Shown: positions 1 through 64,000 of the stretch, one piece after another
Layout of the letters: the number at the start of each line of letters is the position of its first letter
Position numbering within the stretch: position 1 is the first letter of the stretch
Origin: Treponema sp.
GTDB lineage: Bacteria; Spirochaetota; Spirochaetia; Treponematales; Breznakiellaceae
Length of the DNA: 64,000 nucleotides
Direction of reading: 5' to 3'
Assembly (NCBI GenBank): GCA_009782955.1
Contig: WRIB01000003.1
Coordinates: forward strand, 1-64,000
The notes under the pieces: model-generated
Database searches by the model: none
Seen by the model: only the letters and a program-made list of their open reading frames with translations
What the model was told of the DNA's origin: nothing
Translations under genes and position numbers: made by a program

Positions 1-373
1 TCCCCGTGTTGCCAACCGGCTCCTTCGGCGCATGAGGGATTTTGCCCAGATTCTGGGCAGCGGCATAATTACCAGGAATGTTGTTGAAGAAGGCCTTAAA
101 CGGCTTGAAATAGACAGCCTGGGACTGGAACGTCATGACAGGGAAATCCTCAGGATGATTATCGAACGTTATGGGGGAGGGCCGGTCGGAGCGGAAACCC
201 TGGCTATTTCCGTGGGAGAAGCAGTAGATACACTGGAAGATTATTACGAACCGTATCTTATTCAGGCAGGATTGCTTCAAAGAACTCCACGGGGAAGAAC
301 TGTTACCGGTCTGGCGTATACTCACCTTAACTTACAACCCCGGAGCACGGAAACCTCTCCATCGCTTTTTTAG
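1..373 (+). CDS. ruvB: Holliday junction DNA helicase RuvB, C-terminal part (5' truncated by window)
   Basis: Translation [62 protein letters not shown] matches the RuvB C-terminal winged-helix domain; frame is open to the window edge. Confidence 0.93.
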
Positions 374-382
374 GGCATCCGC

Positions 383-1576
383 TTGAACACTTCCGATTAT
401 TTTTTTGATTTACCCGAAGAACTCATTGCAAAGTATCCTTCTTCCGAACGTGGAGGCAGCAGGCTCATGCTACTTAACCGTAAAACCGCAGAAAAAAACC
501 ATTGCATAATGGAGGATTTACCTGATATCCTTGCAGGGCCTGATTTTCGCAGTCCGAACGGTGAAGCGCCGCTTTTGGTATTTAATAATTCAAAGGTACG
601 CAAAGCACGCCTCAGGGCGCATCCCATTGCTACAGGACCCGGCATGGAAGAGAATATTTCACCTAACAGCCATGGGGGAGATACGGAATTCCTTTTATTA
701 AACCGTATAGATTCTCTTACATGGAAGACACTGGTTAATCGTTCCAGGCAAAAACGGCCAGGAAACCGTTACCGTTTTAAAGGCGGCATAGAAGGGGAGA
801 TAGTAAAGTCGCCGGTTGCGGCAGAGGAAGGCGGAATTCGTTACATACGCTTTAGTTCTCCCATAGATGATGATTGGCTGGACATTCACGGACATATACC
901 TCTACCGCCTTATATCAAGCGTGATGACGAAAGTTCCGACAGCGATCGGTATCAGACAATTTATGCCGACAGCCTTGCCGGATCTGCTTTAGGGCCGGGC
1001 GCTTCTACCGCCGCCCCGACCGCAGGGCTTCATTTTACAAATGAACTGTTTGATCGTTTTGATGCATTGGGAATAGAAAAGGTTTTTATTACACTTCATG
1101 TAGGACTGGGAACGTTTCTTCCGGTCCGGACAGAGCGTATCGAAGATCATGTAATGCACGAAGAATTATACAACATCAGCGAAGATGCCGCACGGCGGAT
1201 AAATGAAGCAAAAACAGCCGGACGAAAAATTATTGCCGTGGGAACTACCTCTGTCCGTACTTTGGAATCGGCTTGTAAAGAAAGTAAAGGCGTTGATTTG
1301 CGGAACGAAGAAGCGCAAGCCAAAAAGATGGTTATAAAAGCAGGGGAAGACAGCACACGAATTTTTATTTATCCCGGCTATCGTTTTAAACTTGCGGACG
1401 CACTTTTTACCAATTTTCACACACCCGGTTCTACTTTGCTGATGTTGGTTTCGGCATTTGCCGAAGCTGCTGCCGGTTCGTTTATTGGACGGCAGTTGAT
1501 CCTTGAAAGTTATGTTGAAGCAATAGAGAAAGGGTATCGTTTTTTTAGTTATGGGGACGCAATGCTGATATGGTAG
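383..1576 (+). CDS. queA: S-adenosylmethionine:tRNA ribosyltransferase-isomerase QueA
   Basis: DYFFDLPEELIAKYPSSERGGSRLM, TAAPTAGLHFT, HVGLGTFLPV, NFHTPGSTLLMLVSAFA motifs; TTG start. Confidence 0.95.
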   Translation: MNTSDYFFDLPEELIAKYPSSERGGSRLMLLNRKTAEKNHCIMEDLPDILAGPDFRSPNGEAPLLVFNNSKVRKARLRAHPIATGPGMEENISPNSHGGDTEFLLLNRIDSLTWKTLVNRSRQKRPGNRYRFKGGIEGEIVKSPVAAEEGGIRYIRFSSPIDDDWLDIHGHIPLPPYIKRDDESSDSDRYQTIYADSLAGSALGPGASTAAPTAGLHFTNELFDRFDALGIEKVFITLHVGLGTFLPVRTERIEDHVMHEELYNISEDAARRINEAKTAGRKIIAVGTTSVRTLESACKESKGVDLRNEEAQAKKMVIKAGEDSTRIFIYPGYRFKLADALFTNFHTPGSTLLMLVSAFAEAAAGSFIGRQLILESYVEAIEKGYRFFSYGDAMLIW

Positions 1577-1586
1577 AGCCGTAAAT

Positions 1587-1635
1587 CTAATTGAGGCTGT
1601 TCCGAAATTTGACATTTTGGAACAGCCTCAATTAG
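1587..1635. terminator. 22-bp-stem palindrome between convergent queA and AGCS genes (bidirectional terminator-like)
   Basis: CTAATTGAGGCTGTTCCGAAAT-ttgac-ATTTTGGAACAGCCTCAATTAG; pairs throughout, with one G-T wobble. Confidence 0.75.
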
Positions 1636-1642
1636 CAAGAAC

Positions 1643-3043
1643 TTATTTTTTCAGATCACTCCACAGAGGTACCGGTTCATTGTCCGTGTCATCTATATGA
1701 TTGCCCTCAAGATACTTCTTGGTTTCTTTGGCAATAACTCCGGAAAGAAGCAGCATGGCGATAATATTCGGAATAGTCATTAGTGCATTCAATGCATCTG
1801 CTATATCCCAAACAAGGTCCAGCGAAAGAACTGTTCCCAGGAAAGCAATGATCACATAAACTATCCGGTAAAGAATAATGCTTTTTGTTCCCAGCAGGTA
1901 TTCAAATCCTTTTTCACCGTAGTAGCACCAGCCCAGAATGGTGGAAAAGGCAAAGGTAATAAGCCCGAAGGTAAGGATAAAGTCTCCGGCTACGGGGATC
2001 TGGTTAAAAGCCGATCTGGTAAGGATAGCGCCGCCGTGAAACGCTTCCACATGACCATGATGTGCAAGGGCGGAACTGATTATTACAAGGCCTGTCATAA
2101 GACAGATAACAACGGTATCCCAGAAGGTTCCGGTACTGGAAACCAGGGCCTGACGGACAGGATTTCTTGTCTGGGCGGCGGCGGCCACAATGGGAGCGGA
2201 ACCCATTCCGGATTCGTTGGAAAATAGTCCCCTGGCAACGCCGTAACGGGCGGCGGTCATCATCTTGACTGCAACAAAACCTGCGGCTCCGCCTCCGGCA
2301 GCTTTTACGTTAAAAGCATTACTGCAAACAATTTGAATAGCAGGAATGATATGGGCGTAGTTGATTGCAAGAATTACAAGGCACCCCAGAACATAGATTA
2401 CCGACATGAACGGAATTAACGCTTCCGAAACCCGGGCAATCCACTTTAAACCGCCGATAACTACAATGGCAACAAATATCGCTATGACAGCTCCTGTAAT
2501 CCAGGGCGGTACATCAAAAGTGGATTTCATCAGGTTAGCCACCGCATTGGACTGAACACCAGAGCCTATCCCGAAAGCTGCCACTGCTGTAAAGAATGCA
2601 AAAAGAACGCCCAGCCACTTCATTTTTAGTCCCCGTTCCAGGGCAAACATTGCGCCGCCGATGATCATTCCCTGATCGTTTTTTACCCGGTACTTTACCG
2701 CAATAAGGCTTTCGGAATACTTGGTAGCAATACCGAACACACCGGTCAGCCACATCCATAGCAAGGCTCCCGGGCCGCCCAATGCAATGGCGGTTCCTAC
2801 GCCGATTATATTTCCCGTACCAATGGTGGACGCCAATGCCGTTGTCAATGCGCCAAACTGCGAGACATCTCCTGTACTGTCCTTGTCGCGGGTAATCGAA
2901 AGTTTTATTCCCAATCCTAATTTACGTTGTATAAATCCCGTTCTGAAGGTTAAGAAAATATGGGTACCTACCAGCAGAATTAAAAGCGGCGGTCCCCAGA
3001 GCCAACCGTCTATGGTAGAGACGATTTCTGCAAACTTTTCCAT
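1643..3043 (-). CDS. Sodium:alanine symporter (AGCS family)
   Basis: LTTALASTIGTGNIIGVGTAIALGGPGALLWMW and NESGMGSAPIVAAAA motifs; polytopic membrane protein. Confidence 0.92.
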   Translation of the reverse strand: MEKFAEIVSTIDGWLWGPPLLILLVGTHIFLTFRTGFIQRKLGLGIKLSITRDKDSTGDVSQFGALTTALASTIGTGNIIGVGTAIALGGPGALLWMWLTGVFGIATKYSESLIAVKYRVKNDQGMIIGGAMFALERGLKMKWLGVLFAFFTAVAAFGIGSGVQSNAVANLMKSTFDVPPWITGAVIAIFVAIVVIGGLKWIARVSEALIPFMSVIYVLGCLVILAINYAHIIPAIQIVCSNAFNVKAAGGGAAGFVAVKMMTAARYGVARGLFSNESGMGSAPIVAAAAQTRNPVRQALVSSTGTFWDTVVICLMTGLVIISSALAHHGHVEAFHGGAILTRSAFNQIPVAGDFILTFGLITFAFSTILGWCYYGEKGFEYLLGTKSIILYRIVYVIIAFLGTVLSLDLVWDIADALNALMTIPNIIAMLLLSGVIAKETKKYLEGNHIDDTDNEPVPLWSDLKK

Positions 3044-3158
3044 AAGTGTTTCTCCTTTGTCTTACACTGCAAAATGTGTAAAAGTGTTCATATAATAGAT
3101 AAATTTAAAAGAAATTGCAATATAAAATCCGCCCTCCAGTAGAGGTATGCTTCTGCTG

Positions 3159-5969
3159 TTAATTTTCTGTTTTTTCCGGGTTTGAGAGGAATTTTCTGAG
3201 CACTTCAAGAACTTCGTCAATGTCTATGGGTTTGCCTACATGGCTGTTCATTCCGGCTGCCAGGCATTTTTCTACATCTTCTTTAAATACATTGGCTGTC
3301 ATTGCAATTATCGGGACACTTGATGAATGTTCCAATAATTGCTGTTCAGCTTCAAAAGTCCGGATTTTCAATGTGGCTTCAAGGCCATCCATTTCGGGCA
3401 TTTGAATATCCATAAAGATCAGGTTATAGGCTTCCGGATGGGCAGTAAAAAGCTCATAAGCTTCTTTGCCGTTTACGGCGCTTTCTATTTCCACTCCTGT
3501 CGGTTCCAGGAGAGAGATAATAATTTCCCGGTTTATTTCGACATCTTCGGCCAACAGGATACGTTTGCCGGAAAAGTCATCTGTCTCTTTTGTTTCTTTC
3601 TTATCCTGTAACAAAGCTTCCCGGCCTATGCTTTGATTAATACAATCCGCAATTGATGAAGGAAATAGCGGTTTAAGAACAAATTTATCCACTCCCGCCT
3701 GTTTTGCTTTTTCTTCAAAGAATGTCATCTCGGAACTGGAAATAATGACTATTACGGATTTTTCCTTCGGATTGGTTCTGGCTCTTATATGTCTTGCCAG
3801 TTCCATACCATTCATTTCGGGCATTCTCCAATCCAGGAAGTAGATGTCATAGGTTCCGTTCTTTTCGATCAATTCCAGAGCGTCTTCTGCTCCGGAGGCA
3901 ATATCGCAGATTATGCTGAACCATTCGGCTATCTCGCTGAAAAATTCCCGTACCGATCTGTCATCATCAACGGCAAGAATCCTGATATTATTCCAGTCTA
4001 CCCCCGGGTTAAGAAGGCTTTCGTGCTGACGTTCTTTTCCAATTTGCAGTATCACGGTAAAGGTAAAAGTGGCACCTTTTCCGCTTTCCGATGTTACCCA
4101 TATTTCTCCGTTCATCATTTCGACGATGCGTTTGGATATTGCCAGTCCCAAACCGGTGCCGCCGTATTTCCTGGAAGTGCCGGAGTCGGCTTGTGCAAAT
4201 GATGTAAAAAGCCTTTTTTTCTGTTCTTCGGTAATTCCGATACCGGAATCTGTAACGCTTATCCTGAGTGTGCATTTCTCGCCAATTTGCTCAATTTGTC
4301 TGGTATCAATATGAACGGAACCGCTGTCAGGGGTAAATTTAATTGCATTGGAAACAAGGTTGGCAATTACCTGGGAAAGCCGCTGATCGTCTCCGATCAG
4401 AACAGGGGGAACATTTTGATCAATATGTATGGAAAGCTCCTGTCTTTTTTCATCAGCACGGAAACTGGAAACAGTTACCACCTTTTGGAGCATTTTTTCA
4501 TAATTGAATTCAATGGGAGACAGTTCAAATTTGTTTGCTTCAATTTTTGACATATCAAGGATGTCATTGATTACCCCCAAAAGATGATTGGAAGCCTCTT
4601 CGATTTTATTTAAACAATAGTTCTTTTTCTCTATTTCGCCGGAATTTTTGGCGATTACCGTCATGCCTATTACAGCATTCATTGGCGTACGCATTTCATG
4701 ACTCATATTGGACAGGAAGTCTGTCTTGGCCCTGCTGGCATTTTCCGCTGTTTTTAGAGCGGCATCCCGTTCGTTTTCACGAAACTTTCTGGCTGTTGTT
4801 CCTGCAATAACACTTGCAATGGTACTGACCAATTGGCGATCGCTTTCGCTCCATATCCGCGGGCCTCTGCAGCACTCTACAGACAAAATTGCCCAGAATA
4901 CTCCGTCTACATACAAAGGCGCCCATACAAATGCCGTTACTCCTGCAGCTTTCATGCAATGATATTTGCTGTCTGCTTCAATGTCGTTGCAAAAAAGGGT
5001 AATGATATCTATACCTGGATTAATTGTGGGAAAAGTGTTTTTAATCAGGGCATTAAGATTCGATACATCCGGTAATGCAAATTCGCCTTCCATCCTGCTC
5101 CAGTAATAGGCCGGCTTTTCTATATAGTAATTCTTTTCGGCTATGCCAATTACCATGCGATCGACGTCGAGGAATTGTCCTGTTGTTTGGAGGGTTTCTT
5201 TTATAAGACTTTCTATTTTTCTGTCAGAAATAAAGCTCCCCGCCAGGGATGACATTAATTCCTGTTGTTTTAGCTGCTTTTTCAGTTTTTTCTCATTTTT
5301 GGTATCAATGTAAAAACTGCTGAAGCCGCAGACAATGGTAAAAGCCATCGCAGAAATCAACAGGAAAGAAAATCCCCTGATCCTTTTTCTTATGGAGACG
5401 AGCTGTGTATCGCTTATATCTACTCCGACAATTATATTTGTCTGGCCATACGAACCGATCAACGGGGCATATGCTGAAAGTACACTTTCATCGCTTGTTG
5501 AATATTTTTCCAGTTCTGTTGTTACCGCCGTTTGTTTTTCTAGCGCTTCCCTTACAGCGTTTTCCATGGGAATTGGCTTGCTGTTTAATGTGTATGCGTT
5601 GTTGCTTGGATCATTGTCTACAATGGGCTGAACAGTTCCGTTGTTTTTTGAGTAATAGTAATAAACATAAAGAACATCATAATTTTCTGCAAAGTCTATA
5701 AGCCTTGAACGAATCTCGTTATATAACGGGTTGTTCATATCTTCGGGGTTACGCAATTTTTCCAGTTCTTCCGCCCCGGCTATTGTTACAGCCGAACGAA
5801 CCAAAGCAAGAAGCCGTTCCCTCAGGTTTTCCCGGAAATGAGAAGTAAATGAGTCTATAAGTATGGCCGTATTGACAGTAATGATCAGTACAGCCATGGC
5901 GGCTACCGAAAACAGTATAACTGCCAGGTTTCTGGTTTTCTTTTTTTTCGGCTTATTCACCATACTCAT
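3159..5969 (-). CDS. Hybrid sensor histidine kinase (TM sensor, GAF-like, HisKA, HATPase_c, two REC domains)
   Basis: FLSNMSHEMRTPMNAVIGM H-box, NLVSNAIKFTPDSG N-box, GGTGLGLAISKRIVEMM; REC domains LAVDDDRSVREFF... and LLAEDVEINREI...MDIQMPEMDG. The track TTG start (5984) lies in a palindrome; ATG at 5969 or 5963 is more plausible. Confidence 0.9.
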   Translation of the reverse strand: MSMVNKPKKKKTRNLAVILFSVAAMAVLIITVNTAILIDSFTSHFRENLRERLLALVRSAVTIAGAEELEKLRNPEDMNNPLYNEIRSRLIDFAENYDVLYVYYYYSKNNGTVQPIVDNDPSNNAYTLNSKPIPMENAVREALEKQTAVTTELEKYSTSDESVLSAYAPLIGSYGQTNIIVGVDISDTQLVSIRKRIRGFSFLLISAMAFTIVCGFSSFYIDTKNEKKLKKQLKQQELMSSLAGSFISDRKIESLIKETLQTTGQFLDVDRMVIGIAEKNYYIEKPAYYWSRMEGEFALPDVSNLNALIKNTFPTINPGIDIITLFCNDIEADSKYHCMKAAGVTAFVWAPLYVDGVFWAILSVECCRGPRIWSESDRQLVSTIASVIAGTTARKFRENERDAALKTAENASRAKTDFLSNMSHEMRTPMNAVIGMTVIAKNSGEIEKKNYCLNKIEEASNHLLGVINDILDMSKIEANKFELSPIEFNYEKMLQKVVTVSSFRADEKRQELSIHIDQNVPPVLIGDDQRLSQVIANLVSNAIKFTPDSGSVHIDTRQIEQIGEKCTLRISVTDSGIGITEEQKKRLFTSFAQADSGTSRKYGGTGLGLAISKRIVEMMNGEIWVTSESGKGATFTFTVILQIGKERQHESLLNPGVDWNNIRILAVDDDRSVREFFSEIAEWFSIICDIASGAEDALELIEKNGTYDIYFLDWRMPEMNGMELARHIRARTNPKEKSVIVIISSSEMTFFEEKAKQAGVDKFVLKPLFPSSIADCINQSIGREALLQDKKETKETDDFSGKRILLAEDVEINREIIISLLEPTGVEIESAVNGKEAYELFTAHPEAYNLIFMDIQMPEMDGLEATLKIRTFEAEQQLLEHSSSVPIIAMTANVFKEDVEKCLAAGMNSHVGKPIDIDEVLEVLRKFLSNPEKTEN

Positions 5970-5973
5970 ATAA

Positions 5974-6005
5974 AGCTGTTCCAAAATGCAGATTTTGGAA
6001 CAGCT
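5974..6005. repeat. Palindrome of the GGCTGTTCC...GGAACAGCC family
   Basis: AGCTGTTCCAAAAT-gcag-ATTTTGGAACAGCT, perfect 14-bp stem, between the tpiA stop and the histidine kinase start. Confidence 0.75.
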
Positions 6006-6023
6006 GTTTTTGATCTTTCCCTA

Positions 6024-6812
6024 TCAGGCAAATTTAGCGATAGGGATAAATGTATCTGTCTTCAGGGCCGCTCCTCCGACAAGGGCGCCGTCTATGTTTT
6101 CCTTGGCCATAAGCTGGGCAGCATTGTCAGGCTTAACCGACCCCCCGTACTGGATAATCATTTTTTGTGCTGCCATTTCTCCGTAAAGTTTGCCGACTAC
6201 CTGCCGTACATAGGCATGTATTGCATCGGCATCTTCCGGAGTGGCGGTTTTACCGGTTCCTATGGCCCATACTGGTTCGTATGCAATAACCACCCGGCTT
6301 AGGTCTTCGGCGCTTACTCCTTCAAGCCCTTTAATGGTTTGGGTTTCACAAACCGCTTCCGCCTTTCCGGCTTCGCGTTCTTCCAGCAATTCACCGATGC
6401 AGAGTATTACCTCAAAACCGTGGTGCAGGGCAAGCTTTACCTTTTTGTTGATAAGTGCATCATCTTCTTTGTAATTATGCCGTCTTTCGCTGTGTCCCAG
6501 GATAATTGTATGGACACCTAAATCCTTAAGCTGGAGTACCGATACTTCCCCGGTATGAGCGCCCTGTTCTTCCGGCGCACAGTTCTGCGCTCCCAGAAGT
6601 ACATTTGTTCCTTTGACAATAGGAGCAACCGTTTCGATTAAGGTAAAGCTTGGTGCAATAAGGTACTTGTGTTTTCCGTCTTTCAGTGCTGTTACCAAAG
6701 CTCCGGCAAGTTCAGCAGCTTCCGCACGGGTTTTATGCATTTTCCAGTTTCCTGCGATATAATATGATCTGCTCATGCTCCCTCCTAAATTTATCTCTCG
6801 CAAAGTGACCAA
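6024..6812 (-). CDS. tpiA: Triosephosphate isomerase (start probably ATG about 6776, MSRSYYIAGNWKMHK)
   Basis: YIAGNWKMHK, LGHSERR, VIAYEPVWAIGTGKTATPE, IQYGGSVKPDNA motifs. Confidence 0.96.
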   Translation of the reverse strand: MVTLREINLGGSMSRSYYIAGNWKMHKTRAEAAELAGALVTALKDGKHKYLIAPSFTLIETVAPIVKGTNVLLGAQNCAPEEQGAHTGEVSVLQLKDLGVHTIILGHSERRHNYKEDDALINKKVKLALHHGFEVILCIGELLEEREAGKAEAVCETQTIKGLEGVSAEDLSRVVIAYEPVWAIGTGKTATPEDADAIHAYVRQVVGKLYGEMAAQKMIIQYGGSVKPDNAAQLMAKENIDGALVGGAALKTDTFIPIAKFA

Positions 6813-6836
6813 AAAAACCTATGTTTTTTTTGGTCT
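6808..6836. terminator. A/T-rich hairpin between pgk and tpiA
   Basis: gaccaaaaaaac-ctatg-ttttttttggtc inverted repeat, preceded by cgcaaagt as in the pgk/gap spacer. Confidence 0.6.
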
Positions 6837-8097
6837 AACCTCGGCAAACTTCGATGCCGGGGAGTTTTTTGCCTTCCAGCAATTCCAGCGATGCTCCGCC
6901 GCCGGTGGAGACATGGCTCATTTTGGATGCAAGGTTAAATTTATTCACTGCGGCCACAGAGTCGCCGCCGCCTACTACGGTGATCGTTCCCTTGCCGGTT
7001 GCATCCGCTACCATTTTGGCCACTTCTTCGGTACCTTTGGCAAATGCGTCGAATTCAAAAACGCCGACCGGTCCGTTCCAGACTATGGTTTTGGCTTTAT
7101 CAAGGACTTCTTTGTATTTGGCAAGGGTCTTTGGTCCCACATCCAGGCCGATAAGGTTATCACTCAAATCCTGACTGTCTACCTGTACCGGTGCAGCGGA
7201 TGCGTCGAAGGTTTCCGCTCCCACCTGATCCACAGGCAGGATTATTTCCGCTCCGGCTTTTTTTGCCGCTTCCAGAATGCTTTTGGCAGTATCAATTTGA
7301 TCATCTTCCACCAGGGATTTTCCTATTTTGTGTCCCTGTGCCTTAAGGAAGGTATAGGCCATACCGCCGCCAATAACCAGTGCGTCTGCGTTTTTTAGAA
7401 GGCTTTCCAAAACGGCAATTTTGCTGGATACCTTTGCTCCGCCGATGATCGCAACCAATGGTTTAACAGGGTTTGTTACAATGGGTTCCAGAAACTGAAC
7501 TTCTTTTTCCATTAAAAAACCCGCAACGGAAACAGGTGTAAATTTTGCAATGGATGCTGTAGAAGCATGGTCACGATGCGCCGTGCCGAATGCGTCGTTT
7601 ACAAAAAGATCCCCATAACCTGCAAGTTCTTTTGCAAGCTTGTCCCTGTCGGTCGCTTCTTTGCTGGTTTCTTCTTTGTGAAACCTGGTGTTTTCCAGCA
7701 TGATAACCGTGCCGTCTTTTTGGCTTTCGATAAATGCTTTTTTATCGTAACAACTGTCCTCTCCGGCAAAGATCACGGGCTTACCCAGCTTTGTTTCCAA
7801 ATAGGCAGCAACGGGGGCCATACGGTGTTTCCCTTTGATGTAGGCATCCATGTCAAAACTCTTGCCGTCTTTTTCTGCCTTTTCTTTGGCTTTTTTGGCG
7901 TCTTTATCGGGATCTCCCAGATGGCTCATCAGGGTCAGGGTTTTTACGCCCTGGTCAAGAATGTACTGAATGGTCGGCAGAGCCGCAGTAATGCGGGTAT
8001 CGTCCTGTACCACGCCATCTTTCATGGGAACATTAAAGTCTACACGCATAATGATCCGTTTGCCTTTTAAGTCAACGGATTTTATTGTTTTGATCAT
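6835..8097 (-). CDS. pgk: Phosphoglycerate kinase
   Basis: [48 protein letters not shown]-like [23 protein letters not shown]. Confidence 0.97.
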
Positions 8098-8137
8098 TAT
8101 TGATTTCCTCCTTTTTTACCATTTCCCAAATTACCTC

Positions 8138-8229
8138 ACGCAAAGTGACCAAAAAAGCCTATGGCTTTTTTGGTCTTGGAGTTTTTTCACAGAAAAAACT
8201 CCACCTGAAGCATTTTCAAAACTTTGCGT
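8138..8229. repeat. Nested inverted-repeat structure in the gap-pgk spacer
   Basis: Outer arms ACGCAAAGT (8138-8146)/ACTTTGCGT (8221-8229) enclose two perfect hairpins: GACCAAAAAAGCC-tat-GGCTTTTTTGGTC (8147-8175) and TGGAGTTTTTTC-aca-GAAAAAACTCCA (8177-8203). Confidence 0.8.
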
Positions 8230-8249
8230 CTTTGCGAGAAAAAAACAGA

Positions 8250-9338
<1,089 letters not shown>

Positions 9339-9533
9339 TTATTACCCCCATAATATAGAAAAAACCTGGATTATGCAAGTATATTGACATTCATTGCCAT
9401 TTTTCGATAAAATTTTCTACAGAATTTGTGGCCAAAGGAACTGCACAGCCAACCAAAACTGGTTATGTTGCTCAAATGCTATTGGATTCTATGGTTAAGG
9501 CCATATTTTTTTATGGATTAGGAGGGTTTTTTT

Positions 9534-10943
9534 ATGTCAAGTCAAAGCGAACGCCCCCAATGGGCCACTAATATTGGCTTTATTTTGGCGGCGGCCGGAT
9601 CCGCTGTAGGTTTGGGAAATATCTGGAAATTCCCCGGTAAAGCCTACGAAGGCGGCGGAGCAGCGTTTCTTATTATTTATCTGGCAATTGTCGCCATTGT
9701 AGGTGCAACGGTAATGTTGGCCGAATTCACAATGGGCCGCCACACAAAGAAGGATACCATCGGCACATACGCCAAACTGCGTTCCGGGTGGAAAGGTTGG
9801 GGGATTTTGGGCGTTGTTACCGCCTTTATTATCCTTGCCTATTATTTCCAGGTAGGCGGCTGGGTCATGTATTATGTATTCAGCTATATATTTAATTCTG
9901 CAACAGTCTTTGAAAACCCGCTGTTTTATTTCTATGGTTTGCTGGGTTATGATGCAGCAAACGGAACAACATTCTTCCCCTTAATGGGCGCCATTGTCTG
10001 CCCGCTGCTTTTCATTGGGCTTACGGCATTTATTGTTATCCGCGGAGTTGAAAAAGGCATCGAGAAATTCAATAAAATCGGCATGCCGGCCCTGGTTGGC
10101 CTCCTTGTTATTTTGATGATACGTGCAGTAACACTGCCCGGCGCCGGTGAAGGCGTAAAATACATGCTGACTCCGGACTTTTCCAAGGTAACCGGCGAAA
10201 CGTTCCTGATTGCACTTGGACAGGCGTTCTTCTCCCTCTCCCTTGGTATGTCAATTATGATTACCTACGGTTCTTATCTCCGTAAAGAAGAAAACCTTGC
10301 CAAAAACACCGCTCTGGTATGCGGCATGGACACCCTGATCGCCTTCCTCGCAGCTTTCATGATCATCCCCGCAGTTTTCGCAACTATGGGTGCAGAAGGA
10401 GTAGGTAAGGGCGGCGGTTTTGCTTTTGCTTCTCTCGCAGTGGTATTCCAGAGCATGCCTGCAGGTGCGCTCTTTGGCGTATTGTTCTATCTGCTGTTGT
10501 GGTTTGCCGCCATGACTTCTGCCATATCACTTTTGGAAGGCCAGGTAGCTGCAGTGTCGGAACAAAAGGGCTGGGATCGTACAAAGACCACAATAGGAAT
10601 GTGTGCGGCCATGTTCGTGATTGGTATTTTCTATACCATATCCCAGGCTTCGGTGAATCTTAAAGGTGTCTGGCTTGATGCCAGCGGTGTAGCGTTCCCT
10701 GTCCTTGGTGATTTTATGGAATTCCTTACAGACCGTCTCTTAATTCCGATCAACGCTCTTACTGCCTGTATCCTGGCCGGCTGGGTCTGGGGTTCCAAGA
10801 ACGGTATAGAAGAAGTGCGGCAGGGCGGCAAATTCCCGTTCAAGCTTGCCAGTGCATGGGATGTATCGGTAAAAGTTGTAGCCCCAATCGCAATCATCAT
10901 CATCATCATCTTTGGTCTGTTCCTGGGTAGAGCTATCAGCTAA
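9534..10943 (+). CDS. Sodium:neurotransmitter symporter (SNF/NSS) family transporter
   Basis: WATNIGFILAAAGSAVGLGNIWKFPGKAYEGGGAAFLIIYL is the NSS TM1 signature; multiple TM segments; RBS taggaggg. Confidence 0.93.
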   Translation: MSSQSERPQWATNIGFILAAAGSAVGLGNIWKFPGKAYEGGGAAFLIIYLAIVAIVGATVMLAEFTMGRHTKKDTIGTYAKLRSGWKGWGILGVVTAFIILAYYFQVGGWVMYYVFSYIFNSATVFENPLFYFYGLLGYDAANGTTFFPLMGAIVCPLLFIGLTAFIVIRGVEKGIEKFNKIGMPALVGLLVILMIRAVTLPGAGEGVKYMLTPDFSKVTGETFLIALGQAFFSLSLGMSIMITYGSYLRKEENLAKNTALVCGMDTLIAFLAAFMIIPAVFATMGAEGVGKGGGFAFASLAVVFQSMPAGALFGVLFYLLLWFAAMTSAISLLEGQVAAVSEQKGWDRTKTTIGMCAAMFVIGIFYTISQASVNLKGVWLDASGVAFPVLGDFMEFLTDRLLIPINALTACILAGWVWGSKNGIEEVRQGGKFPFKLASAWDVSVKVVAPIAIIIIIIFGLFLGRAIS

Positions 10944-10980
10944 TACAACGACGGCTTATTCAAGACCGTACATAAACGGA

Positions 10981-11022
10981 GCCATCTTATCACTTTTTAA
11001 AGTGGTCAGATGGCTTTTTTTT
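10981..11022 (+). terminator. Rho-independent terminator downstream of the SNF transporter
   Basis: GCCATCTtatcacttt...aaagtggtcAGATGGC followed by TTTTTTTT. Confidence 0.85.
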
Positions 11023-11074
11023 CATTTTTTTGTTATGTTATAATAAGGATAAATACAAAATAACAGGAGTTAAT

Positions 11075-11719
11075 ATGCTTGTTTCTCAAGTGATGACCAA
11101 AAATCCGGTATATATCGATCCTGATTCCTCGTTAATTGAAACACAATCATTAATGGATAAAGAAAAGATCAAGTATTTACCGGTGTTGGATAAAAACAAT
11201 ACCCTGGTTGGGATTATTACAAGAGAAGACCTGGCAAAGGCCGGCCCTTCCGGCGCTACCACGCTGGACATGTATGAAATCAGTTACCTCCTTTCCCAAA
11301 TGAAGGTTTCGGAAGTAATGATTAATAAGGTTATTACTGTCGATGAAAATGAAACAATAGAAGAAGCTGCCCGGATTATGGCTGACAAGGGCATAGACTC
11401 GCTCCCTGTTATGAACTGTTCTGTACTTGTCGGGATTGTTACCGATACCGACCTGTTCAACTTATATCAAAATATCTTCGGCGAACGTCATAAAGGAGTG
11501 CGGGTAATTATTACCGTAGACGAAAAACCCGGTCAGATAGCTGCAATTGCTACAGCCATTTCTGAAAGGGGAGGAAATATTGTATCGTTTGTATCTTGTG
11601 AAGGAGAAGATGTCGCTCACCGCCGGGATACGATAAAAGTAAAGGGATTAACCAAAGATGAGCTGGAAATGATCATAAAAAGAATTCCCGGTGTTGTTCT
11701 GGATGACATACGAGAGTAA
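11075..11719 (+). CDS. CBS-domain pair plus ACT domain protein (AcuB-like)
   Basis: MLVSQVMTKNPVYIDPDSSL...VSEVMINKVITVDENETIEEAARIMADKGIDSLPV (two CBS) followed by an ACT-like segment; RBS aggagtt upstream of ATG 11075. Confidence 0.85.
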   Translation: MLVSQVMTKNPVYIDPDSSLIETQSLMDKEKIKYLPVLDKNNTLVGIITREDLAKAGPSGATTLDMYEISYLLSQMKVSEVMINKVITVDENETIEEAARIMADKGIDSLPVMNCSVLVGIVTDTDLFNLYQNIFGERHKGVRVIITVDEKPGQIAAIATAISERGGNIVSFVSCEGEDVAHRRDTIKVKGLTKDELEMIIKRIPGVVLDDIRE

Positions 11720-11764
11720 TTAATCCATATTGAATAAATTTTAATTTTCGGATATAATGTTTCC

Positions 11765-12139
11765 ATGAGCCTTAATGCAGGGAATAAACGGCTAAAGAGT
11801 GTTCTTCTGGTTTATTTAATACTTGCCATAACAGGTTCATTTGCCTTTTCTACAGGTCAGTCATTTTCGTATGAAAAAATTAACAATGACATTCTGGGAT
11901 CAGGCCGTAATATTTCCTCAATAACCCATATAATTGATTGGCTGGCTGAAGATACACCGGTAATCAGCAAAGCGCATAAATATTCAAATACCCCGTTGCG
12001 CAGCGGATTACTTCGTATATTTACCCTTACAGGAACAATCGGCATAGCCATGTTTCTTGTAAAATCGAATTTTTCAATGATCAAAAATACCACTTTTTTG
12101 ACTGTTAATTACCTTGTTCCGCTGAAACTCCGCATTTGA
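11765..12139 (+). CDS. Hypothetical protein with N-terminal signal/TM segment
   Basis: Open frame MSLNAGNKRLKSVLLVYLILAITGSFAFSTGQSFSYEK; promoter TTGAAT-17-TATAAT directly upstream of ATG. Confidence 0.6.
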   Translation: MSLNAGNKRLKSVLLVYLILAITGSFAFSTGQSFSYEKINNDILGSGRNISSITHIIDWLAEDTPVISKAHKYSNTPLRSGLLRIFTLTGTIGIAMFLVKSNFSMIKNTTFLTVNYLVPLKLRI

Positions 12140-12213
12140 TACCGTTCTTTTTTATTTAATTCTTTTCTCATAAAAAGCCACAGTACAATTGTGTAAATGA
12201 AAGGAGTATCAGC

Positions 12214-12672
12214 ATGGGAAAATCATTAAGCGATATTTTTGACGTGCGATCGATCAAGCTGGATTTTGACGGCAAAACAAAAGAGTTGGCGTTGACCGAA
12301 CTTATTGATTCAATATCGGTTTTACACCCTGAATGCAACCGCAAAGAACTGTTTACAGCGATTATGGAACGTGAAAAAAAGATGAGTACGGGAATCGGAA
12401 ACGGAGTTGCCATACCGCATACCGGCTGCAAGGGGATCGCCAACATGAGCGGTGCAATAGGTGTATCAAAACAGGGCATAGACTATGGGGCTTTGGATCA
12501 AAAACCCGTTCACATAGTTTTTTTGTTTGCAACAAGCGAAAAAGCGGACGAAAACCATCTTCGTGTATTAAACCTTATTTTTAAATTGGCAATGTCAAAG
12601 GAGTTTGCATTAATAAAAAACGCAAACAATGCGGAGGAAATACATGCAATTCTCTCTCAGGTACATTTATAA
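12214..12672 (+). CDS. PTS EIIA type-2 / PtsN-like protein
   Basis: REKKMSTGIGNGVAIPHTGCKGIANMSGAIGVSKQGIDYGALDQKPVHIVFLFATSEKADENHLRVL matches the EIIA(fru)/PtsN active-site His region. Confidence 0.88.
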   Translation: MGKSLSDIFDVRSIKLDFDGKTKELALTELIDSISVLHPECNRKELFTAIMEREKKMSTGIGNGVAIPHTGCKGIANMSGAIGVSKQGIDYGALDQKPVHIVFLFATSEKADENHLRVLNLIFKLAMSKEFALIKNANNAEEIHAILSQVHL

Positions 12673-12690
12673 CAAAAGGAGTAACACACG

Positions 12691-12765
12691 ATGAGAAAAA
12701 GCGAAGTTGTTTTATGGGTTATTCTTATTGCCGGAACGATAGTTTTTTTATTTTGTATAATATAA
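12691..12765 (+). CDS. 24-aa putative membrane microprotein MRKSEVVLWVILIAGTIVFLFCII
   Basis: SD-like AAAGGAG 8 nt upstream of ATG; single hydrophobic helix with a charged N-terminus; lies 18 nt after the EIIA stop. Not in the ORF track because of size. Confidence 0.55.
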   Translation: MRKSEVVLWVILIAGTIVFLFCII

Positions 12766-12784
12766 GGTTTTAGCATAACGGCAT

Positions 12785-13579
12785 TTATTCCGCATAGACA
12801 ATTTCTACCCCGTTTTGCTGGAGCAGGGTTTCCCACTGTGAACTGAGTTTTTGATCGGTAACGAGTATGTGAATCTGGGGAAACGAACATATCCTGTAAA
12901 ATGCCGGACGATCAAATTTGGTATGATCACACAGGAGTATTACTTCCTGCGATACAGACATCATCTTTTTTCTTACTTCCGCTTCAGCAGCGGAATAATC
13001 CATGGCGCCGTGGCTTGACCACATTCCCGTACAGGAAAAGAAAAGCTTCGATCCCCAGTAATTGGTTACATTGGTTTCCGCCTGATTTCCCACCATGGAA
13101 AGTGAATGCTTGCGGAGTTTTCCGGATATACCGTATACATCCACATTGCCCAGTGCGGAAAGGTCGGTCATGGCGCGGATTCCGTTGGTAATAACGGTCA
13201 GAGCTTTTTTTTCCAAAAAATAGCTTGTTAACTCTTTTGTTGTTGTAGAGGAATCCATAAAGATCGTATCCTGATCGGCAATAAACCGTGCAGCTGTTGC
13301 AGCAATCTTTTGCTTTGCTTCTTTCTGTTCAACTTCCCGGACTATTAACGGAATTTCTTCGATAACGCCTTCAACAAGTACCGCCCCTCCGTAAGTACGC
13401 TTAACCAGTCCTTGTTGTTCCAGTTTTTCCAGATCCCGCCGTATACTTGCCGTACTGGTTGTAAAAAGGCCGGAAAGATTATTAATGCTGACCGCTTTTT
13501 CCTTGTATAATATGTCTCTGATAGCGTTTTGTCGTTCTAACGTAAGCATGATTAATTCTAACTTTATAGTATAATGCAA
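12785..13579 (-). CDS. DeoR-family transcriptional regulator
   Basis: RQNAIRDILYKEKAVSINNLSGLFTTSTASIRRDLEKLEQQGLVKRTYGGAVLV HTH and DeoR sugar-sensor domain. Confidence 0.92.
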   Translation of the reverse strand: MHYTIKLELIMLTLERQNAIRDILYKEKAVSINNLSGLFTTSTASIRRDLEKLEQQGLVKRTYGGAVLVEGVIEEIPLIVREVEQKEAKQKIAATAARFIADQDTIFMDSSTTTKELTSYFLEKKALTVITNGIRAMTDLSALGNVDVYGISGKLRKHSLSMVGNQAETNVTNYWGSKLFFSCTGMWSSHGAMDYSAAEAEVRKKMMSVSQEVILLCDHTKFDRPAFYRICSFPQIHILVTDQKLSSQWETLLQQNGVEIVYAE

Positions 13580-13636
13580 GGTTTTGTTAAATTCAAGAAA
13601 AATCGACAGATATTAACAATAGATTGCAAAGTTTTC

Positions 13637-13665
13637 TTGACATTGGGTTATTTCGATAGAATAAT
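13637..13665 (+). promoter_or_regulatory. Sigma70-type promoter for the Gfo/Idh-DUF2284-corrinoid operon
   Basis: TTGACA-17-AATAAT between divergent deoR-family and Gfo/Idh genes. Confidence 0.65.
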
Positions 13666-13816
13666 TATTTGATTGGAGGCGGAAGAATCCGGCGTTAAAA
13701 GCTGTATACGACAGTAAATACGAATACTGTAAAAAATACATATATGCTTTGGACAGTCCTAGTATTAAAGCAAGTTATTTTAACCCTTCAGTTTTGAAAA
13801 AACCTAAGGAATTGCA

Positions 13817-14947
13817 ATGAAAAAGATTGGCATAGGTATTATCGGTTGCGGCTTTATGGGAAAGGCACACAGCTTTGGCGCAAAAACCATTCCACTGTAT
13901 TATGACAATATCCCGTTCCTGCCCTGCCTGGTTGGGGCATGTGATGTTAATCTTGATATCGCCCTTGCGATGAAAGAAAGAAATGGTTTTGAACTTGCAA
14001 CATCAAACTTGGACGAGCTTTTGTCCCGAAAAGACATTGACGTTGTTACGGTAAGTACGCCAAATGTTTTTCACCGGGACATTATTCTTGCCGCTTTGGC
14101 TGCGGGTAAGCATATCTATGCAGATAAACCCCTTGCGGCAAACTATGCACAGGCATGCGAAATAACGGACGCCTGGCAGCACTCCGGCCTTGTTACACAG
14201 GTAGCGCACCAGTTCCGTTTTTTTCCTGCAGTATTAAGGGCAAAGCAGCTTATCGACGAGGGCCGGATCGGAAAGATCATGAGTTTCCATGGCGCTTACC
14301 TTCATTCTGGTTCCATTGCCAAAGACAAACCCATCGGCTGGAAACAAGACAAAGCTATGGGCGGCGGTGGGGTTCTGTTTGATCTAGGTTCCCATATTCT
14401 GGATTTGCTTCATTATCTTCTCGGTGATTTTTCAGAACTTTTTGCGTCCACAAGAACTTTATATCCTGAACGTCCAAACGCCAAGGGTGATATGGTAAAG
14501 ACAGACGCCGACGATTCAGCCTGGATCCTGTGTAAACTACCCGACGGGTCCCAGGGTATGGTAGAAGCTTCCAAAATCTATACCGGATCCAACGACGATT
14601 TCCGCTTCGAGATTTACGGTGATAAGGGCGCTATCCGCTTTGATTCGAACTTTCCCAACTTGCTGGATTTCTTTGATAACCAGGAACCGGAAAAACCCCT
14701 GGGCGGAACACGAGGTTATTTGAAAATAGAAACAATGAGCGCCTTTGAAAAACCCGGCGGCGCTTTTCCTCCTTCTAAATTTCCCCTCGGCTGGATTCGT
14801 TCCCATGTACATTGTTTTTACAGTTTTCTTAATAGTGTCTACAACGGAACGCCGGCCACTCCGTCCTTTGAAGACGGAGCTTATATATTGAAGCTTTTGG
14901 AAGCTTCGTATGCTTCTGCGGAAAAGGGTACATGGGTTACGCTGTGA
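13817..14947 (+). CDS. Gfo/Idh/MocA family oxidoreductase
   Basis: IGIGIIGCGFMGKAHSFG Rossmann motif; DKPLAANYAQACEI; VAHQFRFFPAV. Confidence 0.92.
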   Translation: MKKIGIGIIGCGFMGKAHSFGAKTIPLYYDNIPFLPCLVGACDVNLDIALAMKERNGFELATSNLDELLSRKDIDVVTVSTPNVFHRDIILAALAAGKHIYADKPLAANYAQACEITDAWQHSGLVTQVAHQFRFFPAVLRAKQLIDEGRIGKIMSFHGAYLHSGSIAKDKPIGWKQDKAMGGGGVLFDLGSHILDLLHYLLGDFSELFASTRTLYPERPNAKGDMVKTDADDSAWILCKLPDGSQGMVEASKIYTGSNDDFRFEIYGDKGAIRFDSNFPNLLDFFDNQEPEKPLGGTRGYLKIETMSAFEKPGGAFPPSKFPLGWIRSHVHCFYSFLNSVYNGTPATPSFEDGAYILKLLEASYASAEKGTWVTL

Positions 14948-15498
14948 ATGAGACCTTTCAGAAAGCCCTTGCCGCCTCCGAAACATCGTGTTCCGTGCAA
15001 GTCCATGAATACAGTGAACTTCCGGTTACCGCCCTGGTCTTTTCTCCGGAACTGATAAATGCCTGTGCAACCAATGCCTGCGGCAATTACAATGCAACCT
15101 GGACATGCCCGCCCAATTCGGGAACCATAGAAGAACAGCGAAAAAAAATTCTTTCCTTTAAAAACGCTTTTGTTTTTACCACAAAACATGATTTGGAAGA
15201 TTCTTTTGACTATGAAGGAATGACAAAGGGGAAAGAACTGCATACAGCATTAACGCTGGAATTCCGAGACAGGCTGGGGAATACATTTCCGGTTTACGGC
15301 GCCGGAAGTTGCCCGATATGCAAGGATGTGGCTGGGCAGTACCGTTGTGCTTTTCCCGATCCTTGTCCGTTCCCTGAAAAAAAGATCGGTTCCATTGAAG
15401 CGGCGGGAATCAATGTTACGGAGTTAAGCAAGGCGGCAGGTATTATGTATAATAACGGCCCCAATACAGTAACGTATTTTTCCATGGCACTGTATTAG
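14932..15498 (+). CDS. DUF2284 metal-binding protein
   Basis: Cys-rich CATNACGNYNATWTCPPNSGTIEE...GAGSCPICKDVAGQYRCAFPDPCPFPEKK pattern. Confidence 0.82.
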   Translation: MGYAVNETFQKALAASETSCSVQVHEYSELPVTALVFSPELINACATNACGNYNATWTCPPNSGTIEEQRKKILSFKNAFVFTTKHDLEDSFDYEGMTKGKELHTALTLEFRDRLGNTFPVYGAGSCPICKDVAGQYRCAFPDPCPFPEKKIGSIEAAGINVTELSKAAGIMYNNGPNTVTYFSMALY

Positions 15499-15585
15499 TA
15501 TAATTTCCGGGTTTAGAATAAAGCTCGACTAATCAGAATATACAGTGTATATTGAAAATATATATTGTAGAGGAAGGAGCAGAGT

Positions 15586-16236
15586 ATGGCTGAAGCGAAT
15601 TTTGGCGAGTTGTTTAGCGAAATCTCGGAGCTACTTCAAAAAGGAAAAGCCAAAGATATTGTAACTTCGGTTCAGAAAGGGCTGGATGCCGGAGCATCTC
15701 CCGGAGATATTCTGGAAAAAGCTTTGATGGAAGGTATGAATATAGTTGGCGGAAAATTCAAACGGAACGAAGTTTTTGTGCCGGAAGTTCTGATAGCCGC
15801 CCGTGCTATGAACAAAGCAACCGAGACACTTAAACCTCATCTTGCAAAAGCAGGCATAAACCCTGTAGGCAAGGCGATCATCTGTACGGTCAAAGGGGAT
15901 CTCCATGATATAGGGAAAAACCTTGTCAGGATGATGATCGAAGGTAAGGGTATTGAAGCGATTGACCTTGGTGTCGATTGTGATGCACAGAAAATTGTTG
16001 ATACGGTTAAGGAAACAGGGGCTAAAGTAGTCTGTCTTTCTGCGCTCCTTACCACTACCATGACTTCCCAGAAGGATGTTATCGACGCATTAAAAAGTGC
16101 CGGGATCCGCGACAGTGTAAAGGTAATGGTCGGAGGCGCTCCGGTAACGCAGGGCTTTGCCGATGAAATCGGTGCAGACGCCTATACTGCCGATGCGGCG
16201 AGTGCTGCGGAAGTCTGTAGAACTTTTTATTCATAG
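15586..16236 (+). CDS. Corrinoid protein of a methyltransferase system (MtaC/MtbC/MetH-B12 type)
   Basis: GDLHDIGKNLVRMMIEGKGIEAIDLGVDCDAQ (DxHxxG B12-binding motif); B12-binding helical cap MNIVGGKFKRNEVFVPEVLIAARAMNKATETLKP. Confidence 0.94.
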   Translation: MAEANFGELFSEISELLQKGKAKDIVTSVQKGLDAGASPGDILEKALMEGMNIVGGKFKRNEVFVPEVLIAARAMNKATETLKPHLAKAGINPVGKAIICTVKGDLHDIGKNLVRMMIEGKGIEAIDLGVDCDAQKIVDTVKETGAKVVCLSALLTTTMTSQKDVIDALKSAGIRDSVKVMVGGAPVTQGFADEIGADAYTADAASAAEVCRTFYS

Positions 16237-16319
16237 CAAACGACGTCACGATGGCCGTTGTGATAATGCTTTTACATGAGACCTTGCAGCCTTGAAACTA
16301 TTTGTGATATACTCTTCTT

Positions 16320-16808
16320 ATGTCTGATATTACAGAAAATCCGGTCGAAAATACCATATCTGAAAATACTATCGTAGAAAAATACCTTGTTTTTACTGTC
16401 CGGGAAAAACGGTATGCATTGCTGTCCAAAACAATAAGCGAAGTAGCGGCTCTTGAAAAAGTTTTTCCTTTACCGCTGGTTCCGGATTATGTACGGGGCA
16501 TTATTAACCGGTATTCCGTACCTTATGCGCTTATTGATTTAAGTTTTCTCCTGTTCAATGATATTTCAAATGCGCGAAAAGTGATTGTTCTTAAAGAAGA
16601 TGTAGATAAACTGGCCCTTCTTATTGATGATGTAGTGGATATAGCCGATCTTCCTTCGGACAAATTAATGAAAATTGAACAGGAAGAAACCGCTCTTGTT
16701 GGTTCGGTAAATGCTTTCTTTGAATGGAAAGATTATCATGTTTTTTGCATAGAAATCGGGGAGCTTGTCAGCCGTATTAAACAGGACTTTGAACAAAAGG
16801 AATCTTAA
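16320..16808 (+). CDS. cheW: CheW-like chemosensory coupling protein 1
   Basis: YLVFTVREKRYALLSKTISEVAALEKVFPLPLVPDYVRGIINRYSVPYALIDLSFLL CheW-fold; first gene of the che operon. Confidence 0.85.
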   Translation: MSDITENPVENTISENTIVEKYLVFTVREKRYALLSKTISEVAALEKVFPLPLVPDYVRGIINRYSVPYALIDLSFLLFNDISNARKVIVLKEDVDKLALLIDDVVDIADLPSDKLMKIEQEETALVGSVNAFFEWKDYHVFCIEIGELVSRIKQDFEQKES

Positions 16809-16921
16809 TATGTACCCCTTTGGGCTGCGAACGTAAGGAAATTGTTTATAATTGAGGTTATTCCAAAATCTGACATTTTGGAACAGCCTCACTATTACCG
16901 CCAGGAGGCGGTATGTATATG
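16807..16921 (+). repeat. SD-hairpin repeat copy, interrupted by a GGCTGTTCC-type palindrome (about 16853-16891)
   Basis: ATGtacccctttgggctgcgaacgtaaggaaattgtttataatt...ACCGCC-AGGA-GGCGGT-atgtatATG resembles the 44019-44201 units. Confidence 0.65.
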
Positions 16922-17410
16922 CGGTATTTTATATGCACTCTGGACAAGATAAACTTAGGCATTCCTGCGGAAAGAACGGAGCGGATTATTCCGGTTACCC
17001 GGATACAAACAGCAGTATTTGAAACAGAAAACGATAATGATAACGACAACCGGAAGGCTTTTATTTCCCTGCCGCTGTTGTTTCTGCAAAATGATTCTGT
17101 AACTCCACATGCACATACCGCGTTAAGCGGTGAACTTACATCAAATTCCTTATGCTCGCCGGTAACGGCGCCGTGGCCCGAAGGGATGCACGGGGTTGTT
17201 CTTAAAGCTAATGACGGAACTGAAACTCCCAAAACAGTGCTGCTGACCCCCCGGATTGATATAGATTTGGAGATACCCGAAGAAGATATTCATAGCCTGC
17301 CGGAAGCTTTTGTTGGTTTTTTCAGGTATTTCAAGGGAGTTTATTTTACGGAAGATAGAATAATTCTGATTCTTAATATAAAAAAATTAATGGAAAAATA
17401 CAATGATTAA
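16919..17410 (+). CDS. CheW-like protein 2 containing a repeat-derived internal segment (track start 16913)
   Basis: RYFICTLDKINLGIPAERTERIIPVTRIQTA N-terminus is CheW-like; operon position; AGGAGG with 10-nt spacing to ATG 16919. Confidence 0.7.
   Translation: MRYFICTLDKINLGIPAERTERIIPVTRIQTAVFETENDNDNDNRKAFISLPLLFLQNDSVTPHAHTALSGELTSNSLCSPVTAPWPEGMHGVVLKANDGTETPKTVLLTPRIDIDLEIPEEDIHSLPEAFVGFFRYFKGVYFTEDRIILILNIKKLMEKYND
17104..17192 (-). repeat. Antisense copy of the SD-hairpin repeat inside the CheW-like CDS
   Basis: Reverse complement tcccttcgggccacggcgccgttaccggcgagc (17154-17186) is identical over 33 nt to 44058-44090; flanks also align (aaggaa..t..t.ta.agttcaccgc....gcggtatgtgcatg). 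Confidence 0.85.
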
Positions 17411-18419
17411 TACACTTATTGTGGATGACAGCGCCCTTGTAAGGGGCATTATCCGGGATTTTCTTGAAGGTGACAGTGAATTTAAGATCATTGGAGAGGC
17501 TGCGGATGGGGAAGAAGGCGTTCAGAAAATATTGTCTCTGAATCCTGATCTTGTAACCATGGATGTTCAAATGCCCAAGATGAGCGGTCTTGAAGCAATT
17601 GAAACGGTGTTGAAGAAAATCTCTGTTCCAATTGTTGTAATTACCAGCCTGGATACGGCTAAAATAGCCTATGAAGCAACCCTTAAAGGAGCATTGGAAT
17701 TTTATTCCAAGGAAACATTTACATCGTCATTAAGTCCCGCAAAACAGCAGCAAATTTATGAAACCCTTAAACGGATTAGCGGTATTAAGGCCGCAAAAAA
17801 AGTTTCTTTTGCTGAACCGGTATTGGTAAAGCAGCCAGAAAAACGGCAAATCAATACGGTAGTTTTGGCTTCGTCCACAGGCGGCCCAAAAGCACTGTCG
17901 CAGTTTTTTTCGCTTCTTCCGGGTGATTTTCCTGTGCCGATTGTGATTGTTCAGCATAATTCATCTGGATTTGACAAGAATTTTGCCCAATGGCTGGATA
18001 CGTTTACGGCTTTGAATGTTAAGCTGGCCGAAGAAGGAGAAATCCCCATGCCCGGTACGGTATATATCGCCCAAACTGATAAACATCTTATGCTGCGTTC
18101 AGGAAACGCGCAGAACTGTTATCTGTGTTATAACGATGATGAACCGGAAAACAATCAAAAGCCAGCGGCGGATGTTTTGTTCAGAACGGCGGCGGATAGC
18201 CTTAAAAAATCGGTTATTTCCGTGGTACTTACCGGTATGGGTAACGACGGCGCTGCGGGAACACAGAAGATTCGGGAAATGGGAGGCATTACCCTTGCTC
18301 AGGATGAAGAAAGTTCACTTATCTACGGTATGCCAAAAGCTGCTGCAGAAACCGGCTGTGTAGATATGGTGCTGCCGCTGGAAAGAATACCCGAAGAACT
18401 GGTCAGGCTTATAAAATGA
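17403..18419 (+). CDS. cheB: Protein-glutamate methylesterase CheB (REC + CheB_methylest)
   Basis: TLIVDDSALVRGIIRDFLEG...VTMDVQMPKMSGLEAIE; VVLASSTGGPKAL; VVLTGMGNDGAAGTQKIREMGG. Confidence 0.95.
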   Translation: MINTLIVDDSALVRGIIRDFLEGDSEFKIIGEAADGEEGVQKILSLNPDLVTMDVQMPKMSGLEAIETVLKKISVPIVVITSLDTAKIAYEATLKGALEFYSKETFTSSLSPAKQQQIYETLKRISGIKAAKKVSFAEPVLVKQPEKRQINTVVLASSTGGPKALSQFFSLLPGDFPVPIVIVQHNSSGFDKNFAQWLDTFTALNVKLAEEGEIPMPGTVYIAQTDKHLMLRSGNAQNCYLCYNDDEPENNQKPAADVLFRTAADSLKKSVISVVLTGMGNDGAAGTQKIREMGGITLAQDEESSLIYGMPKAAAETGCVDMVLPLERIPEELVRLIK

Positions 18420-19858
18420 CCAATTCTCTCAACAGGACGGCAGAAGAATGGTTCGGGATTAAAGCGGACCCCGGTGATGTAAAAAAATTGCAGGAATATA
18501 TAAATAAAACCTACGGCGGAATAACTCCCGATATACTAAATAAGGTTTTTTCTTCCGGAGAAGCAACGGATTTTCTTACGGTTAATGAAACTTACTTTTT
18601 CAGAGAACCCGCACATTTCGCTTTTCTTTATGATTTGCTTCCTTCTTTTGAAAAAACGGGGATAGAAATATGTTCTGCCGCAGTTTCTGCCGGTTGTGAA
18701 GCTTACAGTATTGCAATGCTGATTGAGTCGTATAACAAAAGCGCCGCCCGGCCCCTTGCATACCATATTGACGCATTTGACATTGATCCAAATATTATAG
18801 AAACAGCCTGCCGGGGTGTTTACAATAGCCGTTCTCTTCGGGAAGATGGAAGTTGTTTCCGGTACATGACAGAGCCGTACCTCGAAAAACTGGAAGACGG
18901 GTACCAAATAAAGGGTATTTTAAAAAAGAATATTAGATTTTTTGTACATAACCTCATGGACAAATTTCCTCCGAAAGAGTATGACATCATTTTTTTCAGG
19001 AATGCCTTTATTTATTTTACGTCCCGGCACAGAAGCCGGGTTCTTTCAAATCTTTCTGCGGTTTTAAAAGCGGACGGAATCCTCTTTTTGGGAGTGTCGG
19101 AAACTGCGGGAGTATATCATGACGGGCTTGAAGGAAAAAACCGCAATGAGGTGTTTTATTTTCAAAAATCCGTGTCCGGAAGAGAACCGCATGAACTTTC
19201 GTTTCCGACGCCTGATTTTACCTGTTCGGCGGAAAAGCCGGAAAAGGATACTTCCGATCATGCGCTGTCCGCAAAAAACCGGGGACAAACTGCTTTGGAA
19301 ACGGATTTTACTGCGGAAGAAAGCCAAAAAACGGTAAAGCCGCGGAAACAGCGGCAAAAAGAACTATGCTTTGACATTTCCACAGTGGGAAATATATTAT
19401 CTTGTGATGAAAAATCAACAGAGCTAACCGGGCAAATTCAGCGGATATTGCAGGATAATTCCTTTCCGGAAGGGTTAGATGGAAATGAATTGGTAGTTTC
19501 GGTTCTTCATTTGCTTAAAAAGGGGAATTTTTCGGGTGCCGGTGCTGTACTGGATTATTTGGAAATACTGGATGATTCATCAATGACGGCATTTTTAAGG
19601 GGAGAATACTTTTTTTATCAGGATTTATTTACAGAAGCGGAATTGTATTATAGAATTTCACTGATTAAAAACGATGTTTTTTGGCCGGCAGGATACCGGC
19701 TGTCTTCCTTGTCTTCTGTGGGGGTATTAAAAAAATACCGGGTAGAAAAAGCTTTGGAAGGTCTTCACCGGGGACGGGATTTACAGTATGAAGTTTTTAT
19801 TGGGGGTTTTTCCCCGGATTATTATATAAGTGTGCTTTTGAAACAAAAAGCAGGATAG
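18416..19858 (+). CDS. cheR: CheR methyltransferase with C-terminal extension
   Basis: LTVNETYFFREPAHFAFL, SAAVSAGCEAYSIAMLI, YDIIFFRNAFIYFT, GILFLGVSET. Confidence 0.92.
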   Translation: MTNSLNRTAEEWFGIKADPGDVKKLQEYINKTYGGITPDILNKVFSSGEATDFLTVNETYFFREPAHFAFLYDLLPSFEKTGIEICSAAVSAGCEAYSIAMLIESYNKSAARPLAYHIDAFDIDPNIIETACRGVYNSRSLREDGSCFRYMTEPYLEKLEDGYQIKGILKKNIRFFVHNLMDKFPPKEYDIIFFRNAFIYFTSRHRSRVLSNLSAVLKADGILFLGVSETAGVYHDGLEGKNRNEVFYFQKSVSGREPHELSFPTPDFTCSAEKPEKDTSDHALSAKNRGQTALETDFTAEESQKTVKPRKQRQKELCFDISTVGNILSCDEKSTELTGQIQRILQDNSFPEGLDGNELVVSVLHLLKKGNFSGAGAVLDYLEILDDSSMTAFLRGEYFFYQDLFTEAELYYRISLIKNDVFWPAGYRLSSLSSVGVLKKYRVEKALEGLHRGRDLQYEVFIGGFSPDYYISVLLKQKAG

Positions 19859-19866
19859 GAGGAAAG

Positions 19867-21954
19867 ATGTTTTTTTCCAAGTTAAAGATTTCCACTAAAC
19901 TTTTCATCTCCAGCGCTGTGTTTTTAATACCCGTTGCTGTCATGCTTTTGTTTATCAGTTCCATTACTGTCGGAATGATTAGAAGAAGCGGTAATGTCCG
20001 GAACGGAATAGACTCTCTTAAGCCTGCTGTAGTAGTTATGCAGAATTTGCCCGAATATCTTAATGTTTATATGGGCCTGGAACAGGGAGATTTAAGGCGT
20101 CTGGACGACCAAATCAGTGCGGCCGCTAAAACTCTGGATAATGAGATGAAGTGGTACAGTAAAAATGAAAGGGAACAGGCTGCTTTTTTATCCGATTGGG
20201 AGTCACTTAAAAAAATCGAAAAAAATGACGAAATGTTATATCAAAAATATCTGGATTATGTCCAGTCTGTCAGGGATCTGATAAACTTGATTGGAGAACG
20301 TTCCCGGCTGATCCTGGTTAATGATATTACAACATATTTTTATGTTTCATCGGCGCTTTCCAACATACCGGAAGCATCCATACGTCTGATTAATATTGGA
20401 AATCTTGTCCGTAAAAACCTCTTTGATGCAGAAAATGTAATCGAACGGTGGAACATTGAACTTGCAGAAGCCCAGGCTCAGGGACGCAGGCTTTCGGCAA
20501 GACCGTTTGATGGTGATCCCCGGAATATTACTTTAAATATGTTTGTTTCCACTGAGTTTCAGCTTATACGGAACAGTAATCTTTTGTTTGAATCGGACAG
20601 GGAAAGAATCAGCGGCAACCTGAAATCTGCAATGGAAGAAGATACCAGGCTTGCAGAGGAATTTGAGGATTTTGAGAAAAAACTGGAAAAGTATCAGGAT
20701 ACCGTTGGGATTTTGGCCGGACAGTACGGAAGAATGTCTGGTTCCAGTACACCAAACCTCTGTACAGCCGCCGAATTTCTGGAAACCCTGTCCCACTTGA
20801 ATACCGATCTGTCACTGCTGTGGGCAGATACTTTTGTCCATCTGGACACATTAATGCAGCGCAATTCGGCAAAAGCACGGGGACAGTTGCTTTGGTATCT
20901 TTCAATAGTTGTAATTTCGCTGGTATTGGCTTTGGCTTTTGTAGTGTTAATAACAATGGATATTAATCGTTCGGTAAAAAGCCTGAGGACGCTGTTTAAG
21001 GGGTTGAACGAAAACGATTTAACGCTGTATTTGCAGATTAATTCCAAAGATGAATTCGGCGAATTGATGGTAGCATTTAATGGATTCCTCGATGTACTTC
21101 GTTCCACATTCGGAAGTTTTAAGCAAAGTGCCCAACTGGTTTCCAATTCGGTTTTTGATCTTTCTTCATCATCAAAAGAAATTACCACAACCGCCAATGA
21201 ACAGTCTGCCAGTGTTTCCGAGATTGTCAGTACAATGGAAAGCAGCAAGAATCTTTCCGAACAGATCGCTTTTAAAACCACCGAAGTAGCCGGCCTTGCC
21301 ATAGAGACTCAGGAATTGAGCAGCAAAGGCGCCGATCTCAGGGAAGCGAACCAGAGCATGATGGAAGACATCCGGAAACAAAACCAGAAAATTATTAATG
21401 AAATACGGAATCTGTCGGATATGATTATCAGAATCAGCGAAGCAATCCGGATTATTGACGGCATAGCGGATCAGACAAAGCTGATTGCTTTTAACGCATC
21501 TCTTGAAGCGTCTTCTTCCGGCGAAGCGGGAGCGCGATTCTCTGTGGTTGCCTCGGAAATCAGGCGCTTTGCCGATAATGTGGTTGAATCAACAAAGGAG
21601 ATAAAGCAAAAAATTGAAGAAGTGCAGGGCGCTTCTCAGACTCTGATTGCTGAAGCCAACAATGGTTCCAAGCAAATCGAAATCGGTTATGAGAGAATGA
21701 GCGAACAGAAAATTGTGTTTGAGAATATTGTTGATAATTCTCAAAATGTAGCAACACGTTCTCAGCAAATATCTAATCTCAGCAAACAACAGGAGCTGGC
21801 TTCATCACAGATTTTCAGCGCTCTTAAGGAAATCTCCGCCGGGGTAAAGCAATTTGTGATTGCCACTTCTTCCACTTCCAAGATTGCCGAAAGTTTAAAC
21901 GGCATGTCTGAAGAATTAAAGGGAAAAGTGGATAAGTACCGTACTGAAACTTAA
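19867..21954 (+). CDS. Methyl-accepting chemotaxis protein (two TM, HAMP, signalling domain)
   Basis: DQTKLIAFNASLEASSSGEAGARFSVVASEIRRFADNVVESTKEI hairpin tip; HAMP-like region after the second TM. Confidence 0.92.
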   Translation: MFFSKLKISTKLFISSAVFLIPVAVMLLFISSITVGMIRRSGNVRNGIDSLKPAVVVMQNLPEYLNVYMGLEQGDLRRLDDQISAAAKTLDNEMKWYSKNEREQAAFLSDWESLKKIEKNDEMLYQKYLDYVQSVRDLINLIGERSRLILVNDITTYFYVSSALSNIPEASIRLINIGNLVRKNLFDAENVIERWNIELAEAQAQGRRLSARPFDGDPRNITLNMFVSTEFQLIRNSNLLFESDRERISGNLKSAMEEDTRLAEEFEDFEKKLEKYQDTVGILAGQYGRMSGSSTPNLCTAAEFLETLSHLNTDLSLLWADTFVHLDTLMQRNSAKARGQLLWYLSIVVISLVLALAFVVLITMDINRSVKSLRTLFKGLNENDLTLYLQINSKDEFGELMVAFNGFLDVLRSTFGSFKQSAQLVSNSVFDLSSSSKEITTTANEQSASVSEIVSTMESSKNLSEQIAFKTTEVAGLAIETQELSSKGADLREANQSMMEDIRKQNQKIINEIRNLSDMIIRISEAIRIIDGIADQTKLIAFNASLEASSSGEAGARFSVVASEIRRFADNVVESTKEIKQKIEEVQGASQTLIAEANNGSKQIEIGYERMSEQKIVFENIVDNSQNVATRSQQISNLSKQQELASSQIFSALKEISAGVKQFVIATSSTSKIAESLNGMSEELKGKVDKYRTET

Positions 21955-21965
21955 GGAGAAACGTT

Positions 21966-22973
21966 ATGCTTGGTTATGTTCTCTTTTTTATTGCCGGAAT
22001 TGTACTTATGGGAATAATTTTGATTCCGGTATTATATTCCTGTAAAAACCGAATCAACAGATTAAAAACCCAAAATGCAGAATCCGTCAAAGGAATATCT
22101 GTTTTTCGGGATAAAACAATAAAACTTGCATCCGCTGTTAATGAATCTGCCGGAGCTGTTTCCTTTTCCGGCAAGGAAGGTTTGGTTTCTGGAGGCGTCG
22201 AATCTGGCAGTATCGAAAAAATTGAAACTACCATCAGCGAAAACTCCCGGATTATCGCAGGAATTGCGGAAAAAACAAACAGCGTCGCAACAATTTCTTC
22301 CAAAATGGAAGAGGATGTGCTGCATGGATTTACCGTGCTGGAAAAAAATGTAAAAAAAATGGAGGATATTAAAGAAAAGAATTCGGGGATTATTAACGGT
22401 ATTATTTCGTTAAGCAATAAGGTTAATAAAATCCGCGATATTGTACGGGTTATTAATACTATTACCGATCAGACAAAGGTAATTGCATTTAACGCAGCAC
22501 TGGAAGCGGCAAGTGCGGGAGAAACCGGCAAACGTTTTGCCGTGGTTGCAGGAGAAGTAAACAGGCTGGCCGATGATATAGCCGGTCTGACACGGCAGAT
22601 TCGGGAACAGGTGGAAGAAATCCAAAGTTCTTCTTCTTCGCTTATTGTATACAGCGAAGAAGGCTCTGACAGAATCGCAGAGGGTTATAAACTTATCAAG
22701 GATTTGGAAGATATTTTTAAGGAAATCAAATCCGGTGCGGAAATAACTTCCAATCAGGCTCAAACCATAACAGTTTCTACCCAGCAGCAATTAAAATCCA
22801 GTGAACAGGTTTATTCCGCCGTTACCGAAGTGTCCCAAAGAATAAAGCACTTTATCGGTTCTGCCGAAGCGGTAGCGTTGTCAGCCGGAACCTTGTCAGA
22901 GCGTACCAATGAGCTGGAACAGTTCCTGACGGAGGAAGATACAACCAAACAGGGTGATTATGGGCATAGATAA
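21966..22973 (+). CDS. Short MCP-like protein (single N-terminal TM plus signalling domain)
   Basis: DQTKVIAFNAALEAASAGETGKRFAVVAGEVNRLADDIAGLTRQI; N-terminal TM only. Confidence 0.88.
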   Translation: MLGYVLFFIAGIVLMGIILIPVLYSCKNRINRLKTQNAESVKGISVFRDKTIKLASAVNESAGAVSFSGKEGLVSGGVESGSIEKIETTISENSRIIAGIAEKTNSVATISSKMEEDVLHGFTVLEKNVKKMEDIKEKNSGIINGIISLSNKVNKIRDIVRVINTITDQTKVIAFNAALEAASAGETGKRFAVVAGEVNRLADDIAGLTRQIREQVEEIQSSSSSLIVYSEEGSDRIAEGYKLIKDLEDIFKEIKSGAEITSNQAQTITVSTQQQLKSSEQVYSAVTEVSQRIKHFIGSAEAVALSAGTLSERTNELEQFLTEEDTTKQGDYGHR

Positions 22974-25752
22974 ATCCAAATATATCGGCAAATTTGTCGA
23001 AGAAGGATTTGAAAACATCTCAACTGTAGAAACACTTCTTTTTGAAATAAAAGAAGGTTCTTCCGTACAGGACGATCTGGTTACCCTTATGCGGGCGCTG
23101 CATACCCTTAAAGGTTCGGCGCGAATGCTGGAATTCAGGAATATCGAAACTCTTTCCCATACCCTGGAGACGGTATTCTCCGCTTTAAAAGAAGAAAGAA
23201 TATCCCTTAACGATAAAGCAGTTCGCCTCCTTCTAGTAGGTCTTGACGAGCTGAAAACAGGCCTTACCCTGATTAAATCAGGAGAACAGGATGCAGGAGA
23301 ATCAGCGGTTTTGCAGAAGGAACTTACTGCGCTTTCCGCAAACGAAGATTTTACCATTCCTGCAAGGGCTTCGGTTGTACTGCCTGCCGAACCGGATGAA
23401 AAACCTGTTGTTCCTGTTCCGGAAGAAAAAGCCTTGCCCGAGGCGAAGCCTCCGGCAAAAGAAGTGAGCAATGAACAGCCAAAATCAACCCGGACAGCAG
23501 GAACGATTGATAAATCCAAATACATCGGCAAATTTGTCGAGGAAGGATTTGAAAACATCGCAACTGTAGAGGCCCTTCTTTTTGAAATAAAAGAAGGAAC
23601 TTCCGTACAGGATGATCTGGTAACCCTTATGCGGGCGCTGCATACCCTGAAAGGTTCGGCGCGGATGCTGGAATTCAAAGACATAGAAGCTGTTTCCCAT
23701 TCAATGGAAACGGTGTTTTCCGCCTTAAAGGAAGAGCGGATTTCACTTAACGATAAAGCTATTCGCCTCCTTCTTTCCGGGCTGGATGAACTTAAAACAG
23801 GGCTAAATAAGGTAAAATCCGGCGCTGACGATGATATTCGCAGTGATGTATTTAAAAAAGAATTTACTGCACTTTCCGCAAACGAGGATTTTACCGTTCC
23901 TCCGGCAAGTGAAGTTAAGCCATCGGTACCGGCGGCAGATGCCGAAAGTGCAAAGGCCGAAAAAAAACCGGCCGCATCGGAACAAGTATCCCCCAAAGCC
24001 GAAAAAATTGTTTCTGCCGGAAGTTCCAAACGGAATAAATTGGAAGAAGCCAAATCCGAAAGTATCAGGATTTCTCTTGAACGGATAAATGAAATTATTC
24101 ACAGTATGGCGGCGCTTCAGTCTCTGGAAATTACCGCAAGAAATATCGCACGGGACACTGAAACCATAAACGAATCGTCCCGGCAGTTTTCCAGGCTTAT
24201 CAGCGCCGACCAATCCTGGAATTCGCCGTTAGTACAGGAATTCCGCTCAATAGAGTTAATGGCGAGCAAGCTGGGTTCTCTGGTAAAAAATTATGCTCTG
24301 GATGTAGGCAATCACATCCGGGGCGCCTATGACAGTGTAATTTCCCTGCGAATGCTTCCCCTTTCTACGGCGCTTGATGCATATCCGCGGTTTGTTTTTA
24401 CCATTGCATCGGAACTGGGCAAACAGGTACAGATAAAAATCGAAGGATCAGAAAATGAGATCGACAAAAACCTGATTGAATCATTGTCTGAAGTTTTCCT
24501 CCACATGATAAGGAATTCCATCGATCACGGCATTGAATCTCCGGAAGAACGGCGGGCTGCCGGAAAAAATGAAACCGGCCAATTGATCATTCGCTGTGTC
24601 CGGGAAAGCGGAAATATGAAGGTTACCATTACCGATGACGGAAAGGGAATTAATGTAGAGGGAATTCGCAAAAAAATTGTTGATAAAGGTTTGGTTTCCA
24701 GAGAAGCTGCCGCTACTTTTGGCGAAGAGGAACTTATTAACTACATATTCCAAAGCGGATTTTCTACCGCAGAAAAGCTTTCCAACGTTTCGGGCCGGGG
24801 AGTGGGAATGGATGCTGTCCGAAATAATATTGAGCTTATGAAAGGCAGCATTGCGATACAAACTAAGGTTGGAGAAGGTACAGTATTTATTATTTCTGTT
24901 CCGCTGTCGATGGCGTCTCTTATGGGGTTTCCTGTTGTTTCGTGCAACATGAAGTTTATTATCCCGGCCAATTTTGTAGATACGGTTATGCTGGTTGATA
25001 CCAAAGACATTATAACCGTTGTGGATCGTCCCGGAATTAAATATAACGGACGGATCATTAAATTGTTTTACCTGCATCATATCCTTAAAATACATGAGGA
25101 TGAAAAAAAGAATGACGGTGATTCAATCTTTGTGGTAATAGTTCAGGCTTATGAAGAAATTGTAGCCCTTGCGGTTAATAAAATAAGCAGTATGCGGCAG
25201 GTTATTCTGAAAACCATGCCGTCTTTTGTTGAACATATGGATATCTTTTCCGGAGTGGTGCTGAGCGAAGACTATGAAATGGTACCGGCTTTGCATATTC
25301 CGACGGTGATCAAAATGGCAAAGCGTACAAAAACTATCGACATGAAAAAACGGCATGTTGATTTTGAACGTATGCGAAAATCCATCCTGGTTGTGGACGA
25401 TTCCCGTCCTACGCGGGATATCGAGCGGGATATTCTCGAAGCCGAAGGTTATAAAGTGGATACTGCGGCGGACGGTTCTGAAGCACTGGCAGCGGCCAAA
25501 AATGTCCAATATGATTTGATTTGTACCGATATTGCAATGCCGAATATGGATGGTTTTATGCTGACGGAAAATATACGAAAAAATGATCGTTTAAAGGATA
25601 TTCCTATTATTGTTATTTCTTCCAGAACAGACGAAAAAGATCAGAATAAGGCAGCTCTTCTGGGAGCAAACCGCTATATCGTTAAAAATTCATTTAACAA
25701 TCACAATTTAGTAGCCGCTGTGCGTGAATTAATCGGAGAAGCTAATGGGTAG
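22960..25752 (+). CDS. cheA: CheA histidine kinase: two tandem Hpt domains, HATPase, CheW domain, C-terminal REC
   Basis: Two LMRALHTLKGSARMLEF motifs; MIRNSIDHGIESPEERRAAGK; GRGVGMDAVRNNIELMKG; ILVVDDSRPTRDIERDIL. Alternative GTG start at 22954. Confidence 0.95.
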   Translation: MGIDKSKYIGKFVEEGFENISTVETLLFEIKEGSSVQDDLVTLMRALHTLKGSARMLEFRNIETLSHTLETVFSALKEERISLNDKAVRLLLVGLDELKTGLTLIKSGEQDAGESAVLQKELTALSANEDFTIPARASVVLPAEPDEKPVVPVPEEKALPEAKPPAKEVSNEQPKSTRTAGTIDKSKYIGKFVEEGFENIATVEALLFEIKEGTSVQDDLVTLMRALHTLKGSARMLEFKDIEAVSHSMETVFSALKEERISLNDKAIRLLLSGLDELKTGLNKVKSGADDDIRSDVFKKEFTALSANEDFTVPPASEVKPSVPAADAESAKAEKKPAASEQVSPKAEKIVSAGSSKRNKLEEAKSESIRISLERINEIIHSMAALQSLEITARNIARDTETINESSRQFSRLISADQSWNSPLVQEFRSIELMASKLGSLVKNYALDVGNHIRGAYDSVISLRMLPLSTALDAYPRFVFTIASELGKQVQIKIEGSENEIDKNLIESLSEVFLHMIRNSIDHGIESPEERRAAGKNETGQLIIRCVRESGNMKVTITDDGKGINVEGIRKKIVDKGLVSREAAATFGEEELINYIFQSGFSTAEKLSNVSGRGVGMDAVRNNIELMKGSIAIQTKVGEGTVFIISVPLSMASLMGFPVVSCNMKFIIPANFVDTVMLVDTKDIITVVDRPGIKYNGRIIKLFYLHHILKIHEDEKKNDGDSIFVVIVQAYEEIVALAVNKISSMRQVILKTMPSFVEHMDIFSGVVLSEDYEMVPALHIPTVIKMAKRTKTIDMKKRHVDFERMRKSILVVDDSRPTRDIERDILEAEGYKVDTAADGSEALAAAKNVQYDLICTDIAMPNMDGFMLTENIRKNDRLKDIPIIVISSRTDEKDQNKAALLGANRYIVKNSFNNHNLVAAVRELIGEANG
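22969..23903 (+). repeat. 540-nt-offset internal duplication of the Hpt-coding segment in cheA
   Basis: 22969-23363 and 23509-23903 align at a constant 540-nt offset at both ends, with near-identical DNA at the start (gataaatccaaatayatcggcaaatttgtcga...). Confidence 0.85.
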
Positions 25753-27616
25753 AAAAGTATTGATTTTTGAAGATTCAGACATCTTTGCGGATATGCTTTT
25801 GGAATTCCTCAACAAGGAAGGTTATGAAACGGAGCGGGCGGAAAACGGTCTGGAAGGAATTAAAAAAGTATACAGTTTTCTTCCCGAACTAATCGTTTCT
25901 GACGTTGAAATGCCGCTTTTTAAGGGGTATCAGTCTACAAGGTTGCTTAAATCCCGGCCTGCAACCAGGGATATTCCGGTTATTATGTTTACTTCTCTGG
26001 GTGAATCAAAGGATAAATTCTGGGGTGAACAGGCCGGCGCTGATCATTATATAGAAAAAGCCCCTGAGAATTTTGCCGAACTTTCAAGGCAGATTCAGAA
26101 TTTGCTGGATAAAAGTCAGCCGGTTGATTATGAAAAAATAAAAAGGGAAGGAAAAAGAATTAACGATAATTCTCTTATAGAGATGGTGAATAACCTGTTG
26201 GACAACAAGTTATTTCAGACAACTCTTATCGGGCTGCTTGCCGAATTGTCCCATAAAGTTTCTTCGCTGGAAGAGACAGTACAGGGTGTTTTTGCACTTT
26301 TACAGAATGTATGTCAGGCTGAAATATGTTCCATAATGATTAAGGATGCAGATGACAGTTTGGTTGTGTATAATGGGAACAATGCGGGATATACCGAAGA
26401 GATAACCGAAGATTTTAAGGCAATTACAATTGCTGATTTTAATACCCGTTTTTCCGATTACAAGGTTGTTTCCAAAGAAGTCTTTGATTTTCTGCCGGCT
26501 GGCGAGAAAAACAAGAGGATCGAATCCTATATAATGATTGCGCTTGCAAGTTCGGGAGAGGACTTTGCAACGGTTCATATTGGCAATTCCATTAAGGAAT
26601 ATTTTTCTCCGGTTATTCTGGAAAATCTTAATGTTTTTCTTTCTACAGCAGCTCCGATTGTGGCAAATGCTTTGCGCCTCCGGCAGATGGAGATTCTGCA
26701 AAAGAAAACAAGAACCGCCTTTGCACGGTATGTTCCCATAGATGTAATGGACGAGATAATTAAAAAATCGTCGGCGCAATCAAGCCAAAGTGAAACCAGA
26801 GTTGTATCTATTCTGTTTTCGGATATCAGAAGCTTTACTAAAATTTCGGAAAATACGCCGGCACAGGAATTGGTAAATTTTCTTAATAGGTATTTTTCTG
26901 TTATGGGTAATCAGATTGTCGACGAAGGGGGCAATATCGATAAGTTTATCGGAGATGCTATTATGGCGATTTTTGGCGCCCCCAAAACTCTGGAAAATTC
27001 GGCGGCAAGTGCAATCAGATCGGCGCTGCGGATGGCTAAAGCCCTTGCTACTGTTGATACAACAGGTATTACCCTGCCGGATTTCGGGTTTGATGCAGGG
27101 ATAGGCATTAATTGCGGAGAATGTGTAGTCGGCAATATCGGCTTCCAGGATAAACTTGATTATACGGTTATCGGAGATACTGTTAACCTTGCTTCCCGGC
27201 TGGAAGGAATTACCAAGTATTATCATCAGTCAATTATCGTTTCGGAGAATATTTATGAAGAAGCGAAAGACCATTTTATTTTCCGGAAAACTGACAGTGT
27301 GCGGGTTAAGGGAAAAGATCAACCGGTAGGACTTTATACGGTATATGCCGCATGGCAGGGCGAAGAAGATGCGGAAACGCCAAAATCTCTGGTTATAGAC
27401 AAGGAATCTTTTGATCATTACAACAAGGGACTTAAACTCTATGCCATGCGGGAATGGGAAACAGCCAAACAATATTTTTCCAAAGCTCTGTCCATTGCCG
27501 AACAGGCAGGGAAGGAAGATTACCTTTCAACAATGTACCTTGATCGAATCGCCGAGTATCAGGTTAATCCGCCGCCTTCCGACTGGGACGCAACAATAAC
27601 CATGACAGAAAAGTAA
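25745..27616 (+). CDS. Response regulator with C-terminal class III adenylate/guanylate cyclase domain
   Basis: REC: LIFEDSDIFADMLLEF...IVSDVEMP; cyclase: VVSILFSDIRSFTKISE...IDKFIGDAIMAIFGAP...GIGINCGECVVGNIG...DYTVIGDTVNLASRLEG. Confidence 0.93.
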   Translation: MGRKVLIFEDSDIFADMLLEFLNKEGYETERAENGLEGIKKVYSFLPELIVSDVEMPLFKGYQSTRLLKSRPATRDIPVIMFTSLGESKDKFWGEQAGADHYIEKAPENFAELSRQIQNLLDKSQPVDYEKIKREGKRINDNSLIEMVNNLLDNKLFQTTLIGLLAELSHKVSSLEETVQGVFALLQNVCQAEICSIMIKDADDSLVVYNGNNAGYTEEITEDFKAITIADFNTRFSDYKVVSKEVFDFLPAGEKNKRIESYIMIALASSGEDFATVHIGNSIKEYFSPVILENLNVFLSTAAPIVANALRLRQMEILQKKTRTAFARYVPIDVMDEIIKKSSAQSSQSETRVVSILFSDIRSFTKISENTPAQELVNFLNRYFSVMGNQIVDEGGNIDKFIGDAIMAIFGAPKTLENSAASAIRSALRMAKALATVDTTGITLPDFGFDAGIGINCGECVVGNIGFQDKLDYTVIGDTVNLASRLEGITKYYHQSIIVSENIYEEAKDHFIFRKTDSVRVKGKDQPVGLYTVYAAWQGEEDAETPKSLVIDKESFDHYNKGLKLYAMREWETAKQYFSKALSIAEQAGKEDYLSTMYLDRIAEYQVNPPPSDWDATITMTEK

Positions 27617-27618
27617 TT

Positions 27619-29196
27619 TTACTTAAAATACATATTTTCAGCAAAAGCTTTTGTAAAATCTGTTTCTGCAGCAAGATTCTCCGTATTACTGCGGGTAATA
27701 ATTTCCCGGCAGTACGGTAAAAAAGTTGGATCAAAAAGACATTTTGCAGCGCCTTTTAAACTTGTATTACCGCAAACTATTGTATTTTTTTTTTCGCCGG
27801 ACTTTTCTGTAAATTCCGGAGGAAGAAGGCCTACCGTTGCGGCATTGTCCGGGTTTATGTAAAATCCTAATCCTCCCGCTATGTACACCGGGCCAAGGTT
27901 TTGAATGTTTTTAAAACCTGCTCGTTTACACAGAATGGTTATTCCGGATAGTATTGCGCTTTTAGCCAGTTGAAACTGACGTATATCTTTTTGGGATACG
28001 GTAATTCCATCCGAGATCGGAAAACCTTTTTCAGCATATTCTTCCGAAAGAACACCTGTTTCATCCATTACACCGAGGTTTTTCATTACAGCAAATGCAT
28101 CAATCAAACCTGCGCCGCAAATACCCCGAGGCGGAATATTATCAATGGTGGTAAAAGAGAGCGGGCCGAAATGAAAAATTTTACCGCTGCTTTTTTCTGA
28201 TTTTTTTTCTTTAATGCTTATCCGGTTAATCGCCCCGGGAAGAGCGCCGATTCCACAGCTTATTTCTGCTCCTTCAAAACATGGTCCTGCTGCAGTGGAA
28301 GTGCAGAGAAGCCGTTGTTCATTTGATCTCCATAAGGCTATTTCTCCATTGGTCCCAATATCTACAAGCATGGCATTTTCTTTGTGATTTAAAATGTCAA
28401 GATAAGCCAGTCCTGAAACAATATCGGCTCCTACAAAAGCGGATATTCCCGGCAGTACGATAATACTATCAACGGAAAGGTTTAGTTCCTTTCCGGAAAA
28501 ATTCCGATTTTCCAGAAATACAGGTGTAAAAGGTATTTTTCCCATGCCGGAAGGATCGGTTCCGCAAAAAAAGTGAAGCATTGTTGTGTTCCCGCTTACG
28601 CTACATTGTTTAATGCCGGATAAGCCCCATGTACAGATACAGTACTGCAGCATTTCTTCAATTTGCCGGTTAAGGGCGGTAAATAGCTCCTGGGTTTTCC
28701 CTTTTCCTGCAGCATTGATACGGCTCATTACGTCGGCGCCAAAACTTCGTTGGGCATTAAGAGCCGATATTGTTTCCAGGTTTTCTCCTGTATCCAAATC
28801 AAAAATTTCCAGTTGAACCGTAGTCGTGCCAATGTCTATTGCAACTCCGGCATTAAGGTTTTTATTTGATTTTTCTTTGTTCAATGTATTGGTTAATCCA
28901 GTGTTTGCCTCCGGTAGTTCAATGGTAATATCAGAAAGCGCTATTCCCCTGCAGGCAGGAAAACTATCGCCTGGTTTTAATTTCCCCCTTTTTTCTTCTT
29001 TAATTTTGATTTTTCCCTTTCGTAAAACAATATGGCATTTTCCGCAAATGCCGCGGCCGCCGCAAGGAGCAGAAAGTGTGATGCTGGATCGGGTCAGGGC
29101 AGACAGTATTGTCTCACAGCGAAAAGATTCACAATATCTTCCATCCTGAACAGTAATATGAAAAGTGTGGGGGAGGTTTTTTTGGCAACCGGACAT
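27619..29196 (-). CDS. ASKHA-domain 2Fe-2S corrinoid activation protein (RamA/RACE-like, DUF4445)
   Basis: N-terminal ferredoxin-type CGGRGICGKCHIVLRKG; AIDIGTTTVQLEIFDLDTGE; AMLVDIGTNGEIALW; PVYIAGGLGFYINPDNA. Confidence 0.92.
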   Translation of the reverse strand: MSGCQKNLPHTFHITVQDGRYCESFRCETILSALTRSSITLSAPCGGRGICGKCHIVLRKGKIKIKEEKRGKLKPGDSFPACRGIALSDITIELPEANTGLTNTLNKEKSNKNLNAGVAIDIGTTTVQLEIFDLDTGENLETISALNAQRSFGADVMSRINAAGKGKTQELFTALNRQIEEMLQYCICTWGLSGIKQCSVSGNTTMLHFFCGTDPSGMGKIPFTPVFLENRNFSGKELNLSVDSIIVLPGISAFVGADIVSGLAYLDILNHKENAMLVDIGTNGEIALWRSNEQRLLCTSTAAGPCFEGAEISCGIGALPGAINRISIKEKKSEKSSGKIFHFGPLSFTTIDNIPPRGICGAGLIDAFAVMKNLGVMDETGVLSEEYAEKGFPISDGITVSQKDIRQFQLAKSAILSGITILCKRAGFKNIQNLGPVYIAGGLGFYINPDNAATVGLLPPEFTEKSGEKKNTIVCGNTSLKGAAKCLFDPTFLPYCREIITRSNTENLAAETDFTKAFAENMYFK

Positions 29197-29310
29197 GAAA
29201 CAAGCATAACACCGGATCCTGTTGATGGGAAGGAGTGGGTGAATGCTGGTTTAAGAAAATTCCTGTAACAGAGTAGGTATTTATTCAGACTTTTCGTATT
29301 ATGATAAACT

Positions 29311-30576
29311 ATGGATTTGCGGGAAGTTCTTGATTTTTCCCAGTTGGAAAACCTTTTAAATTATTTTCAAATAACCACAGGTCTTGATGTTGCTCTCCAT
29401 GATGCTGAAGGTATTGTTACCATTAGCTGCAGGAGACCCGGAGCCATCTGCAAAGCTGCAGGAGACTCTGAGCTTTGCCTGAAACATATCTCCGCAGGCG
29501 GAAAAAAAGCAATGGAACTTGGTGAACCGTACATCTATGCCTGCGGTTGTGCCCTTGTAATGTGTTCTTCTCCGGTTGTGTTTGAGGAAGAATTAATCGG
29601 ATCCATTTCCTGCGGTCCGGCAATGCTCTGGGAGGCAGATGAGATTGCCAAAGAAGAAATTGCCAAAAAAACCGCATGCATGAATCTGCAATTGACGGAA
29701 GAACTGCTTAATGGAATTCCGTCCTGTGAATGCAGTAATATCACTGCCGCCTCACAGTTGTTATTCATAATTGTGAACAGCCTGACCAGAGAACATTCCA
29801 GATACCTGATGCAACGGGAACGGATTACAGAGCAACAGAGAGCCATTGCAAATCTTGTTCTTGAGAGGAAAATTACTGCCGCGGAACTGCGAAAAATGGA
29901 AAAACACAGCGCGCTGGCTTATCCTGCCGAAAAAGAAAAGGAATTAATCGCTTTTGTTCAGCTTGGAAAAAAACAACAGGCAGCTGCTCTTTTGAATGAT
30001 ATACTCGGCGTAATCTTCAGCATTGCCGAAGGCAGTATGGATACTATTCGGGTAAAACTTTTTGAACTTATCGCATTTCTTTCCAGGGCAGCAGTAGATG
30101 CCGGCGCTCCGCTAAAAGAAATAAATGCTATTACCAAAGAAGCATTTAAAATATGTGAGGATCAAACCAGTTTTGAACAACTTTGTTTTTTAACCACCCG
30201 TGCAATGGAGGGATTTATTGATACCGTATACCGGAATCGTAATCAAAAACAAGCGAGTTTTCATTTAACCAAAGCCATTGAGTATATACAGGAACATTAC
30301 ATGGAGGATCTTCCCCTTGCTACAGTAGCATCTTCGGTTTATGTAAGTGAATTTTACCTTTCGCATCTTTTCAGAAAAGAGATGAACCAGACATTTTCCG
30401 ATTATGCGACGAAAGTTAGAATTGATAAAGCACGGGAATTTTTGCGGGATGAACCTTCTGCACGGATACAGGAAATTGCACTTAAAACCGGATTTAACAA
30501 CCCTAATTATTTTGCAAAAATTTTTAAAAAACATACCGGAGTAAGCCCTAGGGAATATCAGGGATTTTTTAAATGA
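29311..30576 (+). CDS. PocR-domain AraC-family transcriptional regulator
   Basis: FQITTGLDVALHDAEGIVTI...YACGCALVMCSSPVVFEEELIGSISCGPAML (PocR sensory domain); C-terminal AraC HTH VYVSEFYLSHLFRKEMNQTFSDYATKVRIDKAREFLR. Confidence 0.92.
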   Translation: MDLREVLDFSQLENLLNYFQITTGLDVALHDAEGIVTISCRRPGAICKAAGDSELCLKHISAGGKKAMELGEPYIYACGCALVMCSSPVVFEEELIGSISCGPAMLWEADEIAKEEIAKKTACMNLQLTEELLNGIPSCECSNITAASQLLFIIVNSLTREHSRYLMQRERITEQQRAIANLVLERKITAAELRKMEKHSALAYPAEKEKELIAFVQLGKKQQAAALLNDILGVIFSIAEGSMDTIRVKLFELIAFLSRAAVDAGAPLKEINAITKEAFKICEDQTSFEQLCFLTTRAMEGFIDTVYRNRNQKQASFHLTKAIEYIQEHYMEDLPLATVASSVYVSEFYLSHLFRKEMNQTFSDYATKVRIDKAREFLRDEPSARIQEIALKTGFNNPNYFAKIFKKHTGVSPREYQGFFK

Positions 30577-30701
30577 ATCTTGCTGTGATATGGTAAAATA
30601 ATCTGTAATATACCAATTTCTCAGTAATATAACAAAATTATCATTGATTACAGCAAATTTCTTAATGAACACCTTCTGTTTCGAAGCCATAATATAAAGT
30701 T

Positions 30702-31715
30702 ATGAAACGCAATATGCATAAGTGGCTTGAAGAGTTAATAGCGTCAAAGAACAAAAAAGCGCTGCCGATTCTGTCATTCCCCTGTATTCAACTTATGGGA
30801 ATAACCGTTAACGAACTTATTTCCAGTAGCGATAATCAGGCTAAAGGCATGAAAATGATCGCTGAAAAAACAGTGAGCGCAGCCTCGGTTAGTCTTATGG
30901 ATCTCTCGTTGGAAGCGGAATGTTTTGGCTCCAAAATAAGGATTTCGGATGATGAAGTGCCTACCATTACCGGCAGTATCGTTTCGGACTTGGAATCGGC
31001 AAATACCCTGAAAGTTCCGCCTATAGGCGCCGGCAGAACATTGGTTTATCTCGAAGCTGTCGGTAAAGCGGTTCAAATGATAAGTGACCGGCCGGTTTTC
31101 GGAGGAACAATCGGACCTTTTTCGCTTACGGGACGTATCGTAGGTGTGTCAGAATGCATGCTGTTCTGTTACGACGAAAGCGAAATGATGCATACGGTTC
31201 TTTCAAAAGCATCTGAGTTTTTAATTGCGTATATTAGGGAATATAAAAAAACCGGAGCGAATGGTGTTATTATGGCTGAACCCCTTACAGGTTTGATCTC
31301 GCCCGATTTGGCCCGCGAATTTTCGGAACCTTATGTCAGAAAAATTAACGAAGCGGTACAAGACGAAAATTTTATTGTCATTTACCACAATTGCGGCGGT
31401 TCGACAATACAGATGATTGATTCGATACTGAATACAGGAGCGGATGCATATCATTTTGGTAACACAATAGACATGGCGGAAATGATGAAGCATATTCCGG
31501 AAAATACAATAGCAATGGGTAATATTGAGCCTGCCGGGCAATTTCGTAACGGTTCGCCGGAATCTGTTAAGGAAGTAACAATTGATCTTTTGAAGAAATG
31601 CAGTAAATATTCGAATTTTGTAATTTCTTCGGGCTGCGATATTCCCCCTCTATCAAGTTGGGATAATATAGATGCATTTTTTGCGGCTATACATGAATTT
31701 TATTGCTGCACCTGA
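30702..31715 (+). CDS. Uroporphyrinogen decarboxylase-like methyltransferase (MtaA/CmuA family)
   Basis: TISGPFSLTG-like GGTIGPFSLTGRIVG, VIYHNCGGSTIQMIDSILNTGADAYHFG, GNIEPAGQFRNGSPESVKE. Confidence 0.85.
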   Translation: MKRNMHKWLEELIASKNKKALPILSFPCIQLMGITVNELISSSDNQAKGMKMIAEKTVSAASVSLMDLSLEAECFGSKIRISDDEVPTITGSIVSDLESANTLKVPPIGAGRTLVYLEAVGKAVQMISDRPVFGGTIGPFSLTGRIVGVSECMLFCYDESEMMHTVLSKASEFLIAYIREYKKTGANGVIMAEPLTGLISPDLAREFSEPYVRKINEAVQDENFIVIYHNCGGSTIQMIDSILNTGADAYHFGNTIDMAEMMKHIPENTIAMGNIEPAGQFRNGSPESVKEVTIDLLKKCSKYSNFVISSGCDIPPLSSWDNIDAFFAAIHEFYCCT

Positions 31716-31727
31716 AACACGGCAAGA

Positions 31728-31765
31728 TGAGCTTGTTCCAGAATCTGACATTTTGAACAAGCTCA
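31728..31765. terminator. Palindrome of the GGCTGTTCC family between convergent methyltransferase genes
   Basis: tgagcttgttccagaat-ctgac-attttgaacaagctca. Confidence 0.7.
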
Positions 31766-31782
31766 GACATGTTCCCTGATCT

Positions 31783-32685
31783 TCACTTACTCAACGCTTC
31801 CTTTATAGCCTTGATGTGCGCAGGCGTGGTTCCGCAGCACCCGCCTATGATATTGGCGCCGGCGGCGGCGAGTTTGGGTGCAAAACCTGCCATGTCCTCC
31901 GGGGTCTCAGGAAAGGTATCCACGCCGTTTATATTTTTGGGAAGACCCGCGTTGGCATGGACAAGAATCGGAACATCTTTATTTACCGAACGCATTTGAC
32001 TCACGATTTCGATCATTCGTTCAATTCCATTGCCGCAGTTGGCGCCTACGATGTCTGCACCTGCTTCTATGGCAGCCTTCATGGCGGAAACCGGGTCAGC
32101 GCCCATCATGGTCTTGTAATTGCCTTGCACTGTCTTTTCAAAGGTAAATGTACAGATGACTTCTAATTTTGTGTTATCCCTTACTGCCTTGATGGCCTGG
32201 CAGGCCTCGCCTATGTCGCTCATGGTTTCAATGCAAATAGCGTCGGCCCCGCCTTTTTCGAGGGCAACAGCCTGGGTTTTAAAAGCATCGTAAAGATCTT
32301 CTTCCGTCACTTCTTCTGTGACCAGCATCTGTCCTGTTGGACCAATGGATGCTATTACCCAGTGATCATCCCCGGCAGCCTGGCGGGAAATTCTGGCTGC
32401 AGCCTCGTTAATTTCCGCCGCCCGATCTGCAAGGCCGTAATGTTTCAGCTTGAAACTGCTACCTCCAAAGCTGTCTGTCTCAACCATGTCCGCACCGGCA
32501 TCTATATAGTTTTTTGCTATTTCCATAACATCATCGGGCCGGTTAACACACCATAATTCGGGACATTCCCCTGGTTTTAATCCCTTTTTATGCAAAAATG
32601 TTCCCCAGGCTCCATCGGAAACCAATACTTTTCTCGTCTTGAGAGCTTCAGTGATTTTTTGATTTTTCATATTTTTCCTCCTCAA
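31783..32685 (-). CDS. Homocysteine S-methyltransferase-domain protein (MetH N-terminal module-like)
   Basis: VLVSDGAWGTFLHKKGL, ADMVETDSFGGSSFKL, GANCGNG and IIGGCCGTTPAHI (zinc Cys ligands). Start may be the internal ATG giving MKNQKITEALK. Confidence 0.88.
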   Translation of the reverse strand: MRRKNMKNQKITEALKTRKVLVSDGAWGTFLHKKGLKPGECPELWCVNRPDDVMEIAKNYIDAGADMVETDSFGGSSFKLKHYGLADRAAEINEAAARISRQAAGDDHWVIASIGPTGQMLVTEEVTEEDLYDAFKTQAVALEKGGADAICIETMSDIGEACQAIKAVRDNTKLEVICTFTFEKTVQGNYKTMMGADPVSAMKAAIEAGADIVGANCGNGIERMIEIVSQMRSVNKDVPILVHANAGLPKNINGVDTFPETPEDMAGFAPKLAAAGANIIGGCCGTTPAHIKAIKEALSK

Positions 32686-32828
32686 GGAATGTATCAGTAT
32701 ATACCCTTTTTAGGGAATAAAACCTTCACCTTGCTGTTAAAAATGTCATATTTTGTTAAAACATACAGGAAATTATAACATAAAATATAATATTATGTTA
32801 CTTTTTGTAAGATTTTTATAATTTTTTG

Positions 32829-32857
32829 TTGACAATCAAATTTTACTATGGAATAAT
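32829..32857 (+). promoter_or_regulatory. Sigma70-type promoter upstream of SDR-ADH-SDR genes
   Basis: TTGACA-17-AATAAT, about 230 nt upstream of the SDR ATG. Confidence 0.6.
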
Positions 32858-33085
32858 TACCTTCCGGCGGATCTGTTTTAATTAATGGCGCTTAGCAACG
32901 AAAACTATGTAGGCACATATAAAAATGATAACGGTTTAAGTAAAATGGAATTAATAGGACGCATGGTTGGTCGGGTATGGAGGTAAGTATGTCTGAACTA
33001 CAGAGAAGACAATTTTGATTTACCACCAACCTGTAAAACCGGGTTGCCGGAATGACTGCAATTATTGTTAAAAAGGCAAATATCC

Positions 33086-33862
33086 ATGGAATTGAATTTA
33101 AACGGAAAAAAAGCAATTGTAACCGGTTCTTCGCGCGGTTTGGGAGCAGGTATTGCAAAAGTGCTGGCACGGGAAGGAGTTGATGTACTGATTAATTATA
33201 CCCGGCCGGAAAGTGAAGAAAAAGCCCGGCTTGTCTCCGAAGGATTGAAACAGGATTTCGGGATAAAATCAATCGCTTTTCGTTCCGATGTAACTCAGGA
33301 AGAACAGATAGCCCCTCTTTTTGATGCAGCTGAAAAAGCATTTGACGGGCCTGTTACAGTTCTTGTAAATAATGCCGGGATTTGTCCCCATGTAAATATT
33401 GTAGATTCCGATTTTAAATCCTGGAAAGACTGTATGGCCATTAATGTCGACAGTATTTTTCTTTGCTGCAGAGAATTTCTAAAACGCAATATACCACGTA
33501 ATTGCGGCGGACGTATTATTAACATTGCATCCCAGGCGGCGTTTAACGGATCCAAAAACGGCAAAACCCACTATTCCGCTTCCAAAGGGGCGGTAGTTTC
33601 TTTCGGTATTTCTCTTGCCAAAGAGGTTGTTAAGTATAATATTTTTGTAAACACTGTCTGTCCTGGCATGCTTCTTACCGAGCTTACTGCAATTACCTTA
33701 ACAGATGAAGATGCGGTAAAAAAATACACTCAGAATCTGCCGATGGGAAGGTTGGAGGAAGTGTCCGAAGTCGGCGAAATGGTAGCGTACCTTGCAAGTG
33801 ATGTTTCTTCCTATTCGACCGGCGCGGTTTATGATATTACCGGCGGTATGATGTCCAGGTAA
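33086..33862 (+). CDS. SDR-family oxidoreductase 1 (FabG-like)
   Basis: AIVTGSSRGLGAGIAKVL, LVNNAGICPH, YSASKGAVVSF, ITGGMM. Confidence 0.92.
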   Translation: MELNLNGKKAIVTGSSRGLGAGIAKVLAREGVDVLINYTRPESEEKARLVSEGLKQDFGIKSIAFRSDVTQEEQIAPLFDAAEKAFDGPVTVLVNNAGICPHVNIVDSDFKSWKDCMAINVDSIFLCCREFLKRNIPRNCGGRIINIASQAAFNGSKNGKTHYSASKGAVVSFGISLAKEVVKYNIFVNTVCPGMLLTELTAITLTDEDAVKKYTQNLPMGRLEEVSEVGEMVAYLASDVSSYSTGAVYDITGGMMSR

Positions 33863-33931
33863 TTGTATTACGTTTTGTATTACATAGTTACAATGCATAT
33901 TGCATAGCGTTAAAACAGGGGAAGGTAACCA

Positions 33932-34954
33932 ATGAAGAGAATTGTATGGTATGGCATTAAAGATGTACGCCTGGAAACAGATGCGGAAATTCCCAAATGT
34001 GAAGAAGGGGGAGTCCTAATAAAAACAGAGGCATTTTCCGTTTGCGGCACCGATGTAAAAGCATACAATGCAGGCAATACCCGTCTTACCCATCCCCAGA
34101 CTGTTGGTCATGAATTTGTTGGCCGTATCGAAGAAAGCAGGACAACGGCTTTTTCCGGGGGGGAACGGGTTGTAATGGCTCCGACCATCGGCTGCGGTGA
34201 ATGTTATTACTGTAAAACCGGAAAACGCAACCTCTGTGCAAAACCCCGTTCAATCGGGTTTCAGATTCCCGGCGCCATGGCGGAATATTTAAGCCTTCCT
34301 GCAGACGCTGTTACAGGCGGCCACCTTATAAAATGTCCGGATGATATTCCTGCTCCGGTGGCGGCAATTGCAGAACCGTTAAGCTGTGTTATTAACGGCC
34401 TGTCCCGCGTTCCGGTTAACACCCTGAATGATGTGTTGATAATCGGACTAGGGGCCATTGGATTGTTTCATGCCATTTCAATCAGAAATGCCGGAGCCGG
34501 AAACATTATAACCACCGATTTTCCCGGTAACAAAGTTGATATCGCCAAAAGCCTGGGCTTTACCGTAATAAACCCTGAAGAAATAAAGGAAAAATGGAAG
34601 GAACTTTCCGGCGGTTTAGGCTTTGAACTTGTGATCATCGCCGCACCGGTTCAACAAGTTCAGGAAACAGCACCCATGTATGCGCGTAAAGGCGGGTATG
34701 TTTCGTATTTTGCCAGCCTTCCTCCGGAACATGAAAAAATCAGCCTTTCCAGCCGCATGATTCATTACAACGAATTGGTTCTTTACGGAACTTCCGATTC
34801 AACGCCAAAACATGTGGAAGAAGCGGTAAAACTTCTTTCCGAACGAAAAGACGACTTTTTAAAGGTGATCACTGTTCTTCCCATGGAACAGTGGCTGGAA
34901 GCGTATCAGGGTGTAATGGATATGCGTTATGCCAAAGTTGTATTAACACCTTAA
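33932..34954 (+). CDS. Zinc-dependent medium-chain alcohol/polyol dehydrogenase
   Basis: VCGTDVKAYN, GHEFVGRIEE, GCGECYYCKTGKRNLCAKPRSIG, LIIGLGAIGLFHAI. Confidence 0.93.
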   Translation: MKRIVWYGIKDVRLETDAEIPKCEEGGVLIKTEAFSVCGTDVKAYNAGNTRLTHPQTVGHEFVGRIEESRTTAFSGGERVVMAPTIGCGECYYCKTGKRNLCAKPRSIGFQIPGAMAEYLSLPADAVTGGHLIKCPDDIPAPVAAIAEPLSCVINGLSRVPVNTLNDVLIIGLGAIGLFHAISIRNAGAGNIITTDFPGNKVDIAKSLGFTVINPEEIKEKWKELSGGLGFELVIIAAPVQQVQETAPMYARKGGYVSYFASLPPEHEKISLSSRMIHYNELVLYGTSDSTPKHVEEAVKLLSERKDDFLKVITVLPMEQWLEAYQGVMDMRYAKVVLTP

Positions 34955-34984
34955 AATAAATGCAGACTATTTTGGAGGAATATA

Positions 34985-35740
34985 ATGCGTGAAGACAGAT
35001 TTACCGGCAAAGTTGCCGTTATTACCGGTTCAGCCCAGGGTATAGGTTTTCAGCTTGCCCGGGATATGGCAAAAGAAGGAGCCAGGGTAGTTATTTCCGA
35101 TGTAGATGAAGAAGCCTTAAAAGAAGCCTCCGAAACATTAAAGGAGGAGGGCGCAGTTTACCTGACAGTAAAATGCGATGTTTCGGATCGCATACAGGTA
35201 GAAGACATGGTAAACAAAGCATTCGGGGAGTTTGGCCGTATTGATATCCTTGTTAACAATGCCGGAATACTGAAAAATTTTCCCATAGAAGAAACCACCG
35301 ATGAACTTCTTGACGCCACCATCGGTATCAATGTAATGGGTGCTCTTTATGCGATCCGTGCGGTAACACCGATAATGAAAAAACAACATTATGGACGAAT
35401 TATCAATGTATCATCAATCTGCGGTAAAATGGGAGACCATTCCACAACGTATGTTTACGGTACTTCCAAGGGCGCATTGCTCAGTACCACCCGTTCCGTG
35501 GCATACCAGCTCGGTCCATTTGGCATTACCTGTAATAGCATTGCCCCCCATGCTGTTATGACCAAACTGATGGCCTATTGGGATGAAGGCAGAAAAAAAG
35601 ACGCCGCAGAAAAAATACCCGTACGCCGCCTGGGGACTGTAGAGGATATGTCCAATCTGATGATGTTCCTTGCTTCCGACGAAGCGGGATTTATTAATGG
35701 AGAAAACGTTAATATAAATGGCGGCTATTACATGGATTAA
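34985..35740 (+). CDS. SDR-family oxidoreductase 2
   Basis: AVITGSAQGIGFQLARDM, LVNNAGILKN, YGTSKGALLSTTRS, NINGGYYMD. Confidence 0.92.
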   Translation: MREDRFTGKVAVITGSAQGIGFQLARDMAKEGARVVISDVDEEALKEASETLKEEGAVYLTVKCDVSDRIQVEDMVNKAFGEFGRIDILVNNAGILKNFPIEETTDELLDATIGINVMGALYAIRAVTPIMKKQHYGRIINVSSICGKMGDHSTTYVYGTSKGALLSTTRSVAYQLGPFGITCNSIAPHAVMTKLMAYWDEGRKKDAAEKIPVRRLGTVEDMSNLMMFLASDEAGFINGENVNINGGYYMD

Positions 35741-35753
35741 GCTTTACACAAGA

Positions 35754-36539
35754 TCATGCTGCAATAATCAGGTTGATTCCCGCATTTTTGATATGTTCTT
35801 CATATTCTGCTGGAATTCCGGAATCTGTAATAATTGTGTGAAATTCGTTGATATCCGCCAAATGTGCAGAGCAAACCTTGCCGAATTTTGATGAGTCAAT
35901 CAGAAGAACGCTTTCTATACTGTACTTTATTGCAGCTCGTTTTGTTTCCACTTCATAATGATAAGGACAGGTAACACCCAGATTGGAATGTAACCCCCTT
36001 GCTGAAATAAAGGCTTTGGAAGCACGGGAGTTTTTAATAATATCAATTCCCTGGTTGTTTTCGAACATTTGTGTTTCTGAATGGTAAACCCCGCCCTGGA
36101 TTAAAATATTGTTTTGCGGTTTTCGAATTAATTCTTCAATTATATTTAATGACCAGGAAATAATTGTCAAATTCTGGTTTTCAGGAAGGATTTGAGCGAA
36201 ATAGAAAATCGTTGTCCCTGAATCCAGCATAATGGTTTCCTGGGGAAGCAGGAGTTCTGCCGCTTTTCCGGCTATAAGCATTTTTTCATTCTTGTGAACC
36301 AGGGTTTGCTGTTGAAGATAATAATCGTTCGGGCTGGCAGCTTTTTCCAAAAAATGGGGATTGTATATAGCGCCGCCATGGTATATTTGAACAATGTTTT
36401 GTTCGGCAAGAAGTTCAAGGTCACGCCTTATTGTCATTGTAGAAACCTGAAGCATTTCAGACAGCGCTTTAATGCTGAGCATCGGAGTGGATTTCAAAAA
36501 AGACACGATTTTTTCTCTTCGATTGTTTATTTTTTCCAT
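35754..36539 (-). CDS. DeoR-family transcriptional regulator, divergent from the BMC operon
   Basis: MLSIKALSEMLQVSTMTIRRDLELLAEQNIVQIYHGGAIY HTH; DeoR C-terminal sensor domain. Confidence 0.93.
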   Translation of the reverse strand: MEKINNRREKIVSFLKSTPMLSIKALSEMLQVSTMTIRRDLELLAEQNIVQIYHGGAIYNPHFLEKAASPNDYYLQQQTLVHKNEKMLIAGKAAELLLPQETIMLDSGTTIFYFAQILPENQNLTIISWSLNIIEELIRKPQNNILIQGGVYHSETQMFENNQGIDIIKNSRASKAFISARGLHSNLGVTCPYHYEVETKRAAIKYSIESVLLIDSSKFGKVCSAHLADINEFHTIITDSGIPAEYEEHIKNAGINLIIAA

Positions 36540-36641
36540 AAACGGCTCATAATATTGTTAAGATATTATCATTATTTCATAAATAATCACAAAATGTCAA
36601 GTGAAAAATACAAATAATTAACAAATTTATAAATAAAATTC

Positions 36642-36670
36642 TTGACAATGGGTATTTTTTCACATATTAT
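36642..36670 (+). promoter_or_regulatory. Sigma70-type promoter of the BMC operon
   Basis: TTGACA (36642-36647), 17 nt, TATTAT (36665-36670); first gene ATG at 36685/36691. Confidence 0.75.
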
Positions 36671-36684
36671 AAAAATGAGCGAGG

Positions 36685-37473
36685 ATGCAAATGGCTGTAA
36701 TTGATAAAGAATTAATAGAAAAAATTACGCGGGAAGTGCTGGAACAGATCTCAAAAACAGTTCCTTCAGCGCAAGGTATTACAAGCGCCGGCGACGCTGC
36801 ATTAAATCCTGCGGATTTGCCCAAATACATCGACCACACGCTGCTTAAAGCCGATGCAAAACCTGTAGATATAGAAAAGTTATGTAACGAGGCACAGCAG
36901 TATCACTTTTTTTCAGTGTGCGTTAATGGCGTTAATGTTGCCCAATGTGCAAAACTCCTCGCAGGAAGCAGCGTAAAGGTTTGTTCGGTAGTGGGCTTTC
37001 CATTGGGCGCCATGTCTGCAAAGGCAAAAGCTTACGAAACTTCTGCCGTTATTGAAGACGGCGCCAGAGAAATCGACATGGTGATGAATATTGGAGCCAT
37101 GAAAGCCGGGAATTTAAAACTTGTAGAAGAAGACATGGCCGCTGTACGAAAAGCCTGCGGTTCAACGGCGCTTCTAAAAGTAATTATAGAAACCTGCCTT
37201 CTTTCCACAGAAGAAATCATTAATGCATGTGAGATTGCAAAAAATACCGGGCTTGATTTTGTAAAAACATCAACTGGGTTTTCAACGGCAGGGGCAACGC
37301 CGGAACATGTTGCTCTAATGAGAAAGACGGTAGGCCCGGTAATGGGAGTAAAAGCTGCAGGAGGGGTCAGATCTTTTGACGATGCAGTAGGAATGATCAG
37401 AGCAGGGGCAACACGTCTTGGTACTTCAGGCGGAATTAGTATTATAAAAGGGAAAACTATTAAAGGGTATTAA
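36685..37473 (+). CDS. deoC: DeoC-family aldolase 1, N-terminal encapsulation-peptide-like helix
   Basis: YIDHTLLKADA, CSVVGFPLGAMSAKAK, IDMVMNIGAMKAG, LDFVKTSTGFSTAGAT, VKAAGGVR. N-terminus AVIDKELIEKITREVLEQISK. Confidence 0.95.
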   Translation: MQMAVIDKELIEKITREVLEQISKTVPSAQGITSAGDAALNPADLPKYIDHTLLKADAKPVDIEKLCNEAQQYHFFSVCVNGVNVAQCAKLLAGSSVKVCSVVGFPLGAMSAKAKAYETSAVIEDGAREIDMVMNIGAMKAGNLKLVEEDMAAVRKACGSTALLKVIIETCLLSTEEIINACEIAKNTGLDFVKTSTGFSTAGATPEHVALMRKTVGPVMGVKAAGGVRSFDDAVGMIRAGATRLGTSGGISIIKGKTIKGY

Positions 37474-37505
37474 TAGCGGTTTGCTATTTTAACAGGGAGA
37501 AAACC

Positions 37506-38345
37506 ATGGATATCAATGAAATTGTAAAAGAAGTAACCAGGAATGTAATGAATAAAACCGGCGCTCAGGCAGTGTCCGGTCCCAAGACCGTCAAGGCAGG
37601 CTATGATGCCGGTTATGCCCAATACATGGATCATACGGTGCTTAAACAGGATACCGTAAAGGCTGCCTTAAAAAAATTCTGCGACGAAGCAAAGCAGTAT
37701 CATTTTGCTTCGGTTTGTATTAATCCGGCCAATGTTGCCTATGTTGCTTCACAGTTGAAAGGCTCGGGCGTAAAAACCTGTTCCGTTATTGGTTTCCCCC
37801 TGGGAGCCACTACGACGATGGTTAAAGCTGTGGAAGCTGCAGAGGCAATAAAAAATGGCGCTGAAGAAGTAGATATGGTGATCAATATTGGCGCCTTAAA
37901 GGATAAAGAGTACGATGTTGTGTATAATGATATTCTGGCTGTGGTAAATGCTGCGCATCCCAATGCAATTGTCAAGGTAATTATCGAAACCGGGTTATTA
38001 ACGGACGAAGAAAAAGTAGCTGCCTGTACCCTGGCAAAAAAAGCCGGGGTGGATTTTGTCAAAACCTGTACCGGCTTCGGTCCCGGCGCCGCTACTGCAG
38101 AAGACATCCGGCTTATGAAGCAAACAGTTGGAGATAGAATAAAAGTAAAGGCATCAACAGGCATTAATGACCGGCGAATTTGTGATGAAATGCTTAAAGC
38201 CGGTGCGGTACGTATGGGTACAAGCAAGGGAATAAAAATTGTAGAAGGCGAAATAGAAACAAAACCCGACGATTGCGAAAAATGCGGCAAGTGTACATCA
38301 AAATGTCCGACAGGGATCGTAACGATAACAAAACAGGCGTATTAA
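37506..38345 (+). CDS. DeoC-family aldolase 2 with C-terminal 4Fe-4S-type motif
   Basis: YMDHTVLKQDT, CSVIGFPLGATTTMVKA, VDFVKTCTGFGPGAAT, VKASTGI; tail DDCEKCGKCTSKCPTGIVTI (CxxCxxCxxxCP). Confidence 0.93.
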   Translation: MDINEIVKEVTRNVMNKTGAQAVSGPKTVKAGYDAGYAQYMDHTVLKQDTVKAALKKFCDEAKQYHFASVCINPANVAYVASQLKGSGVKTCSVIGFPLGATTTMVKAVEAAEAIKNGAEEVDMVINIGALKDKEYDVVYNDILAVVNAAHPNAIVKVIIETGLLTDEEKVAACTLAKKAGVDFVKTCTGFGPGAATAEDIRLMKQTVGDRIKVKASTGINDRRICDEMLKAGAVRMGTSKGIKIVEGEIETKPDDCEKCGKCTSKCPTGIVTITKQAY

Positions 38346-38348
38346 TCA

Positions 38349-39200
38349 ATGAACGAAGATGTACTGAAACGGCTTATACAGAATACTATACTCCGTGAAT
38401 TTGCCGGGCGAGGGATATATTATTTCCCTGTTGCTGTTTCGGCCCGTCATGTACATCTTTCCAAAGATCATTTTGAAAAGCTTTTTGGTCAGGGGAAAAA
38501 AATGACCCGGTTCAGGGAACTTTCCCAGCCGGGACAGTTTGCCTGCGAAGAAACGATAGAGATTGCAGGCCCTAAAGGATACATAAAAAAAGTTAGGGTT
38601 CTTGGCCCGGAGCGCAGTGAGACACAGGTTGAAATTTCGGTAAGCGACAGTTTTACGCTTGGTATAAAACCGCATATCCGGATGAGCGGCAGCATTGCCG
38701 GAACTCCCGGCTGTACTATTACCGGACCTGCCGGAAAAATCACCATTAATCAGGGGGTGATTGTAGCTGCCCGCCATGTTCATCTTTCGACGGAACAGGC
38801 TGTTCTTTATGGCGTAAAAGACGGCGATGCTGTTTCGATTAAAACTCCGTCTCCCCGTGAAGGAATTATCGGGAATATTGCTGTCAGAGTTGCCAAAGAC
38901 TTTGATTTGGAAGTCCATTTGGATACCGACGAGGCTAACGGAAACGGTATACTTTGCGGCACCATCCTTGAAGCTTGTGCTATGGGCGGAAAATCCGTAT
39001 CTACTGTATTGCAAAGTTATGGCAAAGGTTCTCCCAAAGCCAGCGGCGTTGCGCTTGAGCTTGTAACGGAAAACGATGTTAATAAAGCATTGGCCCGGAG
39101 CGAAGAAACCATTTATTATACTGTAAAGGGATTTGTTAGTCCGGCTGCCAGGGACCGGGCAAAGGAAAAAGGGATAACGTTATGCAAATTGCAAGGGTAA
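38349..39200 (+). CDS. pduL: PduL-type phosphate acyltransferase
   Basis: Two PduL-domain His motifs VSARHVHLSKDHFEKLFG and VAARHVHLSTEQAVLYG; N-terminal helix MNEDVLKRLIQNTILREF. Confidence 0.93.
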   Translation: MNEDVLKRLIQNTILREFAGRGIYYFPVAVSARHVHLSKDHFEKLFGQGKKMTRFRELSQPGQFACEETIEIAGPKGYIKKVRVLGPERSETQVEISVSDSFTLGIKPHIRMSGSIAGTPGCTITGPAGKITINQGVIVAARHVHLSTEQAVLYGVKDGDAVSIKTPSPREGIIGNIAVRVAKDFDLEVHLDTDEANGNGILCGTILEACAMGGKSVSTVLQSYGKGSPKASGVALELVTENDVNKALARSEETIYYTVKGFVSPAARDRAKEKGITLCKLQG

Positions 39201-39490
39201 TCGGTACGGTGGTAAGTACCAATAAATCGGAAAAACTCAACGGGCTTAAATTGCTCCTTACCAGGAATATTGATCTTGATACCTGGACAGAGAAAGGCGC
39301 TCCGGTGGTAAGCATAGATGCCGTTGGTGCCGGAGAAGGGGAGGTTGTAATGATCGTTGGCGGATCTTCTTCGCGTCAAACATCCGTTACCGAAAACAAA
39401 CCTGCAGACAGTACGATTATTGCGATCATTGATTACATTGACATGAACCAAAAGAGAATTTTCGACAAACATAAAGAGAAGAGCATATGA
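39182..39490 (+). CDS. BMC-P pentameric vertex protein 1 (EutN/CcmL family)
   Basis: MQIARVIGTVVSTNKSEKLNGLKLLLTRNID...SIDAVGAGEGEVVMIVGGSSSRQT...AIIDYID. Confidence 0.94.
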   Translation: MQIARVIGTVVSTNKSEKLNGLKLLLTRNIDLDTWTEKGAPVVSIDAVGAGEGEVVMIVGGSSSRQTSVTENKPADSTIIAIIDYIDMNQKRIFDKHKEKSI

Positions 39491-40887
39491 TGACAAAAGA
39501 AGAAATAGAAAAAATTGCATCTCAGGTAGTTGCAAAACTCACTTTCGGTGCAGTTTCCGTTGCAAGCGGGGAAAACTGGATCTTTGATACCGTTGACGAA
39601 GCTGTTGCCAGGGCAAAAGATGCACAGCGGCAGCTTGGTAAAGCAACCCTGGAAGAACGCGGAAAGCTTATCGAAGCCATGCGTCAGGCTGCCAGAGACA
39701 ATGCGCAGAAACTTGCCGAGATGGCGAATCATGAAACAGGTTATGGCCGGGTGGAGCACAAGGTTTTAAAAAATCTTCTTGCGGCAAATAAAACTCCGGG
39801 TATTGAAGATCTCCGTACCCAGGCATGGTCCGGCGATTACGGCCTTACCCTGGTGGAAATGGCTCCTTTCGGCGTAATCGGTTCTATCACACCGTCTACA
39901 AATCCCCCGTCAACAGTTATCAACAATTCAATAAGCATGATTACGGCGGGAAATGCCGTTGTGTTTAATCCGCACCCTGCGGCAAAAAATGTTTCTCAGG
40001 AAACAATGCGCATTCTTAACGAAGCAATTGTATCGGCCGGAGGACCTGTAGGGCTTATTACAACAGTGCGTGAACCAACTTTGGAAACCGGAACGGCCCT
40101 GATGACCCACAAAGATATTCCCCTTCTTTCCATTACCGGCGGGGAACCGGTAGTAAAAGCTGCCATGAAAACCGGCAAAAAAGTTATTGCCGCCGGTCCG
40201 GGAAATCCTCCTGTAATTGTTGATGATACGGCAATACTGGAAAAAGCGGCAAAAGACATAGTGGATGGCGCTTCATTCGACAACAATGTGTTATGTGTTG
40301 CCGAAAAAGAAGTCTTTGCCTTTGCCAATATTACTGACGCGCTTATTGCAGAAATGGTTCGTAACGGCGCTTTTCTTATTGGCGGCGAAGACATAAAAAA
40401 AGTTCTTGCTACTACCTTAATCAACAAAGACGGGCAGTATGTAATTAACCGGAAATATGTGGGGCGTGATGCTGCGGTAATACTTCGGGACGCAGGTGTA
40501 GCTTATACCGGAAATCCCCGGCTTGTTATTGCAGAAGTTGATCCCTATCATCCTTTTGTTATGACAGAAATGCTTATGCCTGTTTTGGGTATTGCAAGGG
40601 TAAAAGACATAGACGATGCTGTCTCCCATGCAATTCGTGCCGAGCAGGGCTGCCAGCATTCGGCGATGATCCACTCAACCAATATCAAACACATGAGCTA
40701 TGCAGCCCATGCGCTGAATACAACGATTTTTGTTAAAAATGCCCCCTCTTATTCAGGGATTGGCTTTAACGGTGAAGGGTATGCAACACTTACCATTGCA
40801 ACTCCCACCGGAGAAGGAGTAACGGCGGCTCACTCATTTACACGCTTGCGGCGCTGTGTGCTCCATGGAGATTTCAGAATTGTTTAA
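39487..40887 (+). CDS. CoA-acylating aldehyde dehydrogenase (EutE/PduP family)
   Basis: GVIGSITPSTNPPSTVINNSISMITAGNAVVFNPHPAAK; SFDNNVLCVAEKEVF (catalytic Cys); N-terminal helix TKEEIEKIASQVVAKL. Confidence 0.95.
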   Translation: MMTKEEIEKIASQVVAKLTFGAVSVASGENWIFDTVDEAVARAKDAQRQLGKATLEERGKLIEAMRQAARDNAQKLAEMANHETGYGRVEHKVLKNLLAANKTPGIEDLRTQAWSGDYGLTLVEMAPFGVIGSITPSTNPPSTVINNSISMITAGNAVVFNPHPAAKNVSQETMRILNEAIVSAGGPVGLITTVREPTLETGTALMTHKDIPLLSITGGEPVVKAAMKTGKKVIAAGPGNPPVIVDDTAILEKAAKDIVDGASFDNNVLCVAEKEVFAFANITDALIAEMVRNGAFLIGGEDIKKVLATTLINKDGQYVINRKYVGRDAAVILRDAGVAYTGNPRLVIAEVDPYHPFVMTEMLMPVLGIARVKDIDDAVSHAIRAEQGCQHSAMIHSTNIKHMSYAAHALNTTIFVKNAPSYSGIGFNGEGYATLTIATPTGEGVTAAHSFTRLRRCVLHGDFRIV

Positions 40888-40936
40888 ACAGAAAGGACGG
40901 GTTTTTGGTTGAATTTGAGTGAGGTGAATTAATCAA

Positions 40937-42256
40937 ATGAGTTTTCTTGACCAGGTACGTGAGGCAGGTATAGTCGGCGCCGGAGGCGCCGGATTTCCCA
41001 CCCATGTAAAACTGGACACACAGGCTGAATACCTCATTGCCAATGGCGCAGAATGTGAGCCGTTACTCCGCTCGGATCGCCGTATTATGGAAAAAAACGC
41101 CGCTGACATAGTGCGCGCCATGCTTGCTGCAGCGGAACACATGGGTGCAAAAAAACTTGTTATTGCGACCAAAAGCCATTACGAAGAAGCGGTTAACTCA
41201 CTTAAAAAAGCAACTGCCGGAACAAAAATAGAGCTTCATTTAATGAAGAGTACTTATCCTTCCGGCGACGAACAAACTCTTGTATATGATGTTACAGGCC
41301 GTGTTGTTCCTACCGGCGGAATTCCTCTTGATGTAAAAACCGTGGTTTCCAATGTTGCCACCCTTGTAAACATTGCAGGCGCTCTTGACGGTAAACCTGT
41401 AACAGACAAAATAATTACCGTTTCGGGAGCGGTAAAAAATCCCGTTACCATGGAAGTTCCCATAGGCACTCCCATAAGTGCCCTTATCGAAGCGGCAGGG
41501 GGTTTTGAATCGGGAAATGCCGGCGATTATGAAGTGATACTTGGCGGCCCTCTAATGGGCGCTTCGGCACAAAGCCTGGAAGAGCCTGTAACAAAGATCA
41601 CCGGGGGCATACTGCCTCTGCCGAAAAAACACAAACTTCTTTCGTATAAACACGTAGATTTACAAAGGCAGGCAAAACTTGCCAAAGCTGTATGCTGCCA
41701 ATGTTCAATCTGTACCCAGCTTTGTCCGCGGGCTGCGCTTGGTCTTGGCGTTGCTCCCCATAAGGCAATGCGTGCACTCTCTTCAGAAAAAGGCAATTTG
41801 CTCGGTAATACCGACAGTCTTTTTAGCTGCTGCGAATGCGGAATTTGTAGTTACTATGCCTGTAACTTTGGTCTTGCCCCATCAACGGTAATGGGGAACT
41901 TTAAGAAGGCCATGATGGGAGAGGGGATTAAACCGGAAAAAGAAAAAGCAGGTCCTGTGGATTCCGGACTTGGGGTTAAAAAAATCCCTTTAAAGCGGCT
42001 TATGTCACGGCTTGCTCTTGTAAAATACGATCGGGATGCACCGTTAATATCTTTTACCGGAAAAGTAAACGAGTACCGCATTCCTCTGAAAATGCACCTG
42101 GGCGCTCCCTGCAAAGCAGCGGTAGAAAAAGGGACGGCAGTAAAAAAAGGAACGGTTATTGGAATACCTCAGGGATTGGGATCGCTGATCCATGCGCCGG
42201 TTAATGGAACAGTGGTTGATGTACAATCTGATATCATAACAATAAAGGCAGAGTAA
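40937..42256 (+). CDS. PduS/RnfC-like flavin and iron-sulfur protein
   Basis: VGAGGAGFPTHVKLDTQAEYLIANGAECEPLL (RnfC N-terminal FMN/NADH region); SLBB region; CCQCSICTQLCPRA and CCECGICSYYACNF clusters. Confidence 0.92.
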   Translation: MSFLDQVREAGIVGAGGAGFPTHVKLDTQAEYLIANGAECEPLLRSDRRIMEKNAADIVRAMLAAAEHMGAKKLVIATKSHYEEAVNSLKKATAGTKIELHLMKSTYPSGDEQTLVYDVTGRVVPTGGIPLDVKTVVSNVATLVNIAGALDGKPVTDKIITVSGAVKNPVTMEVPIGTPISALIEAAGGFESGNAGDYEVILGGPLMGASAQSLEEPVTKITGGILPLPKKHKLLSYKHVDLQRQAKLAKAVCCQCSICTQLCPRAALGLGVAPHKAMRALSSEKGNLLGNTDSLFSCCECGICSYYACNFGLAPSTVMGNFKKAMMGEGIKPEKEKAGPVDSGLGVKKIPLKRLMSRLALVKYDRDAPLISFTGKVNEYRIPLKMHLGAPCKAAVEKGTAVKKGTVIGIPQGLGSLIHAPVNGTVVDVQSDIITIKAE

Positions 42257-42260
42257 GGTA

Positions 42261-42809
42261 ATGAGAAATGCACTGGGAATGATAGAAACCATGTCCATAC
42301 CTTTGGGTATACAGGCCGGCGATGCCATGCTCAAAGCTGCGGGAGTGGAACTCGTAACGTCCCAGGCAGTCTGTGCGGGAAAATATATTGTTATTGTAGA
42401 AGGGGAAGTTGCAGCGGTTCGCTCTTCTGTAGAAGCAGGCAAAACTTCCGCGGGTTCTGCCCTGGTGGATTCCCTTGTAATTCCCGGTATACATGAACAG
42501 GTAGCGCCTGCTATTGTTGCAACCGCAGAAACAGAAGATGTAAATGCTCTTGGAATAATGGAAAGTTACAGCATGTGCGCAGCCATACAGGCAGCGGATG
42601 CAGCGGTAAAGACTGCGGCGATTAACCTTATCGAAGTCCGGTTAGGAAGGGGTTTGGGCGGCAAGGCTTTTGTTATACTAACCGGAGAAGTTGCCGCTGT
42701 CCGGGCCGCCGTTGAAGCGGCGGAGAGTTTGGAAGAAGTGCATGGTATGCTTGGGGCAAGTACGGTTATTCCGTCTCCCCATAAAAAAATAATTGAATCT
42801 ATTTGTTAA
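42261..42809 (+). CDS. BMC-T tandem-domain shell protein, PduT-like (Cys38 conserved)
   Basis: ALGMIETMSIPLGIQAGDAMLKAAGVELVTSQAVCAGK and ALGIMESYSMCAAIQAADAAVKTAAINLIEV: two BMC domains. Confidence 0.94.
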   Translation: MRNALGMIETMSIPLGIQAGDAMLKAAGVELVTSQAVCAGKYIVIVEGEVAAVRSSVEAGKTSAGSALVDSLVIPGIHEQVAPAIVATAETEDVNALGIMESYSMCAAIQAADAAVKTAAINLIEVRLGRGLGGKAFVILTGEVAAVRAAVEAAESLEEVHGMLGASTVIPSPHKKIIESIC

Positions 42810-42834
42810 ACAAATACATTTGTAAGGAGTTGGT

Positions 42835-43122
42835 ATGAAAGAAGCATTAGGAATGGTAGAAACCAAGGGACTTATCGGAGCCATTGAAGCGGCCGATGCC
42901 ATGGTAAAAGCTGCCAACGTAGAACTTATCGGCAAACAGCAGATAGGATCAGGGCTGGTTACCGTTATGGTCCGGGGCGATGTTGGAGCTGTAAAAGCTG
43001 CTGTCGACGCCGGAGCTGAAGCGGCCAAACGTGTGGGAAATCTCTACGGACTTCATGTAATCCCCAGACCTCATGGTGATGTGGAAGGGATACTGCCTTC
43101 GGTTCCCAAGGCGGCAAAATAA
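42835..43122 (+). CDS. BMC-H hexameric shell protein 1 (PduA/EutM family)
   Basis: [64 protein letters not shown]. Confidence 0.97.
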
Positions 43123-43395
43123 GTGTATACGGGCATTGTTACCGGAACTGTAGTCGCTACGGTCAAGGAGGAACGTCTTCAGGGAATTCCCCTTTTAACC
43201 GTAAAACTGATTGAAAACGGGAAAGAGGCCGGCTCTATTGTTGCCGGAGACTCAACCCGTCAGGCAGGACCTGGTGATTATGTATATCTGATCGGATCTA
43301 AGGAAGCCGCAAAGATGTTCCGCAAAGACGTACCGGTCGATGCGGCCATAGTCGGCTTTATAGATACATACAACGAAGAAATACCCCCAGGGTAA
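43123..43395 (+). CDS. BMC-P vertex protein 2 (EutN/CcmL family; GTG start)
   Basis: YTGIVTGTVVATVKEERLQGIPLLTVKLIENG...VAGDSTRQAGPGDYVYLIGSKEAA. Confidence 0.92.
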   Translation: MYTGIVTGTVVATVKEERLQGIPLLTVKLIENGKEAGSIVAGDSTRQAGPGDYVYLIGSKEAAKMFRKDVPVDAAIVGFIDTYNEEIPPG

Positions 43396-43400
43396 AAATT

Positions 43401-43421
43401 AAAGAATGAATAACATTCTTT
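43401..43421 (+). promoter_or_regulatory. Intercistronic hairpin upstream of BMC-H 2
   Basis: AAAGAATG-aataa-CATTCTTT perfect 8-bp stem, then aggagg RBS. Confidence 0.6.
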
Positions 43422-43435
43422 ACAGGAGGATCTAA

Positions 43436-43705
43436 ATGAAAGAAGCATTGGGAATGGTAGAAACCAAGGGGCTTATCGGAGCCATTGAAGCGGCGGATGC
43501 CATGGTAAAGGCTGCCAATGTAAAACTTGTCGGCAAAGAACAGATCGGCTCAGGATTGGTCACCGTTATGGTACGGGGCGATACCGGCGCCGTTAAAGCT
43601 GCCGTTGATGCGGGCGCAGCTGCCGCCAAAGTAGTGGGCGAACTCTACGGTCTCCATGTTATTCCCGCTCCCCATGATGATGTGGAAGGAATACTGCCCA
43701 AATAA
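43436..43705 (+). CDS. BMC-H hexameric shell protein 2
   Basis: [65 protein letters not shown]; near-paralogue of BMC-H 1. Confidence 0.97.
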
Positions 43706-43714
43706 AGGCCGATT

Positions 43715-44014
43715 GTGAAAATCGCCAAAGTTGTTGGAAACCTCATCTCCACTATCAAGGATAGAAGTTTTACAAACTATAAACTGATGATCGTGGAATA
43801 CCTCAATCCCGACGGAACTCCCGACGGTAAGCGTCAGATTGCCTTTGATGCGGCCCATGCAGGGGTGGGAGATATAGTTCTGGTAAATGTAGACGGCGGA
43901 GCGGCCAATATGTTTACAGGCGATAAGGAACTTATCGCAGATCTTACTATTTGCGGGGTTTTGGACAGTTTTACTATCAACGGCAAACAGACTGTTGCCC
44001 AACACGGAAAATAG
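43715..44014 (+). CDS. BMC-P vertex protein 3 (EutN/CcmL family; GTG start)
   Basis: KIAKVVGNLISTIKDRSFTNYKLMIVEYLNPDG...AFDAAHAGVGDIVLVNVDGGAANMF...CGVLDSF. Confidence 0.92.
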   Translation: MKIAKVVGNLISTIKDRSFTNYKLMIVEYLNPDGTPDGKRQIAFDAAHAGVGDIVLVNVDGGAANMFTGDKELIADLTICGVLDSFTINGKQTVAQHGK

Positions 44015-44018
44015 CACA

Positions 44019-44201
44019 GTTATTGTAGTTCACCGCCGGAGGCGGTGTGTGCATGCGTCCCTTCGGGCCACGGCGCCGTTACCGGCGAGCGCAAGGAAGT
44101 TATTATAGTTCACCGCCGGAGGCGGTGTGTGCATGCGTCCCTTCGGGCCGCGAGCGCAAGGAAGTTATTATAGTTCGCCACCAGGAGGTGGCGTGTGCAT
44201 G
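44019..44201 (+). repeat. Tandem array of 2.5 units of the SD-hairpin repeat upstream of DeoC 3
   Basis: agttattrtagttCACCGCCggaGGCGGTGtgtgcATGcgtcccttcgggcc...gcgagcgcaagga twice (44019-44098, 44099-44163), then partial unit agttattatagttCGCCACCaggaGGTGGCGtgtgcATG. Confidence 0.9.
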
Positions 44202-45014
44202 AATGTGAATGAAATTATTAAAGAGACCGAAAGAGAACTTGGAAAGCTTTTGGGAACAGGCAGTAAAACGGCACTGCCTACCGCTGTTCTTCCCGTTTCC
44301 CATTCCGGATTAAGCCTTGGTCCGTCCGCAGAACTGCGCGGTAAAGGTATGAATTTGACAGTTCCGGGTAAACTTGAACATTCTCTTCTCGATCCGGGAA
44401 TCAGCAGAGAAAAGATTAATGCCGAATGTAAGCTTGCCGCTGAATACAGGGTGGCCAATGTGGTGGTGTCTCCCTATTATGTGGAGTGTGCTGCAAACAT
44501 TCTTGGCAGTACCGACGTAGCGGTATGTTCTGCAGCGGGTTTTCCCCACGGTGCCGCTTCTCAGACGGCAAAAAGCGCAGAACTCCGTGAATGTATTCGC
44601 AAAGGTGCTGCGGAAATGGATGTGGCATTAAATGTGCTGGCAATAAAAAGCGGTGAAATTGATATTGCACGGCGTGAATTACAGGAAATGCTCCAAATTG
44701 CCCGGGGCAAGTGTCTGATTAAGGCAATTTATGAACAGTCTCTGTATTCTGATGAAGAAAAAAAGGCTGTTCTTTCTTTAATTCGTGATTGCGGATGCGA
44801 TTTTGTTAAAATCTCCAATGCCCTTTCCGGAAAAAAAGCCGAAGAAGCGGATGTTATATTTGTGCGGAGTATTGTAGGCGGCAAAGTCGGTATCAAAATT
44901 GATGGCGGTGTAAAAACCCTGCAAAGGGCTCTGGAGCTATTTAACAGCGGTGCAGATCGTATAGGTTTAACAGCCACTATAGGTGTTGCAAAAGAAGCCC
45001 TTGGAACCGGTTGA
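44199..45014 (+). CDS. Divergent DeoC-family aldolase 3 (alternative in-frame starts 44133/44127)
   Basis: CSAAGFPHGAASQTAKSAELRE, MDVALNVLAIKSG, CDFVKISNALSGKK, VGIKIDGGVK; N-terminal helix MNVNEIIKETERELGKLLG. Confidence 0.88.
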   Translation: MNVNEIIKETERELGKLLGTGSKTALPTAVLPVSHSGLSLGPSAELRGKGMNLTVPGKLEHSLLDPGISREKINAECKLAAEYRVANVVVSPYYVECAANILGSTDVAVCSAAGFPHGAASQTAKSAELRECIRKGAAEMDVALNVLAIKSGEIDIARRELQEMLQIARGKCLIKAIYEQSLYSDEEKKAVLSLIRDCGCDFVKISNALSGKKAEEADVIFVRSIVGGKVGIKIDGGVKTLQRALELFNSGADRIGLTATIGVAKEALGTG

Positions 45015-45144
45015 TCCAAACCGGATATTTTACCTGATGTGATGATTCAGGATAAAAGATAACTAAAAAGCCCTCTTGAATAAGTTTTTTCACCTTGTTA
45101 CAATTCAATAACGGGGGTTTATGGCCCTCTAACGGAGTTATTTC

Positions 45145-45543
45145 ATGGGTATTGTTGGTATACTGCTTTTAGTGGTTTTTATGCTTATAGCGGTGTTATT
45201 AATCCTCCTGGTACTGGTTCAGAATGAAGAAGGGGACAGTTTAGGGGGAATTTTTGCCGGGGGAAGCGCCTCCGCTTTCGGATCCAGGTCGGGGAATGTG
45301 CTGACCAGGGCTACTTCCATTCTTGGAGCCCTGTTTTTAATGCTAAGCCTGGGTATGGCGCTGCTCAACCGTAGTTCTGGAACATCCGGGGTAGAGGCTG
45401 CAGGACGGGAACAATCTGTAAGCGGAGATAATATCTGGTGGGAAAATACCGATACCGGGGTTTCTCCCGAAGGAATTTACACAGAGGGGATTGCTCCTGA
45501 AGAGATTCCTTCCGAAGATCTTGAACCCGGGACGGGGGAATAA
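45145..45543 (+). CDS. secG: Protein translocase subunit SecG with acidic C-terminal extension
   Basis: LVLVQNEEGDSLGGIFAGGSASAFGSRSGNVLTRATSILGALFLMLSLGMALL. Confidence 0.92.
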   Translation: MGIVGILLLVVFMLIAVLLILLVLVQNEEGDSLGGIFAGGSASAFGSRSGNVLTRATSILGALFLMLSLGMALLNRSSGTSGVEAAGREQSVSGDNIWWENTDTGVSPEGIYTEGIAPEEIPSEDLEPGTGE

Positions 45544-46018
45544 AATGCTATTAAGTGAGCTCTTTGAGAGTAATTTTATAAAAATTGGCCTTGAAGCCGA
45601 AGACAAGGATGAGGCCTTCGAAGAGCTTGCCGATGCTTTTTGTCAGGCTTCTCATATAAATATCAGGGAAGAGGTGCTTGAAGCAATCAGAACCCGGGAA
45701 CGAAAAATGTCTACAGGCATTCAGAAAGGAATTGCCGTTCCTCACGGAAGGGTAGCTTCCATAGACAAGGTTTACGGATTTTTGGGTATTTCCCGGCAAG
45801 GCATTGATTATGATGCTCTGGACGAACAGCCGGTGTATCTTCTTTTTATGATTCTTGCTCCTCAGACAGAATCGGAGTTACATTTGCGTATTCTGAAAAG
45901 GCTGGCGGAAATGCTGCAAAATCCGCAATTTTTTACTGATCTTGCTTCACAAAACGATCCAACATCAGCCAGCGCCATTATCAGAAAGTACGAAAACATT
46001 CTTACTGCATTAGATTAA
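45544..46018 (+). CDS. PTS EIIA(Ntr)-like protein (PtsN)
   Basis: ESNFIKIGLEAEDKDEAFEELADAF...RERKMSTGIQKGIAVPHGRVASIDKVYGFLGISRQGIDYDALD. Confidence 0.9.
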
Positions 46019-46023
46019 ATAAT

Positions 46024-46404
46024 ATGGATGATACGGATATTTTGCAGCATTTGCTCAAGATAGAAGGACAGGCTGCAGTTTTGGTAGATGATGCCCAGGC
46101 AGAAGCAGATCGGCGTATCAAAGAAGCAGAAGAAAAAAACCGGATTGCTTTTGATGAATCGTATCAAAAATTAACTGCGGAACTGGAAACGGAATACCGG
46201 ATATCGGCCGACGCCGTTAAAAATAAATATAACAGGATTCTTGATGAATACCGGGCGAGTCTTGATTCTATGCCCAGGCAAAACGAAAGTTTTTCAGATC
46301 TGGCTTTTTCTCTGCTTGTGGGAGAAAAATGTATAATCACCCAGGCAAACGAATGTGAGCTTGCCCGACCACTTGCAAGTGGTCGGGCGGAGTTCCCCTC
46401 TTGA
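46024..46404 (+). CDS. Coiled-coil V-ATPase stalk protein (subunit G/AhaH-like)
   Basis: GQAAVLVDDAQAEADRRIKEAEEKNRIAFDESYQKL; first gene of the V-ATPase operon. Confidence 0.65.
   Translation: MDDTDILQHLLKIEGQAAVLVDDAQAEADRRIKEAEEKNRIAFDESYQKLTAELETEYRISADAVKNKYNRILDEYRASLDSMPRQNESFSDLAFSLLVGEKCIITQANECELARPLASGRAEFPS
46363..46388. repeat. 26-bp perfect palindrome inside the 3' end of the stalk gene
   Basis: GCCCGACCACTTG|CAAGTGGTCGGGC. Confidence 0.9.
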
Positions 46405-47441
46405 TTCGTTCGGGGGAAAAGGCCTATGCCTTTGTCAAGGCCAGCGGCATTATCGGCAAGTCTTTTATAAGCCGCCGTATAACCGCACTTAACCCCATAA
46501 ACCGGCTTTCTGAACTGGATCAGCTTGTATTTGGATCGGAAGCCAGAGAACTGCCCGAACGGGAACTGCTTTCCGATCTTGAACGGCGTCTTTCCGGCCG
46601 AGGGGTTGATGCCATTGGTTCGGTTCTTAAATCATTTAAAAATCCTCCGGTTCTGTTTTTGCTTTTACTGAGGGTTTATGAATACTCGGATCTTAAAACC
46701 GCACTTGCTTTGATTGCTGAAGGAGAAGTTTCATCCAGACCGGCTTTTACACCTCTGGGTAGTTTTGGTACCGTTAATTTTAGCGCCTGGCCGGATCCCA
46801 AAGCAATGCTTGAGCAAACGGATTTGCAGTTTATTCTTGCGTACCTTGACCAAAACAAATATCCTGCCGCTCCTGTGAAACCGGGAGATGATAACCCCGG
46901 TGAAGTATCTTTAGAAACAGCTTTGGATCGCGATTACTACACAAAATTATGGACAAGTTTGACGCTTCTTAAAAAAAAGGATCGCATAGCGGCGGAAAAG
47001 ATTATTGCCGAAGAAATTGCCCTTAGGAATTGTGCCTGGGTACTCAGGTTGCGCAGATACTACGGCATGAAATCGGAAGAAGTAAAACAGCATTTGGTTT
47101 TTATAGAAAAAAACAATAAACTCTGCGAAGATGCCCTTGCTGCACTTGAGTATTCAATGGATGATTACGGCGAATGGGAGAAATGGAAACGCCTTCGTTT
47201 TCTTAATCCTGCTTTCGGTCATTGGCAGGCTGATCCCCGGTATTTTCAGAATGCTGCATCGGAATACCTGTATCATATGGCGCTGCATTGGTTCCGAACC
47301 AGTCTTTCGTATGTCGATAAAGTGTTTTGTTTTATAAAACTCAAGCAATTCGAAGAAGACCTTCTTACAAGCTGTACCGAAGGACTTGGTATGGGAATGT
47401 CCTGCAAAGATGTGCTTGTTGCTCTGGAGCTTGTTTCATGA
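46401..47441 (+). CDS. V-type ATPase subunit C-like protein (TTG start)
   Basis: Helical protein between the G-like and I subunit genes; SFISRRITALNPINRLSELDQLVFG; LLLRVYEYSDLKTAL. Confidence 0.65.
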   Translation: MIRSGEKAYAFVKASGIIGKSFISRRITALNPINRLSELDQLVFGSEARELPERELLSDLERRLSGRGVDAIGSVLKSFKNPPVLFLLLLRVYEYSDLKTALALIAEGEVSSRPAFTPLGSFGTVNFSAWPDPKAMLEQTDLQFILAYLDQNKYPAAPVKPGDDNPGEVSLETALDRDYYTKLWTSLTLLKKKDRIAAEKIIAEEIALRNCAWVLRLRRYYGMKSEEVKQHLVFIEKNNKLCEDALAALEYSMDDYGEWEKWKRLRFLNPAFGHWQADPRYFQNAASEYLYHMALHWFRTSLSYVDKVFCFIKLKQFEEDLLTSCTEGLGMGMSCKDVLVALELVS

Positions 47442-49468
47442 TTCGTCCGCAGAAAATGAAGCAGGTTGAAATGACGGTTCTTGTACGTGATGTAGATCCC
47501 GTTATTGAATTTCTGGGCCGCCATGGTTTAATGCATTTTTCCGGCGATAAATTTTCGGCAGACGAAGGAAGCTCATTGGGCAGTTCCGGAAAAGTAACTC
47601 ATATAAAGGAAAATTTAACCCGCCTCCGTTCCGCCGCTGTGTATTTGGGTATTGAACTGCCTGATGAACCGTTCGAAGATACTGTTCTTCCCACAGAAGC
47701 GGAAGAACAATTGGTTTCTGCACTTTTGGTAACAATTCTTGGATTAAGTGCAAAAGAAAACGAACAGAATGAAGAAAAGAAAAAACTGGCAGAAACCATT
47801 AACGAAGCGAAGGCATTTTCCAAGTTGAACGCTCCATTTTCGGATCTGGATCAGCTTTCTTATCTTACTCTGCGCGTTGGCCGGCTTGATCCGCGCCGTC
47901 AGGAGGCATTGCGTGAAAATCTTGCCGACCGTGCGGTAATCATCCCCCTGGACGATACAGGACGTTTCCTCGCCGCCGCTTCCCGCAAGGGCCGCTTTGC
48001 CCTGGACTCGGCGCTGAAAAAAACAGCTTTTACGCCCATTGCCATCCCTGAAGGTTATAAAGGTGTTCCCGAAGATCTTCTTAATGGCCTTAAGGATAGA
48101 ATTGCCTTAACGGAAAAAGAGCTGGAAATCATTGCCGGAAAAAAAGAAGATTTAAAAAAAGAATATGGTCCTTCGCTGCAGCGCCTGACCGCTTCGTACC
48201 TTATGGCGCAGACAGTGGAAGAATTTAAACGGCGGCTGCGGGGAACACAAAATGTTTTTGTTATTAACGGCTGGGTTCCTGCGGACGAGGTGCAAGTACT
48301 GGTTAATGAATTGAATAACCGGACCGAAGGACGTATCGCTGTACGATCTTACAATCCGGATGAATTGGAAGATATAGTAGAGGGCAGGGAAAAGGTTCCG
48401 GTTTCCCTGAAGCACGGCGCTTTTGTACGCGGGTTTGAATCTGTAGTGTTTTCATACGGGGCGCCGCTCTACGGAACACTGGATCCAACGCCTTTTGTAG
48501 CTTTTTTCTTTACAATACTTTTTGGAATAATGTTCGGTGATCTGGGACAGGGTTTGGTACTTTTTCTTTTAGGGATAACATTAGGTTTAAAAAACAAAAG
48601 CAAATTCCTTTCTTCGTTTAAACATTTTTCCACACCGCTTAAAGCGGTGGGTGTTTCTTCAATGATCATGGGCGTTTTAAACGGTGCTTTTTTTACCAAC
48701 GAAAGGTTTCTTGAAAAACCAACACAGGCCGTTCTTGGTTTTTTTATGAAAAGCTTCGGCATTCCCGGCGCTGCCCCGGCTCGTATTCTCCGCTTAATGC
48801 CCGACAAAGATAACATTGCAAAGATGTTTTACTTTTTCGGTTTTACCATAGCTGTGGGTGTTATCCTTAATTCTATCGGACTTCTTGTAAACATTGCCAA
48901 TCAGTGCAGCCAAAAAAAATATGAAAAGGCGTTTTTTTCAAAAACAGGGCTTGCGGGAATGCTCCTTTTTTGGTATGCGATATTTATTGCATTGCGTATT
49001 CTTCGCAACGGCCGTTTTGAAAATTATGATTATGCGGGACTTGCCGTTCCGGTTTTTTTAATTTTTTTTGGTCCTGCAATCTGGCGGCTTATTTCCGGCG
49101 AAAGACCTGTATTGGAACATGGTCTTATTGTGTTTATCGTAGAAGGATTTGTTGAATTAATTGAATCCGCTTCTTCGTATATTTCCAATACCGTCAGTTT
49201 CGTTCGTGTGGGCGCTTTTGCCCTTTCCCATGCGGTGCTTTCTTTTATTGTCTTTACCCTTTCAGGTCTGGTGCAGAATCTTGCGGCAGGCCCGCTTATT
49301 TCCCTTTTGATTCTTATTGCAGGAAACGGTATCATTATTCTGTTGGAAGGAATGATTGTAGCCATACAGGTAGTACGGTTGCAATATTATGAATTTTTCA
49401 GCAAGTTTTTTACGGAAACAGGTGTTGCTTTTGCGCCTTTCCGTTTCAGGAAAAGAGCAGAGCAATAA
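47438..49468 (+). CDS. V-type ATPase subunit I
   Basis: MIRPQKMKQVEMTVLVRDVDPVIEFLGRHGLMHF; YGTLDPTPFVAFFFTILFGIMFGDLGQGLVLFLLG; SNTVSFVRVGAFALSHAVLSF. Confidence 0.95.
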   Translation: MIRPQKMKQVEMTVLVRDVDPVIEFLGRHGLMHFSGDKFSADEGSSLGSSGKVTHIKENLTRLRSAAVYLGIELPDEPFEDTVLPTEAEEQLVSALLVTILGLSAKENEQNEEKKKLAETINEAKAFSKLNAPFSDLDQLSYLTLRVGRLDPRRQEALRENLADRAVIIPLDDTGRFLAAASRKGRFALDSALKKTAFTPIAIPEGYKGVPEDLLNGLKDRIALTEKELEIIAGKKEDLKKEYGPSLQRLTASYLMAQTVEEFKRRLRGTQNVFVINGWVPADEVQVLVNELNNRTEGRIAVRSYNPDELEDIVEGREKVPVSLKHGAFVRGFESVVFSYGAPLYGTLDPTPFVAFFFTILFGIMFGDLGQGLVLFLLGITLGLKNKSKFLSSFKHFSTPLKAVGVSSMIMGVLNGAFFTNERFLEKPTQAVLGFFMKSFGIPGAAPARILRLMPDKDNIAKMFYFFGFTIAVGVILNSIGLLVNIANQCSQKKYEKAFFSKTGLAGMLLFWYAIFIALRILRNGRFENYDYAGLAVPVFLIFFGPAIWRLISGERPVLEHGLIVFIVEGFVELIESASSYISNTVSFVRVGAFALSHAVLSFIVFTLSGLVQNLAAGPLISLLILIAGNGIIILLEGMIVAIQVVRLQYYEFFSKFFTETGVAFAPFRFRKRAEQ

Positions 49469-49485
49469 TTTAAGGAGTCGTATAG

Positions 49486-49800
49486 ATGAAAAAGATGTTG
49501 ATTTTATTGACCATACTGCTGGTTTTGGGGGCAATGGTTTTTGCCCAGGAAGCGGAAAGTGACGAAGGAGAAGCTTCAGTCGCCCAGAATGTTTCAGTAT
49601 GGAAGTATTTTGCAGCAGCTCTGGCAGTGGGGATTTCCTGCGTTGCGGGAGGTATTGCGGTAGGCCAGATAGGATCCGCAGCTATGGGAGCAATGAGCGA
49701 GAATCCGGAACTTTCCGGAAAGGCTTTGCCTTATGCTGGCCTTGCGGAAGGGATATGTCTTTGGGGCTTCCTTGTCGCTCTGCTTATACTGATTTTCTAG
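49486..49800 (+). CDS. V-type ATPase subunit K (single-hairpin c-type)
   Basis: FAAALAVGISCVAGGIAVGQIGSAAMGAMSENPELSGKALPYAGLAEGICLWGFLVALLIL. Confidence 0.94.
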   Translation: MKKMLILLTILLVLGAMVFAQEAESDEGEASVAQNVSVWKYFAAALAVGISCVAGGIAVGQIGSAAMGAMSENPELSGKALPYAGLAEGICLWGFLVALLILIF

Positions 49801-49801
49801 T

Positions 49802-50143
49802 GTGGACTATTTTTTTATTGGGGAAGCAGAACTGGTAACAGCTTTCCGTTTTGTAGGAATAGAAGGCCAGGCAGTATCCGGAAAAGAAGACGCACTTGCG
49901 GTATTTGATAAATGTACTCGCGGATGGGACGAAACTGCAGGAACATTCCTTCCCGGTGCAATAAGCTGCCGTGTCTTGATTCTTACGGAAGAAACCGCTT
50001 TATGGCTGGGGAACACTTTGACAGACTGGCAGATAAAAGGCGACTATCCTCTTGTGGTGGAAATTCCCGGGACTCTGGGACATCTTCCGGGGCACAAAAC
50101 CCTGGTTGATTCAATCAGAGAAGCAATAGGGGTACATGTTTAA
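49802..50143 (+). CDS. V-type ATPase subunit F-like
   Basis: FIGEAELVTAFRFVGIEGQAV...CRVLILTEETALWLG...LVVEIPG. Confidence 0.82.
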   Translation: MDYFFIGEAELVTAFRFVGIEGQAVSGKEDALAVFDKCTRGWDETAGTFLPGAISCRVLILTEETALWLGNTLTDWQIKGDYPLVVEIPGTLGHLPGHKTLVDSIREAIGVHV

Positions 50144-50146
50144 AAT

Positions 50147-50878
50147 ATGGAAGAACTTCATACCACCGAAGTGTTAGACAGGGAAATCCTGGAAGATGCA
50201 CGGAAAAAAGCATTTAAAATACTCAAGACTGCCGATGATTCAATTGGTTCATCAAAGGCAAGCTGGGATAAAAAATTCAAACGTTCAGAAGGAAAAGTTC
50301 GTGCTGACTATGCAAAAAAAGAAGATCAGTTGCAATTGGAAATTATGGCCAGGCTTCCCATGGACAAGAGCAGAATCCGTTTAGAAACCATCGATCGTTT
50401 TTTACATAAGGCAATGGAAGAATTTCTTGCATCGTTGGATCGTGCTTCTTTGCTGTACATTATGAAAAGAGAACTGGATAAAAGAAAAGAGGAAATATCT
50501 TTAATTTTTTCTGACTCTCCAGATCACTTAAAGCAGTCAGTCGCTGTTTCTCTCCGTTATCGTGCTGTTTCCAAAGAAGAATGCAGCGACCTTGTTGGTT
50601 CTTTTGGCGGGATATCTTTTAGTTATAATGAAGATCCTCTTTACATGATACCCGGTTCTTTTCCGGCGATGGTGATAGATTTTGCCCAGCTAAGAATTAC
50701 CGTTTCTGTAGACAATGCTGCGGAAGCGCTGCTGTTGGACAAGCGGGCTGAACTTGCCGCAGCGCTATTGGGTAACATTAAAGATTTATTTTTACCGGTA
50801 TCAACCGTTCATGTACACACAGTCTCCGGAAATGACGCTGTTACCGGTAGTTTTAACGGCGGAGGCGGAGATGGCTGA
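50147..50878 (+). CDS. V-type ATPase subunit E-like
   Basis: Charged helical N-terminus [67 protein letters not shown]; between F and A genes. Confidence 0.75.
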
Positions 50879-52721
50879 ACCGGGAAAAGTTACGCGTATT
50901 TCCGGCCCAATTATCAAGGCTAACGGCCTGGGCAACGCCGGTCTTTTCGACCTTGTTGAAGTCGGAGAAAAACGGCTTACCGGTGAAATTGTCCGGCTGG
51001 AAAAAGATGAAGCATTAATTCAGGTATATGAAGATGATACAGGACTCAGGATAGGGGCGCCTGTAGTATCAACTGCACGTCCTCTTTCTGTGCTGCTGGG
51101 GCCTGGTCTTGTCGGAACAATTTACGACGGAATACAGCGGCCGCTTAAAGTTTTATATAAAAAAACCGGCGCTTTTATGGAGAGCGGCGTAAGGGCCGAA
51201 GCGTTGGATATGGATAAGCGCTGGCCCTTTGTTCCTGATGCGGAACTTTGTTCACAGCTTGCAGTCGGAAACGATATAGAAACGAAACAGGGAATAAACC
51301 TGGGAACAGTCAAAGAAACGGAAAGTATTACCTGCACGATTATGATTCCGCCTGATACAAAAGGCCGTATTGTTTGGCTTGCTCCTCCGGGGGAATACTG
51401 CTGTACCGATATAATAGCCCGGACAGACACAGGCACGGAAGTTTCTCTGGCCCAGTGGTGGCCGGTACGTATTCCCCGTCCATGCGCCCAGCGCCTTCCG
51501 CCCGACCAGCCTTTAATTACCGGAGAGCGGGTAATAGATTTATTCTTTCCGCTTTCCAAGGGAGGGGCTGCAGCGATTCCCGGCGGTTTTGGTACGGGTA
51601 AGACCATGACCCAGCATGCAATAGCCAAGTGGTGCGATGCCGATGTAATTGTATATATTGGCTGCGGAGAGCGCGGCAACGAGATGACCGATGTACTCAC
51701 CGAGTTCCCCCGTTTGGAAGATCCGCGAACCGGCCGCTCATTAATGGAGAGGACAATTCTTATTGCCAACACTTCCAATATGCCTGTTGCCGCAAGAGAA
51801 GTGTCGATTTATACAGGAGTAACTCTGGCGGAATTTTACCGCGACATGGGTTACCATGTGGCAATTATGGCGGATTCAACCAGCCGCTGGGCGGAAGCGC
51901 TACGGGAGTTATCCGGCCGCATGGAAGAGATGCCTGCGGAAGAAGGATTCCCCGCATATCTTCCTACAAGACTTGCCGAATTTTACGAACGGGCCGGCAG
52001 GGTCAACACGTTGAGCGGCAAAGAAGGATCGGTAACAATGATCGGAGCGGTGTCTCCGCCGGGCGGTGATTTTTCGGAACCTGTTACCCAGCATACCAAA
52101 CGTTTTATCCGTTGCTTTTGGGCTCTTGACCGGGAACTGGCAAATGCCCGGCATTATCCTGCAATCTCCTGGATAGACAGTTATTCCGAATATGCTGAAG
52201 AAGTAAAATCCTGGTGGCAAAAACTCGATCCGGCCTGGGCCACGATAAGGCAGGAAGCGCTTGAACTCCTTAAAAAGGAACAGCGCCTTCAGGAGATAGT
52301 CCGGCTTATTGGTCCTGATGCACTTCCCGACGGTGAACGTCTGGTACTGCTGGCATCGGATTTAATCAAAGACGGTTTTCTCCAGCAAAATTCTTTCGAC
52401 CCGATAGACAAGTACTGCGTCCCCTCCAAACAGATACGGTTGCTGGAACTTATTATGGAATTCTATCATCGTGCCGACACCTGCATTCACCTGGGCGCAC
52501 CCCTTTACAAAATAAGCGGCCTTACTAGAATGGATAGCAAAGAAGCCGAGGGCATTCCATTTATGGGAGAGGAAAAAAGACAGCCCCTTCGTGAACGTCT
52601 TGCACGGCTTAAAAGTGAAATAGCAAACGACGATGAACGGGGTTTTGCCAATTTTGAACAGGATATGCTTGGTGCGCTGGATATCCTGGAACGAAATTAT
52701 CGTAACCGGCAAATGCTTTAG
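50871..52721 (+). CDS. V-type ATPase subunit A (catalytic)
   Basis: [43 protein letters not shown]; Walker [46 protein letters not shown]. Confidence 0.96.
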
Positions 52722-52727
52722 TGAACA

Positions 52728-53393
52728 TTATACGGCAGGACTTTCTTCCGGCACTTCCGGAGTGTTGTCCTGCTTGTTTGCTGTAATTGTACGTGTTACG
52801 CCGCCCGAGACATACACCCGTCCGCATTCAGGGCATATTGAAGTATTGATCGTAACAGTTTGGCTGACTATTTGCCTGTCTTCCCGTTCGGCCTTAGCCT
52901 GTTCGTGGGCTACATGTTCACCTTCATGGGCTGCCACAGCTCCTGCCGCCTGACCGGGACTAAGGTGAGTCGGCGCCTGGAAGCTTACTGAAGGATCGCT
53001 TGAACTGTCCTGGTATTTACGGCTTTTACAGGTCTGACATTCATGGGTTTCAAATACTTCGCTGACACCCTTGGCGTTATTGCCTTGCATTATTACCTGC
53101 GGTGTACCGGGTAAAGCGCCTTTTTGTCCGGGATTTTCCGGCGGGGCCAGACCTTTGTTTGCAATATTCCGATTGTACGTGTTCCATGCTTCCGGGGAAA
53201 TGTCTACGACCACGGCGGGAAAATACAAACTGCTCTGCTGAGGCACTTGTTTACCGGCCGGTGTCCCGGTTATTTCCGGTAACCTGCCTACACCGGGCAT
53301 TCCTGTAACAGCCGGGTTCACAGTTTGTTTGGGAATCCCAATCGGCTGCGAGGCATGAGGATAGTATGTTGTAAAAGCAGGATCGATTAACAT
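52728..53393 (-). CDS. Putative metalloprotease, SprA-related / CJM1_0395-like family
   Basis: GAVAAHEGEHVAHEQAKAERE (HExxH), HECQTCKSRKYQDSSSDPSVSFQAPTHLSPGQAA, second Zn-ribbon CPECGRVYVSGGVTR. Confidence 0.7.
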   Translation of the reverse strand: MLIDPAFTTYYPHASQPIGIPKQTVNPAVTGMPGVGRLPEITGTPAGKQVPQQSSLYFPAVVVDISPEAWNTYNRNIANKGLAPPENPGQKGALPGTPQVIMQGNNAKGVSEVFETHECQTCKSRKYQDSSSDPSVSFQAPTHLSPGQAAGAVAAHEGEHVAHEQAKAEREDRQIVSQTVTINTSICPECGRVYVSGGVTRTITANKQDNTPEVPEESPAV

Positions 53394-53581
53394 CCTTCAA
53401 TTAATATACACCATTCCCCGGAAAAAGCAAGTAAAAACCATGAATGGTTTATCCGGGCGGTGTTTGAACAGCTGTAATGACAACTTAAAGACGATTCCTT
53501 AGCTTGACAGCGTAAAAATAAATGGTGTAGTCTATAATACCACCTTACTTGAATTTGAAAGCATTTTTTTAGGAGAAAGAA

Positions 53582-54865
53582 ATGAAGATGAAGCATTTTA
53601 TGTTTGTTTTGGCAGCGGCGTTTCTGATCACCCTTGCGTTTATTGGGTGTTCACAAAAGTCGGGCGCTTCTGCCGATGGTGCTGTTACAGAGATTACCCT
53701 TATCAGCAATAAAATTGAAATTGACGAAGCTTTAAAAGGTTTTGCAGCCGTATACGAGAAGCAAACCGGCATAAAGGTCAATATAAGGAGTTTCGGCGGC
53801 GAAACCCCTTATGCGCCGAACATTGCTGCGATGTTCAACTCCGGCACGGAACCCGAAATATTCGTCTTCGAAGGAAGGGCCGGGTACGAGGATGCCAGGA
53901 ATTCGGGCAGGCTTACCGACCTTTCGGGTGAGCCGTGGGTTAACGACACTGATGTTGCCTATATCGATCCGGTTGACGGTAAAGTCATCGGCTTCCCGGT
54001 AGCAATTGAAGGCTGGGGACTCGGTTACAACAAGGAACTCCTTGCCAAAGCAGGAGTGGATCCCAGAACACTGGTGAACATCGACGGTATCAGAGCCGCC
54101 TTTGAAAAGATTGATTCCATGAAGGGAACTCTGGGCATTGACGCGGTTGTCTCAATGGTATCCGGTCCCGGCATGACCTGGGTTACCGGTTTGCACGGGG
54201 TAAATTCCTACCTTACCTTGGGTCTTCCGTATACCAATTCCACAAAATATATTGATATGCTGAATAACGGACAGGTAGACAGCGAGCGTCTTACAAGATT
54301 CGCCGAATACATGAATTTACTGTTCCGTTATTCCAACAGGAACACCCTGCTTACGGGCGGTTATGACCAGCAGCTTGGCGATTATGCCATTGGCAAGACG
54401 GTATTTATCCATCAGGGCAACTGGACGGATCCGACTTTTGCGGATTTGGGTATTACCTTTGAAATGGGTTATGTCCCGCATGCGTTCCTTCCCGAAACTA
54501 CGGACGGTATTTTTGTCGGCGCCCCTTCGTACTACATAATAAACGCAAAATCCAAAGGAATAGAGGAAGCCAGAAAGTTCCTTATTGCCATGTCTTCTAC
54601 ACCGGAAGGTCATGACTACATGGTGAATAAAGCCGGGATGGTTCCCGCATTTAAATCCTGCAGGCTGCAGCCCGCAGGACAGTTTTCAAAAGCCGTTCAG
54701 GAATGGTCTGCCCAGGGTAAGATATACTCCTGGCAGCAAAATGACATGCCCGATGGTTTTGGCATGAATATCCTGGGACCGATATTTGGCCAAATGGCTG
54801 CCGGACAGATTGACGTAAGAGAATTTGTCAACTTGTTTACCCGGGCAGTTGCTGATATCAAGTAA
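53582..54865 (+). CDS. ABC sugar transporter substrate-binding lipoprotein
   Basis: Lipobox LAFIGCS; TEITLISNKIEIDEALKGFAAVYEKQTGIKVNIRSFGGE; followed by two MalFG-type permeases. Confidence 0.92.
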   Translation: MKMKHFMFVLAAAFLITLAFIGCSQKSGASADGAVTEITLISNKIEIDEALKGFAAVYEKQTGIKVNIRSFGGETPYAPNIAAMFNSGTEPEIFVFEGRAGYEDARNSGRLTDLSGEPWVNDTDVAYIDPVDGKVIGFPVAIEGWGLGYNKELLAKAGVDPRTLVNIDGIRAAFEKIDSMKGTLGIDAVVSMVSGPGMTWVTGLHGVNSYLTLGLPYTNSTKYIDMLNNGQVDSERLTRFAEYMNLLFRYSNRNTLLTGGYDQQLGDYAIGKTVFIHQGNWTDPTFADLGITFEMGYVPHAFLPETTDGIFVGAPSYYIINAKSKGIEEARKFLIAMSSTPEGHDYMVNKAGMVPAFKSCRLQPAGQFSKAVQEWSAQGKIYSWQQNDMPDGFGMNILGPIFGQMAAGQIDVREFVNLFTRAVADIK

Positions 54866-54883
54866 AAAACTTTTTCTTAACAT

Positions 54884-54919
54884 AAAACAGCATGCACCTT
54901 TTGCGGCGCATGCTGTTTT
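54884..54919 (+). promoter_or_regulatory. Intercistronic hairpin between the substrate-binding protein and permease genes
   Basis: AAAACAGCATGC-accttttgcggc-GCATGCTGTTTT perfect 12-bp stem, then GGAGG RBS. Confidence 0.75.
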
Positions 54920-54930
54920 CGGAGGCTGGT

Positions 54931-55854
54931 ATGGGCAAAGCAAAGTACAAGACCAGTGGACCGCGAAACACGCCCTTGTTTTTTATCTTTCTATTTCCGG
55001 CAATCTTCGCGTTTGTCATGGTAATTGTAATTCCTTTTTTTATGGGAATATACTACTCTTTTACAAACTGGAATGCGATAACAGGTACACAGGTAGACTG
55101 GGTGGGGATGCGGAATTTCGCCGCTGTAACGAAAGATATTACATTCCTTCACTCGTTTTTTATTACCACTGTATACGCTGTTTTAAATATAGTTGTTTTA
55201 AATATCTGCGCGTTTTCCCTTGCTCTTTTGGTAACAAGTAAACTTAAGTTAACCGGAATTTACCGTTCGGGGTTTTTCCTCCCGAACCTTATCGGCGGAC
55301 TTATTCTGGGTTATATTTGGCAATTCATATTCAACAATGCCATACCTTCGTTTGGCAGCATGATAGGTTTTACCTGGCTGAAAGAAAACCAATTCCTTGC
55401 CCATCAGTATTTGGCCCTGCTGGCAATAGTTATTGTCGGTACGTGGCAATATGCAGGGTATATAATGATGATTTACGTAGCCGCCATACAGACCATTCCT
55501 ACTTCGCTTATGGAAGCTGCGGAAATTGACGGAGCAAGTTACTGGCAACGGCTTAAGCACATAATGTTTCCCCTGGTTGCTCCGGCATTTACGGTTTCAA
55601 TGTTCCTTACACTTATAAACTCTTTCAAACAATTCGACGTAAATTTCGCTCTTACTGCCGGCGGGCCTTCGGGTATGTTTATGGGCAGGGCGCTTATGAC
55701 CAACGAATTTCTGGCGCTGAATATCTACCAGACGGCGTTTTCGTTTCGCCAGCTTGCCCAGGGACAGGCCAAAGCGATAATTTTCTTTTTGGTAATTGCG
55801 GTTATTTCGTTAATTCAGGTACGTTTTAACAAGCGAAAGGAGATTGAGATGTAA
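54931..55854 (+). CDS. ABC sugar transporter permease (MalF/UgpA-like)
   Basis: EAAEIDGASYWQRLKHIMFPLVAPAF EAA loop; TM segments; RBS GGAGG before ATG 54931. Confidence 0.93.
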   Translation: MGKAKYKTSGPRNTPLFFIFLFPAIFAFVMVIVIPFFMGIYYSFTNWNAITGTQVDWVGMRNFAAVTKDITFLHSFFITTVYAVLNIVVLNICAFSLALLVTSKLKLTGIYRSGFFLPNLIGGLILGYIWQFIFNNAIPSFGSMIGFTWLKENQFLAHQYLALLAIVIVGTWQYAGYIMMIYVAAIQTIPTSLMEAAEIDGASYWQRLKHIMFPLVAPAFTVSMFLTLINSFKQFDVNFALTAGGPSGMFMGRALMTNEFLALNIYQTAFSFRQLAQGQAKAIIFFLVIAVISLIQVRFNKRKEIEM

Positions 55855-56726
55855 TGAAAAAGAAAAACCACGCATCCATTCTTGAAGTTATCGCAATTAT
55901 TGTTTTCCTGATTTACATGATTCCTTTCGCCATTGTCATGATAAATTCTTCAAAACCATCGCTTAAGATAATCATGGATCCTCTGTCGCTTCCGGAGAAT
56001 CCTTTACAGCTTATTGCCAATATTAAAACGGTAATCGAGAGCCCAAATGTCCGGTATGTATCGTCCTTCATTTCGACGATTATAATAACGGTTGTATCCG
56101 TCGGCCTTCTTGTGTTGATCGCATCCATGGGAGCATGGGTTCTGGTACGTACCAAAACGGTGCTTTCCAATGTAATTTTTATGATTTTTGTAGCGGCTAT
56201 GGTAATACCGTTCCAGGTGGTAATGTTCCCGTTAATTTCCTGGTTCCATCTTATTGAGGTAAAACTCGGGCTCTTGCATACTCCATTCAGGCTGCTTCAG
56301 AATTACCCGGGAATTATTTTTGCCTACATGGGTTTTGGATCGTCTCTCTCTATATTTCTTTTTCATGGATTTATCAAATCAATTCCCCTTGAACTTGAAG
56401 AAGCAGCTACTATCGACGGATGTTCGAGGCCGGCTACTTTTTTCAGAATAGTTTTCCCGATTCTTACACCGATTACCGTTACCGTAATGATTTTGAACGG
56501 TATATGGATTTGGAACGATTACCTGCTGCCTCTTTTGCTGCTTGGTTCGGGTAACGCCGTGCAAACACTTCCCCTTGCCGTGGCGAGTTTTGTCGGATCG
56601 TTTGTAAAGAAGTGGGATCTGATTCTTACCGCAACAATGATGACCATGCTGCCAATAATTATAGTGTTTCTGATACTGCAAAAGCACATTATTAAAGGCA
56701 TGGTGGAAGGTTCTGTAAAAGGATAA
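55854..56726 (+). CDS. ABC sugar transporter permease (MalG/UgpE-like)
   Basis: LELEEAATIDGCSRPATFFRIVFPILTPI EAA loop; stop/start overlap (taATGA) with the previous gene. Confidence 0.93.
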   Translation: MKKKNHASILEVIAIIVFLIYMIPFAIVMINSSKPSLKIIMDPLSLPENPLQLIANIKTVIESPNVRYVSSFISTIIITVVSVGLLVLIASMGAWVLVRTKTVLSNVIFMIFVAAMVIPFQVVMFPLISWFHLIEVKLGLLHTPFRLLQNYPGIIFAYMGFGSSLSIFLFHGFIKSIPLELEEAATIDGCSRPATFFRIVFPILTPITVTVMILNGIWIWNDYLLPLLLLGSGNAVQTLPLAVASFVGSFVKKWDLILTATMMTMLPIIIVFLILQKHIIKGMVEGSVKG

Positions 56727-56736
56727 CCGGCAAACA

Positions 56737-58380
56737 ATGAAAACCGAATGGTGGAAAAGGGCAGTCGTATATCAAATTTATCCGCGCAGTTTTTGTGATT
56801 CCAACGGAGACGGTATTGGCGATTTGAATGGCATAATATCAAAACTCGGCTATGTAAAAGAACTGGGGGTTGATGTGATCTGGCTTTCGCCTGTCTATCA
56901 AAGCCCGATGCGCGATAACGGCTACGACATCAGCGATTACCGGGCCATTAATCCGGAATTTGGGACAATGGAAGATTTCGACCGTTTTCTGGAACAGGCG
57001 CATGGTTTTGGACTGAAAATTGTTATGGATTTGGTGGTTAACCACTCATCCGATGAACACCTGTGGTTTGCCGAAAGCCGCTCCGCACGGGAAAGCGCAA
57101 AACGCGATTATTATATCTGGCGGGACGGTAAAAATGGCGGGCCGCCAAACAACTGGAAGGCATGGTTCGGAGGCCCTGCATGGACGCAGGACAAAGCAAC
57201 TGGCCAGTATTACCTGCACTGTTTTTCCCCGTACCAACCCGATCTGAATTGGGAATATCCCGAGCTTCGTGCAGAGATTCACGACATGATGCGCTGGTGG
57301 CTGGATAAAGGAATAGACGGTTTCCGCATGGACGCCATTAGTTTTATTTCCAAACCCCAGGATTTTCCGGACGGCGAGGCGAAACAATATGTTCCCAACG
57401 GTCCGCGGATTCACGAGTACATGCGTGAAATGCGGACTGAGGTATTGTCCCGATATGACGTTATGACTGTCGGAGAAACCGGCGGAGTAACAGTTGACGA
57501 TGCAATACAATACGCAGCTTCCGACGGCAGCGAACTGGATATGATATTCCAGTTTGAACAGCAGGAACTGGATGGCGGCGAAACGTTTAAGTGGAATGAT
57601 CGTAAAATCAACCTGGCTGAACTGAAAGAAGTACTCTCCCGCTGGCAGAACAGGTTGTTTAATCGCGCATGGAACAGCCTGTATTGGTGTAACCACGACC
57701 AGCCGCGTATCGTTTCACGGCTTGGCGATGATGGCGAGTACCGCGAAAAATCGGCAAAAATGCTGGCTACATGCCTGCATTTTATGCAAGGTACGCCGTA
57801 TGTCTACCAGGGCGAGGAACTGGGCATGACAAACGTTCCCTTTGCCGATATAGACGATTACCGCGATTTGGAGAGCATCAACGCATACGAGTCGCTTGTC
57901 GTACAGGAAAAACGTATCGCCAAAGAAGATATGCTGCGGTATCTGGGCCGGAAAAGCCGGGACAACTCGCGTACACCAATGCACTGGAACGGCGGAACCA
58001 ATGCCGGATTTTCGGACGGTAAGCCGTGGATCATGCTAAACCCGAATTACGTAACAATCAACGCCGAAGAACAAATGCAGCGTGCCGGTTCGGTTTTTGC
58101 ATATTACAAAAATCTTATTCAATTACGCAAAAAGATGGACATTATTACCTTTGGCGATTATCAGTTACTGCTGCCTAATGATCAGCATTTGTTCGTTTAT
58201 ACCCGTTCATTGTTGCAGGAGGAATTACTCGTCGTCTGTAATTTTACGCCTAATGAACAAAACTTCGCACTGCCTGAACGGTTCTGCGGTGCACAGGTAC
58301 TTATATCAAATGAGGAAGATCCGGTGTACGGAGGGGTTTTAAAGGCTTTCGGCACGGCGGTATTTTATATCAAAAAGTAA
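56737..58380 (+). CDS. GH13 alpha-glucosidase / oligo-1,6-glucosidase
   Basis: WWKRAVVYQIYPRSFCDSNGDGIGDLNGI; MDLVVNHSSDEH; GIDGFRMDAISFI; YWCNHDQPRIVSRLGD. Confidence 0.95.
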   Translation: MKTEWWKRAVVYQIYPRSFCDSNGDGIGDLNGIISKLGYVKELGVDVIWLSPVYQSPMRDNGYDISDYRAINPEFGTMEDFDRFLEQAHGFGLKIVMDLVVNHSSDEHLWFAESRSARESAKRDYYIWRDGKNGGPPNNWKAWFGGPAWTQDKATGQYYLHCFSPYQPDLNWEYPELRAEIHDMMRWWLDKGIDGFRMDAISFISKPQDFPDGEAKQYVPNGPRIHEYMREMRTEVLSRYDVMTVGETGGVTVDDAIQYAASDGSELDMIFQFEQQELDGGETFKWNDRKINLAELKEVLSRWQNRLFNRAWNSLYWCNHDQPRIVSRLGDDGEYREKSAKMLATCLHFMQGTPYVYQGEELGMTNVPFADIDDYRDLESINAYESLVVQEKRIAKEDMLRYLGRKSRDNSRTPMHWNGGTNAGFSDGKPWIMLNPNYVTINAEEQMQRAGSVFAYYKNLIQLRKKMDIITFGDYQLLLPNDQHLFVYTRSLLQEELLVVCNFTPNEQNFALPERFCGAQVLISNEEDPVYGGVLKAFGTAVFYIKK

Positions 58381-58416
58381 ATACCGTATAACAAATTTGA
58401 TAGAACAATTAAGATT

Positions 58417-59223
58417 ATGAGTAACTATTCTTATCGTCTTCTTTCTACCGGCTTTCGCGATTGTTACTACAACATGGGTCTGGATGAGGCGCTTTTGGAA
58501 TCGGTTGCCGGCAGTATAACCCCTGAAAACAGTGCCGGGCTTCCTGTTCTTCGCTTTTACGGCTGGAATCCTCCTGCTGTTTCCATAGGTTATTTTCAGG
58601 ATCTTGCCGAAGAAGTGGATCTGGAAGCGGCCGAACGATGCGGTTTTGACTTGGTCAGGCGGGTTTCCGGAGGCGGGGCAGTGCTTCACCGGTCGGAACT
58701 GACTTACAGTATAATCGTAAACCTTAATCATCCCCTGGCTGGAAAAAACCTCGATGAGTCGTACCGCATTTTATGCCAGGGGCTAATTCATGGTCTTGCC
58801 TTGCTGGGTATTGAATCTGTTTTTTCCGGGACCAATGATATACTTACTGAAGGCAAAAAAATTTCCGGCAATGCACAAACCCGGCGAATGAATTGCCTCT
58901 TGCAGCATGGGACAATCTTGCTGGACAACGATGTCGAGACGATGTTTAGTGTTTTAAAAGCGCCGAAAGAAAAGAACAAAGGTAAGCTTATAGAGGAAAT
59001 AAAAGAACGTGTTACATCGCTTCGTTCCATAATGGGCAGGGAGATAAGCTTTATGGAAGCGGAAAATGCCTTTACCAGGGGCTTTTCCGAAGCGCTGGGC
59101 ATTGAGCTGCATAAAGCGGATATTACTCCTGCCGAAGAAAGCCGGGCTTTTAAACTTGCTGAATCAAAATTCAAAACCCGGGAATGGCTTTTTAAAAGGA
59201 GAACGAATGCGGACAGTTCCTAA
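58417..59223 (+). CDS. lplA: Lipoate-protein ligase A family
   Basis: LRFYGWNPPAVSIGYFQD, RRVSGGGAVLHRSELTYSI, KKISGNAQTRRMNCLLQHGTILLD. Confidence 0.92.
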   Translation: MSNYSYRLLSTGFRDCYYNMGLDEALLESVAGSITPENSAGLPVLRFYGWNPPAVSIGYFQDLAEEVDLEAAERCGFDLVRRVSGGGAVLHRSELTYSIIVNLNHPLAGKNLDESYRILCQGLIHGLALLGIESVFSGTNDILTEGKKISGNAQTRRMNCLLQHGTILLDNDVETMFSVLKAPKEKNKGKLIEEIKERVTSLRSIMGREISFMEAENAFTRGFSEALGIELHKADITPAEESRAFKLAESKFKTREWLFKRRTNADSS

Positions 59224-59259
59224 ATTTGACAATTTACGGCAATATTACCAGGGGCGTTG

Positions 59260-59502
59260 ATGAACAGTACGGACTGGCAGGAAGACACATACAGGGAAAC
59301 CTATGAAAGCGAAATACGGGGTCTAAGGCGGCGGCTTGCCTCGGATCCGTCCTGTACGGCCGAAGATCTTGAAGGAACCCTGAAAAGTCTCTATATTATG
59401 GACGGTTCTGATTGGCTGGGCAGAGGGGAAGTCCAAAGTATCAATCTGTCGGCTGTTATAGCCGCCCATGAAGAGATTATCGGCGAACTAAAAAAATCAT
59501 AA
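59260..59502 (+). CDS. Small hypothetical protein
   Basis: MNSTDWQEDTYRETYESEIRGLRRRLASDPSCTAEDLEGTLKSLYIMDGSDWLGRGEVQ; closely follows lplA; codon usage looks coding. Confidence 0.65.
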   Translation: MNSTDWQEDTYRETYESEIRGLRRRLASDPSCTAEDLEGTLKSLYIMDGSDWLGRGEVQSINLSAVIAAHEEIIGELKKS

Positions 59503-59593
59503 AAAATGTGTAACCTTTATTTATCCCGGTTGTTTAAGCATCAGGTAGACGGTAGAACACTGTTTCCTATTCCTCCTTTCCTTTTTGGTTTTA

Positions 59594-59625
59594 CCCCGGG
59601 AGTTCTCCTTCTCCCGGGGTTTTTT
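59594..59625 (+). terminator. Rho-independent terminator
   Basis: CCCCGGGAG-ttctcctt-CTCCCGGGG-TTTTTT. Confidence 0.9.
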
Positions 59626-59638
59626 AGTTTATTCGAAA

Positions 59639-59713
59639 GTCTGGTTTAATACCCCGCTGCTTGCGGCGGCTGAAAGGAATCAAAGCATGAGTGTTTATGG
59701 TATTAAACCAGAC
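59639..59713. repeat. 15-bp perfect inverted repeat enclosing a GC hairpin
   Basis: GTCTGGTTTAATACC (59639-59653) / GGTATTAAACCAGAC (59699-59713). Confidence 0.85.
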
Positions 59714-59735
59714 GGTATAATAAACTTCCTATCGA

Positions 59736-59800
59736 TCGAGGCTCCCTAGCTGATATTGCAACGCTTACAGATACCCCGCGGCTTGCCGCGGGGAGCCTCA
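59736..59800. repeat. Nested inverted repeats GAGGCTCCC...GGGAGCCTC enclosing CCCCGCGGC-tt-GCCGCGGGG
   Basis: Direct reading of 59736-59800. Confidence 0.8.
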
Positions 59801-59868
59801 TTAAAAACTTACAGAGCATTGAAATAAGCTTATCTTGTTGTAAATGTATGATTTTTCTATTATAATTG

Positions 59869-61137
59869 ATGAACACTATGGCTGATGATAGTTTTTTTAA
59901 ATCAATCATTGAACTTGATTCTGAATTGAATAAAATCCAGGATCTGGATTTGCTTTTGGAGCGTATTCTTTTGGAATCCCGCAAGGTTGTCCGGGCTGAT
60001 GCAGGTTCCATTTATGTTATTGAAAAAGTAAAGGATGAATTCAACAACATTACAGATAAACTTGTGATTAAATATGCTCAAAATAATACGTTAGCCAGGA
60101 ACCTCCCTCCCGGGCAAAAGCTGCTTTATTCGGTTTTTTCCGTGGAAATTAATGAAAAAACCATTTCCGGTTACTGTGCCCTTACCAAGAAACTGGTAAA
60201 TGTACCGGATGTATACAATATTTCTCCTGATGCACCATATTCGTACAGTACCTCCTATGACAAGATTTCCGGATACAGGACTGTTTCCAATCTGGCCATT
60301 CCACTGCAAACTGCGGCAGGAAAACTTTTGGGGGTAATTCAAATGATTAACTCCAAAGATCAGAATGGAAATATAGTTCCGTTTTCCCAGGATGATGAAT
60401 TGCTTATTACACATTTTGCCACCAATGCGGCTCTGGCTTTGCAGAGAGCCAGTGTTACCAGGACCATGATACTTAGAATGATAAAAATGTCTGAACTCAG
60501 GGATCCTAAGGAAACCGGAACCCATGTTAATCGGGTTGCCGGTTATGCAGTGGAAATTTACGATCGTTGGGCCTATCATCACAAAATATCGGAAAAGGAA
60601 AAAGACCAGTTTAAAGATACCTTAAAAATAGCATCCATGCTTCATGATGTTGGCAAGGTTGCAATTTCCGACACAATACTGAAAAAACCTGCGAAATTTA
60701 CTCCGGAAGAATTTGAAATCATGCAGCATCATACTCTGCACGGCGCCAGGCTTTTTGAAGATCCGCAGGTACCGGTTGATGAAATTGCACTGGATGTTGC
60801 GCTAAATCACCATGAAAACTGGGATGGTTCCGGTTATCCCGGCTGGATGGATCCATTTACCGATAAAGTTCTTCAATCCGGTCATGAAGGAAAACCCCAG
60901 GGAAAAAAAGGCGAAGAAATTCCTTTAACAGGCCGTATTGTTGCTCTGGCGGATGTCTACGACGCCCTCTGTTCGCGGCGGGTTTACAAGGATCCCTGGA
61001 CAGAAGACGATGTATTGGCTGAAATAAAAAAACTTTCCGGTACAAAATTTGATCCCGAGCTTATCGAGATTTTCTTTGAGATACTTCCCAGTATCAAACA
61101 GATACGCAGTCTTTACCCGGAACCTGATGCCACGTAA
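59869..61137 (+). CDS. GAF + HD-GYP domain phosphodiesterase (start 59869 or 59878)
   Basis: GAF-like N-terminus DADAGSIYVIEK; HD-GYP: MLHDVGKVAISDTILKKPAKFTPEEFEIMQHHTLHGARLFE...NHHENWDGSGYPG...ALADVYDALCSRRVYK. Confidence 0.94.
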   Translation: MNTMADDSFFKSIIELDSELNKIQDLDLLLERILLESRKVVRADAGSIYVIEKVKDEFNNITDKLVIKYAQNNTLARNLPPGQKLLYSVFSVEINEKTISGYCALTKKLVNVPDVYNISPDAPYSYSTSYDKISGYRTVSNLAIPLQTAAGKLLGVIQMINSKDQNGNIVPFSQDDELLITHFATNAALALQRASVTRTMILRMIKMSELRDPKETGTHVNRVAGYAVEIYDRWAYHHKISEKEKDQFKDTLKIASMLHDVGKVAISDTILKKPAKFTPEEFEIMQHHTLHGARLFEDPQVPVDEIALDVALNHHENWDGSGYPGWMDPFTDKVLQSGHEGKPQGKKGEEIPLTGRIVALADVYDALCSRRVYKDPWTEDDVLAEIKKLSGTKFDPELIEIFFEILPSIKQIRSLYPEPDAT

Positions 61138-61583
61138 TTTTGCAGCCTTGTAAGCAGTTTATCAAATGAATTTGCAAATGACTTAAGTTCCCGTTTTCCG
61201 TAAATACCATTTCGCTCAAATTCATAACCGTTTTCTGCCAGACTTACCGTAAAGTTTCGAAGAGATAATTTTTCCCGAATGTTTTCTGCCGTATAGATCC
61301 GGCCGCGATCATCTAATACTGCGGCCCCTGTTTTTAATAACCGTTCTGCAAGCGGTATGTCTCTGGTAACGGCAAGGTCTCCCTTTTGGGCAAGTTCTGC
61401 CAGGCAATTATCGGCGGAACCTTCGGCGGCCGAACAAATTAACATTTGTGCATAATCGCCTTCAATACCAGGAATACTTCGGTTTGCGGCAAAAATTGCT
61501 GGGATTTTTGTACGTAAAGCCGCTCTGAGTACTAACTCCCTTACAGGTGCAGGGCAGGAATCGGCATCTACCAATAACTTCAT
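61113..61583 (-). CDS. YaiI/YqxD (UPF0178) family protein
   Basis: MKLLVDADSCPAPVRELVLRAA; AVTRDIPLAERLLKTGAAVLDDRGRIYTAENIRE. Confidence 0.93.
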   Translation of the reverse strand: MKLLVDADSCPAPVRELVLRAALRTKIPAIFAANRSIPGIEGDYAQMLICSAAEGSADNCLAELAQKGDLAVTRDIPLAERLLKTGAAVLDDRGRIYTAENIREKLSLRNFTVSLAENGYEFERNGIYGKRELKSFANSFDKLLTRLQNYVASGSG

Positions 61584-61604
61584 TTTTAATCGTTTACCGG
61601 GGCG

Positions 61605-62807
61605 TTAACGAGCCAGTGCGGCAAAAAGGGTAAAATCACCGAAAAGGTGCAGGAGCTCTCCTTCTTCACGCCGGCTGATAAAAACTGACTCCCCCTTCTT
61701 GAGCACGATCTTTTTTTGGTTCGATTTTTCATTGTTTTGATGATTGTCTTTATGTATAGATATTTCTGCAGTACCGTTATAAACAGCGAAGATTCCCATT
61801 TCGGGAGCTTCCAGTTCCTGATTGCCGGGTAATGCAGGGTCAAGTGAAGATACAGGGTTTTGAATAAGGTATAGTAAAAATTCATCGCAAGGAGCTTCAT
61901 AGCGATAACAGCCCGGAGAAGGCATCCGTACAGTTTTAAGTATCTCAGGATTAAAAGGATCAAAACTCAATACAGAAAAAAGTTCCTGTATATCAATGTG
62001 TTTGGGTGTAAGCCCTCCCCGCAGTACATTATCCGAATTGGCCATACATTCCATGGCAAAACCGTTGAAATAGGCGTGGAGTATTCCCGCAGGAAGAAAA
62101 AGTGCTTCGAAGGGGTTCAAATTTATCACATTCAGGTAAAGCGGAGCGATGATCCCCGGATCATTGGGATAGACTTGAGCCAATTCTCTGCACAGGCTAA
62201 TGGGTGACAGGTCTTTTTTTGCAGGATTTTTTGGCATTAGGTTTGCGGCATTAAGAATAGAATTATTCAGATTTTTTATTTCTGCTGTGTTCAATCCAAA
62301 TAGTCCGGAAAGAAATGCCCGGTACCCTTCTTTTAGAGCAGAACGCAAATTCTCGGTATTGCTTACTTTGGAAAGCAACAGTTCTGTTTCCGCTGTTTTG
62401 CGGAATCCTGCCAGAGCGGTAAAAGGGCTGAGTGCACAGATTATTTCCGGCTTGTGGTTTGGATCACGGTAATTTCTGTTTGCGGCGGAAAGATCAATAC
62501 CAGCTTTATTTTCTTTTTCAAATCCTTTCCTGGCCTGTGCAAGATTGGGATGAGCCTGAATGGATAGCGGACTGCCCGCAGCAAGAAACTTAAACAGAAA
62601 AGGAAGCTCTGTTATCTCAGATAACAATACGGTTCCGCCCTGTTCTTGTTTTGTTGTTTTGGATGAACCTTCCGGGTGAGTCCCCATCCACATTTCAGCG
62701 TATGGCTCTCCCTGGGGATTTTCTTTTCCCAAAAGCTCAGGTATCCAGGTTTTCGAGCCCCAGGCATAATGTTTTATTTCGTTTGTTAGTTTGTAGAATT
62801 CCGCCAT
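61605..62807 (-). CDS. manA: Mannose-6-phosphate isomerase, class I
   Basis: YKLTNEIKHYAWGSKTWIPELLG; AEMWMGTHPEGSSK; PLSIQAHPN; LPAGILHAYFNGFAMECMANSDNVLRGGLTPKHID. Confidence 0.95.
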   Translation of the reverse strand: MAEFYKLTNEIKHYAWGSKTWIPELLGKENPQGEPYAEMWMGTHPEGSSKTTKQEQGGTVLLSEITELPFLFKFLAAGSPLSIQAHPNLAQARKGFEKENKAGIDLSAANRNYRDPNHKPEIICALSPFTALAGFRKTAETELLLSKVSNTENLRSALKEGYRAFLSGLFGLNTAEIKNLNNSILNAANLMPKNPAKKDLSPISLCRELAQVYPNDPGIIAPLYLNVINLNPFEALFLPAGILHAYFNGFAMECMANSDNVLRGGLTPKHIDIQELFSVLSFDPFNPEILKTVRMPSPGCYRYEAPCDEFLLYLIQNPVSSLDPALPGNQELEAPEMGIFAVYNGTAEISIHKDNHQNNEKSNQKKIVLKKGESVFISRREEGELLHLFGDFTLFAALAR

Positions 62808-62853
62808 TGTTAATCCGAAGCTTTTTCAAAACTAACAGAGTTTTAAAAAATGC

Positions 62854-63144
62854 TCAATCCTCAGGAATTACTTCATCTATCCTGGCTATCATATTTAATG
62901 TACGCTGTTCTGCTTCTTTTCCTTTTCTGTTTTCTTCCAGTTTTGTTTTTTCAATTTCGTCGCACAGCAAAAATCCGGTAAGGATAGCCAGTTTCAGAGG
63001 TTCATTTACTCCGGCGGCTTTTTGAGTATTATCCAGAACGCTTTTGTATTTGTTAAGGAGTTTTTCCAGATAATTGATATCTTCATCGGCTACGATGGAA
63101 AAAGAGGTTCCCAGCAATTTAAAATGAAGGTTACTCTTTTCCAT
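62854..63144 (-). CDS. zapA: Cell division protein ZapA
   Basis: LHFKLLGTSFSIVADEDINYLEKLLNKYKSVLDNTQKAAGVNEPLKLAILTGFLLCDEIEK. Confidence 0.85.
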   Translation of the reverse strand: MEKSNLHFKLLGTSFSIVADEDINYLEKLLNKYKSVLDNTQKAAGVNEPLKLAILTGFLLCDEIEKTKLEENRKGKEAEQRTLNMIARIDEVIPED

Positions 63145-63147
63145 ACT

Positions 63148-63663
63148 TCAGAATATATCCAGCTCTGCCTCACCCGAATCTTCTATTTCATCTAAATCTT
63201 CTGACAGATCAATTGAGTCCGGTGGATCTGCCGGATCCGCATCTTCTTCTGACAGGTCAGTTGAATCTGCTGGATCCGAATTTTCGTCTATAATATAAGC
63301 CGAAGGAACTGCGGGCTTTGTTTTTACCGGGGAATCCCTTGGCGGCTCTGCATGGCCGAAGTTTCTTTCCGGGGAATCGCCGGTTGCTTTTTGCGCGGGT
63401 CTTGGACTGCTTTTTACAGAAGAAGCGGATGCAGCAGTTCCGAGACTTCGTTCAATTGCATCTTCAAATTTATTGAGTTTCCCCAGAGCAGAAATAATTA
63501 CTTCTTCTACTCTGGTTTTTTCTTCTTTTAGTGCATTGATTGTTTTCTCCAACTCATTATTCTGTTTCTTCAAGCGGTTGTTTTCTTCTGTTATTTGGGT
63601 AACAAAATTGATTGCCCGGGCAAGCTTCGATTCCAACAGTTTAATTTGTTCAAGAGTTACCAT
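63148..63663 (-). CDS. Coiled-coil protein of unknown function with acidic tail
   Basis: MVTLEQIKLLESKLARAINFVTQITEENNRLKKQNNELEKTINALKEEKTRVEEVI; between rplT and zapA. Confidence 0.8.
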   Translation of the reverse strand: MVTLEQIKLLESKLARAINFVTQITEENNRLKKQNNELEKTINALKEEKTRVEEVIISALGKLNKFEDAIERSLGTAASASSVKSSPRPAQKATGDSPERNFGHAEPPRDSPVKTKPAVPSAYIIDENSDPADSTDLSEEDADPADPPDSIDLSEDLDEIEDSGEAELDIF

Positions 63664-63664
63664 T

Positions 63665-64000
63665 TTATGCCCCCAGGGCAGCTTTTGCTTTGGCTGTTAC
63701 CGCCTTAAAGGCTTCCGGATCTTCGGAAGCAAGATAAGCCAGAGCTTTTCTGTTGATGCCAATTCCGGCCTTGTTAAGACCCTGAATAAAACGGGAATAG
63801 CTTAAACCTTCTTCGCGGCAGGCGGCATTAATCCTTATGATCCAAATCCGGCGAAAATCCCCTTTACGGTCTTTTCTGTCACGGTAGGCATAGGAAAGCC
63901 CTTTTGCCACCGCATCCTTGGCGGTTTTATAATTTGAATGACGCCGACCCCAGTAACCTTTGGCCAGTTTAAGTATTTTTTTCCGGTGGTTTTTCCTCTT
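63665..64000 (-). CDS. rplT: 50S ribosomal protein L20 (5' end beyond window)
   Basis: Frame open to window edge: [72 protein letters not shown]. Confidence 0.96.

Follow-up and report, generated by a model that had tools for sequence, protein, structure and literature searches.

The repeat in front of deoC at positions 44019–44201 of the window (the whole stretch of 64,000 nucleotides of Treponema sp. DNA that was analysed) consists of 2.5 units of a dispersed element family. Our analysis indicates that this family is very probably a small mobile palindromic element, resembling the Rickettsia palindromic elements (RPE), which supplies its own Shine-Dalgarno (SD) sequence and start codon. Such an element could insert where a bacterial gene is most sensitive and leave the gene functional, since it brings its own ribosome-binding site (RBS) and start codon.

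Architecture and distribution of the element

The canonical unit can be written as NATG-[hairpin 1]-CGAGCGCAAGGAAATTATTATAGTT-[hairpin 2]-TGTGCATG, with TGTGC-ATG as its end, and usually measures 66 nt from ATG to ATG. It carries no gene of its own and contains two separate hairpins of 6–7 bp each, the first of which frequently has a CUUCGG apex. The left end is NTG (mostly ATG), directly followed by the stem of hairpin 1, and the right end is ATG. A longer variant (loci L087, L088, L053, L120 and L158; L-numbers are locus labels and G-numbers genome labels, here G000, G001, G003, G004 and G045) has an extra hairpin, GAAGCTGCTRTCGCAGCAATTTT, ahead of the SD part, and the units are therefore modular. 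In a short variant (L164 and L169 in G003, L198 in G001) AAGCAAACCTTTGGTTTGC is paired with hairpin 2 and the canonical linker is missing. Tandem units occur in the deoC leader, at L003/L004 and in an insert within an M20 peptidase gene. Related repeats at L099, L206 and L217 stop directly at apparent tRNA genes (CATAGCTCAGTTGGTAGAGC).

The first-pass annotation had suggested a genome-wide search, and the pattern did indeed recur. In the genome to which the window belongs, a termite-gut Treponema bin, 43 BLAST matches to the repeat were found, the tail pattern GGNGGNGNNGTGTGCATG (at most one mismatch) gave 27 matches versus none for a reversed control, and a covariance model gave 43–50 hits. 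Of 79 relatives, 28 carry the element; at E ≤ 1e-5 it was detected in 35 of the 200 family genomes, and three genera have numerous copies. These counts derive from model, BLAST and pattern searches of incomplete bins (MAGs). No Rfam family matched the element, nor was a match found in the phage and viral collections searched. The likelihood that we are dealing with a chance likeness of GC-rich leaders or with an assembly artefact is virtually negligible: the only point in its favour is that the genomes are MAGs, and against it stand the absence of control matches, the covariation of the stems and the presence of the same element in independently assembled genomes.

The deoC leader

The units lie on the forward strand, between the stop codon of an EutN-like gene (44014) and the start of deoC, and each closes with a hairpin, TGTGC and ATG. 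Unit 1 (44018–44055) lacks the left hairpin and has CACCGCC/GGA/GGCGGTG as hairpin 2 (44031–44047) and ATG at 44053–44055. Unit 2 (44053–44135) measures 80 nt from ATG to ATG, with an enlarged hairpin 1, hairpin 2 at 44111–44127 and ATG at 44133. Unit 3 (44133–44201; 93 bits, E 1e-24 in the model search) is a canonical unit of 66 nt, composed of hairpin 1 (44136–44150), a linker (44151–44175), hairpin 2 (CGCCACC/AGGA/GGTGGCG, 44176–44193), TGTGC and the start codon ATG (44199–44201). Its SD sequence GGAGG (44184–44188) combines the AGGA of the apical loop with the GG that opens the 3' arm; 10 nt separate it from the ATG. The sequence, hairpins and spacing are as the first-pass annotation described them, to which can be added the unequal spacing of the units (80 and 66 nt) and the incomplete left part of unit 1.

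The gene that starts at the ATG of unit 3, deoC (44199–45014, forward strand), encodes a DeoC/LacD-family aldolase of 271 residues (PF01791) and is the last gene of an operon (40937–45014) that resembles a bacterial-microcompartment operon, with RnfC/PduS-like, BMC shell (42261, 42835 and 43436), EutN-like (43123 and 43715) and DeoC aldolase genes; all of these except DeoC were named by eye from the translations. The ATG of unit 1 (44053) opens an ORF of 49 codons, the TGA of which overlaps the deoC ATG (ATGA). Translation from the ATG of unit 2 (44133), which shares the deoC frame, would prolong the N-terminus of DeoC by 22 residues (MRPFGPRAQGSYYSSPPGGGVC). Since tandem units give several SD-ATG pairs, automatic gene calling in these genomes is likely to misplace starts, and gene callers may choose a wrong deoC start among the upstream ATGs in 44053–44201.

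The nearest relative with deoC (L058, 83% identical) has one unit before this start, a variant of another kind that ends in AAGGGGGCGGTGTGTGCATG, and in two more distant relatives no element is present at the deoC start. A simple tandem duplication was considered and rejected, as none was detected by TRF and units 2 and 3 differ at both hairpins. The 2.5 units may have been stacked through repeated insertion or duplication.

Presence and absence at start codons

Comparison of orthologues from sister genomes showed precise ATG-to-ATG presence or absence of the element at 12 start codons, six of which are filled in G004 and empty in G000 (L142, L147, L151, L153, L202 and L199), and six filled in G000 and empty in G004 (L064, L070, L071, L072, L039 and L087); the polarity of insertion versus loss is unrooted in these comparisons. 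Examples are 'cagaaaATG[66 nt]ATGattaaa' in G004 versus 'cagaaaATGatcaaa' in G000, and 'gcgcccagaaaATG|AGG...GTGTGC|ATGattaaaccc' in G004 versus 'gcgcccagaaaATGatcaaaccc' in G000. Two starts (L147/L164/L237 and L199/L162/L240) are filled in both G003 and G004 and cleanly empty in G000, which implies either precise loss (excision) or recurrent insertion. Nine of the 12 empty-site starts lack an SD core (GGAG, GAGG, AGGA or AAGG) in the upstream SD window, and in four a -10-like hexamer lies 3–9 nt ahead of the ATG, a spacing like that of leaderless genes. Among the filled sites, 11 of 12 carry an SD sequence of the GGAGG, GGGGG or AGGAG type in the hairpin 2 loop; the remaining one, the L087 variant, has AGGAGG adjoining an alternative hairpin. 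Another start-codon copy in the window (16809–16921, forward strand) precedes the gene at 16919–17410 and has an extra hairpin before hairpin 2 and the sequence CCAGGAGGCGG-TATGTAT-ATG.

These empty sites raise the idea that movement is directed at start codons, for instance at open DNA in the promoter or leader of leaderless genes, whereby leaderless or SD-less genes would become SD-led and translation initiation would be rewired across the genome. We hold this to be unlikely. Upstream of the left ATG (3–9 nt), -10-like boxes were found in 11 of 53 start copies, compared to 5 of 53 at a control position and 1 of 35 other copies, which is weak ground for leaderless starts as general targets.

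Retention of the SD sequence

The SD sequence is the feature that start-codon copies retain. In G000 and G004 it was present in the hairpin 2 region of all 27 copies before a gene and in none of the nine others (p = 1e-8); as six start loci are common to the two genomes, the independent numbers are somewhat lower. For this count, copies were collected with a probe outside hairpin 2 to avoid bias (no control matches), loci were sorted by hand, each set of tandem units contributed a single count, and the masked locus C112 of G004 was excluded. A wider set, derived from the model, carries a bias, since start copies made up most of the material behind that model; in this set the SD sequence was found in 62 of 66 start copies versus 7 of 44 others (two in-gene copies excluded). 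Viewed from the other side, 62 of the 69 copies with an SD sequence lie before an ORF of 100 codons or more, and of the 41 without one, 37 do not. The loops of hairpin 2 at starts are AGGA, AGGG or AAGGA, and elsewhere AAA, TAAA, TTCG, AGAA and others. Copies inside genes have AGGTGG, GGAAGG or other sequences instead of an SD sequence, as expected if internal initiation is harmful.

Covariation of the stems

In 18 copies from the genome of the window 95.3% of the alignment cells are paired, and eight of the 12 base pairs show changes on both sides; the covariation score was 0.423, compared to 0.147 ± 0.022 in shuffled alignments (none of 500 reached the observed value). Orthologous copies common to several genomes also keep their stems, and in the pair L074/L140 two base pairs have changed with compensation. 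The stem covariation before start codons that the first-pass annotation had noticed in the window thus holds genome-wide.

That annotation took the covariation as a sign of selection on an RNA hairpin sequestering the RBS of deoC, and in its general form this reading makes hairpin 2 an RNA switch under selection, with deoC and many other genes as its regulon. It draws on the covarying and conserved stems just described and on the position of the SD sequence in the isolated hairpin 2 (-11 to -14 kcal/mol), half of it (AGGA) in the loop and half (GG) in a GC stem of 6–7 bp. The stems, however, also stay paired in copies that do not precede genes: in these, 89% of the cells of hairpin 2 are paired versus at most 86.4% when the arms are re-dealt, and 83% of those of hairpin 1 versus at most 71.6%. 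Both intergenic copies and copies within genes, some of which lie antisense in proteins, have paired and covarying stems without an SD sequence. Stem conservation thus belongs to the element, since the stems are paired in copies with and without an SD sequence alike, and the covariation is not readable as selection for RBS sequestering. Moreover, the host genes, among others those for LysRS, polyphosphate kinase, glutamate 5-kinase, bactofilin and DeoC (named by eye from sequence, except DeoC), are functionally unrelated, and many of them have no copy of the element in close relatives. Such diversity of hosts, together with the rapid turnover, speaks against a dedicated switch, which we regard as a rather doubtful explanation. 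What stands of the earlier claim, besides the genome-wide covariation before start codons, is that hairpin 2 encloses the SD sequence of deoC, and the predicted fold makes it possible that sequestration of this sequence regulates deoC. Covariation of stems within a repeat family should by itself not be taken as proof of RNA regulation; here it agrees with a mobile palindromic element that depends on its structure.

Insertions within genes

The element is also inserted in frame in unrelated protein genes on both strands, and empty or insert-free orthologous sites were identified at four positions. Sense inserts occur in a P-type ATPase (22 codons between KVA and MVGDGIND), in PtsI and in the FAD-binding subunit of Xdh; antisense inserts occur in a DHH phosphoesterase (directly after the DHH motif), an M20 peptidase, FlhF, an ABC ATPase and a radical SAM protein. 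The P-type ATPase site reads 'gctATG[66]ATGgtaggagac' versus 'gctATGgtaggagac' when empty, and for the DHH phosphoesterase an empty site was found in an orthologue. In PtsI, with the predicted peptide RPFGPRAQGNYYNSPPEGGVC, the insert is flanked by ATA on both sides, and PtsI proteins of relatives have no insert and other codons at this site. The gene at 16919–17410 of the window, in addition to the copy at its start codon, has an internal antisense copy in frame (17108–17188, reverse strand; 81 nt or 27 codons, HAHTALSGELTSNSLCSPVTAPWPEGM), which is flanked by the His codons CAT/CAC and is absent from the G004 orthologue. All four insert-bearing host proteins tested were recognised by Pfam.

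These copies bear on two further explanations. In the first, the family would be a static set of portable leaders, copied among gene starts by recombination or gene conversion and without transposition. The modularity of the units, with alternative hairpins, and the tandem units in the window and at L003/L004 agree with such copying, but the clean inserts in unrelated coding genes, in either orientation, with ATG/CAT at both ends and without flanking homology, do not, making this a quite improbable account. In the second, the insert would be skipped in translation, like T4 gene 60 or the mitochondrial byps. Bypass elements use one and the same codon for take-off and landing, with a hairpin behind the take-off site and an SD-like motif ahead of the landing site (PMC5009743), and the Treponema copies do resemble this in their paired ATG or ATA codons, the CUUCGG hairpin immediately behind the first ATG and the SD-like sequence before the second. 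In-gene copies, however, are open and in frame, which bypassing would not need, they have lost the SD sequence, and the antisense copies carry these features reversed. Ribosome bypassing is therefore highly improbable.

Possible mode of movement

For the mobile element that we favour, we propose that insertion would occur at ATG/NTG trinucleotides, leaving ATG at both ends. Inserts are bounded by ATG/ATG or ATA/ATA, and also by TTG, CTG or ATA on the left with ATG on the right. The ATA/ATA ends in PtsI suggest, on sequence grounds, a short target duplication; L039 (TTG/ATG), where the native codon is TTG, points to a right end that is fixed, like that of IS200/IS605. At a start codon, the downstream ATG would become the new start and the SD sequence in the loop of hairpin 2 the RBS of the gene (start use was deduced from ORFs and orthologous starts); as both would serve the gene, insertion would replace the leader and not kill the gene. 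Selection would then keep the SD sequence at starts and let it decay elsewhere, and the hairpins probably persist because they are required for movement. In the mRNA, initiation may be damped or regulated by hairpin 2, whose loop holds part of the SD sequence.

The subterminal hairpins, the head-to-tail units joined by ATG, the clean empty sites and the lack of inverted repeats resemble, by analogy, the products of peel-and-paste transposition. The likeliest route would be recognition of structured single-stranded ends, as in IS200/IS605 or REP elements. Terminal inverted repeats are in general absent, the ends being (N)GGGC... and ...TGTGCATG. A Y1 transposase gene (PF01797) was not found in the carriers G001, G003, G004 and G045, which are incomplete bins; G000 has one, and no copy of the element flanks the Y1 genes examined. 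A Y1/RAYT transposase was rejected as the mobiliser, being inconsistently present and never flanked by copies.

Comparison with known repeat families

A search of open-access papers yielded no SD-carrying mobile element that lands on start codons. RPE are small, palindromic, multicopy sequences found in frame in unrelated genes and in intergenic regions; they are open in several frames and have no known mobiliser (reviewed in PMC2229807, PMC10969869 and PMC3733652). The Treponema element likewise enters unrelated protein genes in frame as well as intergenic DNA, and would extend the in-frame palindromic insertion known from Rickettsia to the Spirochaetes. In contrast to RPE, which form a single long palindrome of about 100–150 bp, it measures 66 nt and has two short hairpins, targets ATG/CAT, is enriched exactly at start codons and has a built-in SD sequence. 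With REP/RAYT and IS200/IS605 MITEs it shares short hairpins, a short target motif, tandem head-to-tail copies, clean empty sites and the absence of terminal inverted repeats. Unlike these, most carriers have no Y1 transposase, and copies are situated at starts and in genes, not extragenically only; the unpaired GTAG (or CGTC) tag beside the stem of REP is lacking, and where CGTC occurs in some copies it lies within the stem.

The element further resembles BOX, RUP and SPRITE of pneumococcus, Correia and ERIC MITEs in being a dispersed, non-autonomous repeat of the kind that alters expression of its neighbours. The boxC part of BOX can supply a start codon for new ORFs, which lack a good SD sequence (PMC3049150), whereas the Treponema element ends in an SD sequence and a start codon at existing gene starts. 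Like thermosensors and riboswitch-like leaders it presents the SD sequence in a stable hairpin near the start codon, but unlike SD-sequestering RNAs it has no Rfam match and keeps its stems without an SD sequence. Copies at starts, between genes and within genes offer a natural experiment on what a hairpin-presented SD sequence needs. A classical MITE, finally, has terminal inverted repeats, which this element lacks. As the defining features of RPE, REP and classical MITEs were each looked for and found wanting, we set the element apart from all three and file it as a new variant of the small non-autonomous palindromic elements.
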